A model generated the notes under the pieces. It saw only the letters and a program-made list of their open reading frames with translations, was not told the origin of the DNA and did not search any database. From an uncultured Alphaproteobacteria bacterium (GTDB lineage Bacteria > Pseudomonadota > Alphaproteobacteria > HIMB59), in contig CABXVZ010000006.1 in the NCBI GenBank assembly GCA_902515765.1, positions 1 through 51,536 of the forward strand: a stretch of DNA of 51,536 nt, read 5' to 3'. Below, in pieces: positions 1 to 51,536 of this stretch. A program made the position numbers and the translations under genes. Within the stretch, counting starts at the first letter, position 1. Every line of letters begins with the position of its first letter.

Positions 1-1
1 T

Positions 2-1132
2 AAAGTTAATTTAATTTTTCACGCATCTCCAATGTTTCTTGTAGGTAGGACTGAGTACCAGGATATTGTCACTGGGAAAAAACCTCAGTTGGCAAGTTTT
101 TATAGCAATATTAGAAGAAAATTTGAAATATTTGTAAAAGATAATAAACCTATAGGAGATAAGTGGAGTTTTGATGAAGATAATAGAAAAAGAGTTCCAA
201 AAGATTACCTTAGTCCAAAATCACCAACTTTTGAGTCAAAGCATTACAACGATTTAAAAAAAATAATTGATAAATACTTTTCAAGTCATTTTGGGGAATT
301 AGCGAGAAATATAATTTTTCCAATGAGTTTTAAAGATTCTCACAAAGTCCTTGAAAACTTTATTAATGAGAAACTCGAAAACTTTGGACATTATGAGGAT
401 TTTGTTAGTACAAAAGATCCTTATATAAATCATAGTTTGATCAGTGCTCCATTAAATATGGGCTTATTAACTCCCAAGGATATTTTAGAGAAACTAGAAA
501 AAATCTCATATTCCCAAGTCGGTATCAATAATTATGAAGGTTTTATCAGACAGGTATTTGGATGGAGAGAATTTATGAGATATTTAAATATTAATTATTA
601 CAAAGATTTTAATAAAGGCAATTTTTTTGGAAATGATAGGAAATTATCAAAGCACTGGTACGAAGGCACTACAAATATCCCAATTTTAAACGATATGATA
701 ATAAATCTTAAGCAGTCTGGGTATGTTCACCACATTCCAAGATTGATGATAATTTGCAATATAATGAATCTGTCAGGTTTAAAACCATCAGAAGTCTATA
801 AATGGTTTATGGAAACCTTTATTGACTCTTCTGATTGGGTTATGACGCCAAATGTTTATGGTATGGGTCTTTTTAGTGATGGGGGAATATTTGCAACTAA
901 GCCTTATTTATGCGGATCTAATTATCTATTAAAGATGAGTAATTATAGTCGTGGTGAATGGACACAAACTATGGATGGTCTATATTGGAATTTTATATCT
1001 AAAAATAAAAGTTATTTTAAAACTAACCACAGGCTTTCTATGATGTACTATACTGTTAATAAAATGGATAAGTCTAAAATTAACACACACATCTCTAATG
1101 CAAAAAAATTTATTACCGAATACACAAGATAA
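2..1132 (+). CDS. FeS-BCP/PhrB-like photolyase-cryptochrome family protein, 5' end cut by window, Fe-S cysteines lost
   Basis: This is a member of the bacterial (6-4) photolyase/cryptochrome family (PhrB/CryB type, 'deoxyribodipyrimidine photolyase-related'), which normally binds FAD and repairs UV photoproducts. The frame is open from base 2, so the first ATG (base 32) is internal and most of the N-terminal Rossmann domain lies outside the window. Counting from that ATG, family blocks are FYSNIRRK (23-30), KWSFDEDNRK (44-53), FGWREFMRYL (176-185), HHIPRLM (233-239) and MTPNVYGM (271-278). The C-terminal region, which in PhrB carries three of the four [4Fe-4S] cysteines, reads S306, E309 and Q312 with about ten residues deleted. 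The likely fourth position (NDM, about 220-222) is also not Cys. The 3' end overlaps the SDR gene by 35 bases. Family assignment is firm; repair activity without the cluster is uncertain. Confidence 0.85.
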   Translation, partial: KVNLIFHASPMFLVGRTEYQDIVTGKKPQLASFYSNIRRKFEIFVKDNKPIGDKWSFDEDNRKRVPKDYLSPKSPTFESKHYNDLKKIIDKYFSSHFGELARNIIFPMSFKDSHKVLENFINEKLENFGHYEDFVSTKDPYINHSLISAPLNMGLLTPKDILEKLEKISYSQVGINNYEGFIRQVFGWREFMRYLNINYYKDFNKGNFFGNDRKLSKHWYEGTTNIPILNDMIINLKQSGYVHHIPRLMIICNIMNLSGLKPSEVYKWFMETFIDSSDWVMTPNVYGMGLFSDGGIFATKPYLCGSNYLLKMSNYSRGEWTQTMDGLYWNFISKNKSYFKTNHRLSMMYYTVNKMDKSKINTHISNAKKFITEYTR

Positions 1133-1868
1133 AAAAGTTTTTATCACAGGTGCAAGTAGTGGAATTGGTTATGCTCTTTGTGAAGAGTATTTAAAACAAG
1201 GTTGGTCAGTCATAGGTCTTGCTAGGGATAGTTCTAAAATACCTGATACAACCAAAAAAAATAATAATTTTAAATTTGTAAAAGTTGACTTATCAGATTT
1301 TGAAGTAAGTAAGTCAGTAATTAATTATGTATTTAAAAAAAATAAAAATATTAATACATTCATATTAAATGCAGGAATTTATCTTCCAGATGGTTTTGAT
1401 AACTTTAGTTTTGAAAATGCAAAAAAAACCTTCAACACTAATGTATTAAGTATTTATTTAACGCTAGAGCTAATAAATAAAAATTTTAAACTTAGCTCAA
1501 AGCACACTCTTGCAATAATGTCTTCTACAGCAGGCTACAAAGGCCTTCCAAAGTCTTTATTATATGGGCCCTCTAAAGCAGCTTTAATTAATCTGGCAGA
1601 ATCGATTAAATCTGAGAATAGTAATGACTTAAATATTAAATTAATCTGCCCAGGATTTGTCGAAACTCCTGCTACAAAAGTAAATACTTTTAAAATGCCT
1701 TTTTTAATGTCGCCCTCTAAAGCTGCAGGAATAATATTTGATAAAATATACAAAAAAGGATTTGAGATAACATTTCCTTTTCCTTTTAATTCTATAATGA
1801 AATTTGGTAAGATATTACCTTATAAGCTTTATTTCAAATTTACTGAAAAAAAGTTTTCAAAAAAATGA
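1098..1868 (+). CDS. Short-chain dehydrogenase/reductase (SDR)
   Basis: This is a classical SDR of 256 residues, an NAD(P)H-dependent oxidoreductase of unknown substrate. The cofactor-binding glycine motif is GASSGIG (about 18-24), NAG appears near residue 91, and the catalytic Ser and Tyr-x3-Lys are present as SSTAGYKG and YGPSK. Only one ATG fits the frame before the glycine motif, so the start lies inside the end of the photolyase-like gene, suggesting translational coupling. The stop overlaps the purE start as ATGA. Neighbours do not reveal the substrate; cytosolic location is expected because there is no signal peptide. Confidence 0.88.
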   Translation: MQKNLLPNTQDKKVFITGASSGIGYALCEEYLKQGWSVIGLARDSSKIPDTTKKNNNFKFVKVDLSDFEVSKSVINYVFKKNKNINTFILNAGIYLPDGFDNFSFENAKKTFNTNVLSIYLTLELINKNFKLSSKHTLAIMSSTAGYKGLPKSLLYGPSKAALINLAESIKSENSNDLNIKLICPGFVETPATKVNTFKMPFLMSPSKAAGIIFDKIYKKGFEITFPFPFNSIMKFGKILPYKLYFKFTEKKFSKK

Positions 1869-2353
1869 AACAACTTGCACCTAAAATTTCTATAGTTATG
1901 GGAAGTCAAAGTGATTGGTCTACACTAAAGCATACTAGTAATATCTTAAAAGAATTAAAAATTATTCATGAGAAAAAGATTATTTCTGCTCATAGAACTC
2001 CAAAAAGACTCTACGAATTTGCTGATCAAGCATATGAAAATGAAATAAATATAATAATAGCTGGTGCCGGAGGTTCAGCTCATTTACCAGGTATGATAGC
2101 AGCTATAACTCATATTCCAGTGATTGGTGTTCCCATAGAGTCAAAATCCCTTAAAGGTCTTGATAGTCTCCTATCAATTGTTCAAATGCCTTTTGGAATA
2201 CCTGTTGGAACAGTAGCTATAGGTGAAAATGGAGCTAAAAATGCAGCCTTATATGCAGCATCAATCCTTAGCAATAGAGATAAAAATCTAGAAAAAAGAT
2301 TAATCAAATGGCGTTTATCACAGACTAAAAAAGTAAAAAAAAGTCCAAAATAA
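1865..2353 (+). CDS. purE: N5-carboxyaminoimidazole ribonucleotide mutase PurE
   Basis: PurE (class I) converts N5-CAIR to CAIR in de novo purine synthesis. The 162-residue length matches the family. The phosphate/ribonucleotide-binding motif MGSQSDW is at about 12-18, the SAHRTP block at about 41-46 holds the catalytic His, and the glycine-rich AGAGGSAHLPGM lies near 66-77. The gene is coupled to the SDR upstream (ATGA overlap) and to purK downstream (TAATG), so PurK product can pass straight to PurE. Assignment is firm. Confidence 0.97.
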   Translation: MKQLAPKISIVMGSQSDWSTLKHTSNILKELKIIHEKKIISAHRTPKRLYEFADQAYENEINIIIAGAGGSAHLPGMIAAITHIPVIGVPIESKSLKGLDSLLSIVQMPFGIPVGTVAIGENGAKNAALYAASILSNRDKNLEKRLIKWRLSQTKKVKKSPK

Positions 2354-3381
2354 TGAAATTAGGTATTCTTGGGGGCGGTCAACTTGGAATGATGATGTGC
2401 CAAGCTGCAAAAAATAATAATATTGATACTATTATTTACTCTGACTTTTTGGACTCTCCAGCTGTCCACTTTTCAAATAATCATTTTATTTCTGATTATA
2501 ATGACTTGAGTAAAATAGATGAATTCATTAATGAGTGCGATGTTATCACTTACGAATTTGAAAATATTCCTTATGAAACTTTAAAACATATTAATAAAAA
2601 ACTTAAGGTCTTTCCTAGCCCTTCAGTTAATAACATAATTCAAGATCGTTTAACTGAAAAAAATTTTATTAACAAATTAGATATAGATACTGTTCCGTTT
2701 CTTGAAGTGTCTGATAAAAAATTATCAAAAATTGATGAAGATTTTTTTCCAGCTATATTGAAAACTCGAAGAATGGGCTATGATGGAAAGGGTCAAAGTA
2801 TTATTAATGATTTGAGATCTTTAACAGAAATAGAGCAAGATAACTATATATTAGAAAAGAAAATAGATCTTAAGCAAGAAATATCTGTTATCACTGTCAG
2901 GTATCAAGATGAAAGCTTATTTTCTTACCTACCCATAGATAATACTCATAAAGACCAAATTCTTTTTAAATCTATTTCTCCTGCATTAATAAATCAGGAT
3001 TTAAAAGTTAAGGCTCTTATGTGGTCTGAGAAAATAATAAAATCTTTAGACTATATTGGGGTTATTTGTGTAGAATTTTTTATTGATAAAAATGATAAGC
3101 TTTACGTAAATGAAATAGCACCACGAGTACATAACTCAGGGCATTTAACTATTGAATCATACAATATCAGTCAATTTGAGTCGCATGTCAGAGCAGTATG
3201 TAATTTAGAAAAAATAGAACCTAAAATTCAAAATGAAGCTGAAATGCTCAATATTCTAGGAAGTGATATCTTTAAATATAGAAATCAAGTTATTAATGAT
3301 AATCAATTTTTTCACGATTATTTTAAAAATGAAGCCAAAAAAGGAAGAAAAATGGGTCATTTAACAAAAATTAAAAATTAA
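2353..3381 (+). CDS. purK: N5-carboxyaminoimidazole ribonucleotide synthase PurK
   Basis: PurK is an ATP-grasp enzyme that makes N5-CAIR from AIR, bicarbonate and ATP, the step before PurE. The 342-residue protein starts with the typical GILGGGQLGMMM block, has TRRMGYDGKGQ (about 138-148) in the ATP-grasp region and carries the metal/ATP site block NEIAPRVHNSGHLTIES (about 253-269). Its start shares a base with the purE stop. The 3' end overlaps the convergent pyrC gene by four bases. Assignment is firm. Confidence 0.97.
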   Translation: MKLGILGGGQLGMMMCQAAKNNNIDTIIYSDFLDSPAVHFSNNHFISDYNDLSKIDEFINECDVITYEFENIPYETLKHINKKLKVFPSPSVNNIIQDRLTEKNFINKLDIDTVPFLEVSDKKLSKIDEDFFPAILKTRRMGYDGKGQSIINDLRSLTEIEQDNYILEKKIDLKQEISVITVRYQDESLFSYLPIDNTHKDQILFKSISPALINQDLKVKALMWSEKIIKSLDYIGVICVEFFIDKNDKLYVNEIAPRVHNSGHLTIESYNISQFESHVRAVCNLEKIEPKIQNEAEMLNILGSDIFKYRNQVINDNQFFHDYFKNEAKKGRKMGHLTKIKN

Positions 3382-4391
3382 ACTTCAGTCCAAAAATTTT
3401 TAAAATAATTATAATTTATAAGATGATCGTTTTGAAATTTTGAATATTTTTGAAATTTAAAATTTTTTATACGCTTGTATTTATAGCTTTTATTATCATA
3501 TTTTAGACCATAATGTTTACAACCATTAAGAGTTAAAAACTTATTAAGATTTGATGTTTTTTTATTTATCCAAAATAGCTCAATAATATTTGATATAGAG
3601 TATTTAGTTGAATAGACACCAGCACAACAAGCAGGTGCATATTTTCTACTTTTTAGATGAGGTGCTGAGTCAGAGCCAAAGAAAAACTTAGAACTACCAG
3701 AGAGAGCTACTTTTTGTAATGCTTCTTGATGAATAGAACTTTTAATTATTGGTTTACAAAAAAGTTCTGGTCTTAAATTACCACCTAAAAAGGTATGAGT
3801 GTTCTCTAGTAGATGATGGGTAGTGATAGTGGCAGATATATTTTTATTAGATTTAACGAATGATACAGAGTCTTTTGTTGTTATATGTTCAAGAGTAATT
3901 TTTAAAGATTTAAAGTTTTTAATTATCCAAGAAAGTTCAAGATCAAGGAACTTTTTTTCTCTTTCATAAGGATCATCATTTTCATGAACATGCTCACCGT
4001 GAATGCATAGAGGAATATTATGATCTTCTAAGAAAGAGAAATATTTTGCCATTTTTTTAATGTCACTTACTCCAGAACCTGAATTTGTAGTAGCATTAAG
4101 AGGATAGAGCTTGGCAGCAAAAAAAAGGTTATTTTTCCGCATGTAGTTTAAATCTCTCATAGAGCAATTGTTGTTTAGGTATATTGTAAATAAAACCTCT
4201 GATGATTTATTCATTTTTAAGATTTTATTTCTATATTTTAGAAGTAATTCGGCATTGGTAAGTGGATTTTCCAAGTTTGGCATAACCAATATTTTTTGAA
4301 AATGTTTATTGTTTTCTTTTAGAACAAATTGGGAAAGAGAGCCTTCACGAAGATGGACATGGAAGTCGCAAGGCTTACAAATTTTGAGCAT
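3378..4391 (-). CDS. pyrC: Dihydroorotase, class II
   Basis: PyrC cyclises N-carbamoyl-aspartate to dihydroorotate in pyrimidine synthesis. The 337-residue length fits the homodimeric class II enzymes. The N-terminal metal motif DFHVHLREG (about 9-17) and KLYP (about 95-98; the Lys is the carbamylated metal bridge in the family) are present, with later metal-binding regions CIHGEHVHE, TLEHITT and GSDSAPH. It is convergent with purK and its start overlaps the upstream glycosyltransferase by 17 bases, so the two minus-strand genes are probably cotranscribed. Pyrimidine and purine genes therefore meet tail to tail. Confidence 0.95.
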   Translation of the reverse strand: MLKICKPCDFHVHLREGSLSQFVLKENNKHFQKILVMPNLENPLTNAELLLKYRNKILKMNKSSEVLFTIYLNNNCSMRDLNYMRKNNLFFAAKLYPLNATTNSGSGVSDIKKMAKYFSFLEDHNIPLCIHGEHVHENDDPYEREKKFLDLELSWIIKNFKSLKITLEHITTKDSVSFVKSNKNISATITTHHLLENTHTFLGGNLRPELFCKPIIKSSIHQEALQKVALSGSSKFFFGSDSAPHLKSRKYAPACCAGVYSTKYSISNIIELFWINKKTSNLNKFLTLNGCKHYGLKYDNKSYKYKRIKNFKFQKYSKFQNDHLINYNYFKNFWTEV

Positions 4392-5295
4392 TTAAAATTT
4401 TATCAACTTTTTCGATCACTTGATTATAGGCAACATCATTCATTAGACAATTATTTAAAGTAAAGTTTTCAGTTTTTTTGACAAGATCCTCAAATGTATC
4501 TTTGGATCTTACTAAATGGCAATGTTCAAATATCTCAGGAAAATATACCTTATCATTAGTAGGACCAAATAAACCTATTGTAGGAGTATTTGCTAAAGCA
4601 GCCATATGCATCATTGAGGAGTCATTGCCTATAAATAAACGTGATTTTTGCAATAATCCATAATCATTTAATATATGTTGTTTACCACAACGGTTTATAA
4701 CACTATCACCAAGGGCATCCTCAAAAATTTTACAACGATTACTCTCTTGTTCTGATCCTAAAATATATATTTTATCTATTCCCTTATTTAAAAGATATTG
4801 GGTAATTTTTAAAAAGCTATCAGTAGACCATTCTTTTGGGGTCCAATTTGTAAAAGGTGCTATACAAGCATAATTAGAATTAGGAAATATCTTCCTAACT
4901 CTATCAGTTAAGATTTTAAAGTCTCTTTTGGGATCAGTTTCAAATTTTTGTTGTATTTGAGAGTAGATATTATGTTTTTTTTTCATTTTAAAGATATTTC
5001 TTTTTTTAGTGCTTAAGAAATAAGAAATTAAAGATGATCTAAAGTCTACTACTTCGTCAAATTTTAGTGGTGATAATTCTTTATAAAGCTTCCACCAATG
5101 AAGATTATATTTTTCTTTTTTTAAAGTAACTCTTCTAGTGATCATGGTATAATCATCATATAAGGGTAATGGCAATGATCCTGAAACTAAGGTAATTTCA
5201 ATATTCTTTTTATTTTTTCTAATATATTTATTTAAAACTTGAAGATTTATTAAGGAATCACCTATTCTGTTTGAAGAAATAAATAATAAATGCAT
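4375..5295 (-). CDS. Glycosyltransferase family 9 (heptosyltransferase-like) protein
   Basis: This protein resembles the ADP-heptose:LPS heptosyltransferase family (GT9), which adds sugars to the lipopolysaccharide core at the cytoplasmic face of the inner membrane. The start at 5295 gives MHLLFISSNRIGDSLI, the usual GT9 N-terminus with the IGD motif; an ATG eight codons upstream (5319) would add MYYLYSIY and is less likely. The C-terminal nucleotide-sugar region has FIGNDSSMMHMAALANTP and GLFGPT, both GT9 hallmarks. Specific acceptor and donor cannot be told. The gene is divergent from ygfZ with a 27-base gap and overlaps pyrC. Confidence 0.87.
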   Translation of the reverse strand: MHLLFISSNRIGDSLINLQVLNKYIRKNKKNIEITLVSGSLPLPLYDDYTMITRRVTLKKEKYNLHWWKLYKELSPLKFDEVVDFRSSLISYFLSTKKRNIFKMKKKHNIYSQIQQKFETDPKRDFKILTDRVRKIFPNSNYACIAPFTNWTPKEWSTDSFLKITQYLLNKGIDKIYILGSEQESNRCKIFEDALGDSVINRCGKQHILNDYGLLQKSRLFIGNDSSMMHMAALANTPTIGLFGPTNDKVYFPEIFEHCHLVRSKDTFEDLVKKTENFTLNNCLMNDVAYNQVIEKVDKILNAQNL

Positions 5296-5322
5296 ATATA
5301 TAGAATATAAATAATACATTAA

Positions 5323-5949
5323 ATGGAAATTAAAACACCTAATCCAGTAAAAATATCAGTCTCAGGGGAAGAGAGATTTGATTTTATTCAAAATTTAATT
5401 ACAAACGATTTGAATAAATTAGTTAATATTCTTTATAGTTATATATTGACGCCACAAGGTAAAATATTGTTTGAGGTCCAAGTTGAAAGATTTAGTGACC
5501 ATTTTGAGATCTTATGCACTAATGATCAATTTAATCTATTTGAGTTTCTAAATAAGTATTCAAGACTATCTGATGTAAGTTTAAAAAAAAATTCCTTAGA
5601 TTCCTCACTATATGGAGAGGATTACCTATTAGCCCTTCTTGAAAAAGGAAGAATAGATAGCAATTTTTTAAATCACTCAACTCATGTCCCCTCAGAAATT
5701 CACGATGAATATATTGATTATCAAAAAGGATGTTATGTAGGACAAGAAGTTGTCTCTAGAATTAAACATCGTCAATTAAATAAAAAAAATATTAAGATCT
5801 TTGAAATAAGCGATAATAGCTTGATTGATTTATCCTCAAATTTGAAATTATTGTTAGAATTGGGAAAATATAAGCTTATTCGCTTAGATATAAGCTCTGA
5901 TTATGATGAGATATTAAAGAAGTTTAACTTAAAAATAATTAATTCTTAA
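5323..5949 (+). CDS. ygfZ: YgfZ/GcvT-like folate-binding protein
   Basis: This is a YgfZ (IBA57-like) tetrahydrofolate-binding protein that helps maintain certain Fe-S enzymes. The signature [16 protein letters not shown] (about 145-160), with the conserved redox cysteine, is complete. At 208 residues it is much shorter than E. coli YgfZ (about 326), with a reduced C-terminal barrel, as is common in streamlined alphaproteobacteria. The start lies only 27 bases from the divergent glycosyltransferase start. The 3' end overlaps the convergent glycyl-tRNA synthetase gene by 11 bases. Confidence 0.9.
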
Positions 5950-7291
5950 AATAACTTGAATAATAGTTACTAATTTCAGATAAACTTACTCTCTCCTGCT
6001 TCATTGTATCTCTATCACGGACTGTAACAGAGTGATTTTCCAAACTCTCAAAATCTACTGTTATACACATGGGTGTTCCAATCTCATCGTGTCTACGATA
6101 ATTTTTTCCAATATTACCAGAATTTTCAATCATAACCCTTCCTAAACCAAGAGATTGTAATTCAGATTTAACTTTATTTGCTAAATTGACTAAATCTTGA
6201 TTATTTCTTTTTAGAGGAATTACCGCCGCTTTAATAGGAGATAGATGAGATTTTAATTTTAATACAGTTCTTTTATTTTCTTCTTCAACAGTATAAGCCT
6301 CATTTAGAACTGCAAGTACTCCTCTCTCAACTCCTGCAGAAGGCTCTATTACAAAAGGTATGAACCATTCTTTGGTTTCTAAATCTTGAATAACAAGTTT
6401 AGTGGTGGAGTCTTTATTTTCTTTCACTTTAGAACTTATTCTAAAATCATCTTGATTTTTTGTGTGTGACCCCAAATCAAAATCAGTTCTATTAGCTACA
6501 CCTTCAAGCTCTTCAAGACCGTGAGGAAATTCATACATAATATCAAAAGTTGCCTTTGAATAATGAGATAGTTCTTCCTTTTCTACTTCAAGAAGTTTTA
6601 TTTTTTGAGAATTAACTCCTTGGTCAGACCACCATTGAAGTCTTTTATCTACCCAATATTTATGCCAATCTTCATCACTTCCTGGCTTTACAAAAAACTC
6701 TAACTCCATTTGTTCAAACTCTCTTACCCTAAAAATAAAATTTCTAGGAGTGATCTCGTTTCTAAAAGCTTTACCAATTTGAGCTATACCGAATGGAGGA
6801 GTTCGACTTGTGGAGTCAGTTATGTTTTTGAAATTAACAAAAATTTGCTGTGCTGTTTCTGGTCTCAGATAGGCAAAAGAGCTGCCATCATCTACGGGGC
6901 CAATTGCAGTTTTAAACATTAAATTAAAGGGTCTAGGGTCAGTTAAATCTTTCGATTTACAAGAGGGGCATTCATTATTGACGATCTGATCTTCTCTCCA
7001 TCTTGATTTACAATTTTTGCAGTCTACTAAGGGATCAGTAAAAGTGTCTTCATGACCTGAGTGTTGAAGCACCAAAGGAGATGTTAAAATAGTTGAATCT
7101 AGGCCCTCTACATCATCTCTTTCATATACAATTGATTTCCACCATGAATTTTTAAGATTTATTTTTAATTCAACACCCATTGGGCCAAAATCATACAGAC
7201 CCTTCATTCCACCATAGATATCATTTGATGGAAAGATAAACCCTCTTCTTTTACATAAGGAGACAAGATCCTCCATATTTGTTGCAGTCAT
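5939..7291 (-). CDS. glyS: Glycyl-tRNA synthetase, single-chain (alpha2, eukaryote/archaeal-like) type
   Basis: This class II synthetase charges tRNA-Gly. It is the homodimeric single-polypeptide type rather than the GlyQ/GlyS alpha2beta2 type found in many proteobacteria. Visible blocks are [14 protein letters not shown] near the N-terminus, [10 protein letters not shown] (motif 1 region), a four-Cys cluster CKNC/CPSC at about 96-117, [28 protein letters not shown] (motif 2, split here for length) and [14 protein letters not shown] (motif 3). The anticodon-binding domain follows with AAVIPL. Length 450 fits. It is followed after three bases by the S49 peptidase gene start on the same strand upstream. 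Confidence 0.94.
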
Positions 7292-7294
7292 TAA

Positions 7295-8089
7295 CTACAA
7301 TCCAAACTTGTTAAACATAAGTTCTTCTTTTATTTTCATAAATAATTCATCAGTCATTGGAGATGTAATTCCAAGACCTAATTTTTGTTTTAAAGATTTT
7401 GGTTGTTTGATCTTTTTAATCTTAGTTTTTTCACCATATTTAGACTTAAAGAATGATGTCTCTGAATAAATACCATCAATCAACCCAAGATCCTTAGCTT
7501 CATGAGATAGCCAAAAAGAACCAGAGAATATTTTTTTCAAATTTTTTTGATTAAATTTTTTCTTTCTTCTAGAAGTAACCCAATCAATAAAGTTTTGGTG
7601 GATCTGTTTTTGTAAATTTTTTAATTTTTCTGTATCTTTTTTGTTAATTTTTTCAAAAGGATCAAGGAAACTTTTATTCTCTCCAGCCGTAAAAATTCTT
7701 CTCTCAACACCAACTTTTTTAATTAGTTCAGTAAAACCAAAACCCCCAGAGATAACACCAATTGATCCAACAATAGAATTTACATCAGCATAAATTTCAT
7801 CAGCCGCACATGCTAGCCAGTAGCCCCCAGATGCAGCTACATCTTCAACAAAACAATAACACTTGATTTTCTTTTTAAGGCAGATTTCTCGTATTTTTTG
7901 GGCAATCAAAGAGGATTGTACTGGTGAGCCACCTGGTGAATTAACAACAACAGAAAGAGCATCAAACTTGGTTTTATTTAATTTAGTAAATAAACCATTG
8001 AGGTTTTCTATATTTAATGGTGCCCTACCCCCAGATGCAATCATTCCTTTGAGATCTATTGACACGATAGTTTTTGAAGATGAAAACAT
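7295..8089 (-). CDS. S49 family (SppA/SohB-like) serine peptidase
   Basis: This is a signal-peptide-peptidase-A-like S49 protease of the short single-domain form (264 residues). NSPGGSP near 49-55 forms the oxyanion region, the nucleophile block is DVAASGGYWLACAADEI (about 83-99), and the likely general-base Lys is in AGENKSFLDPF. There is no signal peptide or membrane segment, unlike long SppA. The start overlaps the methylase stop by one base (TAATG), so the methylase, this gene and glyS form a minus-strand run. The natural substrate is unknown. Confidence 0.88.
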   Translation of the reverse strand: MFSSSKTIVSIDLKGMIASGGRAPLNIENLNGLFTKLNKTKFDALSVVVNSPGGSPVQSSLIAQKIREICLKKKIKCYCFVEDVAASGGYWLACAADEIYADVNSIVGSIGVISGGFGFTELIKKVGVERRIFTAGENKSFLDPFEKINKKDTEKLKNLQKQIHQNFIDWVTSRRKKKFNQKNLKKIFSGSFWLSHEAKDLGLIDGIYSETSFFKSKYGEKTKIKKIKQPKSLKQKLGLGITSPMTDELFMKIKEELMFNKFGL

Positions 8090-8802
8090 TATTTAAACCA
8101 ATTTTTAATATCCTTCGAATATGCAGAAGAATTTGTATGAATAATAATTTCATTTTCTTTTTTTTCTACATATTTCTCATGTTTATTGACGCTTAGAAGG
8201 ATATTTTTAGGAGTTGATCCCTTAAAAGACAGTAAAGGCGTGATGCCGACATAACATTTATTTATTTTTAATAAATCCAACATAAAACTCAAATTTTCAT
8301 ACCTATTAATTAAGTAAGCTTTTCCTTCAGGTTTCAAATATTTAACCATATTAGTAATCCATAATTCAGCTTTTTCCTTACTTGTATATTTGGCGTCATA
8401 AATTGATTCATTTTTAGATGTAATAACGCTATCTTCAAAAAAAAATGGCGGGTTCGTAAAAATTAAATCAAAATAAGATAAGAAATTTTCATCTAATTTG
8501 CATACATCTTTTTGAAAATATTCTAAATTGCTTAGTTTATTTTCATTTTTATTCTTATTTGCTAATTCAAAATGATAATCATTTTTTTCAAAACCTATGA
8601 CTGACGAGTTAGGGTTTCTATATGAAATAATTAAAGATATAGGACCGCATCCAGCTCCCATATCTAAAATATTCTTTTTAGATATAGAGCTATAAATTTG
8701 TCCAGATAAAATTATGGGCTCTATTCCACTTCTATAACCATTTTTTGGCTGATAATAAAGTAATTTACCATCTAGAAGATAATCTTTAGTGTATAAACTC
8801 AT
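8089..8802 (-). CDS. TrmN6/YfiC-like N6-adenine methyltransferase
   Basis: This is a Rossmann-fold SAM-dependent methyltransferase of the YfiC group, which in E. coli methylates A37 of tRNA1(Val). The SAM motif I is LDMGAGCGPISL (about 46-57) and the N6-adenine catalytic motif is TNPPFF (about 115-120). Length 237 fits. An HemK-like or rRNA substrate cannot be excluded. The start is five bases from the divergent ispB start, leaving no ordinary space for two promoters. Confidence 0.83.
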   Translation of the reverse strand: MSLYTKDYLLDGKLLYYQPKNGYRSGIEPIILSGQIYSSISKKNILDMGAGCGPISLIISYRNPNSSVIGFEKNDYHFELANKNKNENKLSNLEYFQKDVCKLDENFLSYFDLIFTNPPFFFEDSVITSKNESIYDAKYTSKEKAELWITNMVKYLKPEGKAYLINRYENLSFMLDLLKINKCYVGITPLLSFKGSTPKNILLSVNKHEKYVEKKENEIIIHTNSSAYSKDIKNWFK

Positions 8803-8807
8803 AACAA

Positions 8808-9806
8808 ATGAAACAATTAACTTTTGAAAATACTATACTATCTATCCATAAAGATATTCAAGTTAAGTTGAAAAAGACTAACGAAACTATTGATAGATAT
8901 ATCAAAAGTGAAATTTCAATTATACCAAAATTAAGTAAATACTTTTTTAATAAAAGAGGTAAACAATTGAGGCCTGTATTATGCCTACTAACTAGCAAAA
9001 TGATTAATTCAAATTATTCTCAAATAAATACTGACATTAGTATGGCAGCGGCTCTAGAGTTCATACATGGTGCAACACTTCTTCACGATGATGTTATTGA
9101 TAAAGGAAAGATTAGAAGAGGGCAAAGAAGTATAAACGATATTTGGAATAATAAATTTAGCGTTCTTTTGGGTGATTTTATGTTCTCAAAATCATTTCAG
9201 TTGATGACAAAAGGTAACTCATTAAGTGCCATGGAGTCATTAGCAGAAGTAAGTAGTAAGATATCTGAAGGAGAATTTTTGCAACTATCTAATGAGAAAA
9301 ACGTTTCTATTAAAATTGATGAATATATAAATATTATATCTTTAAAAACAGCAGAACTTTTTGGTGCTGCAATGAAAGTTCCAGCAATACTTACAAATAA
9401 AAGTCCCATATTAATAAAACAACTAAATACCCTTGGGATAAATTTTGGAATTATTTTTCAAATAATTGATGATAATCTTGATTATTTTGGTGGTAAAGAA
9501 ATTGGAAAGGTTATAGGTCAGGATTTTCTTGAAGGGAAAGTCACACTACCAATAATCTTACTTTTAAAAAAAATAAATAAGGATCAGAAAGAGAAAATAA
9601 ATACCCTATTTCAAAAGAAAAAAAGAACAATTAAAGAGTTGAAAGAAATAATTAAGTTGCTTCAAAAATATGAGATAGAACAAGAATGTAGAGAATATGC
9701 AGAAAAAATATCAGTCAAATCACTTATCATTTTAAATAATTTTAAAAATAAACAATCTCAATTACTTAAAGAACTATTAGTTACTTCAATAAAAAGAGAA
9801 AATTAA
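8808..9806 (+). CDS. ispB: Polyprenyl diphosphate synthase (octaprenyl/decaprenyl type)
   Basis: This trans-prenyltransferase makes the long isoprenoid chain of ubiquinone. The first Asp-rich motif is LLHDDVIDKGKIRRG (about 92-106) and the second is IIDDNLDYFGG (about 221-231); RGKQLRP near 49-55 binds diphosphate. Length 332 matches IspB. Product chain length cannot be read safely from the sequence. It is divergent from the methylase at five bases and its 3' end overlaps panB by four bases. Confidence 0.93.
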   Translation: MKQLTFENTILSIHKDIQVKLKKTNETIDRYIKSEISIIPKLSKYFFNKRGKQLRPVLCLLTSKMINSNYSQINTDISMAAALEFIHGATLLHDDVIDKGKIRRGQRSINDIWNNKFSVLLGDFMFSKSFQLMTKGNSLSAMESLAEVSSKISEGEFLQLSNEKNVSIKIDEYINIISLKTAELFGAAMKVPAILTNKSPILIKQLNTLGINFGIIFQIIDDNLDYFGGKEIGKVIGQDFLEGKVTLPIILLLKKINKDQKEKINTLFQKKKRTIKELKEIIKLLQKYEIEQECREYAEKISVKSLIILNNFKNKQSQLLKELLVTSIKREN

Positions 9807-10591
9807 TCATATCTAAATTTTGTATTTGGAAACTTTTTATTATTTACCTCTTCAACATATTTTTTAACAGCAGATTGAATATTTATTGATAAGTTTGAAT
9901 ATTTTTTTACAAATTTTGGGTGATATTCAGTAAATAAACCTAACATATCTTCTGAGACTAATATTTGGCCATCACAAAATTCTGAAGCTCCAATACCTAT
10001 AGTCGGAATATGAGATAAACTGGTAATTTTCTTTGCAATTTTTGTTAGGATACCTTCTAAAAGAATGGCAATGGCTCCTGAGTTCTCTAGTATTTGGGCA
10101 TTATCAATTATTTTATCTAAATCCTGTTTATCTCTCCCATAAATTTTAAATTGTTTAGAAGAAGAAAATTTTTGAGGTTGAAGCCCCAAATGTGCCATAA
10201 CAGGAATATTTGATTTCTTTAATTTTTTAATTACGCCCGATAATTCTGAATTACCCTCAATCTTAACTCCATCACATCCTGTATTTTTGATAATATTTTT
10301 AACTCTTTTGACAATAATTGTCTCATCAAATTTAGAGCTATAAGGAAGGTCAAAGAATACTAGTGAATTTTTAGCAGCTTTTTTTACTGCTCTTGCGTGA
10401 TTTATCATAATAGTGTCATTAATAATTCTTGTGTTATCTGACCCATATAAAACCATACCCATTGAGTCACCTACCAAAATAATATCAACATGATCATCTA
10501 TTATTTTAGTGAAGTTATAACTATATGAAGTAAGGCAAGTTATTTTTCTTTTGTTTTTTTTATTAAATACTGTTTTAATATTTCTTTTCAT
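9803..10591 (-). CDS. panB: 3-methyl-2-oxobutanoate hydroxymethyltransferase PanB
   Basis: PanB makes ketopantoate from 2-oxoisovalerate and methylene-THF, the first committed step to pantothenate and CoA. TSYSYNFTKIID, LVGDSMGMVLYG (metal-binding Asp), VMAHLGLQPQ, LLEGI and GIGASEFCDGQ are all family blocks. Length 262 fits. Its substrate is an intermediate of the ilv pathway encoded further on in this window. Its start codon overlaps the apt start codon on the other strand within CATG (10589-10592). Confidence 0.95.
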   Translation of the reverse strand: MKRNIKTVFNKKNKRKITCLTSYSYNFTKIIDDHVDIILVGDSMGMVLYGSDNTRIINDTIMINHARAVKKAAKNSLVFFDLPYSSKFDETIIVKRVKNIIKNTGCDGVKIEGNSELSGVIKKLKKSNIPVMAHLGLQPQKFSSSKQFKIYGRDKQDLDKIIDNAQILENSGAIAILLEGILTKIAKKITSLSHIPTIGIGASEFCDGQILVSEDMLGLFTEYHPKFVKKYSNLSINIQSAVKKYVEEVNNKKFPNTKFRYD

Positions 10592-11108
10592 GTCAACAAC
10601 TCTTCAAAGTATTCGAATTATAAAAGACTTTCCTAAAAAGGGTATTGCTTTTTATGACATTTCTACAATTTTATCTAATCCTAAAGAATTTAGTAAGGTT
10701 GTAAACAAGATGGCAAGTGAAGTAAGAAAACTAAAAGCTAATACAATTGTTGGAATTGACTCTAGAGGTTTCATTTTTGCATCAGCTGTCGCCTATAAGT
10801 TAAAGATGAAGTTAGTTATGATTAGAAAAAAAGGGAAACTTCCGGGTAAAACTCACTTAATAAGCTATAATTTAGAATATGGATCAAATAATTTAGAAAT
10901 CCAAAAGGATATGGTGAGTAAAATTGACAAAGTGGCAATAATTGATGATATTTTTGCTACAAGTGGAACAATGAAAGCATCAATTAATTTGATAAAAAGA
11001 TCTAAAGCCAGGATCAAAGGCGTGATTGTTTTATTAGAATTAGATTTTTTAAAAGGGAGATCTAAATTTAAAGAGAAATTGATAAGCCTAGAAAATGTTA
11101 ATATTTAG
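10590..11108 (+). CDS. apt: Adenine phosphoribosyltransferase
   Basis: Apt salvages adenine to AMP using PRPP. The start at 10590 (MSTTLQSIRIIKDFPKKG) is chosen because it matches the family N-terminus; an upstream in-frame ATG at 10551 would add a 13-residue tail lying wholly inside panB. The PRPP-binding motif VAIIDDIFATSGTM is near 125-138, and VGIDSRGFIF near 52-61. Length 172 fits. The 3' end overlaps the DUF6165 gene by 11 bases. Confidence 0.93.
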   Translation: MSTTLQSIRIIKDFPKKGIAFYDISTILSNPKEFSKVVNKMASEVRKLKANTIVGIDSRGFIFASAVAYKLKMKLVMIRKKGKLPGKTHLISYNLEYGSNNLEIQKDMVSKIDKVAIIDDIFATSGTMKASINLIKRSKARIKGVIVLLELDFLKGRSKFKEKLISLENVNI

Positions 11109-11487
11109 AATATTCTTTTTCTTCCACAATAATAGAATTTGATAATAAATTTATTTCTTTTTTTATTTCAGCCCTAATATCATTTTTAAAATGAACATCT
11201 CTTGAAAGTTTAATAAAATTTTCACCAAAATCCTTATTTGCTTCACACTCTCTTTTAAAATTTTCTATATCCCAAAGTTCTTCATTTATAGATTGTAGTT
11301 TTTTAACCTGTTCATCCAGCAAAAGTTTATCAGGAATATCTATCTTAGTTGCTTGTTCATTAAGTGTATTTAATTCCTTAAGGATATTTTTTAATTTTTG
11401 TTGATCTACAATTTTTTTAATTTTGATATTTAGTATTGTAATTTTATCAAATAACTCACCTACTGAAATTTCAGCTAAAACTTTCAT
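11098..11487 (-). CDS. DUF6165 family protein
   Basis: This 129-residue protein begins with VLAEISVGELFDKITILNIK, the conserved start of the DUF6165 family as I remember it, whose function is unknown. It is mostly helical and highly charged, with no signal peptide or membrane segment. The start overlaps the stop of the cupin gene by four bases, making it the last gene of the long minus-strand run. In other genomes such genes often sit near surface polysaccharide genes, which would agree with the mannose-isomerase-like cupin next to it; that link is inference. Confidence 0.7.
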   Translation of the reverse strand: MKVLAEISVGELFDKITILNIKIKKIVDQQKLKNILKELNTLNEQATKIDIPDKLLLDEQVKKLQSINEELWDIENFKRECEANKDFGENFIKLSRDVHFKNDIRAEIKKEINLLSNSIIVEEKEYSKY

Positions 11488-11834
11488 TTATTTCTTCCAT
11501 ATATATCAGAATATCTTTTAATATCAGATTCTATAAATTTTGTTCCTGTTTGAACCTCTATTATTACTAAGTTTTTTTTAGCACTCTCGTTTAAAACTCT
11601 GTGTTTGGCTTTTTTTGGAATAAAAATATTTTCATTTTCTGTTTTATAATAAGTCCTATTATTTATGATAACAGTAGCCTTACCCTCAATTATTACCCAA
11701 TGTTCTGATCGGAAATTATGAGATTGATATGATAAGACTCCTTCAGGTTTAATTTTAATTTTTTTTAAAAGAAAGTCTTTTGATTTTGCTAAAACAACGT
11801 AAGTACCCCAGGGTCTTTTAACAATTTTATTCAT
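11484..11834 (-). CDS. Cupin, mannose-6-phosphate isomerase type II C-terminal-like
   Basis: This 116-residue single cupin resembles the isomerase domain of bifunctional ManC/AlgA proteins. It begins RPWGTYVVLA and has the metal motifs SYQSHNFRSEHWVII (about 36-50) with two His and a Glu, PKKAKHRVLN (third His) and a final block VIIEVQTGTKFIESDI. In ManC this domain interconverts mannose-6-P and fructose-6-P; here there is no guanylyltransferase domain, so a stand-alone sugar isomerase or epimerase role is inferred. It overlaps rodA and the DUF6165 gene by four bases each. Confidence 0.82.
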   Translation of the reverse strand: MNKIVKRPWGTYVVLAKSKDFLLKKIKIKPEGVLSYQSHNFRSEHWVIIEGKATVIINNRTYYKTENENIFIPKKAKHRVLNESAKKNLVIIEVQTGTKFIESDIKRYSDIYGRNK

Positions 11835-12934
11835 GAAAACATTCTCTTTTTTTCAGTTATCGACATAAAGTTGATCAATAATGCACAAATAATAAGATTA
11901 CTCAACAAAGAACTTCCCCCATAAGACATAAAAGGTAGTGCCACACCGACTACTGGTACTAGTCCTATTGTCATAGAAATATTAATTAAAAATTCAAAGA
12001 AAATTTTAAAAGATAATACAAATAAAATTAGTTTGTTGAAAACTTGGGATAGTTTAAATGATTTTAAAATTGGTATAAGAAAAAAAATTAAAAATAGACC
12101 TAAAACGATCATAGAGCCAGTAAATCCAAATTGTTCTGAAAAAATAGCAAAAACAAAATCGGTCTCTTTCTCTGGAAGGAAATCTAGACTACTTTGAGAC
12201 CCTCCTAAAAATCCATTTCCATTTTGACCGCCAGATCCTATAGCTATTTTTGATTGAATAATATGGTATCCCTTACCTAAAGGGTCTAAATCGGGATTAA
12301 GAAAAATCATAATTCTATTTTGTTGATAAGGCTTAAGTAATGTCCATAAGAAAGGGCTTGCAAGAGCTATTCCAATTAAAGATATGATTGGATAAATAAG
12401 ATTAATGCCAGCATAAAATATAGCAATAAGACCAAGGATTAATATTATTACTGCCGTTCCTAAATCTGGCTGAATAGCTACAAGGAAAAATAAAGTAAAA
12501 GAAATTATTAAGGGTATTAAAGCCTTTATAAAACCTATTGTTTTTTCTGAATTTAATTTATGAAAATATTTAGCCATAAATAAGACTAATGCAATTTTGG
12601 CAAATTCAGATACCTGTAAATTAAATCCCCCTATTCGTATCCATCTTTTAGCCCCCATTCCTATATATCCAAAAAACAGAGTTCCTATTAGGCCCAGAAC
12701 TATCAAAATTAAAAGTAATTCTGATATATTAAATATAAATTTAGGCTGGAGCATTATTATGAAAAAGAATATTGGTAAAAAAATTATAAATCTTTTAAAT
12801 TGATTTAAAGCCCAAGGCTCTAAATTTCCATCTGCAGCAGAGTAAAGATTGATTTCACCTATCCAAAAAATAATTAATAACAAAAAAATATAAATCCAGT
12901 TAATTTCAAGAAGTGATTTAATGTCTTTAAACAT
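11831..12934 (-). CDS. rodA: Rod-shape SEDS glycosyltransferase RodA
   Basis: RodA polymerises peptidoglycan glycan strands during elongation together with PBP2. The 367-residue protein is strongly hydrophobic with about ten membrane segments. SEDS hallmarks include GAKRWI (about 94-99), QPDLGTA (about 154-160), FGFTGS and the C-terminal VALPFMSYGGSS block. It overlaps the mrdA stop by eight bases. Its place directly after mrdA is the standard arrangement. Confidence 0.96.
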   Translation of the reverse strand: MFKDIKSLLEINWIYIFLLLIIFWIGEINLYSAADGNLEPWALNQFKRFIIFLPIFFFIIMLQPKFIFNISELLLILIVLGLIGTLFFGYIGMGAKRWIRIGGFNLQVSEFAKIALVLFMAKYFHKLNSEKTIGFIKALIPLIISFTLFFLVAIQPDLGTAVIILILGLIAIFYAGINLIYPIISLIGIALASPFLWTLLKPYQQNRIMIFLNPDLDPLGKGYHIIQSKIAIGSGGQNGNGFLGGSQSSLDFLPEKETDFVFAIFSEQFGFTGSMIVLGLFLIFFLIPILKSFKLSQVFNKLILFVLSFKIFFEFLINISMTIGLVPVVGVALPFMSYGGSSLLSNLIICALLINFMSITEKKRMFS

Positions 12935-14699
12935 TTAAACTATGTGCAAAATTGAGAGCCTTGTGGGCAATGGGTGCAGCCACTGAAGATCCAGAACCTC
13001 CATTTTCAATAATAACAGATGCTATATATTTGGGGTTATCCAGAGGGGCATAGCCAACAAAAACAGAATGGTCCTTAAATCTATCTTCAATTTCTTTAGT
13101 TTTATACAAATCATCTTCTCTTTCTTCCTCTTTGATTCTAACAACTTGAGAGGTGCCAGTTTTTCCCCCTATTTTAACAAAATCTGGATGGAGGTTATTT
13201 AATTTAAATGCCGTTCCCGTAGGTTCTTGAACAGCAGCTTTTAATGAGTCGATCAATATTTTTTGAAAATGATTTTCAAAAGGTTTACCTAGATATTCTA
13301 TTTCAGTGTTTTTATTTATCCGAGGTTGAGGATATTTACCTCCATTCAAGAGAGCTGAGTATAAATTAGCTAATTGTAGCGGAGAGGTTAAATTATAACC
13401 CTGACCTATACAGGTGATAAGAGTTTCACCTAAATACCACCCTTCATCTAAGAAAGCTCGTTTCCATTTTTTATCAGGCACTAATCCTTTCTGAGCATTA
13501 GATAAACCTAAATTATATATCTGATTTAAGCCCAAGTTAGTAGCTAAATTAGCTAAATCATTAATATTAGTTTTTTTAGCTAATTCATAAAAGTAGACAT
13601 CACAAGACTCTCTTATTGCCTTTTTTAAATTAACTCTTCCATGTCCTCTCTTTTTCCAACAATAATAATTTCTATCATCTATAGAAGAATGACCCTTGCA
13701 AACCACTTCAGTGGTCTCATTAATGAGATTTTTTTGCAAACCTAATAATGCAGGTATTGGTTTAAATACAGATCCTGGTGGATAAAAACCAGAAAAAGCC
13801 CTGTTAAATAATGGTTTGGAACTATCATTCAATAGTTCATTTATTTTGTCATTATCTTTGTCTTCAAAGATTTGGGCATCAAAGGTGGGGTTAGAATTCA
13901 TTGAAAGAATAGAGCCATCCAATCTATTGATAATAACAATTGAACCTTTATTAGATATAGGCAACAAAGATTGATTATAATTTTGTAATTCTAAATTGAT
14001 AGTTAGATGCAAATCATTGCCCTTTATAGGATTTTCAATAGATATTTCTCTTACTATTTTACCTTTAGAATTTACTTCATTAAAAATTTTTCCAGGACTA
14101 CCTTTTAAATGTTTTTCATAACCTTTCTCGATATGAAAGATACCTTTAGGATAAAGATATGATGAATCACTTGAACTTCCTACATAACCAATTATTTGTG
14201 ATAAATTTTTATAGGGATAAAATCTTTTTTTTGATTCAATTATTTTGATTGAAGTAAATAAAAATTTATTCTTCTCAAATTCAACTATTTGAGCCCAAGA
14301 AGCCTTGGATATTGTATAAGCTGAATAAGGGTTAAATTTTTTTAATTTTTTAAATATTTCCTCTATATTTAAATTAAGACCAATAAGAGAATTAATTTTT
14401 TTTATCTCTTTTAAATAATTCTTATTTAAGTTTTTATATATGACAAATTCATAAAAGGAAGTATTTCCTGCTAAGAGGTTTTTATTTGAGTCATATATAT
14501 CACCTCTTAGAGGAGGAGTGACTTTTACAGAAACTTTATTTTCTAAAGATTTTTTTTTATAAAATCCAAAATTCAATATTTGTAATGAAAATAGTCTAAC
14601 AGCAACTACTAAACTAAAAAAAATACCTAAAATTATAATAATAAAAGACCTTCTATTTAAAATCTTAATACTATCTTGACTAGTCTTATTCTTTTCCAC
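12927..14699 (-). CDS. mrdA: Penicillin-binding protein 2 (elongasome transpeptidase)
   Basis: PBP2 is the transpeptidase partner of RodA. The 590-residue protein has one N-terminal membrane anchor (about 17-38), the pedestal domain with PLRGDIYDSN, and a transpeptidase domain with SxxK as YPPGSVFKP, an SxN-type SCD motif (RESCDVYFYEL) and KTGT as GGKTGTSQV. It sits between mreD and rodA, overlapping both. The order mreB-mreC-mreD-mrdA-rodA is complete. Confidence 0.96.
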   Translation of the reverse strand: MEKNKTSQDSIKILNRRSFIIIILGIFFSLVVAVRLFSLQILNFGFYKKKSLENKVSVKVTPPLRGDIYDSNKNLLAGNTSFYEFVIYKNLNKNYLKEIKKINSLIGLNLNIEEIFKKLKKFNPYSAYTISKASWAQIVEFEKNKFLFTSIKIIESKKRFYPYKNLSQIIGYVGSSSDSSYLYPKGIFHIEKGYEKHLKGSPGKIFNEVNSKGKIVREISIENPIKGNDLHLTINLELQNYNQSLLPISNKGSIVIINRLDGSILSMNSNPTFDAQIFEDKDNDKINELLNDSSKPLFNRAFSGFYPPGSVFKPIPALLGLQKNLINETTEVVCKGHSSIDDRNYYCWKKRGHGRVNLKKAIRESCDVYFYELAKKTNINDLANLATNLGLNQIYNLGLSNAQKGLVPDKKWKRAFLDEGWYLGETLITCIGQGYNLTSPLQLANLYSALLNGGKYPQPRINKNTEIEYLGKPFENHFQKILIDSLKAAVQEPTGTAFKLNNLHPDFVKIGGKTGTSQVVRIKEEEREDDLYKTKEIEDRFKDHSVFVGYAPLDNPKYIASVIIENGGSGSSVAAPIAHKALNFAHSLNV

Positions 14700-15106
14700 G
14701 ACTCATTAAACCTACGTATATTGAAATTAATATAATTATAGAAATTAGGTATTGGATATCTAAGATTCTATAAATGATAGATTGATCTAAAATAAATATT
14801 ATAAATAAACTGGATATAAAAATAGCAATACTATTAAAAATAAAATGCATAGATAAATTATTTAAAAGATAACTAAATAAAATAATAGGCAATATTATCA
14901 ATGATGAAGAAATAAATAATGGGAGGCCAATTAAAATCTCTATAAATAAACTTGATAAAACATAAATAAAAAAATCATTTATTTGTATTTTTCGATCTTT
15001 TAAAATTGAGAAAATAGCTATATTTATCAATGAAAATATAACAATATCATCAATAGGAGAACTTAAATTTCCATAAATTACAAAGGAGAAGATTATTAAA
15101 AATATT

Positions 15107-15117
<11 letters not shown>
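14686..15117 (-). CDS. mreD: Rod-shape-determining membrane protein MreD (divergent)
   Basis: This 143-residue protein is almost entirely hydrophobic, with five or so predicted membrane segments, and sits exactly where MreD is expected, between mreC and mrdA. MreD sequences are poorly conserved, so the call rests on position, length and membrane profile more than on motifs. Both ends overlap neighbours (14 and 11 bases). Confidence 0.82.
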
Positions 15118-18469
<3,352 letters not shown>

Positions 18470-18473
18470 GTTA

Positions 18474-20043
<1,570 letters not shown>

Positions 20044-20053
20044 AATAATATAC

Positions 20054-21826
20054 TTACACTAAAACTTTTCCTTTTTTTTGATTTTCCGGATTTTCTTTAT
20101 CATACTTAGATAAAAGCATTTCGCTGTGTGAGGCGCCGCTTGGAATCATGGGAAAACAATTTTCTTTCTTATCAATCCAAATATCAGCTATTACAGGTCT
20201 GTCTACACTAACCATTTCATTAATTGCATCATCTAGTTCAGATAAATTCTTTGCTCTAACTCCAACTGCATTGAAGCTTTCAGCTAATTTTTTAAAATCT
20301 GGAAGAGCATCAACATAACTTTCAGAATAACGACTACCATGCATTAGTTCTTGCCACTGCCTTACCATTCCCATGTATTCGTTATTTAATATAAAAATCT
20401 TTATGGGCAGCTTATATTGAACAGCCGTAGCTATTTCTTGAACATTCATCAAAAAAGAAGCCTCACCCGCAATGTCAATAACTAGTGAATTGGGATTTGC
20501 CATTTGGGCACCAATAGCTGCTGGCATTCCAAATCCCATTGTTCCCAAACCACCAGAGGTTATCCATCGATTGGGTTTTGCAAATTTATAATATTGAGCT
20601 GCCCACATCTGGTGCTGACCTACCTCAGTTGTAACAAAAGTATCCTTTTGATTTGTTAATTGGTAAAGCCTTGAAATAGCATGTTGGGGTTTAATAGTCT
20701 CATCAGATTGCTCGTAATGAAGACAGTTTTTATCTCTCCATTCATTAATTTGACTCCACCAATTTTTATACTGAGACTCATCAAAAGTTATTCCAGTGGA
20801 TTCTATATATTCATTAATGGCTTTTAGAGAGAAAGTTATGTCTGTATTAGTATGATAATCAACTTTTACATTTTTATTAATGGAACTTTTATCTATATCA
20901 AAATGAAACTTTACAGAGTTAGGGGAAAAAGCATCTAATCTTCCTGTAACACGGTCATCAAATCTTGCTCCAACGTTTATCATTAGATCACATTGATTCA
21001 TAGATAAGTTGGCCTCATAAGTTCCATGCATTCCCAGCATTCCCAATGACTTTTCATCTTCAGCTGGATAACATCCTAATCCGTGAAGAGTAGTAGTAAT
21101 TGGGATATTTGTTAATTGAACAAGTTTCATTAATTCTTGACTAGCTTGTGGACCAGAATTTAAACAACCTCCACCTACATAAAAAACTGGTTTTTGTGAT
21201 TTTTTGATATGATTGATTAATTGTTCAATAAAAACTCTATCAATATCTTTTGAGCCAGATTTAATTCTATGGCTCTTAAAGGTTACGTCGCTCTTTTTTT
21301 TATAAACAGACTTTGCAAATTGGATATCCTTTGGAATATCTATTAAAACAGGTCCAGGTCTGCCCGAACGAGCAATTTCAAAGGCTTCATGAATAATTTC
21401 TGGTAATTTATTTATATCTTTTACTAGGTAATTATGTTTTGTGCATGGCCGTGTTATTCCTGTTGTGTCACATTCTTGGAATGCATCTGTGCCGATTAGA
21501 TGTGATGGAACTTGGCCGCTAAAACAAACAATTGGGATACTATCCATCAGTGCATCTGTCAGTCCAGTAACAACATTAGTTACACCAGGGCCAGAGGTTA
21601 CTAAGAGAACGCCCACTTTTCCACTCGAGCGAGCATAACCCTCAGCAGCATGAACTGCTCCAGCTTCTTGTCTTACAAGCACGTGCTTTAGGAAATTTTG
21701 TCCAAATAATGCATCATATATAGGAAGAACTGCTCCCCCTGGATATCCAAAGATTGTGTCTACCTCTTGGTCTTTAAGTGCCTCTAATACTATTTCTGCA
21801 CCAGTAAGTTCTTGATCTATACTCAT
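20054..21826 (-). CDS. ilvI: Acetolactate synthase large (catalytic) subunit
   Basis: This thiamine-diphosphate enzyme makes acetolactate or acetohydroxybutyrate, starting valine, leucine and isoleucine synthesis. The 590-residue protein has FGYPGGAVLPIYDAL, the catalytic Glu in RQEAGAVHAAEGYAR (E54) and LLVTSGPGVTN. The ThDP/Mg motif, usually GDGS or GDAS, reads GEAS (454-457), so the metal-binding Asp is replaced by Glu, followed by the expected NNEYMGMVRQWQ. The start overlaps the miaA stop by four bases. ilvB would be an alternative symbol. Confidence 0.97.
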   Translation of the reverse strand: MSIDQELTGAEIVLEALKDQEVDTIFGYPGGAVLPIYDALFGQNFLKHVLVRQEAGAVHAAEGYARSSGKVGVLLVTSGPGVTNVVTGLTDALMDSIPIVCFSGQVPSHLIGTDAFQECDTTGITRPCTKHNYLVKDINKLPEIIHEAFEIARSGRPGPVLIDIPKDIQFAKSVYKKKSDVTFKSHRIKSGSKDIDRVFIEQLINHIKKSQKPVFYVGGGCLNSGPQASQELMKLVQLTNIPITTTLHGLGCYPAEDEKSLGMLGMHGTYEANLSMNQCDLMINVGARFDDRVTGRLDAFSPNSVKFHFDIDKSSINKNVKVDYHTNTDITFSLKAINEYIESTGITFDESQYKNWWSQINEWRDKNCLHYEQSDETIKPQHAISRLYQLTNQKDTFVTTEVGQHQMWAAQYYKFAKPNRWITSGGLGTMGFGMPAAIGAQMANPNSLVIDIAGEASFLMNVQEIATAVQYKLPIKIFILNNEYMGMVRQWQELMHGSRYSESYVDALPDFKKLAESFNAVGVRAKNLSELDDAINEMVSVDRPVIADIWIDKKENCFPMIPSGASHSEMLLSKYDKENPENQKKGKVLV

Positions 21827-22734
21827 TGATTTAGATATATATTTATATTTTCAATTGAATCTTTAGGGAAGCTTTTTTTATAATTAATTCTCAAATTCAA
21901 CTCACTAAATTTTTGATTATTCCACCAAGTAAACTGTCTTTTGATATATCTTTTGGTGTTATGAATTGCATCGTAGATAGCATCTTCGAGACTCATTTTA
22001 TTTCTAATACATGCCAATAACTCAGGTAAACCATGTGCTTTGTATAAAGTTTTAGAAATTTTTTTAGACTCATATAAAAACTTTACTTCATCTAAGGCGC
22101 CCATTTCAATCATCTTATGAAATCTAGTTTCTGCTTGGTTGTATAAATCTTTTTTTGGTTTGGTTACCTGAATAACTAATGGATTTGGGGTTATTGGATT
22201 TTTTGTTCCATAATTATTTTCCATTATATCGTTAAACTCTAAACAAAAAGCTAATCGATTTATTAAGCGTTGTTTATCTTTTGGGAAAATTCTTTCCTTA
22301 TAATATTTTTCTAAGATATCTAAACAATGATCTGGTCCTTCATTGAAGAATAAGTCTTCTGCTTGTTGTTTAAATTTTTTATTTATAGATGGCATTTGTG
22401 ATAATCCTTCTATTAAAGCTTGAATATAAAAACCTGTCCCTCCAACAAAAACAGGGATTTTATTCCTTTTTTGTACATTTAATAAAGTTTGTTGAACTTC
22501 TTCAATCCAATGATTTACAGAATATTCTTTATTGTTTATGTGGCCATATAAATGGTGAGGTACAATTTTTAATTCTTTATCATTAGGTCTATTAGATAAA
22601 ATTTTTAATTGTCTATAGACTTGGATGCTATCAGCGTTGATAATTTCTATATCAAAGTATTTTGAAAGCTCATATGCAAATTCATTCTTACCTGAACAAG
22701 TAGGGCCAACAATAAAAAGATTTTTACTCAACAA
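21823..22734 (-). CDS. miaA: tRNA dimethylallyltransferase MiaA
   Basis: MiaA adds dimethylallyl to N6 of A37 in tRNAs reading UNN codons. The P-loop is VGPTCSGKNEFA (about 9-20), NADSIQVYRQL (about 34-44) holds the catalytic Asp, and VGGTGFYIQAL and the C-terminal RYIKRQFTWW region are typical. Length 303 fits. It lies between degP and ilvI with overlaps of 11 and 4 bases, which is unusual because miaA is more often near hfq or mutL in other proteobacteria. Confidence 0.96.
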   Translation of the reverse strand: MLSKNLFIVGPTCSGKNEFAYELSKYFDIEIINADSIQVYRQLKILSNRPNDKELKIVPHHLYGHINNKEYSVNHWIEEVQQTLLNVQKRNKIPVFVGGTGFYIQALIEGLSQMPSINKKFKQQAEDLFFNEGPDHCLDILEKYYKERIFPKDKQRLINRLAFCLEFNDIMENNYGTKNPITPNPLVIQVTKPKKDLYNQAETRFHKMIEMGALDEVKFLYESKKISKTLYKAHGLPELLACIRNKMSLEDAIYDAIHNTKRYIKRQFTWWNNQKFSELNLRINYKKSFPKDSIENINIYLNQ

Positions 22735-24115
22735 CGAAGGGGTTGATTAGCCAGAATTCATTTCCCTCTCGAATAACTCTTAGTAATAACTTATCACGTT
22801 GTAGTTTAATACTATCCTTCACCATTTTTTCAAAAGAATTAAGATCACTTATTTTTTCACTTGAAACCTGAATAATCACATCATTAGGTAATAAGTTTTC
22901 ATTTTTGTCACCTACCTCTTTAACTAAAACTCCAGCTAAATCTGGATCTAAACCTAGGGATTGGGAGGTATCTTGGTCAAGTTCTACTAATGTTATATCT
23001 AGTTTTTCAATGTAAAGTCCTTGCTTGTTATTAGCTACTTTGCCGCCTTCAACTAATTCATCAATTTTTACATAAATTTCAATTAAACCACCATTTCTCC
23101 AAATACTAACTGGTACTTCGCTACCTATCGGAGTTTCTGCAACAACCTTAGGTAAGTCCTTAAATGAAGAAATTTTATTACCATTAAATTCAACGATTAT
23201 ATCGCCAGCTTGAATGTTAGATTTAGCTGCAGGACTACTTGGTTGGACTGATGCCACAAAAGCACCATCAGTAGAATCAAATCCTAAGCTTTCTGAAAAT
23301 TCAGGAGTTAGATCTTGTATTTGTACTCCTAGCCAACCTCTTTTTGCCTCTCCAAATGATATTATTTGTTCAACAATAAGCTTAGCTGTTTTTGAGGGGA
23401 TTGAAAATCCAAGTCCAACACTTCCTCCAGTTTGAGAAATGATCATAGAGTTGATACCAATAACCTCTCCATCTAAATTAAATAAAGGCCCACCTGAGTT
23501 GCCTCTGTTAATTGGCGCATCTGTTTGAATGAAATCCACATAGGGTCCACTGCCTATATCACGATTAATAGATGAGATAATACCCGAAGTAACTGTTCCA
23601 CCCAATCCTAAGGGATTGCCTATTGCTAAAACAATATCACCCACTCTCGAGATTTCAGAATTTCCCCAGTTTACATTCTCAATAGATACAGAAGAAGGAT
23701 CTATTTTTAAAACAGCTATATCTGTTTTAGGATCTGTTCCAACAAGTTCAGCTGGAACATCATCTACACCATTGTTAAAGATTACAGTAATTTGATCCGC
23801 ACCACTGATTACATGATTATTTGTGACAACATAACCTTCTTTACTAATTATAAAACCAGATCCTAGACCTGTTAAGTTTTCTCTTTTTGGCATTTGATTT
23901 CCAAAAAAATCCTCAAACATATCGTTAAAAGGATGTCCTTCCGGTAACTCAGGAAGAGAGCTGGTGTTTCTTTCAACTACTTGGGAAGTAGCTATGCTTA
24001 CAACAGAAGGTAAAAGTTGGTCAACTAAATCAGCATAACCTCTCTCAAATTGAGAAAAAGCATGGCTAAAACTAAATAAGGATATAAGTATTGAGATAGA
24101 AATAAATCGTTTCAT
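22724..24115 (-). CDS. degP: Periplasmic serine protease DegP/HtrA
   Basis: DegP degrades or refolds misfolded envelope proteins. The start at 24115 (MKRFISIS) is chosen because it gives a signal peptide ending near SHAFSQ; a longer open frame reaches 24283 but runs into hflC and has no family resemblance. Triad residues are in VVTNNHVIS (His), PKTDIAVLK (Asp) and NRGNSGGPLFN (Ser), followed by two PDZ domains, the first with GWLGVQIQDL and the second degenerate. Length 463 fits. It follows hflC by 13 bases, grouping inner-membrane and periplasmic quality control. Confidence 0.95.
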   Translation of the reverse strand: MKRFISISILISLFSFSHAFSQFERGYADLVDQLLPSVVSIATSQVVERNTSSLPELPEGHPFNDMFEDFFGNQMPKRENLTGLGSGFIISKEGYVVTNNHVISGADQITVIFNNGVDDVPAELVGTDPKTDIAVLKIDPSSVSIENVNWGNSEISRVGDIVLAIGNPLGLGGTVTSGIISSINRDIGSGPYVDFIQTDAPINRGNSGGPLFNLDGEVIGINSMIISQTGGSVGLGFSIPSKTAKLIVEQIISFGEAKRGWLGVQIQDLTPEFSESLGFDSTDGAFVASVQPSSPAAKSNIQAGDIIVEFNGNKISSFKDLPKVVAETPIGSEVPVSIWRNGGLIEIYVKIDELVEGGKVANNKQGLYIEKLDITLVELDQDTSQSLGLDPDLAGVLVKEVGDKNENLLPNDVIIQVSSEKISDLNSFEKMVKDSIKLQRDKLLLRVIREGNEFWLINPFVVE

Positions 24116-24128
24116 AGATGATAAGATA

Positions 24129-25001
24129 TTATTCTTTAGAGCCTTCAGCATTTTCAAAGTACTCAAAGAAATCGCTGTCAGGTGAAATAACCATAGTGGT
24201 AGTTCCGTCTTTAAAAGTATCCGCGTAGGCTTCCATAGATCTAATAAATTCAAAAAATTCTGGGTCTTTAGCAAAAGCATCATTTAAGATTTTATTTCTT
24301 GATGCTTCTCCTTCACCTTTGAGAATATTAGCTTGTTTTTCCGCTTCAGCAATAATTTCAATTTTCTCTCTATCAGCAGTCGCTTTAACTTTTTGAGAAA
24401 TCTCCTGACCTTCAGCTCTTAAAAGGTTAGCTTCTCTTTCTCTTTCAGTTCTCATTCTATCAAAAACATTAGATTGAACCTCGGGAGTTAATTCTGTTCT
24501 TTTTAATCTGAGATCAACAATTTCTATTCCAAAATTATCTTGGTCTTCTCGAACATTTTCAAATATTTCAGCCATAATTTTATCGCGATCTACTGACAAT
24601 AAATCATTTAGTTGATACTGAGCAATAACGCCTCTCACAGATGAATTAATGATTCTTCCTAAACGATCATTTAAAGCTAATTCTGTACGAGTTGTCTGAA
24701 AGAATTTAAGGGGATCTTTAATCATGTAACGAACAATTGAGTCTACTACGATACGCTTTTGATCTCTGAGGATAACTTCCTCTTGTGCGGGGTCTAAGTT
24801 TAAAACCCTGCTATCGTAAAAGACGGTATTTTGAATAAATGGTAACTTAAATTTTAAGCCAGGTGTTTGATGAACAGCTCGAGGCTCACCAAATTGTAGG
24901 ACAATAACTTGCTTTGTTTGGTCTACTACGAAAAAAAAACCGGAGGCAAACATAATAAAAAATATAGAAAGACCAATTATGAAATAATTTCTAGTTTTCA
25001 T
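24129..25001 (-). CDS. hflC: FtsH modulator HflC
   Basis: HflC is an SPFH/band-7 protein that, with HflK, forms a membrane cage around the FtsH protease. The 290-residue protein has one N-terminal membrane segment (about 8-26), the start of the SPFH domain at VVDQTKQVIVLQFGEP and a helical region rich in Glu/Ala/Lys (REREANLLRAEGQEISQ). The C-terminus has MEAYADTF. It shares one base with hflK. Confidence 0.95.
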   Translation of the reverse strand: MKTRNYFIIGLSIFFIMFASGFFFVVDQTKQVIVLQFGEPRAVHQTPGLKFKLPFIQNTVFYDSRVLNLDPAQEEVILRDQKRIVVDSIVRYMIKDPLKFFQTTRTELALNDRLGRIINSSVRGVIAQYQLNDLLSVDRDKIMAEIFENVREDQDNFGIEIVDLRLKRTELTPEVQSNVFDRMRTEREREANLLRAEGQEISQKVKATADREKIEIIAEAEKQANILKGEGEASRNKILNDAFAKDPEFFEFIRSMEAYADTFKDGTTTMVISPDSDFFEYFENAEGSKE

Positions 25002-26104
25002 TAGTTATCTCCTGATTGTTTATTTTTGTTAAGTTCATTAAGGGGAAGATACGGAACTACACCATTTCCAGAATTTTGATCAATCATAATTTTACTTGAG
25101 CCCGATAAAACATCTCTAAGAGTTTCGAGATATATTCGCTTTTTAGTTGTATCTTTGGCTTGAAGGTAAGTATTTAAAACCTGATCAAACCTACTGGCTT
25201 CACCTTCTGCTTGTTTAATTAATTTATTTTTATAACCTTCGGCTTCTTGAAGGATCTTTTCAGCTTCACCTCGAGCTTCTGGAACTATTCTATTGCTGTA
25301 GGCTTCTGCTTGGTTAACTGTTCTTTCTTTATCTTGTCTTGCCTTTTGAACATCATCAAAGGCGTCAATAACTTGTCTTGGGGGATTTACATCTTGTAGT
25401 TGAATGGATTGAATAAGGATCCCCACTTCGTATTCATCGAGTAATTCTTGAAGTAAAGATCGGGAGTCCCTTTCAACTGATTGTCTTGAAACCGTCAGTA
25501 AACCCTCTAAGTTAGTTTGTCCTACTACCTCTCTTAATACACTTTCAGAAATAACTTTTACTGTTTCTTCAGGGTCACGTAGGTTAAATAAAAATTGACC
25601 AGCATCTTTAATTCTATAAAGCACAGTATAATCTAAGTCTGAAATATTTTGATCAGAAGTCAGCATCATGCTCTCCTCAAGTACGTCTCTAGTTGCTGTG
25701 CCATTGGATCTAAATCCAACATTGATTTTTCTAATTGCTTCAACCTTAGGTGTTAAAACTTTACCAATAGGTGTTGGGAAAAAAAAGTGAAGACCAGGAT
25801 CAGTAGTGCTCTCATTCCATTTACCAAATAAAAGCTCGACTCCTTGTTCATCGGGTTCTACTCGATAAAACCCTGTAGCTAGCCAACCAATTATTGCAAG
25901 AAGAACAAGAAAAGAAATACCTTTTGCTCCACCATTAAAGGGCATTTTAAATTTATATTTATTTTTTAAATCTTTTAATAAATCATCAATGGAGTCATTA
26001 TTTCCTCCTCCAGAAAAACCGCCGCCGGATCCAGGTTTATTATTACCTGAGGAAGAACCCCAAGGTCCATCCATAGCGAAAAACTTAGATTTGTTTTTAA
26101 TCAT
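25001..26104 (-). CDS. hflK: FtsH modulator HflK
   Basis: HflK pairs with HflC. It has a Gly/Ser/Asn-rich N-terminal cytoplasmic stretch (about 14-35), a membrane segment (about 63-82), the SPFH domain from EPDEQGVELLFGKW and a coiled-coil C-terminal part with EAYSNRIVPEARGEAEKI. Two starts are possible: 26104 (MIKNKSKFFAMDG) and 26074 (MDGPWGSSSG), and neither has a Shine-Dalgarno. The upstream start lies inside a 35-base sequence that is repeated just upstream. The gene heads the 15-gene minus-strand run and is divergent from mrp. Confidence 0.93.
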   Translation of the reverse strand: MIKNKSKFFAMDGPWGSSSGNNKPGSGGGFSGGGNNDSIDDLLKDLKNKYKFKMPFNGGAKGISFLVLLAIIGWLATGFYRVEPDEQGVELLFGKWNESTTDPGLHFFFPTPIGKVLTPKVEAIRKINVGFRSNGTATRDVLEESMMLTSDQNISDLDYTVLYRIKDAGQFLFNLRDPEETVKVISESVLREVVGQTNLEGLLTVSRQSVERDSRSLLQELLDEYEVGILIQSIQLQDVNPPRQVIDAFDDVQKARQDKERTVNQAEAYSNRIVPEARGEAEKILQEAEGYKNKLIKQAEGEASRFDQVLNTYLQAKDTTKKRIYLETLRDVLSGSSKIMIDQNSGNGVVPYLPLNELNKNKQSGDN

Positions 26105-26166
26105 GATACAATATATGTATCGAATAATAATTTAGATTTGTTTTTGATCACGATACAATATATGTA
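26085..26166. repeat. Two 35-base direct repeats in the hflK-mrp promoter region
   Basis: The sequence at 26085-26119 is repeated at 26132-26166 with 33 of 35 bases identical and a period of 47. Each copy carries GATACA-ATATA-TGTA; in the first copy this is a perfect dyad GATACA-N5-TGTATC (26105-26121), in the second the last bases differ. Copy 1 also contains the first possible hflK start codon (ATG), and copy 2 has GTG at the same place but meets a stop after 16 codons. It looks like a duplicated promoter/operator and start region. Confidence 0.85.
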
Positions 26167-26177
26167 GTGTTTAATAG

Positions 26178-26924
26178 ATGAATATCAAGACTTGTTTTGG
26201 AATTTCCAGCTGTAAAGGTGGTGTCGGGAAATCAACAATAGCTTGCAATATTGCTATCACATTGGCTAACCAAGGTTACAAAGTAGGATTATTAGATGCT
26301 GACATTTATGGTCCCAGTGTCCCCACTCTTTTAGGCATTGGTGACAAAGAACCAGAGACTAAAGATGGAAAATTTGTTCCATTCGAGATTTTTGGAATCA
26401 AAGCAATGTCGATAGGGTTTCTTGTTAATGAAGAGCAAGCAATAGTCTGGAGAGGCCCCATGCTTGCCAAGGGTCTAGATGGTTTAATTAACAAAACACA
26501 TTGGGGTGACTTAGATTATTTAATCGTAGATTTTCCTCCTGGAACAGGGGATGTTCAAATATCTATGTCTCAGAAACTAAAACTTAATGGAACAGTCATC
26601 GTTACAACTCCTCAACTACTGTCCCTTAAGGATGTAATAAGAGGTATTAATATGTTTATTAAGGTTGGCGTACCTATTTTAGGTGTAGTAGAAAATATGT
26701 CTTATTTAATTGATGGTCAGGAGAAAAAATTTATCTTTGGTGAGTCTAAAACTAAATCCTGGCTGTTAAAAGAAAATGTGAAGCTTTTAGAAGAACTGCC
26801 CTTCAATACCAATGTTCCAAAAAGTTGTGATGAAGGCAAACCTTATTGTTTTGATTATAAGGACGATTATGCTTTGAAATTTTTAAAAATAACAGACCAA
26901 ATAACAAAAAAATTAAAAAATTAA
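26178..26924 (+). CDS. mrp: Mrp/ApbC-type P-loop ATPase (Fe-S carrier family)
   Basis: This belongs to the Mrp/NBP35 family of Fe-S cluster carriers. The deviant Walker A is SCKGGVGKSTIA (about 11-22), followed by DADIYGPSVPTLLG (about 40-53) and DFPPGTGDVQ. At 248 residues it lacks the N-terminal MIP18 (DUF59) domain. The CxxC that bridges a cluster in E. coli Mrp would follow ENMSY; here that place reads LIDGQEKKFIFG, with no Cys. Many alphaproteobacterial homologues also seem to vary here. It overlaps the convergent thyX by four bases. Confidence 0.92.
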   Translation: MNIKTCFGISSCKGGVGKSTIACNIAITLANQGYKVGLLDADIYGPSVPTLLGIGDKEPETKDGKFVPFEIFGIKAMSIGFLVNEEQAIVWRGPMLAKGLDGLINKTHWGDLDYLIVDFPPGTGDVQISMSQKLKLNGTVIVTTPQLLSLKDVIRGINMFIKVGVPILGVVENMSYLIDGQEKKFIFGESKTKSWLLKENVKLLEELPFNTNVPKSCDEGKPYCFDYKDDYALKFLKITDQITKKLKN

Positions 26925-27847
26925 GAAATCTTTATATTAAATTTATTTTCTATTTCTCTTATTTCTCGAAGAGATAATTTATAATTGGATGGTTTTATTT
27001 TTTTGTTTACCAACTTATCTTTTAAAAGTCTAGAGCCTTCTTTGGATAATTGAAAAGAGTCAGATCGATAATCTTCAAAAGCCTCAAAAGTAAGAGGTAC
27101 CCACTTCTTTAAAATCTCAACCATTTTTTCAGCATATATTTGAATTTCATATTGAGCATGACTGTCTGCTCGAAGTCTTAAAAAATGCATTAAGTTATGT
27201 AAATCAATTTTCCAATACCACTGTGTATAGTAATTTAAAGGTAGAGTGGTTCTTGCTAATTCTCTGGCCAGACCTTCCCCTTCTACATACTCGTCATTGT
27301 TTAGTAATTTACCATTTAACAAATTTTGATAATCATCATAGAGTTGTTCAGAATTTTTTTTAATAAGATCTTGTGCTTGTTTAGCAAATTTTTTATCAAG
27401 AGTATTTGAGCGACCTTGTTTATTTGTAGTCGATTGAGATCCTAATTGATCCATTTCAGGGATATAAAATTCTTTATCTAAAACAGAATATCTTGCTGAA
27501 TATTCGTTGACATTGGCTGTTCTATGTCTGATCCATTGTCTTGCAACAAAGATGGGGAGTTTGATATGAAACTTAATTTCACACATCTCAAAAGGTGTTG
27601 TATGCCAGTGACTTAACAAATAACGAATTAAACCTCTATCTTCTCTTAATTTTTTAGTCCCCTCACCATAAGAAACCCTAGCAGCTTGAACAATTGATTG
27701 GTCAGTTCCCATATAATCAATGACTCGAATGAAACCATGATCAAGAATAGGAATGGGTTTATAAAGAATTTTTTCTATAGCTGGAGAGGTAGCTCTGGTT
27801 GTTTTAAATTCTTTAAATTTAGGAAGTTTTACAGTTTTTTTGGTCAT
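26921..27847 (-). CDS. thyX: Flavin-dependent thymidylate synthase ThyX
   Basis: ThyX makes dTMP from dUMP with FAD, NADPH and methylene-THF, replacing ThyA. The ThyX signature RHRTANVNEYSARYS is near 106-120, followed by the C-terminal block LRADSHAQYEIQIYAEKM. Length 308 is in the range of alphaproteobacterial ThyX. It is divergent from the tmRNA gene, with the shared promoter region in about 27848-27900, and ends against mrp. Confidence 0.96.
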   Translation of the reverse strand: MTKKTVKLPKFKEFKTTRATSPAIEKILYKPIPILDHGFIRVIDYMGTDQSIVQAARVSYGEGTKKLREDRGLIRYLLSHWHTTPFEMCEIKFHIKLPIFVARQWIRHRTANVNEYSARYSVLDKEFYIPEMDQLGSQSTTNKQGRSNTLDKKFAKQAQDLIKKNSEQLYDDYQNLLNGKLLNNDEYVEGEGLARELARTTLPLNYYTQWYWKIDLHNLMHFLRLRADSHAQYEIQIYAEKMVEILKKWVPLTFEAFEDYRSDSFQLSKEGSRLLKDKLVNKKIKPSNYKLSLREIREIENKFNIKIS

Positions 27848-28116
27848 AGTTGTTTAAAGGATTCATTTATTACAGTATATTATCTTTGTTGTTTATCAAC
27901 TATGGCAATAAACACTTTATGTAATAGGTGTATCGGACTCGGGGGCGGTACCCGACACCTCCACCAAAATTTTTTGGGGGTGATATAGGTTTGACGTGCT
28001 CTGAAGGATTTAGTTTTTGCTCGTTGTAAGCGTTTCTTCGTATAGAAACTTAAAGTAATTGCTAAAAACAATCAATTAGCACTCGCTGCTTAATTTAATT
28101 AGGTAAGCGCGGCTTT

Positions 28117-28146
28117 GGGGCGGCCGGGCAACAGAACGCCCCTTTT
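28117..28146 (+). terminator. Terminator at the end of ssrA, containing the left att-like repeat
   Basis: GGGGCG (28117-28122) pairs with CGCCCC (28137-28142), followed by TTTT. The loop holds a smaller GCC/GGC helix. The 3' arm and loop end (28130-28144) are the sequence repeated at 29603-29617. The structure may double as the last helix of the tmRNA coding piece. Confidence 0.8.
28130..28144. repeat. Left att-like direct repeat (15 bases, in ssrA terminator)
   Basis: AACAGAACGCCCCTT, identical to 29603-29617. It forms the 3' side of the ssrA terminator stem, so insertion at this place leaves the tmRNA gene intact. Confidence 0.8.
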
Positions 28147-28171
28147 AATTAATTAACCTTTATTTCTTCTT

Positions 28172-28245
28172 ACTTTTTGAAAAACAATCTGCACACACTA
28201 TTGCACACACTACTTTACGCAAAATTAAATCCTTATTTGTAATGT
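28172..28245. repeat. Left-end short repeats, possible recombinase arm sites
   Basis: This stretch holds ACTTTTTGAAA (28172-28182), two tandem TGCACACACT (28190-28199 and 28202-28211, period 12), TACGCAAAAT (28216-28225) and CTTATTTGTAATGT (28232-28245). Every one has a partner near the other end of the element: ACTTTTTGAAA at 29554-29564, TGCACACACT at 29547-29556, the inverted ATTTTGCGTA at 29521-29530 and CTTATTTGTAATGT at 29490-29503. The clustering next to the att-like repeat suggests integrase or excisionase binding sites; this is inference. Confidence 0.65.
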
Positions 28246-28317
28246 GTCGCAAACTCCAAACTCCGGTATTTTAGGTTTCAAAACTCATAACAACTATAAA
28301 AAAATTAAAAAAATTTT

Positions 28318-29238
28318 TTAATTTAAATTTTCAAATCTTAATTTATCTATGTCTTGAAGACCCATTTCTTTTCTCTTCTTATCTATTTTTTCTTTATCAA
28401 TAGTCAAATCTAGAATTTCTTTTGAATGATTTGGATTTAGTACAAAAAATTTCACAATATAGTCTCTATTTTCACTAAAATTTTTTAGAACATTTTCTAT
28501 ATATTTTGGAAATAAATCACTCACTAAATAGTTACTTATTAAATTAAATATATAACTCATATTATAAAGATTTTGATAATCAATATCAAAAGAGTATGTC
28601 ATTTCTGCTTTGTATCCATCAGAATTCCATTTCTCATCTATTTTTTTTGCATACATCAATAATGAGTTTGATGCAGGATGTGTTGAATATGAGAGATGAT
28701 TATATTGATCCTCATAAAAATTCTTCTCGAGATTTGGATTTTTTTCTAAATCTGATTTAAAATATTCATTTAAATATCTTATTGCATCCATTATATGAGT
28801 CCTTTTATAATTAATTGCAATTTCAGCGTCATAAGTGCTTACACCCCAATAAACAAGTTCTCTTGAGAGTTTTAAATAATTTTTTTCATTTAAGTATTTT
28901 TCGTATTCATAAGTTTTAAGTGCAAACATAGCAAAATGTTCATATAGTGCTCTTGATACAACAATTGCTCCAGAAAAACTTTTTGAGTTTATTGATAATA
29001 TAATTGAGTTGATTAGATCCACAAATTTGTAAACTAATGTGTCAGCATATTGATGTAATCCATGCTCTATGTTAAAAACAACTGATCCAACTTCATGTGC
29101 TTCTAAATTACTAATTTTCGATTTGGTCTTCTTTTCAATTAAGGATATTAAATTATTATGTTCCTCATAAACTTCATCTAATTTTCTAAATTCTTTTTCA
29201 AAGTAATCTATAAATTTTAGATTAGTAATTTTTTCCAT
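28318..29238 (-). CDS. HEPN-like / DUF5677-like protein (element cargo)
   Basis: I do not recognise a firm family. The 306-residue protein is helical and soluble, without signal peptide or membrane segments. The central part resembles DUF5677-type proteins from memory: SRALYEHFAMF (95-105) contains R96-x4-H101, the pattern of HEPN ribonucleases, and HLSYSTHPASN lies further on. The C-terminus is Lys/Glu rich. It is the only large gene in the element at the end of ssrA, has very low GC, and is read toward ssrA. HEPN proteins are common in defence and toxin systems; such a role here is inferred from the motif and from the position in a mobile element. Confidence 0.75.
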   Translation of the reverse strand: MEKITNLKFIDYFEKEFRKLDEVYEEHNNLISLIEKKTKSKISNLEAHEVGSVVFNIEHGLHQYADTLVYKFVDLINSIILSINSKSFSGAIVVSRALYEHFAMFALKTYEYEKYLNEKNYLKLSRELVYWGVSTYDAEIAINYKRTHIMDAIRYLNEYFKSDLEKNPNLEKNFYEDQYNHLSYSTHPASNSLLMYAKKIDEKWNSDGYKAEMTYSFDIDYQNLYNMSYIFNLISNYLVSDLFPKYIENVLKNFSENRDYIVKFFVLNPNHSKEILDLTIDKEKIDKKRKEMGLQDIDKLRFENLN

Positions 29239-29283
29239 ATCAAAAAATGGGGTTAAACAAAAAAATTAATGAAATAAATATTT

Positions 29284-29463
29284 TCATTTTTTATTTAATT
29301 GCTGAACACAAAAAACGTTTAGTTTTTCTCGAGTTTCATTTGGTGCTAATTTAGAGTATGCGTTAACGCATCTAGCATGGTCAGAAAATAATGTAAAATA
29401 TAAAAAAAACATGAGAACTATTGCACCACAGATTAAAGCAACTATTTTAAAATTATTATTCAA
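29284..29463 (-). CDS. Small single-pass membrane protein in the ssrA element
   Basis: This 59-codon frame starts with TTG at 29463; an in-frame stop lies just upstream and no ATG is available near the start. The product has an N-terminal membrane segment (FKIVALICGAIVLMFFLYF, about 5-23) and a polar tail with two Cys. It is upstream of, and on the same strand as, the HEPN-like gene, 45 bases away, so the two may be coexpressed. No homologue is recognised and there is no good ribosome binding site, so confidence is moderate. Confidence 0.5.
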   Translation of the reverse strand: MNNNFKIVALICGAIVLMFFLYFTLFSDHARCVNAYSKLAPNETREKLNVFCVQQLNKK

Positions 29464-29489
29464 TATTCAAACATTAGCATAAATAAGTG

Positions 29490-29564
29490 CTTATTTGTAA
29501 TGTTTTGGGAGGATCGATAAATTTTGCGTAATTACTGAACACTTTTTGCACACACTTTTTGAAA
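29490..29564. repeat. Right-end short repeats of the ssrA element
   Basis: CTTATTTGTAATGT (29490-29503), ATTTTGCGTA (29521-29530, inverted with respect to 28216-28225), TGCACACACT (29547-29556) and ACTTTTTGAAA (29554-29564) repeat the motifs found just inside the left att-like site. They lie 40-115 bases inside the right att-like repeat. Confidence 0.65.
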
Positions 29565-29602
29565 GTTGTTATATACTGCGACTTAGGGACGATGTGTTAG
29601 TA

Positions 29603-29617
29603 AACAGAACGCCCCTT
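29603..29617. repeat. Right att-like direct repeat
   Basis: Identical to 28130-28144 (AACAGAACGCCCCTT). It stands free of any tmRNA sequence and lies 20 bases upstream of the rhodanese start codon. Confidence 0.8.
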
Positions 29618-29636
29618 ATTTATTTAAAGGAGTATT

Positions 29637-30002
29637 ATGAAAAAATTTGAAGATTTAATGAGCGTTAAAAATGAAATTGAAAATATAACTGCATCAGAGG
29701 CTAAAGAAAAATTAAATGATCCTAATGTTCAATTTATTGATGTTAGGGATAAAGAAAGCTTCTCTAAAGGTACAATTGGAAATGCAATTCATATGGATAA
29801 AGCATTCCTTGAATTTTATTTAGCAGAGGGTAGCCCTCTAGAAAATAAAACTTTTAGTGAAAACCCAGACAAAGAATATGTTGTCTTTTGTGGTGTAGGT
29901 GGACAGGGAACCCTAGCGACTAAGACAATGCAAGATATGGGCGTTAAAAATGTAAAAAATATTACTGGTGGAATAGCTGAATGGGAAAAAATTAATAAAT
30001 AA
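29637..30002 (+). CDS. Rhodanese-like domain protein
   Basis: This is a single rhodanese domain of 121 residues, probably transferring sulfur or sensing sulfane sulfur in the cytoplasm. IDVRDKESFSKGTIGNAIH (about 34-52) and the active-site loop FCGVGGQG (about 83-90), with one Cys, are typical, ending GGIAEWEK. A clear ribosome binding site, AAAGGAG, precedes the ATG. Directly upstream is the right att-like repeat, so the gene is either the first chromosomal gene beyond the element or part of a larger accessory block running to tRNA-Phe. Confidence 0.9.
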   Translation: MKKFEDLMSVKNEIENITASEAKEKLNDPNVQFIDVRDKESFSKGTIGNAIHMDKAFLEFYLAEGSPLENKTFSENPDKEYVVFCGVGGQGTLATKTMQDMGVKNVKNITGGIAEWEKINK

Positions 30003-30109
30003 TATAGAGTTTAAGTACCACAAGTAATAAACACTCCCTTATTTATAAGATGAAATTGGCAATTACATTTATAATTGAATTTAATAATTTTTTTGATATT
30101 TAAATAAAT

Positions 30110-30334
30110 ATGCAAAATCAAGAAATAATTCAGATAATTGAAAATCTTAAAGGAAGAAGAGATTACGAAGAGAAGAAAGCCTTAAAATTGGGTTTTACCT
30201 CACTTTATTCCTATTTTGAAGATAAATTCTCTAAACAAGAAGAATTAATAGAAGCTAAAAAAAAAGATATAGAAGAAATTAAATCTGATAGCGAATTAAA
30301 AGACAAAGAAAAAAAAACCTGTAGTTGTTGCTAA
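30110..30334 (+). CDS. Small coiled-coil protein with a CSCC C-terminus
   Basis: No family is recognised. The 74-residue protein is strongly charged and helical, with a likely coiled coil between about 40 and 68 (EELIEAKKKDIEEIKS), ending in TCSCC. Three Cys in the last four residues suggest metal binding or a disulfide/thiol role; this is inference. No Shine-Dalgarno is visible. It lies 107 bases after the rhodanese gene, which makes a sulfur or metal link conceivable. Confidence 0.7.
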   Translation: MQNQEIIQIIENLKGRRDYEEKKALKLGFTSLYSYFEDKFSKQEELIEAKKKDIEEIKSDSELKDKEKKTCSCC

Positions 30335-30394
30335 ACACAGCTTACGTTAAGTAATAATAAATATTCTTTTAATATTTAATTTTTATAAAACTAG

Positions 30395-30544
30395 ATGATA
30401 AAGACTCTTTTAATATGCTTTCTAATAGTAACTGTGGTTGAACTAATTTTTTATTTTGGAAAAAGAGATAGTTTTTGGAGATATTTGAGAAATAGAATTT
30501 TATACTATGCTGTCTGTTTCGTGGTTATATTTATTTTTTTATAA
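30395..30544 (+). CDS. Small membrane protein, 49 residues
   Basis: The frame ATG 30395 to TAA 30544 encodes two hydrophobic segments (about 4-21 and 37-48) around a basic-aromatic middle (KRDSFWRYLRNRI). No homologue is recognised. It lies between the CSCC protein and a terminator-like hairpin, on the same strand, which supports expression. Confidence 0.5.
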   Translation: MIKTLLICFLIVTVVELIFYFGKRDSFWRYLRNRILYYAVCFVVIFIFL

Positions 30545-30564
30545 TTAATTACGATTTTTTTTGT

Positions 30565-30589
30565 AGGAGGCCTGACTTTATGACCTCCT
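30565..30589 (+). terminator. Terminator-like hairpin
   Basis: AGGAGG (30565-30570) pairs with CCTCCT (30584-30589) around a 13-base loop, followed by T-rich sequence. It would close the plus-strand rhodanese/CSCC/small-membrane group before the convergent ABM gene. Confidence 0.45.
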
Positions 30590-30646
30590 TGATTTTAACT
30601 TTGTTTTTCTAAAGAATAGACAACATCAACATTATTAAATTTAAAT

Positions 30647-31111
30647 TTATTTTATATTTTCTAATGTAACTTCTTCAGAGAACTGATCATTTAACCGGTC
30701 AAGTTTTTCTTCATCGTCATTATTTGAAAAAATATCTTCTCTAAAATATCCCACACTAGTAGTTTTGAAATGTTTAAATGGAACATTAAGATTATTAATA
30801 GCTTCAATAGTTTCTTGGTTTAGGTTGCCGTACACTTCTATTTCAAACTTTTCTGCTAATTCTTCATGTTTAAGAACATAAGATTTCACTGGTGGATTAT
30901 TTATATGTTTAATCATTGCCCTAGAATTTCTGTAGACCTCAGTCCACGTAAATTCATTTTTATCATGAGGGTCTTGATCAAAAGTGTGAATTAACATGTC
31001 TGGTTCAGAGTTTTTTACTGAACTATCAACTTCATTAGCTATTTTAAGATAGTCATTAATTTTTCCATCTTTAACTCTAATTCTAGCAATTAGGATAAAA
31101 GGATTAGACAT
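30647..31111 (-). CDS. ABM-domain (putative quinol monooxygenase) protein
   Basis: The 154-residue protein has an N-terminal antibiotic-biosynthesis-monooxygenase (dimeric alpha-beta barrel) domain: FILIARIRVKDGKINDYL (about 5-22), a middle strand FTWTEVYRNSRAMIKHI and a later extension of about 50 residues. Members oxidise quinols or act on small aromatics without a cofactor; the substrate here is unknown. It follows a 63-residue hypothetical gene by eight bases on the same strand. Confidence 0.72.
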   Translation of the reverse strand: MSNPFILIARIRVKDGKINDYLKIANEVDSSVKNSEPDMLIHTFDQDPHDKNEFTWTEVYRNSRAMIKHINNPPVKSYVLKHEELAEKFEIEVYGNLNQETIEAINNLNVPFKHFKTTSVGYFREDIFSNNDDEEKLDRLNDQFSEEVTLENIK

Positions 31112-31119
31112 AAGTAAAA

Positions 31120-31311
31120 CTAAAGATTTAAATTAAAAACTCTTTTATCTTTTAAGTCTTTGATTTCAATTATCTTAAATTTATTAGTTTTTTGGAGTTT
31201 TTCACCTTTAGAAGTAATGAATGACTTCATTTTATTCACTTCTCCCTCAGACATTTTCCTTTGATATTTTAGAGTATAGTTCTTAGATCCAATTTTAAAT
31301 ATTGTGTTCAT
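31120..31311 (-). CDS. Hypothetical protein, 63 residues
   Basis: No family is recognised. The protein is basic and beta/alpha mixed, with no signal or membrane segment. It heads the pair with the ABM gene and its start faces the operator-like dyad at 31381-31396, so it is probably expressed from the shared divergent promoter. Confidence 0.6.
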   Translation of the reverse strand: MNTIFKIGSKNYTLKYQRKMSEGEVNKMKSFITSKGEKLQKTNKFKIIEIKDLKDKRVFNLNL

Positions 31312-31380
31312 TTTAATATATATTTTATTACTTTTTACATTGTTATATCAAGCCTTAGCTATCTAACCAAACTTTTTAAA

Positions 31381-31396
31381 TTGAAATCAATTTCAA
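31381..31396. promoter_or_regulatory. Operator-like palindrome TTGAAAT-CA-ATTTCAA
   Basis: Perfect seven-base arms separated by two bases lie in the 182-base region between divergent starts at 31311 (minus) and 31494 (plus). The position and symmetry fit a dimeric repressor or activator controlling both sides. No regulator gene is adjacent. Confidence 0.5.
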
Positions 31397-31493
31397 AGAA
31401 TTATGACTTATTTGCATTATTATATTGAATAAATTAATTTATGATTCTTAATCAATAATAATTTATATATTAATTAATAGGAGAATTTTAAAA

Positions 31494-31793
31494 ATGGAAA
31501 AAATGATGTTAGCCATAGGCAAATTTAAAGAGGGAGAAGGTCACTTTGAAAAATTTATGCAATTTTTTCAATCTGATGAAGGTATGGAAATGAGAAGAAC
31601 TGTAGCTCATGTTGAAAAAACTGTTCCAGGTATATTACCTGATAAAAGTGGAATTATGTTTAAAGTTCATGTGCATAACGAACAAGGGATGAAAGATTTA
31701 GTAACTGGAAGAAATCCTGTGATGAAGCCAATTTATGATGAGTGCATTGAAAGTATAGAGCTTTTTGAATTAACATCTTTAAGCACAGATTAG
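31494..31793 (+). CDS. Hypothetical protein, 99 residues (accessory cassette, first gene)
   Basis: No firm family. The protein has a ferredoxin-like alternation of strands and helices (MMLAIGKFKEGEGHFEKFMQ at the start, KSGIMFKVHVHNEQGM near 50-65), so a dimeric alpha-beta-barrel-like fold is possible. GGAG precedes the ATG. It forms a tight plus-strand group with the cupin and NTF2-like genes (13 and 20 bases apart). Confidence 0.7.
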   Translation: MEKMMLAIGKFKEGEGHFEKFMQFFQSDEGMEMRRTVAHVEKTVPGILPDKSGIMFKVHVHNEQGMKDLVTGRNPVMKPIYDECIESIELFELTSLSTD

Positions 31794-31806
31794 CAAGGAG
31801 AAAATA

Positions 31807-32154
31807 ATGGGGATAGAAATAAAAGATTTTAACAACCCTGATGTCCACAATAATAATTTCAATAATGCTTTAGTTGATACTGTTAAAGTTGGAGAACAAA
31901 GAATGATGAGAATTACTGCTAAACCAGGTTGGAAATGGTCTAATGATGTAAAGCCGCATGTTGGTACTGAAAGTTGTCAAACTAGACATTTAGGTTATAT
32001 TGCATCAGGTTCTGTTTGTGTTCGAATGGATGATGGAACAGAAGCAACTTACTCTTCAGGACAAGTTTATTCTATTGATCCAGGTCATGATGGCTGGGTT
32101 GTAGGAGATGAAACTGCAGTGATGATTGAATTTCATGGCGCCTGGGGAGAATAA
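31807..32154 (+). CDS. Cupin-domain protein
   Basis: This is a 115-residue single-domain cupin. Cupin motif 1 is visible as PGWKWSNDVKPHVGTESCQTRH (PGWKWS about 39-44 and HVGTESCQTRHLGYI about 50-64) and motif 2 as IDPGHDGWVVGDE. Metal binding through the His/Glu residues is likely. Substrate unknown; related small cupins bind sugars or small acids. AAGGAGA lies at the right distance from the ATG. Confidence 0.83.
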   Translation: MGIEIKDFNNPDVHNNNFNNALVDTVKVGEQRMMRITAKPGWKWSNDVKPHVGTESCQTRHLGYIASGSVCVRMDDGTEATYSSGQVYSIDPGHDGWVVGDETAVMIEFHGAWGE

Positions 32155-32174
32155 TTAAAATTTAAGGAGAAATA

Positions 32175-32495
32175 ATGTCTTTATTAGAAAAATACAATCA
32201 TGTTTTTATGAACAAAGATGAAGCTGGAATGAACGAAGTTCTTCATGACGACTATACTTTTACAATGCATGCATCAGGAAATGTTTTAACTAAACAAGAT
32301 GTAATTAAGTGGGCTATGAGCGATGATATCAATAGAGAAAAAGTTAGAATTCTTTATGAAAATGATGAGATAGGAGTCGAGCACTCTTTTGTAACTTTTT
32401 CAGATGGAAATACTCAGGCTGTAATGGCAGTCTTTAAAATGAAAGATGGAAAAATTTTCTCTCTAGAAACTGGCGCCACAAATATGCCTAAGTAA
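32175..32495 (+). CDS. NTF2-like / SnoaL-like protein
   Basis: This 106-residue protein fits the NTF2-like cone fold: N-terminal helices (LLEKYNHVFMNKDEAGMNEVL), the strand HDDYTFTMHASG, the DVIKWAM helix, and three later strands ending MKDGKIFSLETGAT. Members are isomerases, dehydratases or binding proteins for small molecules; the function here is unknown. AAGGAGA precedes the ATG. It ends the three-gene cassette, and its stop abuts the stop of the convergent MazG-like gene. Confidence 0.75.
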   Translation: MSLLEKYNHVFMNKDEAGMNEVLHDDYTFTMHASGNVLTKQDVIKWAMSDDINREKVRILYENDEIGVEHSFVTFSDGNTQAVMAVFKMKDGKIFSLETGATNMPK

Positions 32496-32867
32496 TTAAG
32501 TTATATATTTAGAAAGGTCTGGTTTAAAATAATTCGGACCTTTCATGACTTTCCCCGCTTCATTATAAATTGGCTTACCATCTTTTCCTAATTTACTCAT
32601 ATTAGAATTCTGAACCTCATCAAAACACATATCTAAATTAATACCAAAAGCATGCCCTGCCCCATAAGTAACATATAAAATATCTGTTAATGCATCCGCT
32701 ACCTCTAATAAATCTTTTTCATAAATAGCTTTTTTGAGTTCATCTAGTTCTTCTTTAATTAAATCAATTCTTAGTTTATTGGTTTTTTCATCACTAAAAT
32801 TTGCTTTAACTTTTACTTCCTGACCGTATGTCTGCATGAATAATTTAACTTTTTCAAAATTCGTCAT
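32496..32867 (-). CDS. MazG-like / PRA-PH superfamily nucleotide pyrophosphohydrolase
   Basis: This 123-residue all-alpha NTP pyrophosphohydrolase-like protein has the Mg-binding pattern DLIKEELDELKKAI (about 34-47) and DLLEVADALTDILYV (about 52-66), i.e. ExxE and ExxD. The tail KLGKDGKPIYNEAGKVMKGPNYFKPDL is typical of the phage/eukaryote-like group that is often annotated as phosphoribosyl-ATP pyrophosphohydrolase-like. It may cleanse the nucleotide pool. Confidence 0.85.
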   Translation of the reverse strand: MTNFEKVKLFMQTYGQEVKVKANFSDEKTNKLRIDLIKEELDELKKAIYEKDLLEVADALTDILYVTYGAGHAFGINLDMCFDEVQNSNMSKLGKDGKPIYNEAGKVMKGPNYFKPDLSKYIT

Positions 32868-32952
32868 TTTTAGGGTATCCTTTCTCTATCTCGGTTAATA
32901 GTCAATTTTTACTAGTAAATAATATTTATTTGTAATAAAAATTATCAGCTAC

Positions 32953-33028
<76 letters not shown>

Positions 33029-33042
33029 CTTTCATTATTTAA

Positions 33043-34170
33043 CTAATTTAAATTTAATTCGTCAATTGATCTATCGTTACGGGATCGACTTAACTCTAAG
33101 AGTCCGCCTCGAGTATAACCATAAACATTAGTAATACTTAAATCATCTCTAAATTCATTTTTTAGCATTCCAACCAGCTTTCTTAGAGTGTTTTGATCAC
33201 TTGCTACGGGGTCGATAACGACTTTGCCTGAAATATTTTTTAGTTTGATTAATTTTGCAATTAATTGGATCGCTTCTCTATTTGTGTCAAATCTTTTTGC
33301 AGTACCTGTGTTTACATCTATGGCTGTGAGAGCATCCGTTTTACCTATCATAATATTTCCACCACTAGGTAAACTGTAATTATGACCAATTAAATAATCA
33401 ATCTTCTCTCCAAAATTGAATTGTTCTTCAATTTGTTCAGAAGACATTTCTTCACACATATTAGCAAAGCTAGAGTCTAATTTTTCATCCCAGTTTTTTA
33501 CTTTTTCAAAACGATCGTTATCACTAAAAATTATTTGGTCTGTATTTTTATCTGAATAGTCGCATACAAAGTTTTGATCAAAATAAGTATTTTGAAATAC
33601 TAGACCCTCTTCATTTAATTCCTTAGCATTCAATTCAATTTCTTTCCATTGTTGATTTAAAGTATTGAGTTCTGATTGAGCTATTTGAATATTTTCAGGT
33701 GTTAAATTATGACGTGCGATTAAACCAACCTCGGACTCACTAAGGGCATCCATAATTTGATCTTGCTGATTGGTATCTAAATTTTTTCTAGTTCTTCGAC
33801 TTAATATAATTTCATCTCCGTAAGGAAGTAAATTAATAAACTTACCAGTAAGGATAATATTATTAGTGAAAAGATGAACTTTATCTTTAGAGCCGATGCT
33901 TCTGACTTGTAGTAATAAAGTTTGGCCTTCGTGAGCCTTGTCTCCACTAGGTAAGTTTATTCTTTTAAAGAAACCTCGCTGATCGCCACTGCCATAGTTA
34001 ACAAAAGCTCCACTGTCGTTTGGTAAGATTTCAGTTATTTTAACTTTATAGATATCCCCTATTTGGACATCTTGATTGGGCTGGAATCTAATATTAACCA
34101 ACTCCCCTTCATTAAGTTTAACTCCACATTTAAAATTTTTGTAATTTGTAACAATAAGTTTTGTAGGCAT
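33043..34170 (-). CDS. rng: Ribonuclease G/E family endoribonuclease (short)
   Basis: RNase E/G proteins cut single-stranded RNA in rRNA maturation and mRNA decay. The S1 domain is at about 35-110 (IGDIYKVKITEILPNDSGAFVNYG region), the LSRRTRK segment at about 122-128, and the DNase I-like catalytic part has AIDVNTGTAKRF and VVIDPVASD with both catalytic Asp in place. At 375 residues it is shorter than E. coli RNase G (489) and lacks the C-terminal part, including the usual CPxC zinc-link, so it may not form the usual tetramer. It follows infA in order, with maf absent. Confidence 0.9.
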   Translation of the reverse strand: MPTKLIVTNYKNFKCGVKLNEGELVNIRFQPNQDVQIGDIYKVKITEILPNDSGAFVNYGSGDQRGFFKRINLPSGDKAHEGQTLLLQVRSIGSKDKVHLFTNNIILTGKFINLLPYGDEIILSRRTRKNLDTNQQDQIMDALSESEVGLIARHNLTPENIQIAQSELNTLNQQWKEIELNAKELNEEGLVFQNTYFDQNFVCDYSDKNTDQIIFSDNDRFEKVKNWDEKLDSSFANMCEEMSSEQIEEQFNFGEKIDYLIGHNYSLPSGGNIMIGKTDALTAIDVNTGTAKRFDTNREAIQLIAKLIKLKNISGKVVIDPVASDQNTLRKLVGMLKNEFRDDLSITNVYGYTRGGLLELSRSRNDRSIDELNLN

Positions 34171-34198
34171 GACATTGCTCCTTTTAGAAAATTATTCA

Positions 34199-34420
34199 TT
34201 AGTTTTTTGACCTAAATGTTATTCTGCCCTTAGTTAGATCGTATGGTGTCATTTCAACTGTGACCCTGTCTCCTGCTAGAACTCTAATTCTATTTTTTCT
34301 CATCTTGCCTGATGTATGGGCTATTACTTCGTGATCATTATCGAGTTTAACTTTAAACATTGCATTAGGAAGAAGTTCTGAAACTATACCTTGAAATTCG
34401 ATTGCATCTTCTTTGGACAT
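34199..34420 (-). CDS. infA: Translation initiation factor IF-1
   Basis: IF-1 is an OB-fold protein that blocks the A site during initiation. The 73-residue sequence is nearly canonical: [35 protein letters not shown] and [14 protein letters not shown]. It lies between hisD and rng, the usual alphaproteobacterial place. Confidence 0.98.
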
Positions 34421-34431
34421 ATTTATGTATC

Positions 34432-35703
34432 TTATGTTTTGATTTTGCGAATTTCAACAGATAAAGCGTGTGCATCTAATCCTTCTTGTCTAGCTAATTC
34501 AACCGTTGGTTTTGAAATTTTCTTTAGAGTTTTGTTACCCGCATTAATAAATACAGTTTTTTTCATGAAGTCATCTACTCCTAGGCCTGAGGAAAATTTT
34601 GCTGTTTGATCCGTAGGCAAAACATGATTGGTTCCTATGGTATAATCACCTAAAGCTACTGGTGATTTCTCACCTACAAAGACGGATCCAGCATGAATAA
34701 TATTTTTTAAAAGATTTTTATTAAATTTTGAATGGATATGCAGGTGTTCTGGAGCAATGAAATTAGAAATTTCATATATATCTTTCTTACTGGATGCTAA
34801 AACTAAATAACAGTTATTTGTAATAGAACTAGAGACATTTTTAAGAGGAGTAGACTTCATAATTTTTGTAATTTCTATTCCAACTTTGTTGAGAATATTT
34901 TTAGAAGTAGCTAAGACATATGTTTTAGCATTAGGATCATGTTCAGCTTGTGCCAAAATATCGTATGCGATCCAATTAGTGTTTGATTTATTATTGGCTA
35001 TAACTAATACTTCTGATGGACCTGCGGGTAAATCAATTCCTATAATTCCAAAAAGTTGTTTTTTAGCTTCAGCCACATATTGATTTCCAGGCCCAAAGAC
35101 CTTATCCGCTTTAGCAATATTTTTAGTCCCAAAGGCAAAAGCTGCTATAGCTTGAGCTCCACCAATATTATAAACTTCATTTACTCCGCATAAATAAGCA
35201 GCCGCTAAAGTTAAATTAGAGGTTTCACCTTTTTGTGATGGCACACAAATCATAATATTGGGTACTTTAGCAATTTTAGCTGGAATACTGGTCATTAGGA
35301 CCGTTGAGGGGTAAGAAGCCATTCCACCAGGAATGTATAAACCAACATTTTCAATAGGATTCCATTGAATATAGAATTTAGAGTCTAATTGATCTTTAAA
35401 AGAATGAGATTTTTTAATTTGCTTGGAGTGGTAAAAATAAATTCTCTTATAAGCTAACTTTAAAGCATTTTTTTGTTTGGCACTGATTGAATCATAAGCT
35501 TCTCTTAATTGTTTTTTGCTAAATTTTATATTCTTTAAAGTAGCTTTTGGATTTTCAAACTTTCTAACATATTTCAGAATTGCTTTATCTCCATTTTTTT
35601 TAACATCTTCAATGATTGACTTCACAAGAGAATTAACTGAAGAATTATTATGTAGCGAGGTTTTAAGATTATTATAGATCCAACTCTTAGAAACTAGTTT
35701 CAT
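34432..35703 (-). CDS. hisD: Histidinol dehydrogenase
   Basis: HisD oxidises histidinol to histidine with two NAD and a zinc ion. The 423-residue protein has [33 protein letters not shown], the [14 protein letters not shown] region, and APEHLHIH with zinc ligands, and ends in a conserved [12 protein letters not shown]. It overlaps hisG by one base and precedes infA by 11 bases. Confidence 0.97.
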
Positions 35704-36335
35704 TAGAGTCCTTTTAACAACAGTTTCTTAATAAGGTTTTTCTTGGTGTCGTATGCAAAATAACTACTAATAATTACAGTTGATATATCATTGTTAATAA
35801 TCTTGTTTTCATAAAGTTGATTATCCTTTAGAGTTTGGCCAGACTGCACAAGATCTAAAATCATGTCTGCTACTCCATATTTTACAGCTAACTCAATAGA
35901 TCCATTTAATTTAATTGTTTCTGTTTGAATATTTAGTTCTTTGAAATAATTTTCTGAAATATTTTGAAATTTAGTTGCAACTTTATATACTTTTTTTTCA
36001 GAAAAGTTTATTTTTTTCATATCAGAGGCAATTGATATTCGACATTTACCAATATTTGTTTTTTTTAACATAACAATATTCTCAGCTGAATTTTCTAAAA
36101 TATCATCGTATCCAACAAAACCAATATCTGCAGCACCTAAAATGGTGTATGACCTGATGTCAGAGGGTTTTAATTTAATTATTTTAATCTCTTTTACGTT
36201 GGTATTAAAAGTTAATTTTCTAATCTCATCATCAAAAAAATCTTTTTCTATAATTAGACCTCTATTAGCAAGATACTTTACAACCTTGCTTTCAAGTCTC
36301 CCCTTAGGGCAAGCAATTATTAAACTAGAGTTCAT
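35703..36335 (-). CDS. hisG: ATP phosphoribosyltransferase, short form HisG_S
   Basis: HisG starts histidine synthesis by joining PRPP and ATP. The start at 36335 (MNSSLIIACPKGRL) fits the family; the frame is open further upstream but inside murA. PRPP-binding motif region is AVKYGVADMILDLVQSGQTL. At 210 residues it is the short form without the C-terminal histidine-sensing domain, which needs the HisZ partner; hisZ is not in this window. It overlaps murA by four bases (ATGA). Confidence 0.93.
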   Translation of the reverse strand: MNSSLIIACPKGRLESKVVKYLANRGLIIEKDFFDDEIRKLTFNTNVKEIKIIKLKPSDIRSYTILGAADIGFVGYDDILENSAENIVMLKKTNIGKCRISIASDMKKINFSEKKVYKVATKFQNISENYFKELNIQTETIKLNGSIELAVKYGVADMILDLVQSGQTLKDNQLYENKIINNDISTVIISSYFAYDTKKNLIKKLLLKGL

Positions 36336-37588
36336 TTTTTTCTTTTTATGTTTACGCCACATTTTTTTAATTTCAAATCAAAATCTTCATAACCTCTATC
36401 CAAATGATAAATCCTATTTATAGTTGTTGTCCCTTTAGAGATTATAGCTCCAATAATTAGCGAAAAACTTGCCCTTATATCTGTAGCCATTACTTCCGCT
36501 CCATATAATTCAGAGACTTTATTAATTTCTACTGTTTTTTCTTTAATCTTTAAATCGGCCCCAAACCTTCTTAGTTCTGGTATGTGAATAAAACGATTTT
36601 CAAAAATATTTTCTACGACCTTAGACCTTTGACCTGTTTTAAGGAGTGTCGCTATAACTTGTGCTTGGAGATCTGTGGGGTATCCTGGAAATTCTTTTGT
36701 AGAAATTTTTTTAATTGATTTAAGATTTTGGCAAGTAAATTGATAGGAACTATTTGATAATTTTTTAATTTTTAAACCCATAGATTTATATATTTCTAGA
36801 GGGTTTGTGAGATCATCTGGTTTAAAATTATTAAGCACTAGCTTTCCTTTTGAAGCCATAGTGGCCAATATATAAGAACCTGCCTCTACTCTATCTGGAA
36901 TAACCTCATGATTATGAAGATTGAGGTCCTCTACTCCATTTATCGTAATAGTTCTTTTATTAATTTTGATTTGAGCACCACAATTATTTAGAAACTTTAT
37001 TAAATCTATTACTTCGGGTTCAATAGCACAATTCTTCAGAATAGAATTACCTTTGGCTAAAGTTGCTGCCATTAATATATTTTGAGTAGCCCCTACACTA
37101 ATTTTAGAAAATTTATGTTTAATAGCTTTTAATTTACTGAACTTTCTTTCTGCCTGAACATAGCCATTGCGTATTGCTATCTTTACTCCCATTAGTTTTA
37201 GAGCTTTTAGATGTAAATCAATACCTCTCGTACCGATAGAGCAACCACCTGGAAGCGCTATTTTGAATTTTTTATATCGTGCAATGACAGGTCCCAACAA
37301 AACAATAGAGGCTCTCATTTGCCTTACATATTCATAATCAGCAGATTTTTTTGAAATGATAGAAGAATGAACTGCAAAAACATTTTTTTGAAAATCTACC
37401 CTACAGCCTAAATCCTTTAGAATAGATATGAGAAACCTTGTATCTCGCAAATTTGGAATATTTCCAATAAGACAACTCCCTTTAGCAAGAACAATAGAAG
37501 TCATAATAGGCAAAGAGGCATTTTTAGATCCAGATATATCTACCTCTCCACTTAAACTTACCGGTCCCTCAATGACAACTTTTTGCAT
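36332..37588 (-). CDS. murA: UDP-N-acetylglucosamine 1-carboxyvinyltransferase MurA
   Basis: MurA transfers enolpyruvate to UDP-GlcNAc in the first committed step of peptidoglycan synthesis and is the fosfomycin target. The 418-residue protein has GSKNASLPIM (about 20-29), the catalytic Cys in LPGGCSIGTRGIDLH (Cys present, so fosfomycin sensitivity is expected from the family), and the C-terminal RASFSLIIGA region. It lies four bases downstream of a 35-residue Lys-rich ORF. Confidence 0.97.
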   Translation of the reverse strand: MQKVVIEGPVSLSGEVDISGSKNASLPIMTSIVLAKGSCLIGNIPNLRDTRFLISILKDLGCRVDFQKNVFAVHSSIISKKSADYEYVRQMRASIVLLGPVIARYKKFKIALPGGCSIGTRGIDLHLKALKLMGVKIAIRNGYVQAERKFSKLKAIKHKFSKISVGATQNILMAATLAKGNSILKNCAIEPEVIDLIKFLNNCGAQIKINKRTITINGVEDLNLHNHEVIPDRVEAGSYILATMASKGKLVLNNFKPDDLTNPLEIYKSMGLKIKKLSNSSYQFTCQNLKSIKKISTKEFPGYPTDLQAQVIATLLKTGQRSKVVENIFENRFIHIPELRRFGADLKIKEKTVEINKVSELYGAEVMATDIRASFSLIIGAIISKGTTTINRIYHLDRGYEDFDLKLKKCGVNIKRKK

Positions 37589-37591
37589 AAT

Positions 37592-37699
37592 CTATTTAAT
37601 AATTTTTTTTCTTTTTTTTAAATTTTCTCTTAGTTTTTGAGCTAATTTTTCCTTTTTTAATTGCTCAATATTTTTTTTCTTAAGGTCTTGTTTCTTCAT
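37592..37699 (-). CDS. Tiny Lys-rich helical protein upstream of murA
   Basis: ATG at 37699 to TAG at 37592 gives a 35-residue peptide (MKKQDLKKKNIEQLKKEKLA... KIIK) made almost only of Lys, Glu, Gln, Leu and Asn. It sits in front of murA with a three-base gap. Similar tiny basic ORFs upstream of murA are known to me from Rickettsiales-like genomes, which supports a real gene; the function is unknown. With so much A in the sequence, chance opening cannot be ruled out. Confidence 0.5.
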   Translation of the reverse strand: MKKQDLKKKNIEQLKKEKLAQKLRENLKKRKKIIK

Positions 37700-37721
37700 A
37701 AATTATAACCACATAAATTAT

Positions 37722-40301
37722 ATGATGAATTTTGATAAATATACTAATAGTTCAAAAAAAATTATTAATGCTGCTCAAAACTTAGCATTAGGAAAAAAAC
37801 ATCAAAAAATTACACCTCTGCACGTATTTGCAGAGCTTTTAACCAGCAATCATGAGATCATTATTAAAATTTTTGAAAACAAAGATCTCATATCTTTAAA
37901 AAAAGAAATTAATAATTTGTTATCTAAAGAACAAATTAGTTCCAATAATTCTGGACAGATTTTTGCAGATCCTAAATTAATTCAATTATTTGAAAAAGCA
38001 GAAAAAATAGCCTCCAGTCAAAAAGATAGCTACGTATCTATAGACTCTCTTCTAATAAGTACAATTGAATCAGACTCGCTCATTGGCTCTTCTTTAAAAA
38101 AAATTTCATTAACCCTGCCACATATTAAAAAAAAAGTTTTAGAATTTAGAAAAAATGGAAAGTCTGACAGTGAAAGCTCTGATGACAACTTTAATGCTTT
38201 AGAAAAGTATACTATCAATGTCACTCAAAAAGCTCAAAATAGAGAATTAGATCCAGTTATTGGTCGTGATGAAGAAATAAGAAGAACAATTCAAGTTTTA
38301 TCAAGAAGAACCAAAAATAATCCTATTCTTATTGGAGATCCTGGAGTTGGAAAAACAGCTTTAATTGAGGGCTTGGCTCAAAGAATAATCAATAAGGATA
38401 TTCCTAAATCCTTAGAGAATAAATCAATTCGTATATTAGATTTGGGACTTCTTCTTGCTGGTGCTAAATATAGAGGAGAATTTGAGGAAAGACTCCAAAA
38501 CGTCTTAAAAGAAATTCATAGAGAAAATGGTTCCATCATTCTATTCATTGATGAAATTCATACTTTAATTGGTGCTGGTAAATCAGATGGTGCCATGGAT
38601 GCCTCCAATATGTTAAAGCCTGCTCTAGCTAGAGGTGAATTACATTGTGTTGGAGCAACTACCTTAGATGAGTATAAAAAATACTTTGAAAAAGATGCCG
38701 CTCTTACAAGGCGCTTTCAGCCTGTATTTATTAATGAACCTAATACCACTGATGCTGTTGCCATCCTTAGGGGCTTAAAAGAAAAATATGAAATACATCA
38801 TGGTATTAGAATAAGTGATGAAGCAATTTTAGCTTCTGTACAACTTTCTGATAGATATATTACTGATCGTTTTCTACCCGATAAGGCTATTGATTTAATG
38901 GATGAAGCGGCAAGTAAAGTAAAAATGGAGATAGATAGTAAACCCGAAGAGATAGACCAACTTGATAGAGAGTTAATTCGACTTCAAATGGAAAAAAATG
39001 TTTTATCAAAAGAAAATGATCAAGATTTACAAAAAAACGAAACAATCAATAAACAAATTGTTGATTTAGAAAATAAGCTTAATTCTCTTAATTCTACTTG
39101 GGAAGCTGAAAAAAAAATTTTAGATACTAAAAGAAATCTCAATGAAAGAATTGATCAAGCTAAAGAAGATCTTGAAACTGCTCAAAGATCTGGAGATCTA
39201 ACAAAGGCTAGTGAGATCATGTACGGGCTACTTCCAAGTCTAGAAAAGGAATATGAGGAGCTTAATAAAAAAGAAAAATCTACAATCATTAATGAAGTTA
39301 TTAACGCGGAGGATATAGCGGGAGTAGTTTCTAAATGGACAGGTATCCCTCTTGAAAAACTAACAGGTGGAGAAAATGATAAGCTGGTAAATATCGAGAA
39401 ACTCTTAGAAAAAAGAGTTATTGGGCAAAAAGATGCCATTGAAAAGGTTTCAAAAGCCATCAAGATTTCTAAAGCTGGTCTTCAAGATCCAGATAAACCC
39501 TTAGGCTCCTTTCTATTTTTAGGACCAACAGGTGTCGGAAAAACAGAACTTTCGAAGGCACTTGCGGAATATGTGTTTGATAATGAAAAACAAATACTTC
39601 GAATGGACATGTCAGAGTATATGGAAAAGCATTCCGTCAGTAAACTGATTGGCTCACCTCCAGGTTATGTTGGCTACGACGATGGAGGAAAGCTTACAGA
39701 CTCTGTAAGAAGACGTCCTTATCAGGTAATACTATTTGATGAGATAGAAAAAGCTCACCCAGATGTCTTCAATATTCTTTTACAAATATTAGATGATGGA
39801 AGGTTAACTGACTCCAAAGGAAAGATTGTTAATTTCAAAAATACCCTAATAATCATGACTTCTAATATAGGTTCTCAAATTCCTATTGATGAAAACTTTG
39901 ACTACGCAACTAAAAAGAATTTAGCTCTAGAAGAATTAAAAAATCATTTCCGCTTGGAGTTTCTTAATAGAATTGATGACATAATTTTATTTAATAAATT
40001 ATCAAAAGAAAATATTAGAAATATTTTAAAGAACCAAATTGAGATGATTGAAAAAAGAATTATTTCCAAAGGTATATCTATAGGATTTACTGATGAAGCT
40101 ATAGATTTTCTGATAGAAAAAGGTTTTGATCCCTTATTTGGTGCTAGACCACTGAAAAGACTACTCCAAGATGAAGTATTAAACCCTCTCTCAGAGGTCA
40201 TATTAGATGTTGGAGATAATATCCAAGATAAAGTTATCTTTTCAAAAGATAAGTTTGGCTTAATCATAGCTAATAAAAACCTTAAAGTATTAAACTCATA
40301 A
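37722..40301 (+). CDS. clpB: ATP-dependent disaggregase ClpB
   Basis: ClpB is the Hsp104-type AAA+ chaperone that rescues aggregated proteins together with DnaK. The N-domain covers about 1-145, NBD1 has Walker A GDPGVGKT and [14 protein letters not shown], a long middle coiled coil covers about 405-520, and NBD2 has [10 protein letters not shown] and [16 protein letters not shown] second ATG one codon downstream (37725) is an equally good start. Length 859 is standard. The start lies 22 bases from the divergent Lys-rich ORF. Confidence 0.97.
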
Positions 40302-40336
40302 CTTTTAACTTAAGATAAATTTTGTATAATTATTTT

Positions 40337-40429
40337 ATGAAGTGGTTATTCCTTTTAGGGGCTTTTTTAATAGTTGCATTTGTTCTCTACTTATCTGTAA
40401 TGACTATAAGAAAAATTAGAAAAAAGTAG
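40337..40429 (+). CDS. Possible 30-residue membrane peptide
   Basis: An ATG-to-TAG frame after clpB encodes one membrane segment (LFLLGAFLIVAFVLYLSVM) followed by a basic tail (RKIRKK), a positive-inside profile. It ends three bases before the TTG of the next membrane gene. Too short to prove; position and composition are the only support. Confidence 0.35.
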   Translation: MKWLFLLGAFLIVAFVLYLSVMTIRKIRKK

Positions 40430-40432
40430 TTA

Positions 40433-40846
40433 TTGGACTTATTTTTTTCAGACACTTTATATCTCACAAAGATATTCTTAGTTTCTTCAATATTAACCAT
40501 TATCTTTTTCTTACTTCTATTAACTAGAAAAATTTATAAAAAAAAATTATCTAATACAAATCTATCAATTTATTCTTCCCTATTTTTATTAATAATTACT
40601 TTATCAGGCTTATTAATAGTTAATTTTATTGGAAAGTTTACATATGTTTTATTTATAGCTGGAGTAATTACAGTGATTTATTCAGAAATCAGTTTTTTAT
40701 TAGGTAAATATTTTTTTCCTAATTTTGTTAGTGAGAATGTGTCTAAGGAAATTATTTATATGTTTAGTTTTATTGTCTTCATAAATGCAGGATATTTTAC
40801 ATTTATGTTGATACTTGATATTTTGAAAGCTCAAACAGTTCTCTAA
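40433..40846 (+). CDS. Integral membrane protein, four segments, unknown
   Basis: No family recognised. The frame starts with TTG (the first ATG is far inside), giving 137 residues with four hydrophobic segments near 9-30, 43-66, 69-92 and 104-132. It follows the 30-residue peptide by three bases and precedes a 59-residue basic protein by four, so the three probably form one transcript with clpB. Confidence 0.6.
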   Translation: MDLFFSDTLYLTKIFLVSSILTIIFFLLLLTRKIYKKKLSNTNLSIYSSLFLLIITLSGLLIVNFIGKFTYVLFIAGVITVIYSEISFLLGKYFFPNFVSENVSKEIIYMFSFIVFINAGYFTFMLILDILKAQTVL

Positions 40847-40850
40847 TCTA

Positions 40851-41030
40851 ATGAAAACAATTACTCTAGAAGTTGGAAATACCTCTTGGTGGAAAAATCT
40901 AAAATATAGAAGAGAAGCAGCACAGGAATTAAGAAAAATGAGAGTAAATAATAAAAATATTAAACTAATTAAAAAGTACAGTATTGAAGGATCTAATACG
41001 ATTATCTACGGAGACTACAAAATTAGATAG
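40851..41030 (+). CDS. Small basic protein, 59 residues
   Basis: ATG 40851 to TAG 41030. The product is soluble and very basic (KYRREAAQELRKMRVNNKN in the middle), with Trp-Trp near residue 13 and a C-terminal strand-like part (SNTIIYGDYKIR). Unknown family. The charge suggests nucleic acid or ribosome contact, which is only inference. Confidence 0.5.
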   Translation: MKTITLEVGNTSWWKNLKYRREAAQELRKMRVNNKNIKLIKKYSIEGSNTIIYGDYKIR

Positions 41031-41074
41031 TTTTCTAACTATATAATTTAATAAAAACAAGTAATATAAGTTTC

Positions 41075-41524
41075 ATGAAAATATTTAAATTTTTCATAAT
41101 ATTTTTTTTAACAATTAGTTTTAATATAAATGCAGGTCCATTTACTGATGAGTTTTCTCGATGCATTGTTACTAAAACAACATCTCAAGAAAAAACAGAT
41201 TTAGTTAAATGGATTTATGTCACTATATCCTTTCATCCTCAATTATCTGATATGTCAAACTTATCATCAGAAGATGTCGAGATGGTTAATATTAGAGTTG
41301 CTGACTACATGACAAATGTGTTTGCCTATAAATGCAATAAAGAATTAATAGAAGCAATAAAATATGAAGGTGAGAACAGCGTAGTTACTGCATTTGAGTT
41401 ATTAGGAGAAATAGCCATTTCAGAAATTATGGTTGATGAAGGAGTTTCGATTGCTAGTGAGTTTTTCACACAATATCTAGATGAGAGTGTCATAGCTGAA
41501 GCTCTAAGTGAAGCTTATAACTAA
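41075..41524 (+). CDS. Secreted protein of unknown function, 149 residues
   Basis: The N-terminus is a clear Sec signal peptide (about 1-20, cleavage near INAG). The mature part is helical, acidic, with two Cys (about 31 and 89) that could form a disulfide. No family recognised. It ends 18 bases before the convergent ATP-grasp stop. Confidence 0.7.
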   Translation: MKIFKFFIIFFLTISFNINAGPFTDEFSRCIVTKTTSQEKTDLVKWIYVTISFHPQLSDMSNLSSEDVEMVNIRVADYMTNVFAYKCNKELIEAIKYEGENSVVTAFELLGEIAISEIMVDEGVSIASEFFTQYLDESVIAEALSEAYN

Positions 41525-41542
41525 AACAATTATAATTGAATT

Positions 41543-42988
41543 TTAATCATCAACTATCATAGTATCCTTAGAGCCACCACCCTGTGAACTATTTACTATA
41601 GTACTGCCTTTTTTTAAAGCTACTCTAGTTAAACCTCCCATTGTTACATATGTCTCTTTTCCAGAAAGTATAAATGGCCTTAAATCTTGATGTCTAGGTT
41701 CAATATTATTTCCTTGCAAGGTTGGAGTAGTTGATAAAATTTCTAAAGGTTGGGCTATATAATTTCTTGGATTATGCAAAATTTTTCTAATATAAGTTTC
41801 TTTTTCTAACTTAGTGGCTTTAGGTCCTACTAAAATTCCATAACCACCAGATCCATCTGCAGGCTTGACAATCATTTTGGAAATATTTTTTATTACATAA
41901 TCTCTTTGAATTTTATCATTACAAAGAAAAGTCTCTACTTGATTTAATTTGGGATGCTCATCTAGATAATACTTAATAATTTTAGGGATATATGAATAAA
42001 TAACTTTATCATCAGCTACACCACTCCCTGGTGCATTTAACAAACCAATATTTCCTTTTCGAAAAGACTTATATAAACCAGCTACACCTAACAAAGATCC
42101 TTTGTAAAAAGTTTTGGGATCTAGAAAAGTATCGTCAATTCTTCTGTAGATACAATCTACCCTTAAGCCTCCTTTTACTGTTTTGACAAAAACTTTATCT
42201 TTTTCGACATAAAGATCTTTGCCCTCTACTAAGGCAATGCCCATTTGTTGAGCAAGAAATGAGTGCTCAAAATATGCAGAATTATAAACTCCAGGAGTTA
42301 AAACAACCATTGTAGGATTAGTTTTCTTATAGGGTATAGCGTCTAACATACAGTGGTATAATCTGTTACAATATTGATTAATAGATGAAACTCTATATCT
42401 AGTGAATAATTCAGGAAAAACCTCTCCCATAACCATTCTGTTTTCTAACATATAAGAAACACCTGAAGGAACACGAAGATTGTCTTCTAATACCAAAAAC
42501 TCCCCTTTAATATTTCTAATTAAGTCAATCCCAGATATATGAGACCAAATTTTTCTTTTAGGTTTATAACCCTCACACTGCTTGAGATAATTTTGTGAAT
42601 TAAAAACTAGCTCACGAGGAATTACATTGTCTTTAAATATCTTTTTTTCATTATAAACATCGTTTATAAAAAAATTTAAAGCCTTACATCTTTGAACTAA
42701 ACCCAGTTTTACTTTATTCCATTGGGATTTTAATATTATTCTTGGAATTATATCTAAGGGCCATTTTTTCTCTTCTGCAGCTTTCTTATCAGCAGAATAG
42801 ACTTTAAAATTAATACCTCTTGAGCTAATAGTGCTTTGACAATTACTTTCAATTCTTTCCAAATCTTTACTAGAATAATTATTAAGTATTTTTGAAATTA
42901 TCTTTGCTTCTCTTCTTAAGCTTTTATCAGAGGTGAGGTATTCGTCATAACTTCTTTGAGAGTCATATTTATTCCAGTTAATGGGCAC
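41543..42988 (-). CDS. Circularly permuted ATP-grasp type 2 protein
   Basis: This 481-residue protein belongs to the CP_ATPgrasp (DUF404/DUF407) family, ATP-dependent ligases that probably form a peptide-like bond on an unknown substrate. Typical parts are SRGINFKVYS, the block LVLEDNLRVPSGVSYMLENR (about 168-187), GLLNAPGSGVADDK and the nucleotide-binding MIVKPADGSGGYGI. Elsewhere these genes occur with an alpha-E protein, a transglutaminase-like protease and the Anbu peptidase. Here Anbu is divergent, 105 bases away, and the other two are not in the window. Confidence 0.9.
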   Translation of the reverse strand: MPINWNKYDSQRSYDEYLTSDKSLRREAKIISKILNNYSSKDLERIESNCQSTISSRGINFKVYSADKKAAEEKKWPLDIIPRIILKSQWNKVKLGLVQRCKALNFFINDVYNEKKIFKDNVIPRELVFNSQNYLKQCEGYKPKRKIWSHISGIDLIRNIKGEFLVLEDNLRVPSGVSYMLENRMVMGEVFPELFTRYRVSSINQYCNRLYHCMLDAIPYKKTNPTMVVLTPGVYNSAYFEHSFLAQQMGIALVEGKDLYVEKDKVFVKTVKGGLRVDCIYRRIDDTFLDPKTFYKGSLLGVAGLYKSFRKGNIGLLNAPGSGVADDKVIYSYIPKIIKYYLDEHPKLNQVETFLCNDKIQRDYVIKNISKMIVKPADGSGGYGILVGPKATKLEKETYIRKILHNPRNYIAQPLEILSTTPTLQGNNIEPRHQDLRPFILSGKETYVTMGGLTRVALKKGSTIVNSSQGGGSKDTMIVDD

Positions 42989-43093
42989 TAATTAAATTTA
43001 CTATAAATACATAAATTTCATTATGCATAGATTAGATTGCTAATATGTAAATATTCGTTTGTATTTTTTAAAAATACGCTATTTAATCCTAAT

Positions 43094-43819
43094 ATGACTT
43101 ACTGTGTTGGAATTAAAGTAAATGATGGAATGGTTTTTGCTTCAGATAGAAGAACAAATGCTGGTTTAGATAATTTCAACTCCTACACTAAAATGTATGT
43201 ACATAAAGGAGTCGATAGAAATATAGTAATTTTAACCTCTGGTAATTTATCAACTTCTCAGGCTGTTTTTAATTCCATAGGTAAAGATTTAGAAGATCCT
43301 ACAAATGGAAATAATCTCAATAACCTTTATAACATGAATGAAATTGCAAAATACATTGGAAGATTAACTGTAATGCATTCCTCTCCTGATGGTTTTAATC
43401 AAGAGATGGTTGAATTAGGATCTACTTTTATTTTAGGTGGTCATGTTCAAGGTCAAGAGCAAGAACTATATCTCATATATCCTCAGGGAAATTTTATCAA
43501 AACAAGTGAGACTAAGCCTTATTTGGTAATTGGAGAAATAAAGTATGGTAAACCAATCTTAGATAGGGTCGTAAAGTCAGAAACAGATTTAGGTGATGCA
43601 ACTCGTTGCGCCTTAATAAGCATGGATAGCACTATGAAAGCAGATTTATCAGTTGGTCCCCCCATAGATGTATTAGTTTATAAAAATAGCTTATCAAAAG
43701 TAGTCTATCTTCAATCTCTTGAGGTAGATAATCCAGATTATCAATATATTTCTAAACAGTGGGAAAAGGGAATTTTTGAAATTTTTAAATCTTTTGATCG
43801 TTTTAATTGGGAAGATTAA
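43094..43819 (+). CDS. Anbu (BPH-type) proteasome-like peptidase subunit
   Basis: This is an Ntn-hydrolase of the Anbu family, the bacterial proteasome-beta-like protein. The start at 43094 gives MTYCVGIKVNDGMVFASDRRTNAG (MTYCVGIK, then FASDRRTNAG); removal of Met would expose Thr as the N-terminal nucleophile, as the family requires. An upstream in-frame ATG (43037) would bury this Thr and is rejected. Length 241 fits. It is divergent from the ATP-grasp gene, supporting a functional pair. Confidence 0.9.
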   Translation: MTYCVGIKVNDGMVFASDRRTNAGLDNFNSYTKMYVHKGVDRNIVILTSGNLSTSQAVFNSIGKDLEDPTNGNNLNNLYNMNEIAKYIGRLTVMHSSPDGFNQEMVELGSTFILGGHVQGQEQELYLIYPQGNFIKTSETKPYLVIGEIKYGKPILDRVVKSETDLGDATRCALISMDSTMKADLSVGPPIDVLVYKNSLSKVVYLQSLEVDNPDYQYISKQWEKGIFEIFKSFDRFNWED

Positions 43820-43821
43820 AA

Positions 43822-43980
43822 ATGGAGTCCTCTCCTTTTATTACTAATTTAGCAAGTATTGCTGTCATTAGCCTAGCTATATTTTCATTTTATTTGATGA
43901 TAAGTAGAAAAGGGAAATATATCGATATAGTTTTTGGAATGATTTTAGCAGTTATAATTATTTCAAAAATATTGAATTGA
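43822..43980 (+). CDS. Small membrane protein, 52 residues
   Basis: ATG 43822, two bases after the Anbu stop, to TGA 43980. Two hydrophobic segments (about 10-27 and 35-50) flank a basic loop (SRKGKY). Unknown family; the tight spacing suggests cotranscription with Anbu. Confidence 0.5.
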   Translation: MESSPFITNLASIAVISLAIFSFYLMISRKGKYIDIVFGMILAVIIISKILN

Positions 43981-43993
43981 ATTTAAAAATTAT

Positions 43994-44173
43994 ATGAAAG
44001 CTGAAATTATATTTCCTATAGTCTACTTAGTTTGCTTACTATTTATAATTGGACCAAGGTTTTTAGACTCAAATTCATCTTTAAAGCAAATATTAAGCAA
44101 TTTAAGTATTTGGGCATTGATTGTAATTTTGATAGGTCTCGGCTATCAAGGGTATAATTATTATTTGTTGTAA
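43994..44173 (+). CDS. Small membrane protein, 59 residues
   Basis: ATG 43994 to TAA 44173. Two hydrophobic segments (about 5-20 and 36-53), the second ending GLGYQGYNYYLL. Thirteen bases after the preceding small membrane protein. Unknown family; probably part of the same transcript. Confidence 0.5.
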   Translation: MKAEIIFPIVYLVCLLFIIGPRFLDSNSSLKQILSNLSIWALIVILIGLGYQGYNYYLL

Positions 44174-44208
44174 ATTAATCTTAATTGATTAGGTTTTAGC
44201 TTTTAAAA

Positions 44209-45138
44209 ATGAGCGAAATTACATACACAGATTACAATTCAACTATTGAGTCATGGCCTCAATCAAAGTATCCCATTAATAATTTGGAAAATTTACTTGG
44301 TTCCTTTTCCAAGGCTCTAAAAGAAATTTACTCTTCTCCTGAAATTGAAAATAAACAAGCAAATCAGGAAACATATAACTCTATATATAATAAGGTAATG
44401 CTAAATCCAATATTTGACAGTCATCCAATAGGATTTGTATGGAGAGATAAGGAAAGTGAATTTTTATCTGACATTTCCTCTGCTATTAGCTTTGCCCATC
44501 ATATTTTTGAAACGATTGAAACTAAAAATGCTTATTTAATTTCACTTGCTGTTGCATTTAAAAAATCAGCTCCCAAGAATCTATCTGGTGATGTCTTGGA
44601 CTCAGCCTCAGAATTAATATATGAAGCTATTTTTAATATTGAGAATTCAAATCAACAAAATTTAAATCTTGAAAATACTAAAGATGACTACTCTTATTTA
44701 GCTGACGGGCAAGCATTAGCATTTCAGATCCAATATCATAGATGGATGATAATTAATAAGTCGATCCTTCCTGAGACAAGCTATATGAGAAATAGATTTA
44801 TCAATATTGTTATTAGGAAAAATTTTCCAAAGCATACCCCTAATCCTGAAAATAAGACAGAGACTAGCTATGAAGAGTCTCGTTCAAAGTTAAAAGATGA
44901 AATTACCCAACATTTGAAATTTGATAAATCAGAGTTACCAAGTGAAGTTATAGAAAAGTGGATCAATTCCTTTATTAATAATGTGATGCTTGTCTACTAT
45001 GGTTTTTATAAATGGGATAAACTAAGAGGAGATTTCTATAGAGTTATTGATTTAGAAAAATCTATATTTGGTGAAAAAATCCCTGACCAATTTGAAGAAA
45101 ATATTAAAGAATTTTCTAAATTTATTGATTTATCTTAA
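44209..45138 (+). CDS. Hypothetical protein, 309 residues
   Basis: No family recognised. The protein is cytosolic-looking and mainly helical, with Trp/Tyr-rich ends. It does not have the N-terminal pattern of the alpha-E protein that often accompanies Anbu and ATP-grasp. It follows the Anbu-small membrane protein string on the same strand with a 35-base gap. Confidence 0.72.
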   Translation: MSEITYTDYNSTIESWPQSKYPINNLENLLGSFSKALKEIYSSPEIENKQANQETYNSIYNKVMLNPIFDSHPIGFVWRDKESEFLSDISSAISFAHHIFETIETKNAYLISLAVAFKKSAPKNLSGDVLDSASELIYEAIFNIENSNQQNLNLENTKDDYSYLADGQALAFQIQYHRWMIINKSILPETSYMRNRFINIVIRKNFPKHTPNPENKTETSYEESRSKLKDEITQHLKFDKSELPSEVIEKWINSFINNVMLVYYGFYKWDKLRGDFYRVIDLEKSIFGEKIPDQFEENIKEFSKFIDLS

Positions 45139-45146
45139 TTTTTAAT

Positions 45147-45881
45147 TTAATTAGCTAAATTTATAAATATATCTCCCATACCCGATATTAATTCATCTTC
45201 TTTAGTAGAATTTCTCACTTTACATTGCTTTCCAGTAATAGAGTGGTGATTAACAGCAAGAGTATCATTATTGCTACAACTTCTAGGACTATGTAGAAAA
45301 CCTATTACCATATTATCATCAACACTATAAACCTGATCTTTATTCATATCTGTTCCTTTGCAGAAATATTCTCTGTTAATTTCTAATGGAAAGTCATCTT
45401 TAGAACAGGGATTTTTAATAGTTAGCACGGTAAATTCCTTTTTAACCCCCTTAAAACTATGAGATATCTCCATTGTGTTAGCATATTTCATGGAGTCGCA
45501 GGAACAAGGCCAACAACAAACATAAACATCTCCGCAGACTTTATTATTAGTCATATCTTCATTAAGACTTAATAAAAAAGGTTGTGAACCAGGTCTAATT
45601 AGTGAACCTGACACGGGACAATATCTTTTATTATATTCTACAAATTCATCGAACTCTAAATCTTGTTCTATTAAAAATTTAAAGAATTTAGGTCCAGCTG
45701 CATTTCTATTACCATCGGGAAATATATTATCCCATTTTTCAGCAAGTTTTTCGTAATAATATGTGTCTTTCTCTAAATCAATTTCATTGGATTGAATTGC
45801 ATTTGTATAAAATGAAGAGAGAAATAAAAACACCAAAAATGTAAAGAATTTAAGCCTATAAATAGTGAATATTGCGAGCAT
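45147..45881 (-). CDS. Secreted Cys-rich protein with CCWPCSCD motif
   Basis: The 244-residue protein has an N-terminal signal or anchor (about 9-28, ending near YTNA) and about twelve Cys, with a dense CVCxWPCSC-like cluster near 124-132 (VCCWPCSCD), plus RYCPVSG and KNPCSKDD. This suggests a disulfide-stabilised or metal-binding envelope protein. I do not recognise a family. It is divergent from the CRTAC1-like gene, 58 bases apart. Confidence 0.7.
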   Translation of the reverse strand: MLAIFTIYRLKFFTFLVFLFLSSFYTNAIQSNEIDLEKDTYYYEKLAEKWDNIFPDGNRNAAGPKFFKFLIEQDLEFDEFVEYNKRYCPVSGSLIRPGSQPFLLSLNEDMTNNKVCGDVYVCCWPCSCDSMKYANTMEISHSFKGVKKEFTVLTIKNPCSKDDFPLEINREYFCKGTDMNKDQVYSVDDNMVIGFLHSPRSCSNNDTLAVNHHSITGKQCKVRNSTKEDELISGMGDIFINLAN

Positions 45882-45939
45882 ATTTTGTAATTACATATAA
45901 AAAATAAATCTAGATCATATTTTTAAAAGTAATAAAATT

Positions 45940-47376
45940 ATGAGAAAAACATTAATTTTTTATCTAACAATTTTTATTTATTACACAATAAATTCTATGG
46001 CTAATGAAAATTTTTTTACTGATATAAGCAATCTACTGCCAGATCAAGACGACAGGCTAAGCTATGGAGTAGCTGTTACAGACTTTAACAGAGATGGAAA
46101 AGATGAATTTATAGTCACGGGTTTTGGATATGAAAATTTATCTTTATCTTTTGAAAATGGTAAAATTACAAAAACTATCAATAATAAGCTTTTCGCTGAT
46201 AAAACAAGATCTACAATAGGAGTAGCTGCATGTGATTTAAATCAAGATGGCTATGAAGAAATATATTTTCTCAACACAGATACATATAGTGGTCAAAAAC
46301 AATATTCAGATAGATTGCTTAATTTCAATGAAGAAAAAATTGAAGATATATTTGAAAAAGAAATCAACCAAAATGATTTAAATCTCACTGCAGGGAGATC
46401 AGTTGTTTGTGTTGATAGAGATGGTAAAGGTAATTATGGAATTTATGTTGCTAACTATGGAGGACCAACAAGATTTTATGAATTCCTAGAAAACCGAATC
46501 GTTGATTTAGCAACTAGCTTGGGTCTAGATAAAATTACTGGTGGTAGATCCGTAATTGCTGGGCATATTTTATCTGACCAAATAGATATCTTTGCAGCAA
46601 ATGAAAGAGGTCCTAATTTTTTATATAAAAATAGTAAAGGATCTTTCACTGAGTTAGCCGAAACACTAAAAATTCAAGATACTTATCAAAATGGTCGTGG
46701 AACTACACTGTCTGATGTTCTTTATAGAGGGAGGCTTGATATAATTAATGGAAACTGGCAAGGAGATCACAGGGTGTACGTTTATGATAAGGATAAATAT
46801 ATGGATATAGCTACACCACCTTTTAGTATTCCTTCAAAAATTAGGACAGTTATATCTGCAGACTTTGATAATGATGGGTATGATGAAGTTTTTATAAATA
46901 ATATTGGTGAACCCAATAAGCTTTTCAAAATTACAGAATATGGAAACTTTGAAGAAATATCTCTTGAAGCTGCTTTAGAAAAAAATGGACTTGGTACAGG
47001 TGCTGCTGTAGCAGATATAGATAATGATGGAATATTAGAATTGTTAATCGCACATGGTGAGTCAGGTCCACAACCCTTATCCTTATTTAAAAATCAAAGT
47101 TCTGCAAATAGAAATTTTTTAAGAGTAAGGCCTATTAATGTAAATGGTGCTCCTGCTAGAGGTGCAACTGTTACTTTATTTAGCAACCTAAGAACTCACT
47201 CAAAAACTATAGATGCAGGTTCAGGTTACTTATGTCAAATGGAACCTGTAGCTCACTATGGTATAAGAGACAATGAAAGTGATTTTAAAATTGAAATTAA
47301 ATGGACCAACGGAGATGTTAAAACATTAGTAATTGATAATCTTAGTGAAACAATAGTAGTTCAGCAGGAAATATGA
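45940..47376 (+). CDS. CRTAC1-like FG-GAP/VCBS repeat protein with ASPIC/UnbV C-terminal domain
   Basis: This secreted 478-residue protein has a signal peptide (about 1-21), then FG-GAP/VCBS calcium-binding repeats forming a probable beta-propeller: DFNRDGKDEF (about 48-57), DLNQDGYEEIYF, DFDNDGYDEVFI and DIDNDGILELLI. The C-terminal ASPIC_UnbV domain has APARGATVTLF, GSGYLCQMEP and KWTNGDVKTL. Animal CRTAC1 has the same layout; bacterial roles are unclear, perhaps surface or matrix binding. Its stop overlaps the start of the fasciclin-like gene (ATGA), suggesting a two-protein surface unit. Confidence 0.88.
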   Translation: MRKTLIFYLTIFIYYTINSMANENFFTDISNLLPDQDDRLSYGVAVTDFNRDGKDEFIVTGFGYENLSLSFENGKITKTINNKLFADKTRSTIGVAACDLNQDGYEEIYFLNTDTYSGQKQYSDRLLNFNEEKIEDIFEKEINQNDLNLTAGRSVVCVDRDGKGNYGIYVANYGGPTRFYEFLENRIVDLATSLGLDKITGGRSVIAGHILSDQIDIFAANERGPNFLYKNSKGSFTELAETLKIQDTYQNGRGTTLSDVLYRGRLDIINGNWQGDHRVYVYDKDKYMDIATPPFSIPSKIRTVISADFDNDGYDEVFINNIGEPNKLFKITEYGNFEEISLEAALEKNGLGTGAAVADIDNDGILELLIAHGESGPQPLSLFKNQSSANRNFLRVRPINVNGAPARGATVTLFSNLRTHSKTIDAGSGYLCQMEPVAHYGIRDNESDFKIEIKWTNGDVKTLVIDNLSETIVVQQEI

Positions 47377-47838
47377 AATTAATTTTTTTTATACTTATAT
47401 TTTTTTTACAAATAACTTAATATCTAATTGTAAAGATTATTATAATTCCATAATTGAGAATTCTAGACTCACAAAACTAACTGAATATTTAAATATATCT
47501 GACCTTAAGGAAGAAATATTAGCACTTGAAGACATTTCCATTTTTGCCCCCTCAGATGATGCATTTGCACCTCTAAGTGCAAAGACATATTATGGATATC
47601 TAAGAGAAGACAATAAAAATGAGTTAAGAGATCTTATAAATTTTCATTTTGTAGAGGGAAATTCTATACAGAAAATATTACTGACTCAATTAATACCATT
47701 TCTCTCAATGGCTTAGATATAGAGATAAAGAAAGTTAATGGTATTTTATATTTTAATGGAGCTGAAGTGGATGAATCAGATATGTCTTTTAGAAATGGAT
47801 ACATTCATTTAATTTATAGAGTGTTAATACCTAAATAA
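47373..47838 (+). pseudogene. Fasciclin (FAS1) domain protein with two frameshifts
   Basis: Three frames together encode one secreted FAS1 protein: a signal start MKLIFFILIFF, then LTEYLNISDLKEEI, ISIFAPSDDAFAPL (FAS1 H1 block) and DLINFHFVEG, then TDSINTISLNGLDIEIKK and GYIHLIYRVLIPK to the stop. The first break lies in an eight-T run (47400-47407), the second in GGGAAATT near 47657; each is mended by one added base. Either a real pseudogene, a phase-variable gene, or two homopolymer sequencing errors. It overlaps the CRTAC1-like stop. Confidence 0.8.
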
Positions 47839-47918
47839 TTTGCTATTTTTCTGGCTATTATAGAATTTATGAAAATATTTATTCAAGATAGCTAATTTAA
47901 CAATCTAAAAGGAATTTA

Positions 47919-49520
47919 ATGAAAAATACTACCATATCCTCTTTTGCTAATTCTCTAGTGAAAGACTATATTCCAAAAGAAGGCCCCTCTTTTTCTTTAT
48001 TTAGAATTGAAATTTTAGCAGGTCTTACAGTAGCTTTAGCTTTGGTACCAGAGGCAATAGCTTTTGCTTTTGTGGCAGGAGTTACTCCTTTGTCAGGACT
48101 CTATGCTGCTTTTTTAGTGGGTTTAATTACAGCCGTAATAGGTGGTCGACCTGGAATGATATCAGGAGCTACCGGTGCGTTAGCTGTTGTGATGGTTTCT
48201 TTAGTTGCTGATCATGGTGCTCAATATTTATTTGCTACAGTCGTGCTAATGGGAATTTTACAAATATTATCTGGGATTTTTCGATTAGGTAAATTTATAA
48301 GAATGGTCCCCCAACCTGTTATGTTGGGTTTTGTTAATGGACTTGCAATTGTAATTGGTATTTCCCAGCTGAATCAATTTAAAACAACTAACTCTATGGG
48401 AGAGTCCGTTTGGATGTCTGGTAACACTTTATTATACTCTTACTGTATCGTTGTTATAACAATGATCGTAATTTGGATATTACCTAAATTTTCAAAAGTA
48501 TTTCCCTCCACACTTGTTGCTATTTTATTAAGCACAGGTTTGGTACTAAGCTTTGATATCCCCATCCCTAGAGTTGGTGATTTAGCAAGTGTGGCTGGTG
48601 GACTGCCCTCATTTTCTATACCTATGGTTCCTTTAAATCTAGATACCCTTATTATTATATTTCCTTATGCCATTATTTTGGCAGCTATAGGATTGATAGA
48701 GAGTTTATTAACTCTGAATTTAGTGGGAGAGATTACTAATAAGAAGGGTGGCGCTAGTAAAGAATGTTTAGCACAAGGTATCTCTAATACTGTAACTGGT
48801 TTTTTTGGTGGTATGGGTGGATGTGCCATGATTGGTCAATCCATGATTAATGTTAAATCAGGTGGAAGAACAAGAATGTCTAGTGTATCCGCAGCTTTAT
48901 TTTTATTAGTTTTTATTTTATTTACATCTTCTTATATTGAATTAATTCCTATCGCAGCTTTAGTTGGAGTAATGTTTATGGTTGTTCTGGGGACTTTTGC
49001 TTGGAACTCATTGAAATTATTATTTGTTGTACCAAAATCAGATGCTTTAGTAATTGTACTAGTTACAATTGTAACTGTTTTAGAAGACCTAGCAATTGCA
49101 GTTGTAGTAGGAGTAATTGTATCGGCACTCGTATTTGCTTGGAAATCAGCATCTAGAATTAAGGCTTTAGAAAGACCTTCTTCAACAGAAAGTGGAGCTA
49201 AAGTTTATGAAATAGAAGGACCACTTTTTTTTAGTTCTACAAATAGTTTTTTAGAAATCTTTAAATACTCTAATGACCCTGAAGTCGTCATAATTGATTT
49301 TGCAAGATCAAGAGTAATTGACCAGTCTGCCCTAAAAGCTATTGAAGATATTGCTAATAGATATTCTAGCTTAGGTAAAAAAGTAAAACTGAGACACCTA
49401 ACTCGTGACTGTCATAGATTGCTCTCTAAAACAGGTCAGTTAATGGTAGAAAGTGACGATGATCCTGATTATAGCGTAGCTGTTGACTACGAGGTTAAAA
49501 TTGGAATTTTTGGAAAGTAA
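47919..49520 (+). CDS. SulP family anion transporter with STAS domain
   Basis: SulP/SLC26 proteins carry sulfate, bicarbonate or other anions across the inner membrane. The 533-residue protein has PSFSLFRIEILAGLTVALALVPEA (split: EILAGLTVAL and PEAIAFAFVAGV), GGRPGMISGATGALAVV (about 76-92), about 12-14 membrane segments, and a C-terminal STAS domain (about 420-530) with IIDFARSRVIDQSALKAIEDI. Substrate cannot be read; marine relatives are often proposed as bicarbonate importers. A clear AAGGAATTT lies upstream of the ATG. Confidence 0.92.
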   Translation: MKNTTISSFANSLVKDYIPKEGPSFSLFRIEILAGLTVALALVPEAIAFAFVAGVTPLSGLYAAFLVGLITAVIGGRPGMISGATGALAVVMVSLVADHGAQYLFATVVLMGILQILSGIFRLGKFIRMVPQPVMLGFVNGLAIVIGISQLNQFKTTNSMGESVWMSGNTLLYSYCIVVITMIVIWILPKFSKVFPSTLVAILLSTGLVLSFDIPIPRVGDLASVAGGLPSFSIPMVPLNLDTLIIIFPYAIILAAIGLIESLLTLNLVGEITNKKGGASKECLAQGISNTVTGFFGGMGGCAMIGQSMINVKSGGRTRMSSVSAALFLLVFILFTSSYIELIPIAALVGVMFMVVLGTFAWNSLKLLFVVPKSDALVIVLVTIVTVLEDLAIAVVVGVIVSALVFAWKSASRIKALERPSSTESGAKVYEIEGPLFFSSTNSFLEIFKYSNDPEVVIIDFARSRVIDQSALKAIEDIANRYSSLGKKVKLRHLTRDCHRLLSKTGQLMVESDDDPDYSVAVDYEVKIGIFGK

Positions 49521-49570
49521 ATAATCCTAAAAAACATAGATTTTATTTGTAATAAGTTTAGCTTAAGCGC

Positions 49571-49606
49571 GGGTGAGGAAATGAGTTGGTCCGATTTTCC
49601 TTACCC
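49571..49606 (+). terminator. Strong hairpin downstream of the SulP gene
   Basis: GGGTGAGGAAA (49571-49581) pairs with TTTCCTTACCC (49596-49606) as an 11-pair stem with one G-U and a 14-base loop. GCTTAAGCGC, itself a near-palindrome, precedes it, and a T run (49615-49620) follows about ten bases later. Likely a terminator or a small structured RNA; the distance to the T run makes it atypical. This stretch is much richer in GC than its surroundings. Confidence 0.5.
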
Positions 49607-49669
49607 TATCTATAGTTTTTCTAATATTTCTAGAAAAATATCTAAAATTATTTTAAGATAACTTTTTAT

Positions 49670-50152
49670 ATGAGAAGAATTTTTCTTATAACTCTTATTA
49701 TAATATTTTCAAAACTTAACTTTTTATACTCAAAACCTAATGACCAAATAATTCACGATGCCCTTGGTTTTATGCTAGGTGGAGATAATGGATGGGATGG
49801 AGTTGCTACAGAGTATCAAATAGATGGATGTATAATTACTTACGTACAGAACTTTATGGGTAATAATTTAATTGCAATATACGATTTTGATAAAGCCTTG
49901 TGGAATTCTGCAGCAAGTCAAATTGGTGATGACGGAAGAGATTATTTTATATTAAATGGGAATGAAGGACTACAAGAGGTATATGCTTACGGCCCAGAGG
50001 GAGAAGATGTATCAGATGGTTTATGGGCGTGGGGCATACAAGCAGGACCGGGGTCATTGATGACCTTTCCTATTTTAGTAGATATTTCAAGGTTTGAAAA
50101 TGCCATGTACGATCTTATGGATGAATGTCCAGGAATAAAATCAAAATATTGA
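49670..50152 (+). CDS. Secreted protein of unknown function, 160 residues
   Basis: A signal peptide (about 1-21) is followed by an acidic mature domain rich in Gly/Asp with FMLGGDNGWDGVATEYQIDG and GWDG-like Trp residues; two Cys (near 51 and 156) could pair. It ends MYDLMDECPGIKSKY. No family recognised. Composition is normal for the window. Confidence 0.7.
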   Translation: MRRIFLITLIIIFSKLNFLYSKPNDQIIHDALGFMLGGDNGWDGVATEYQIDGCIITYVQNFMGNNLIAIYDFDKALWNSAASQIGDDGRDYFILNGNEGLQEVYAYGPEGEDVSDGLWAWGIQAGPGSLMTFPILVDISRFENAMYDLMDECPGIKSKY

Positions 50153-50165
50153 TATTAAAAATAAT

Positions 50166-50357
50166 TTATTTTTTAATAAATTTATCCCACACTTTCTCAT
50201 AAACAACATAAATAAAAAGACTAATTACTATAGTAACTAAAGAAAAACTAAGAGAATTAATCCAATTTCCAAACCAAATAAAAGATAAAATAGATATCCA
50301 AATAAATCCAATAGCTTGCCAAATAATTGATTTGTAAAATAACTTTTTTGTATTCAA
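50166..50357 (-). CDS. DUF2061-like small membrane protein
   Basis: The 63-residue protein has two membrane segments (about 9-27 and 32-51) and the end VVYEKVWDKFIKK, resembling the YxHExxW end of DUF2061 proteins; the N-terminal KLFYKSIIWQAIGF fits KtxxWR of the family. Function unknown. A purine-rich GGAGGAAAT lies upstream of the ATG on the minus strand. Confidence 0.75.
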   Translation of the reverse strand: MNTKKLFYKSIIWQAIGFIWISILSFIWFGNWINSLSFSLVTIVISLFIYVVYEKVWDKFIKK

Positions 50358-50723
50358 ACAATTTCCTCCTTTAAAAAATTTAAAGTTAATAAAAAAAAAT
50401 TTAAAAAAGGATAGTTATACTGATGAGGCGTAATGAATTTTAATGAACAAATGGCAATTCCAATTAGCCCAAAAATTAAATATAATTTTTTTGTTCATTT
50501 TTTTAATTTATATTGTAAACAAAGAAAGTCTATCGAATAAGAGTTAATACTTGAGAGTTAGGAAATATCTCTATTAATATACGCTATGCCGCCGTAGCTC
50601 AGTGGAAGAGAACACCCTTGGTAGATGAAAGCTTTAAAGACCTAGTAAATAAAGCTTACTTAATTTTTTTGCAGACTACTACTAAACTAGTACCTGTATA
50701 GATAATATTATAAGCTTTAATTA
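50358..50723. other. Gene-poor stretch containing a tRNA fragment
   Basis: No convincing gene is seen. A 35-codon frame starts at 50433 but has no supporting features. The stretch contains the tRNA-Thr fragment at 50588-50623, followed by an AT-rich spacer with a loose inverted repeat AAAGCTTTA/TAAAGCTTA (50628-50656), and the start region of the last gene. Confidence 0.6.
50588..50623 (+). pseudogene. Truncated tRNA-Thr (GGT), 5' half only
   Basis: The 36 bases match the 5' half of a bacterial tRNA-Thr: acceptor strand GCCGCCG, TA, D arm GCTC-AGTGGAA-GAGA (one mismatch), CACCC and the anticodon loop TTGGTA with anticodon GGT. The 3' half (GGGTG and the T arm) is absent; the sequence diverges inside the anticodon loop. 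Breakage exactly there resembles a tyrosine-recombinase crossover. Not a functional tRNA. Confidence 0.75.
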
Positions 50724-51536
50724 ATGAAAAAAATTTTAGGAATCGTGTTTCTGGGTTTATTGTGGTGCAATATTAGTCTTACAGATGAAAAGCCAGGCAG
50801 ATTCTTTGAAGACCAACCTGATGTGAAAGATGATTATCAAATACATTTTAACTATTTATTAGCTGCAGATAGTGAAGATCGCGAATGGGATATAAACGGC
50901 AGAATGGAAAAAATTCTTTTAAAAATGAATGAAGCTATGGCAAAAGCAACAGCCAAACATAAAAAAGGTGATAGTGTTGCAAGAAAATATAAATTTGATT
51001 ATAGAAAAGATGGTAAGCTAGATATTACATTTGTAAGAATAGATAAAAAATATAAAGAATTACACAAATGGGCAAATAATGACATTATTCCTTTCTTGAA
51101 CAAAAAAAAGGGAATGAATAATCCTAAAAAAATTTATTTTAATTACGCTGATATAAATAATATCGATGGTGGAGAAGCGGGCGTTGGTTATGGAACACTT
51201 TATTTGAGAAACAAAAGTGTAAAGACAAACGAAAGAAAATTGCTAATTACTTTGCATGAATTGCATCATACGCAAGGAGGAGGTTATAATTGTGTACCAG
51301 GAATGGCTAGTAATGGACATTATGCAAACCAAGAATCAAGAGTACAATTAAATTCTGGAAGAAAACTAGGGTCAGCATACGCTCATAAATTTAAAAACTG
51401 TCCTCAATTAATGGATACAGTATATTTAACTCCAACATCCAGCGAACCTTATGATCCATATGAAGTAAATTGTTTATTTAAAATAGGAAAATACAATCAT
51501 CCCAAAATTACAAAAATAATAGAAGAAATGAAGAAA
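50724..51536 (+). CDS. Secreted protein with HELHH zinc-protease-like motif, 3' end cut by window
   Basis: The frame runs from ATG 50724 to the window edge without a stop (271 codons). An N-terminal hydrophobic signal (about 1-18, ending near LLWCN) precedes a basic, Lys-rich domain. LLITLHELHHTQGGG near 179-193 contains HExxH, the zinc-binding motif of metallopeptidases, followed by a His-rich stretch GMASNGHYANQES. No known peptidase family is recognised and the third zinc ligand is not certain. It lies directly after the tRNA-Thr fragment, hence possibly carried on an accessory segment. Confidence 0.75.
   Translation, partial: MKKILGIVFLGLLWCNISLTDEKPGRFFEDQPDVKDDYQIHFNYLLAADSEDREWDINGRMEKILLKMNEAMAKATAKHKKGDSVARKYKFDYRKDGKLDITFVRIDKKYKELHKWANNDIIPFLNKKKGMNNPKKIYFNYADINNIDGGEAGVGYGTLYLRNKSVKTNERKLLITLHELHHTQGGGYNCVPGMASNGHYANQESRVQLNSGRKLGSAYAHKFKNCPQLMDTVYLTPTSSEPYDPYEVNCLFKIGKYNHPKITKIIEEMKK

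Follow-up and report, generated by a model that had tools for sequence, protein, structure and literature searches.

Introduction

Among the 3919 tRNA islands described for the island finder Islander, 159 have 5' fragments, candidates without an integrase or shorter than 2 kb being rejected (PMC4383910). In streamlined bacteria, islands of cassettes bordered by tRNA repeats are described from 'Ca. Actinomarinales' (PMC7771536) and, as fGI-2, from 'Ca. Methylopumilus' (PMC10872708), and the latter account also defines the tycheposon as an element of 4–200 kb that sits at a tRNA and has a tyrosine recombinase. Integration on the 5' side is reported for archaeal pTN3, which enters the 5' half of a tRNA and parts the gene from its original promoter (PMC5495485, PMC8371274), and for Sinorhizobium meliloti, in which 9 of 88 integrations lie at the 5' end and tRNA-Thr(GGU) is a hot spot (PMC11476347). 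The islands of HIMB59 are said to lack tRNAs at their borders (PMC10734472), and these we take to be other islands than the tRNA-Thr hotspot considered here. Titles and passages of the open-access literature yielded no description of a 5'-side cassette array of the kind reported below.

The window analysed here is the whole of contig C6 (51,536 bases) of an uncultured HIMB59 bacterium, from an assembly of 964,858 bases that is ~64% complete, and near its end lies half of a tRNA-Thr(GGT) gene. We consider it quite probable that this half tRNA is the scar of a small gene cassette inserted in the anticodon loop of tRNA-Thr(GGT).

Results

A displaced 5' half of tRNA-Thr(GGT)

Positions 50588–50623 (+) of the window correspond to positions 1–36 of the tRNA-Thr(GGT) of relatives by sequence match, alignment and shuffle control, with 34 of 36 bases identical (94%) and both substitutions in the D-arm region. 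This is the sole match to the 5' half of that tRNA in the genome. Over 37 positions the fragment has three mismatches, against 17 (forward) and 16 (reverse) for the runner-up site in the window and 14 for the best of 50 shuffled windows. The sequence leaves the tRNA inside the anticodon loop, after CACCC TTGGTA, so that the break at position 36 agrees with the original prediction of an end in the anticodon loop, as for the crossover of a tyrosine recombinase.

ARAGORN called no tRNA at 50588–50623 and a search of positions 50100–51536 against Rfam, with E up to 1, gave no match to a tRNA, another RNA or an intron, hence the 3' half is really absent at this place. The segment is confirmed as a real displaced 5' half of tRNA-Thr(GGT). 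Neither an intact tRNA-Thr(GGT) nor its 3' half was found in the genome, among whose 20 tRNAs above cut-off is Thr(TGT); this is weak evidence given the completeness of the assembly and the end of the contig at 51536. Since that end comes 913 bp after the fragment, a restored tRNA is not visible in this genome.

An empty site in the nearest relative and the inserted DNA

G031 is the nearest relative found, with 90–94% DNA identity near the locus, and aligns with the window at 93.4% over 47910–49601 and at 90.3% over 50163–50623 (463 bp). At the homologous spot it holds an intact tRNA-Thr(GGT) (L097:4188) with no insert, and the homology breaks off in the anticodon loop (tRNA position 36); the difference therefore reflects either an insertion in the lineage of the window or its loss from G031. 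A conserved neighbourhood with the same fragment, which would have spoken against the original prediction, was not seen, the gene of G031 being intact at the spot. The segment 50163–50587, which in G031 runs into the intact tRNA, is assigned to an older cassette because of its promoter class (below), and is probably the right end of that cassette. Further to the left, a gene at 47919–49520 (+; 533 aa, SulP-type transporter-like by eye) shows DNA homology to the left flanks of relatives, also lying left of tRNA-Thr(GGT) in G031, G023, G033, G032, G003 and AG-325-J07 (82–93% DNA identity).

Between these two stretches, the block 49643–50166 (ORF 49670–50152) adjoins tRNA-Thr in G032 (83%), lies about 6 kb from it in G001, G017, G020 and G036 and is missing at the corresponding spot of G031; we read it as a moved gene.

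Past 50623 no homology to the tRNA-Thr loci or cassettes of relatives was found, and the DNA from 50624 to 51536 is taken to be the left portion of the most recent cassette, truncated by the contig end. It has an ORF at 50724–51536 (+), open at the contig end after 271+ aa, which is predicted from homologs, motif and a signal peptide recognised by eye to encode a secreted protein with an HExxH motif (HELHH), a possible zinc metallopeptidase. The motif is retained in the ORFs at six of the seven homolog loci checked. Matches to the ORF occur in 11 of 23 same-order genomes (best 44%) and in none of 36 same-genus genomes, and the view that the gene after the fragment is island cargo is probably right, the gene being absent from all of these closer relatives. 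Pfam gave no match to it above cut-off and PADLOC none; a search of PDB returned a single chain (E 0.38), regarded as chance.

A group I intron would also leave such a junction, the fragment being then the 5' exon of a split tRNA-Thr(GGT) whose 3' exon lies beyond the contig. In other bacteria the pattern scan described below indeed found group I intron-like (RF00028-like) cores directly after TTGGT in tRNA-Thr(GGT) at six loci from several Alphaproteobacteria (L124, L128, L118, L115, L109 and L121), of which only L124 scores above the gathering score. Against this stand the lack of any such Rfam match both in the window and in six loci of cassette-bearing relatives, where an intact tRNA follows, the locus of G031 without insert, and the secreted-type protein encoded by the window ORF, and we regard the intron as extremely unlikely.

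Displaced copies in related genomes

Same-genus (G001–G036) and same-order (G037–G059) genomes were searched, and a pattern scan of 84,980 species genomes for 5' halves with a base other than G after them returned 33 stretches. The 5' 18-mer is matched with at most two mismatches in 31 of 36 same-genus relatives (the matches in G015 and G024 belong to another tRNA), and an intact tRNA-Thr(GGT) could be read in 29 of the 36. Displaced copies on the same strand lie upstream of the intact tRNA in G003 (2), G004 (2), G010 (1) and G033 (1); with the pattern scan, four more related single-cell genomes were added, AG-325-J07 (1), AG-470-L07 (1), AG-894-O04 (1) and AG-917-M17 (3, one of which came from the promoter comparison). 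We take the AG-named genomes to be marine single cells of uncultured Alphaproteobacteria. This makes 12 displaced copies in eight related single-cell genomes, or 13 in nine with the window; 11 of the 12 are 5' halves and one (G033) is a degraded whole tRNA. All eight relatives thus show the Islander signature, an intact tRNA with a same-orientation fragment on the proper side, which bears out the suggestion of an element that targets the 5' side. Fragments are stacked in G003 and G004 (two each) and in AG-917-M17 (three), where one copy leaves the tRNA sequence a few bases earlier, after 32 identical bases. An additional 5' half in G013, divergent with six mismatches and placed 406 bp ahead of the tRNA, is not counted among the 13. 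A second contig stretch of G013 is a second intact tRNA-Thr and, like those of G024 and G015, was left out of the promoter comparison and later counts.

At eight of the nine loci with displaced copies, all 101 spanning alignments to relatives whose gene is uninterrupted there break off at tRNA position 36–38; the junctions are independent, the multiple alignments per locus are not. This comparison used 23 relatives, excluding the cassette bearers G003, G004, G010 and G033 as well as G013 and G030. At the ninth locus, G033, homology continues through the degraded whole tRNA (16/16 alignments), as would fit an attP that still held a decayed 3' half.

The constancy of the junction bears on a chimera of assembly or amplification at 50623/50624, as occurs in single-cell genomes. 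The contig does stop 913 bp further on, and the insert has no arm sequence in common with any other cassette; but the break lies within two bases of the crossover at seven other loci, and the ORF that follows has homologs in same-order genomes, so that a chimera is very unlikely.

Outside these relatives, genomes of the Roseobacter group (L127, L130, L131, L133, L134 and L140) have a 5' tRNA-Thr(GGT)-like half ~130–145 bp ahead of the intact gene, followed there by a conserved 3' part that is not tRNA. In a Xanthobacteraceae MAG (L125:5259-7803), 2.5 kb with only small ORFs separate an upstream 5' tRNA-Thr(GGT) half from the intact gene, and this stretch is possibly the same kind of cassette.

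Replacement of the tRNA promoter

Sequences upstream of the tRNA and its copies sort into a native class A and the cassette classes B and C. Class A is found before the intact tRNA in 16 of the 29 relatives, and in none of these was a 5' fragment detected. At seven of nine cassette loci (AG-325-J07, AG-470-L07, AG-894-O04, AG-917-M17, G004, G010 and G033) it stands before the outermost displaced copy instead, and the promoter of the intact tRNA is of class B or C, though that of AG-325-J07 is a weak B only (0.65). Every cassette thus supplies its own promoter and 5' half, and the native promoter remains at the outermost fragment. The two remaining loci have an outermost copy of class B (G003) or class C (the window), and in our reading an older outer scar has been lost from them. 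G002 aligns to G003 as far as the outermost copy (91.3% over 1092 bp), where its own tRNA is intact. In the window the promoter-like stretch is at 50551–50587 (+) and matches class C at 0.90 against 0.52 for class A, with TTGAGA at 50551–50556 and an AT-rich -10 region at about 50572–50579 (hexamers by eye); elsewhere this promoter type is cassette-borne (G004, AG-894-O04). A remnant of the native promoter was sought in 40001–51536 and none was found. The intact tRNAs of G013, G030 and G032 suit no class well and that of G011 only weakly (0.71). Eight relatives (G002, G009, G011, G023, G030, G031, G032 and G035) have a non-native promoter with no fragment seen, either from eroded cassettes or from another cause.

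These promoters also bear on the other origin named in the original prediction, a deletion or inversion after ordinary 3'-side integration that left the 5' half alone. Elements on the 3' side do use tRNA-Thr(GGT), and in G011 (locus L077) the region around tRNA-Thr has an inverted orientation with respect to the flank genes of other relatives. A deletion, however, would not halt at an identical loop position in eight loci with different following DNA, nor would it equip the intact tRNA with a new promoter. With same-orientation copies upstream of an intact tRNA in eight other genomes, and because the insert supplies a new 5' half and promoter to that tRNA, this origin is not supported and we hold it to be highly improbable. 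Deletion or inversion, intron and chimera all rank below a cassette insertion.

Cassettes and their cargo

The 11 complete cassettes measure 1149–3354 bp, and six are under 2 kb. By Pfam their cargo includes an Mrr_cat_2/ResIII helicase (1011 aa), HNH with Polysacc_lyase, Acyl_transf_3 with SGNH, two weak Alginate_lyase matches, DLH-like and SnoaL proteins, and unknowns; in PADLOC the helicase comes close to type IIG and type I restriction enzymes, and a partial ORF of AG-917-M17 to GajB-type UvrD helicases. The cassettes appear modular: G003_2, G010_1 and AG-470-L07 have common left and right ends (the left read from printed sequences) and partly different cargo, and G010 and AG-470-L07 have ~1 kb in common (98.7%) with a lyase gene, their other genes differing. 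The insert in the window has no arm sequence in common with any other cassette. Tandem cassettes, partial tRNA repeats and contents that vary in close relatives, by which an additive island is recognised, are all found at this locus.

A signal-peptide-coding stretch of ~50–70 bp (MKTLLALLLLIPSLSWG-like) recurs ahead of different mature proteins in G004_2, G010_1, AG-470-L07, AG-894-O04, AG-917-M17_2 and AG-917-M17_3.

Recombinase, arm repeats and the 3' side

The phage integrase family PF00589 was found in none of 21 ORFs scanned out of the 22 in the 11 complete cassettes; the other, L07_1 (314 aa), is part of a stretch that shares 98.7% DNA identity with a scanned one. The family occurs in 58 of the 60 genomes searched, the present one included, in the genus mostly as proteins of 286 and 329 aa that are presumably XerC/D. 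Within the hotspot it was met only in G001, adjoining the tRNA on its 3' side (1e-19), and no integrase could be tied to the 5' cassettes. Seven displaced 3' halves lie downstream of the tRNA in six of 29 relatives (G001, G007, G012 (2), G022, G029 and G032), so that one anticodon loop serves both sides. On either side of this 7-bp loop, TTGGTAA, the anticodon stem CACCC/GGGTG forms an inverted repeat. Arm-like repeats common to both ends are clear in two of the 11 cassettes, G003_1 (21 bp) and G004_2 (37 bp); that of G004_1 was reached in 0 of 40 shuffles but is an A-rich stretch, and those of the other eight do not exceed shuffles.

In viral contigs, an exact 28-mer of the 5' half had seven matches, all within intact tRNAs, the class B promoter and one cassette arm had none, and neither a free or phage-borne attP nor relatives of the G001 integrase or of the window ORF were found.

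Elsewhere in the genome of the window, a displaced 3' half of tRNA-Lys(TTT) at G000:C3:43781-43839 (-) (L022) lies ~7.5 kb downstream of the intact tRNA-Lys(ttt) at C3:51302-51374 (-). It marks an ordinary 3'-side island, and PF00589 had no match on contig C3.

Discussion

The best reading of these data is that helper-dependent cassettes inserting on the 5' side build an additive island at tRNA-Thr(GGT), a hotspot used from two sides. A small circular cassette that bears both a promoter and the 5' half of a tRNA-Thr would recombine with the chromosomal tRNA-Thr(GGT) inside TTGGTAA. The old promoter and 5' half would thereby be displaced upstream, to 50588 in the window, with cargo DNA from 50624, and the intact tRNA, expected beyond the contig end, would consist of the promoter and 5' half of the cassette joined to the old 3' half. 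Cassettes would stack in this manner, as they do in relatives, with the newest adjoining the tRNA. Because the cassettes encode no recognisable recombinase, we propose that a tyrosine integrase acts in trans, most likely supplied by a phage or an integrase-bearing element that uses the same loop.

More tentatively, though less likely than not, the cassettes could form an integron-like system without a recombinase of its own, in which the site is a promoter with a tRNA 5' half and foreign integrases mobilise the cassettes. If so, every insertion re-promotes a tRNA gene that seems to be single-copy, and such systems may be widespread among streamlined bacteria of aquatic habitats. For streamlined ocean bacteria with few mobile elements this would be a route to gain single genes at a tRNA, such as those for polysaccharide-lyase-like proteins, a restriction-helicase and an acyltransferase, each gain also replacing the tRNA promoter. 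As a caution, island finders miss such insertions when they require an integrase or a length above 2 kb, and the insertions may also stay hidden where 5' repeats have been taken for 3' ends. The 20-mer given for Methylopumilus as the 'last 20 bp' of a tRNA agrees, when reverse-complemented, at 8–18 of 20 positions with the 5' ends of 15 tRNAs of the present genome, and as printed at 4–9 of 20 positions with their 3' ends; judged by this resemblance, it is probably a tRNA 5' end, and since its other strand resembles a 5' end, the Methylopumilus island may be of the same 5' kind.

Among described systems, the Islander islands with 5' fragments are alike in the displaced fragment upstream of a regenerated tRNA and in the anticodon-loop class of crossover, whereas the cassettes described here have no integrase, which Islander demands, and six of 11 are under 2 kb (PMC4383910). 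The islands of Actinomarinales and Methylopumilus resemble them in the accretion of small cassettes at a tRNA, leaving direct part-tRNA repeats, and in contents that vary between close relatives, although the passages describing those islands do not state a 5' side (PMC7771536, PMC10872708). With pTN3 they share an att site in the tRNA 5' half and a rebuilt tRNA cut off from its native promoter; pTN3, however, is a plasmid with its own integrase, and these are small, recombinase-free bacterial cassettes in tandem (PMC5495485, PMC8371274). The S. meliloti cases likewise have a 5'-end attR and a preserved tRNA, but are phage-related and of 3 kb and more, and the tRNA-Thr(GGU) sites there are at the 3' end (PMC11476347). 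At 1.1–3.4 kb and with no recombinase found, the cassettes fall outside the tycheposon as defined (PMC10872708); they also differ from group I introns, whose RF00028 core is lacking in the window and in six cassette-bearing loci. An integron cassette array is marked by attC sites and an IntI integrase; the repeated site here is a tRNA 5' half. As far as the published passages go, cassette islands directed to tRNAs have precedents, as have integrations on the 5' side, and the tandem 5' form at this locus, which is recombinase-free and swaps the promoter of the tRNA, is a variant of them.
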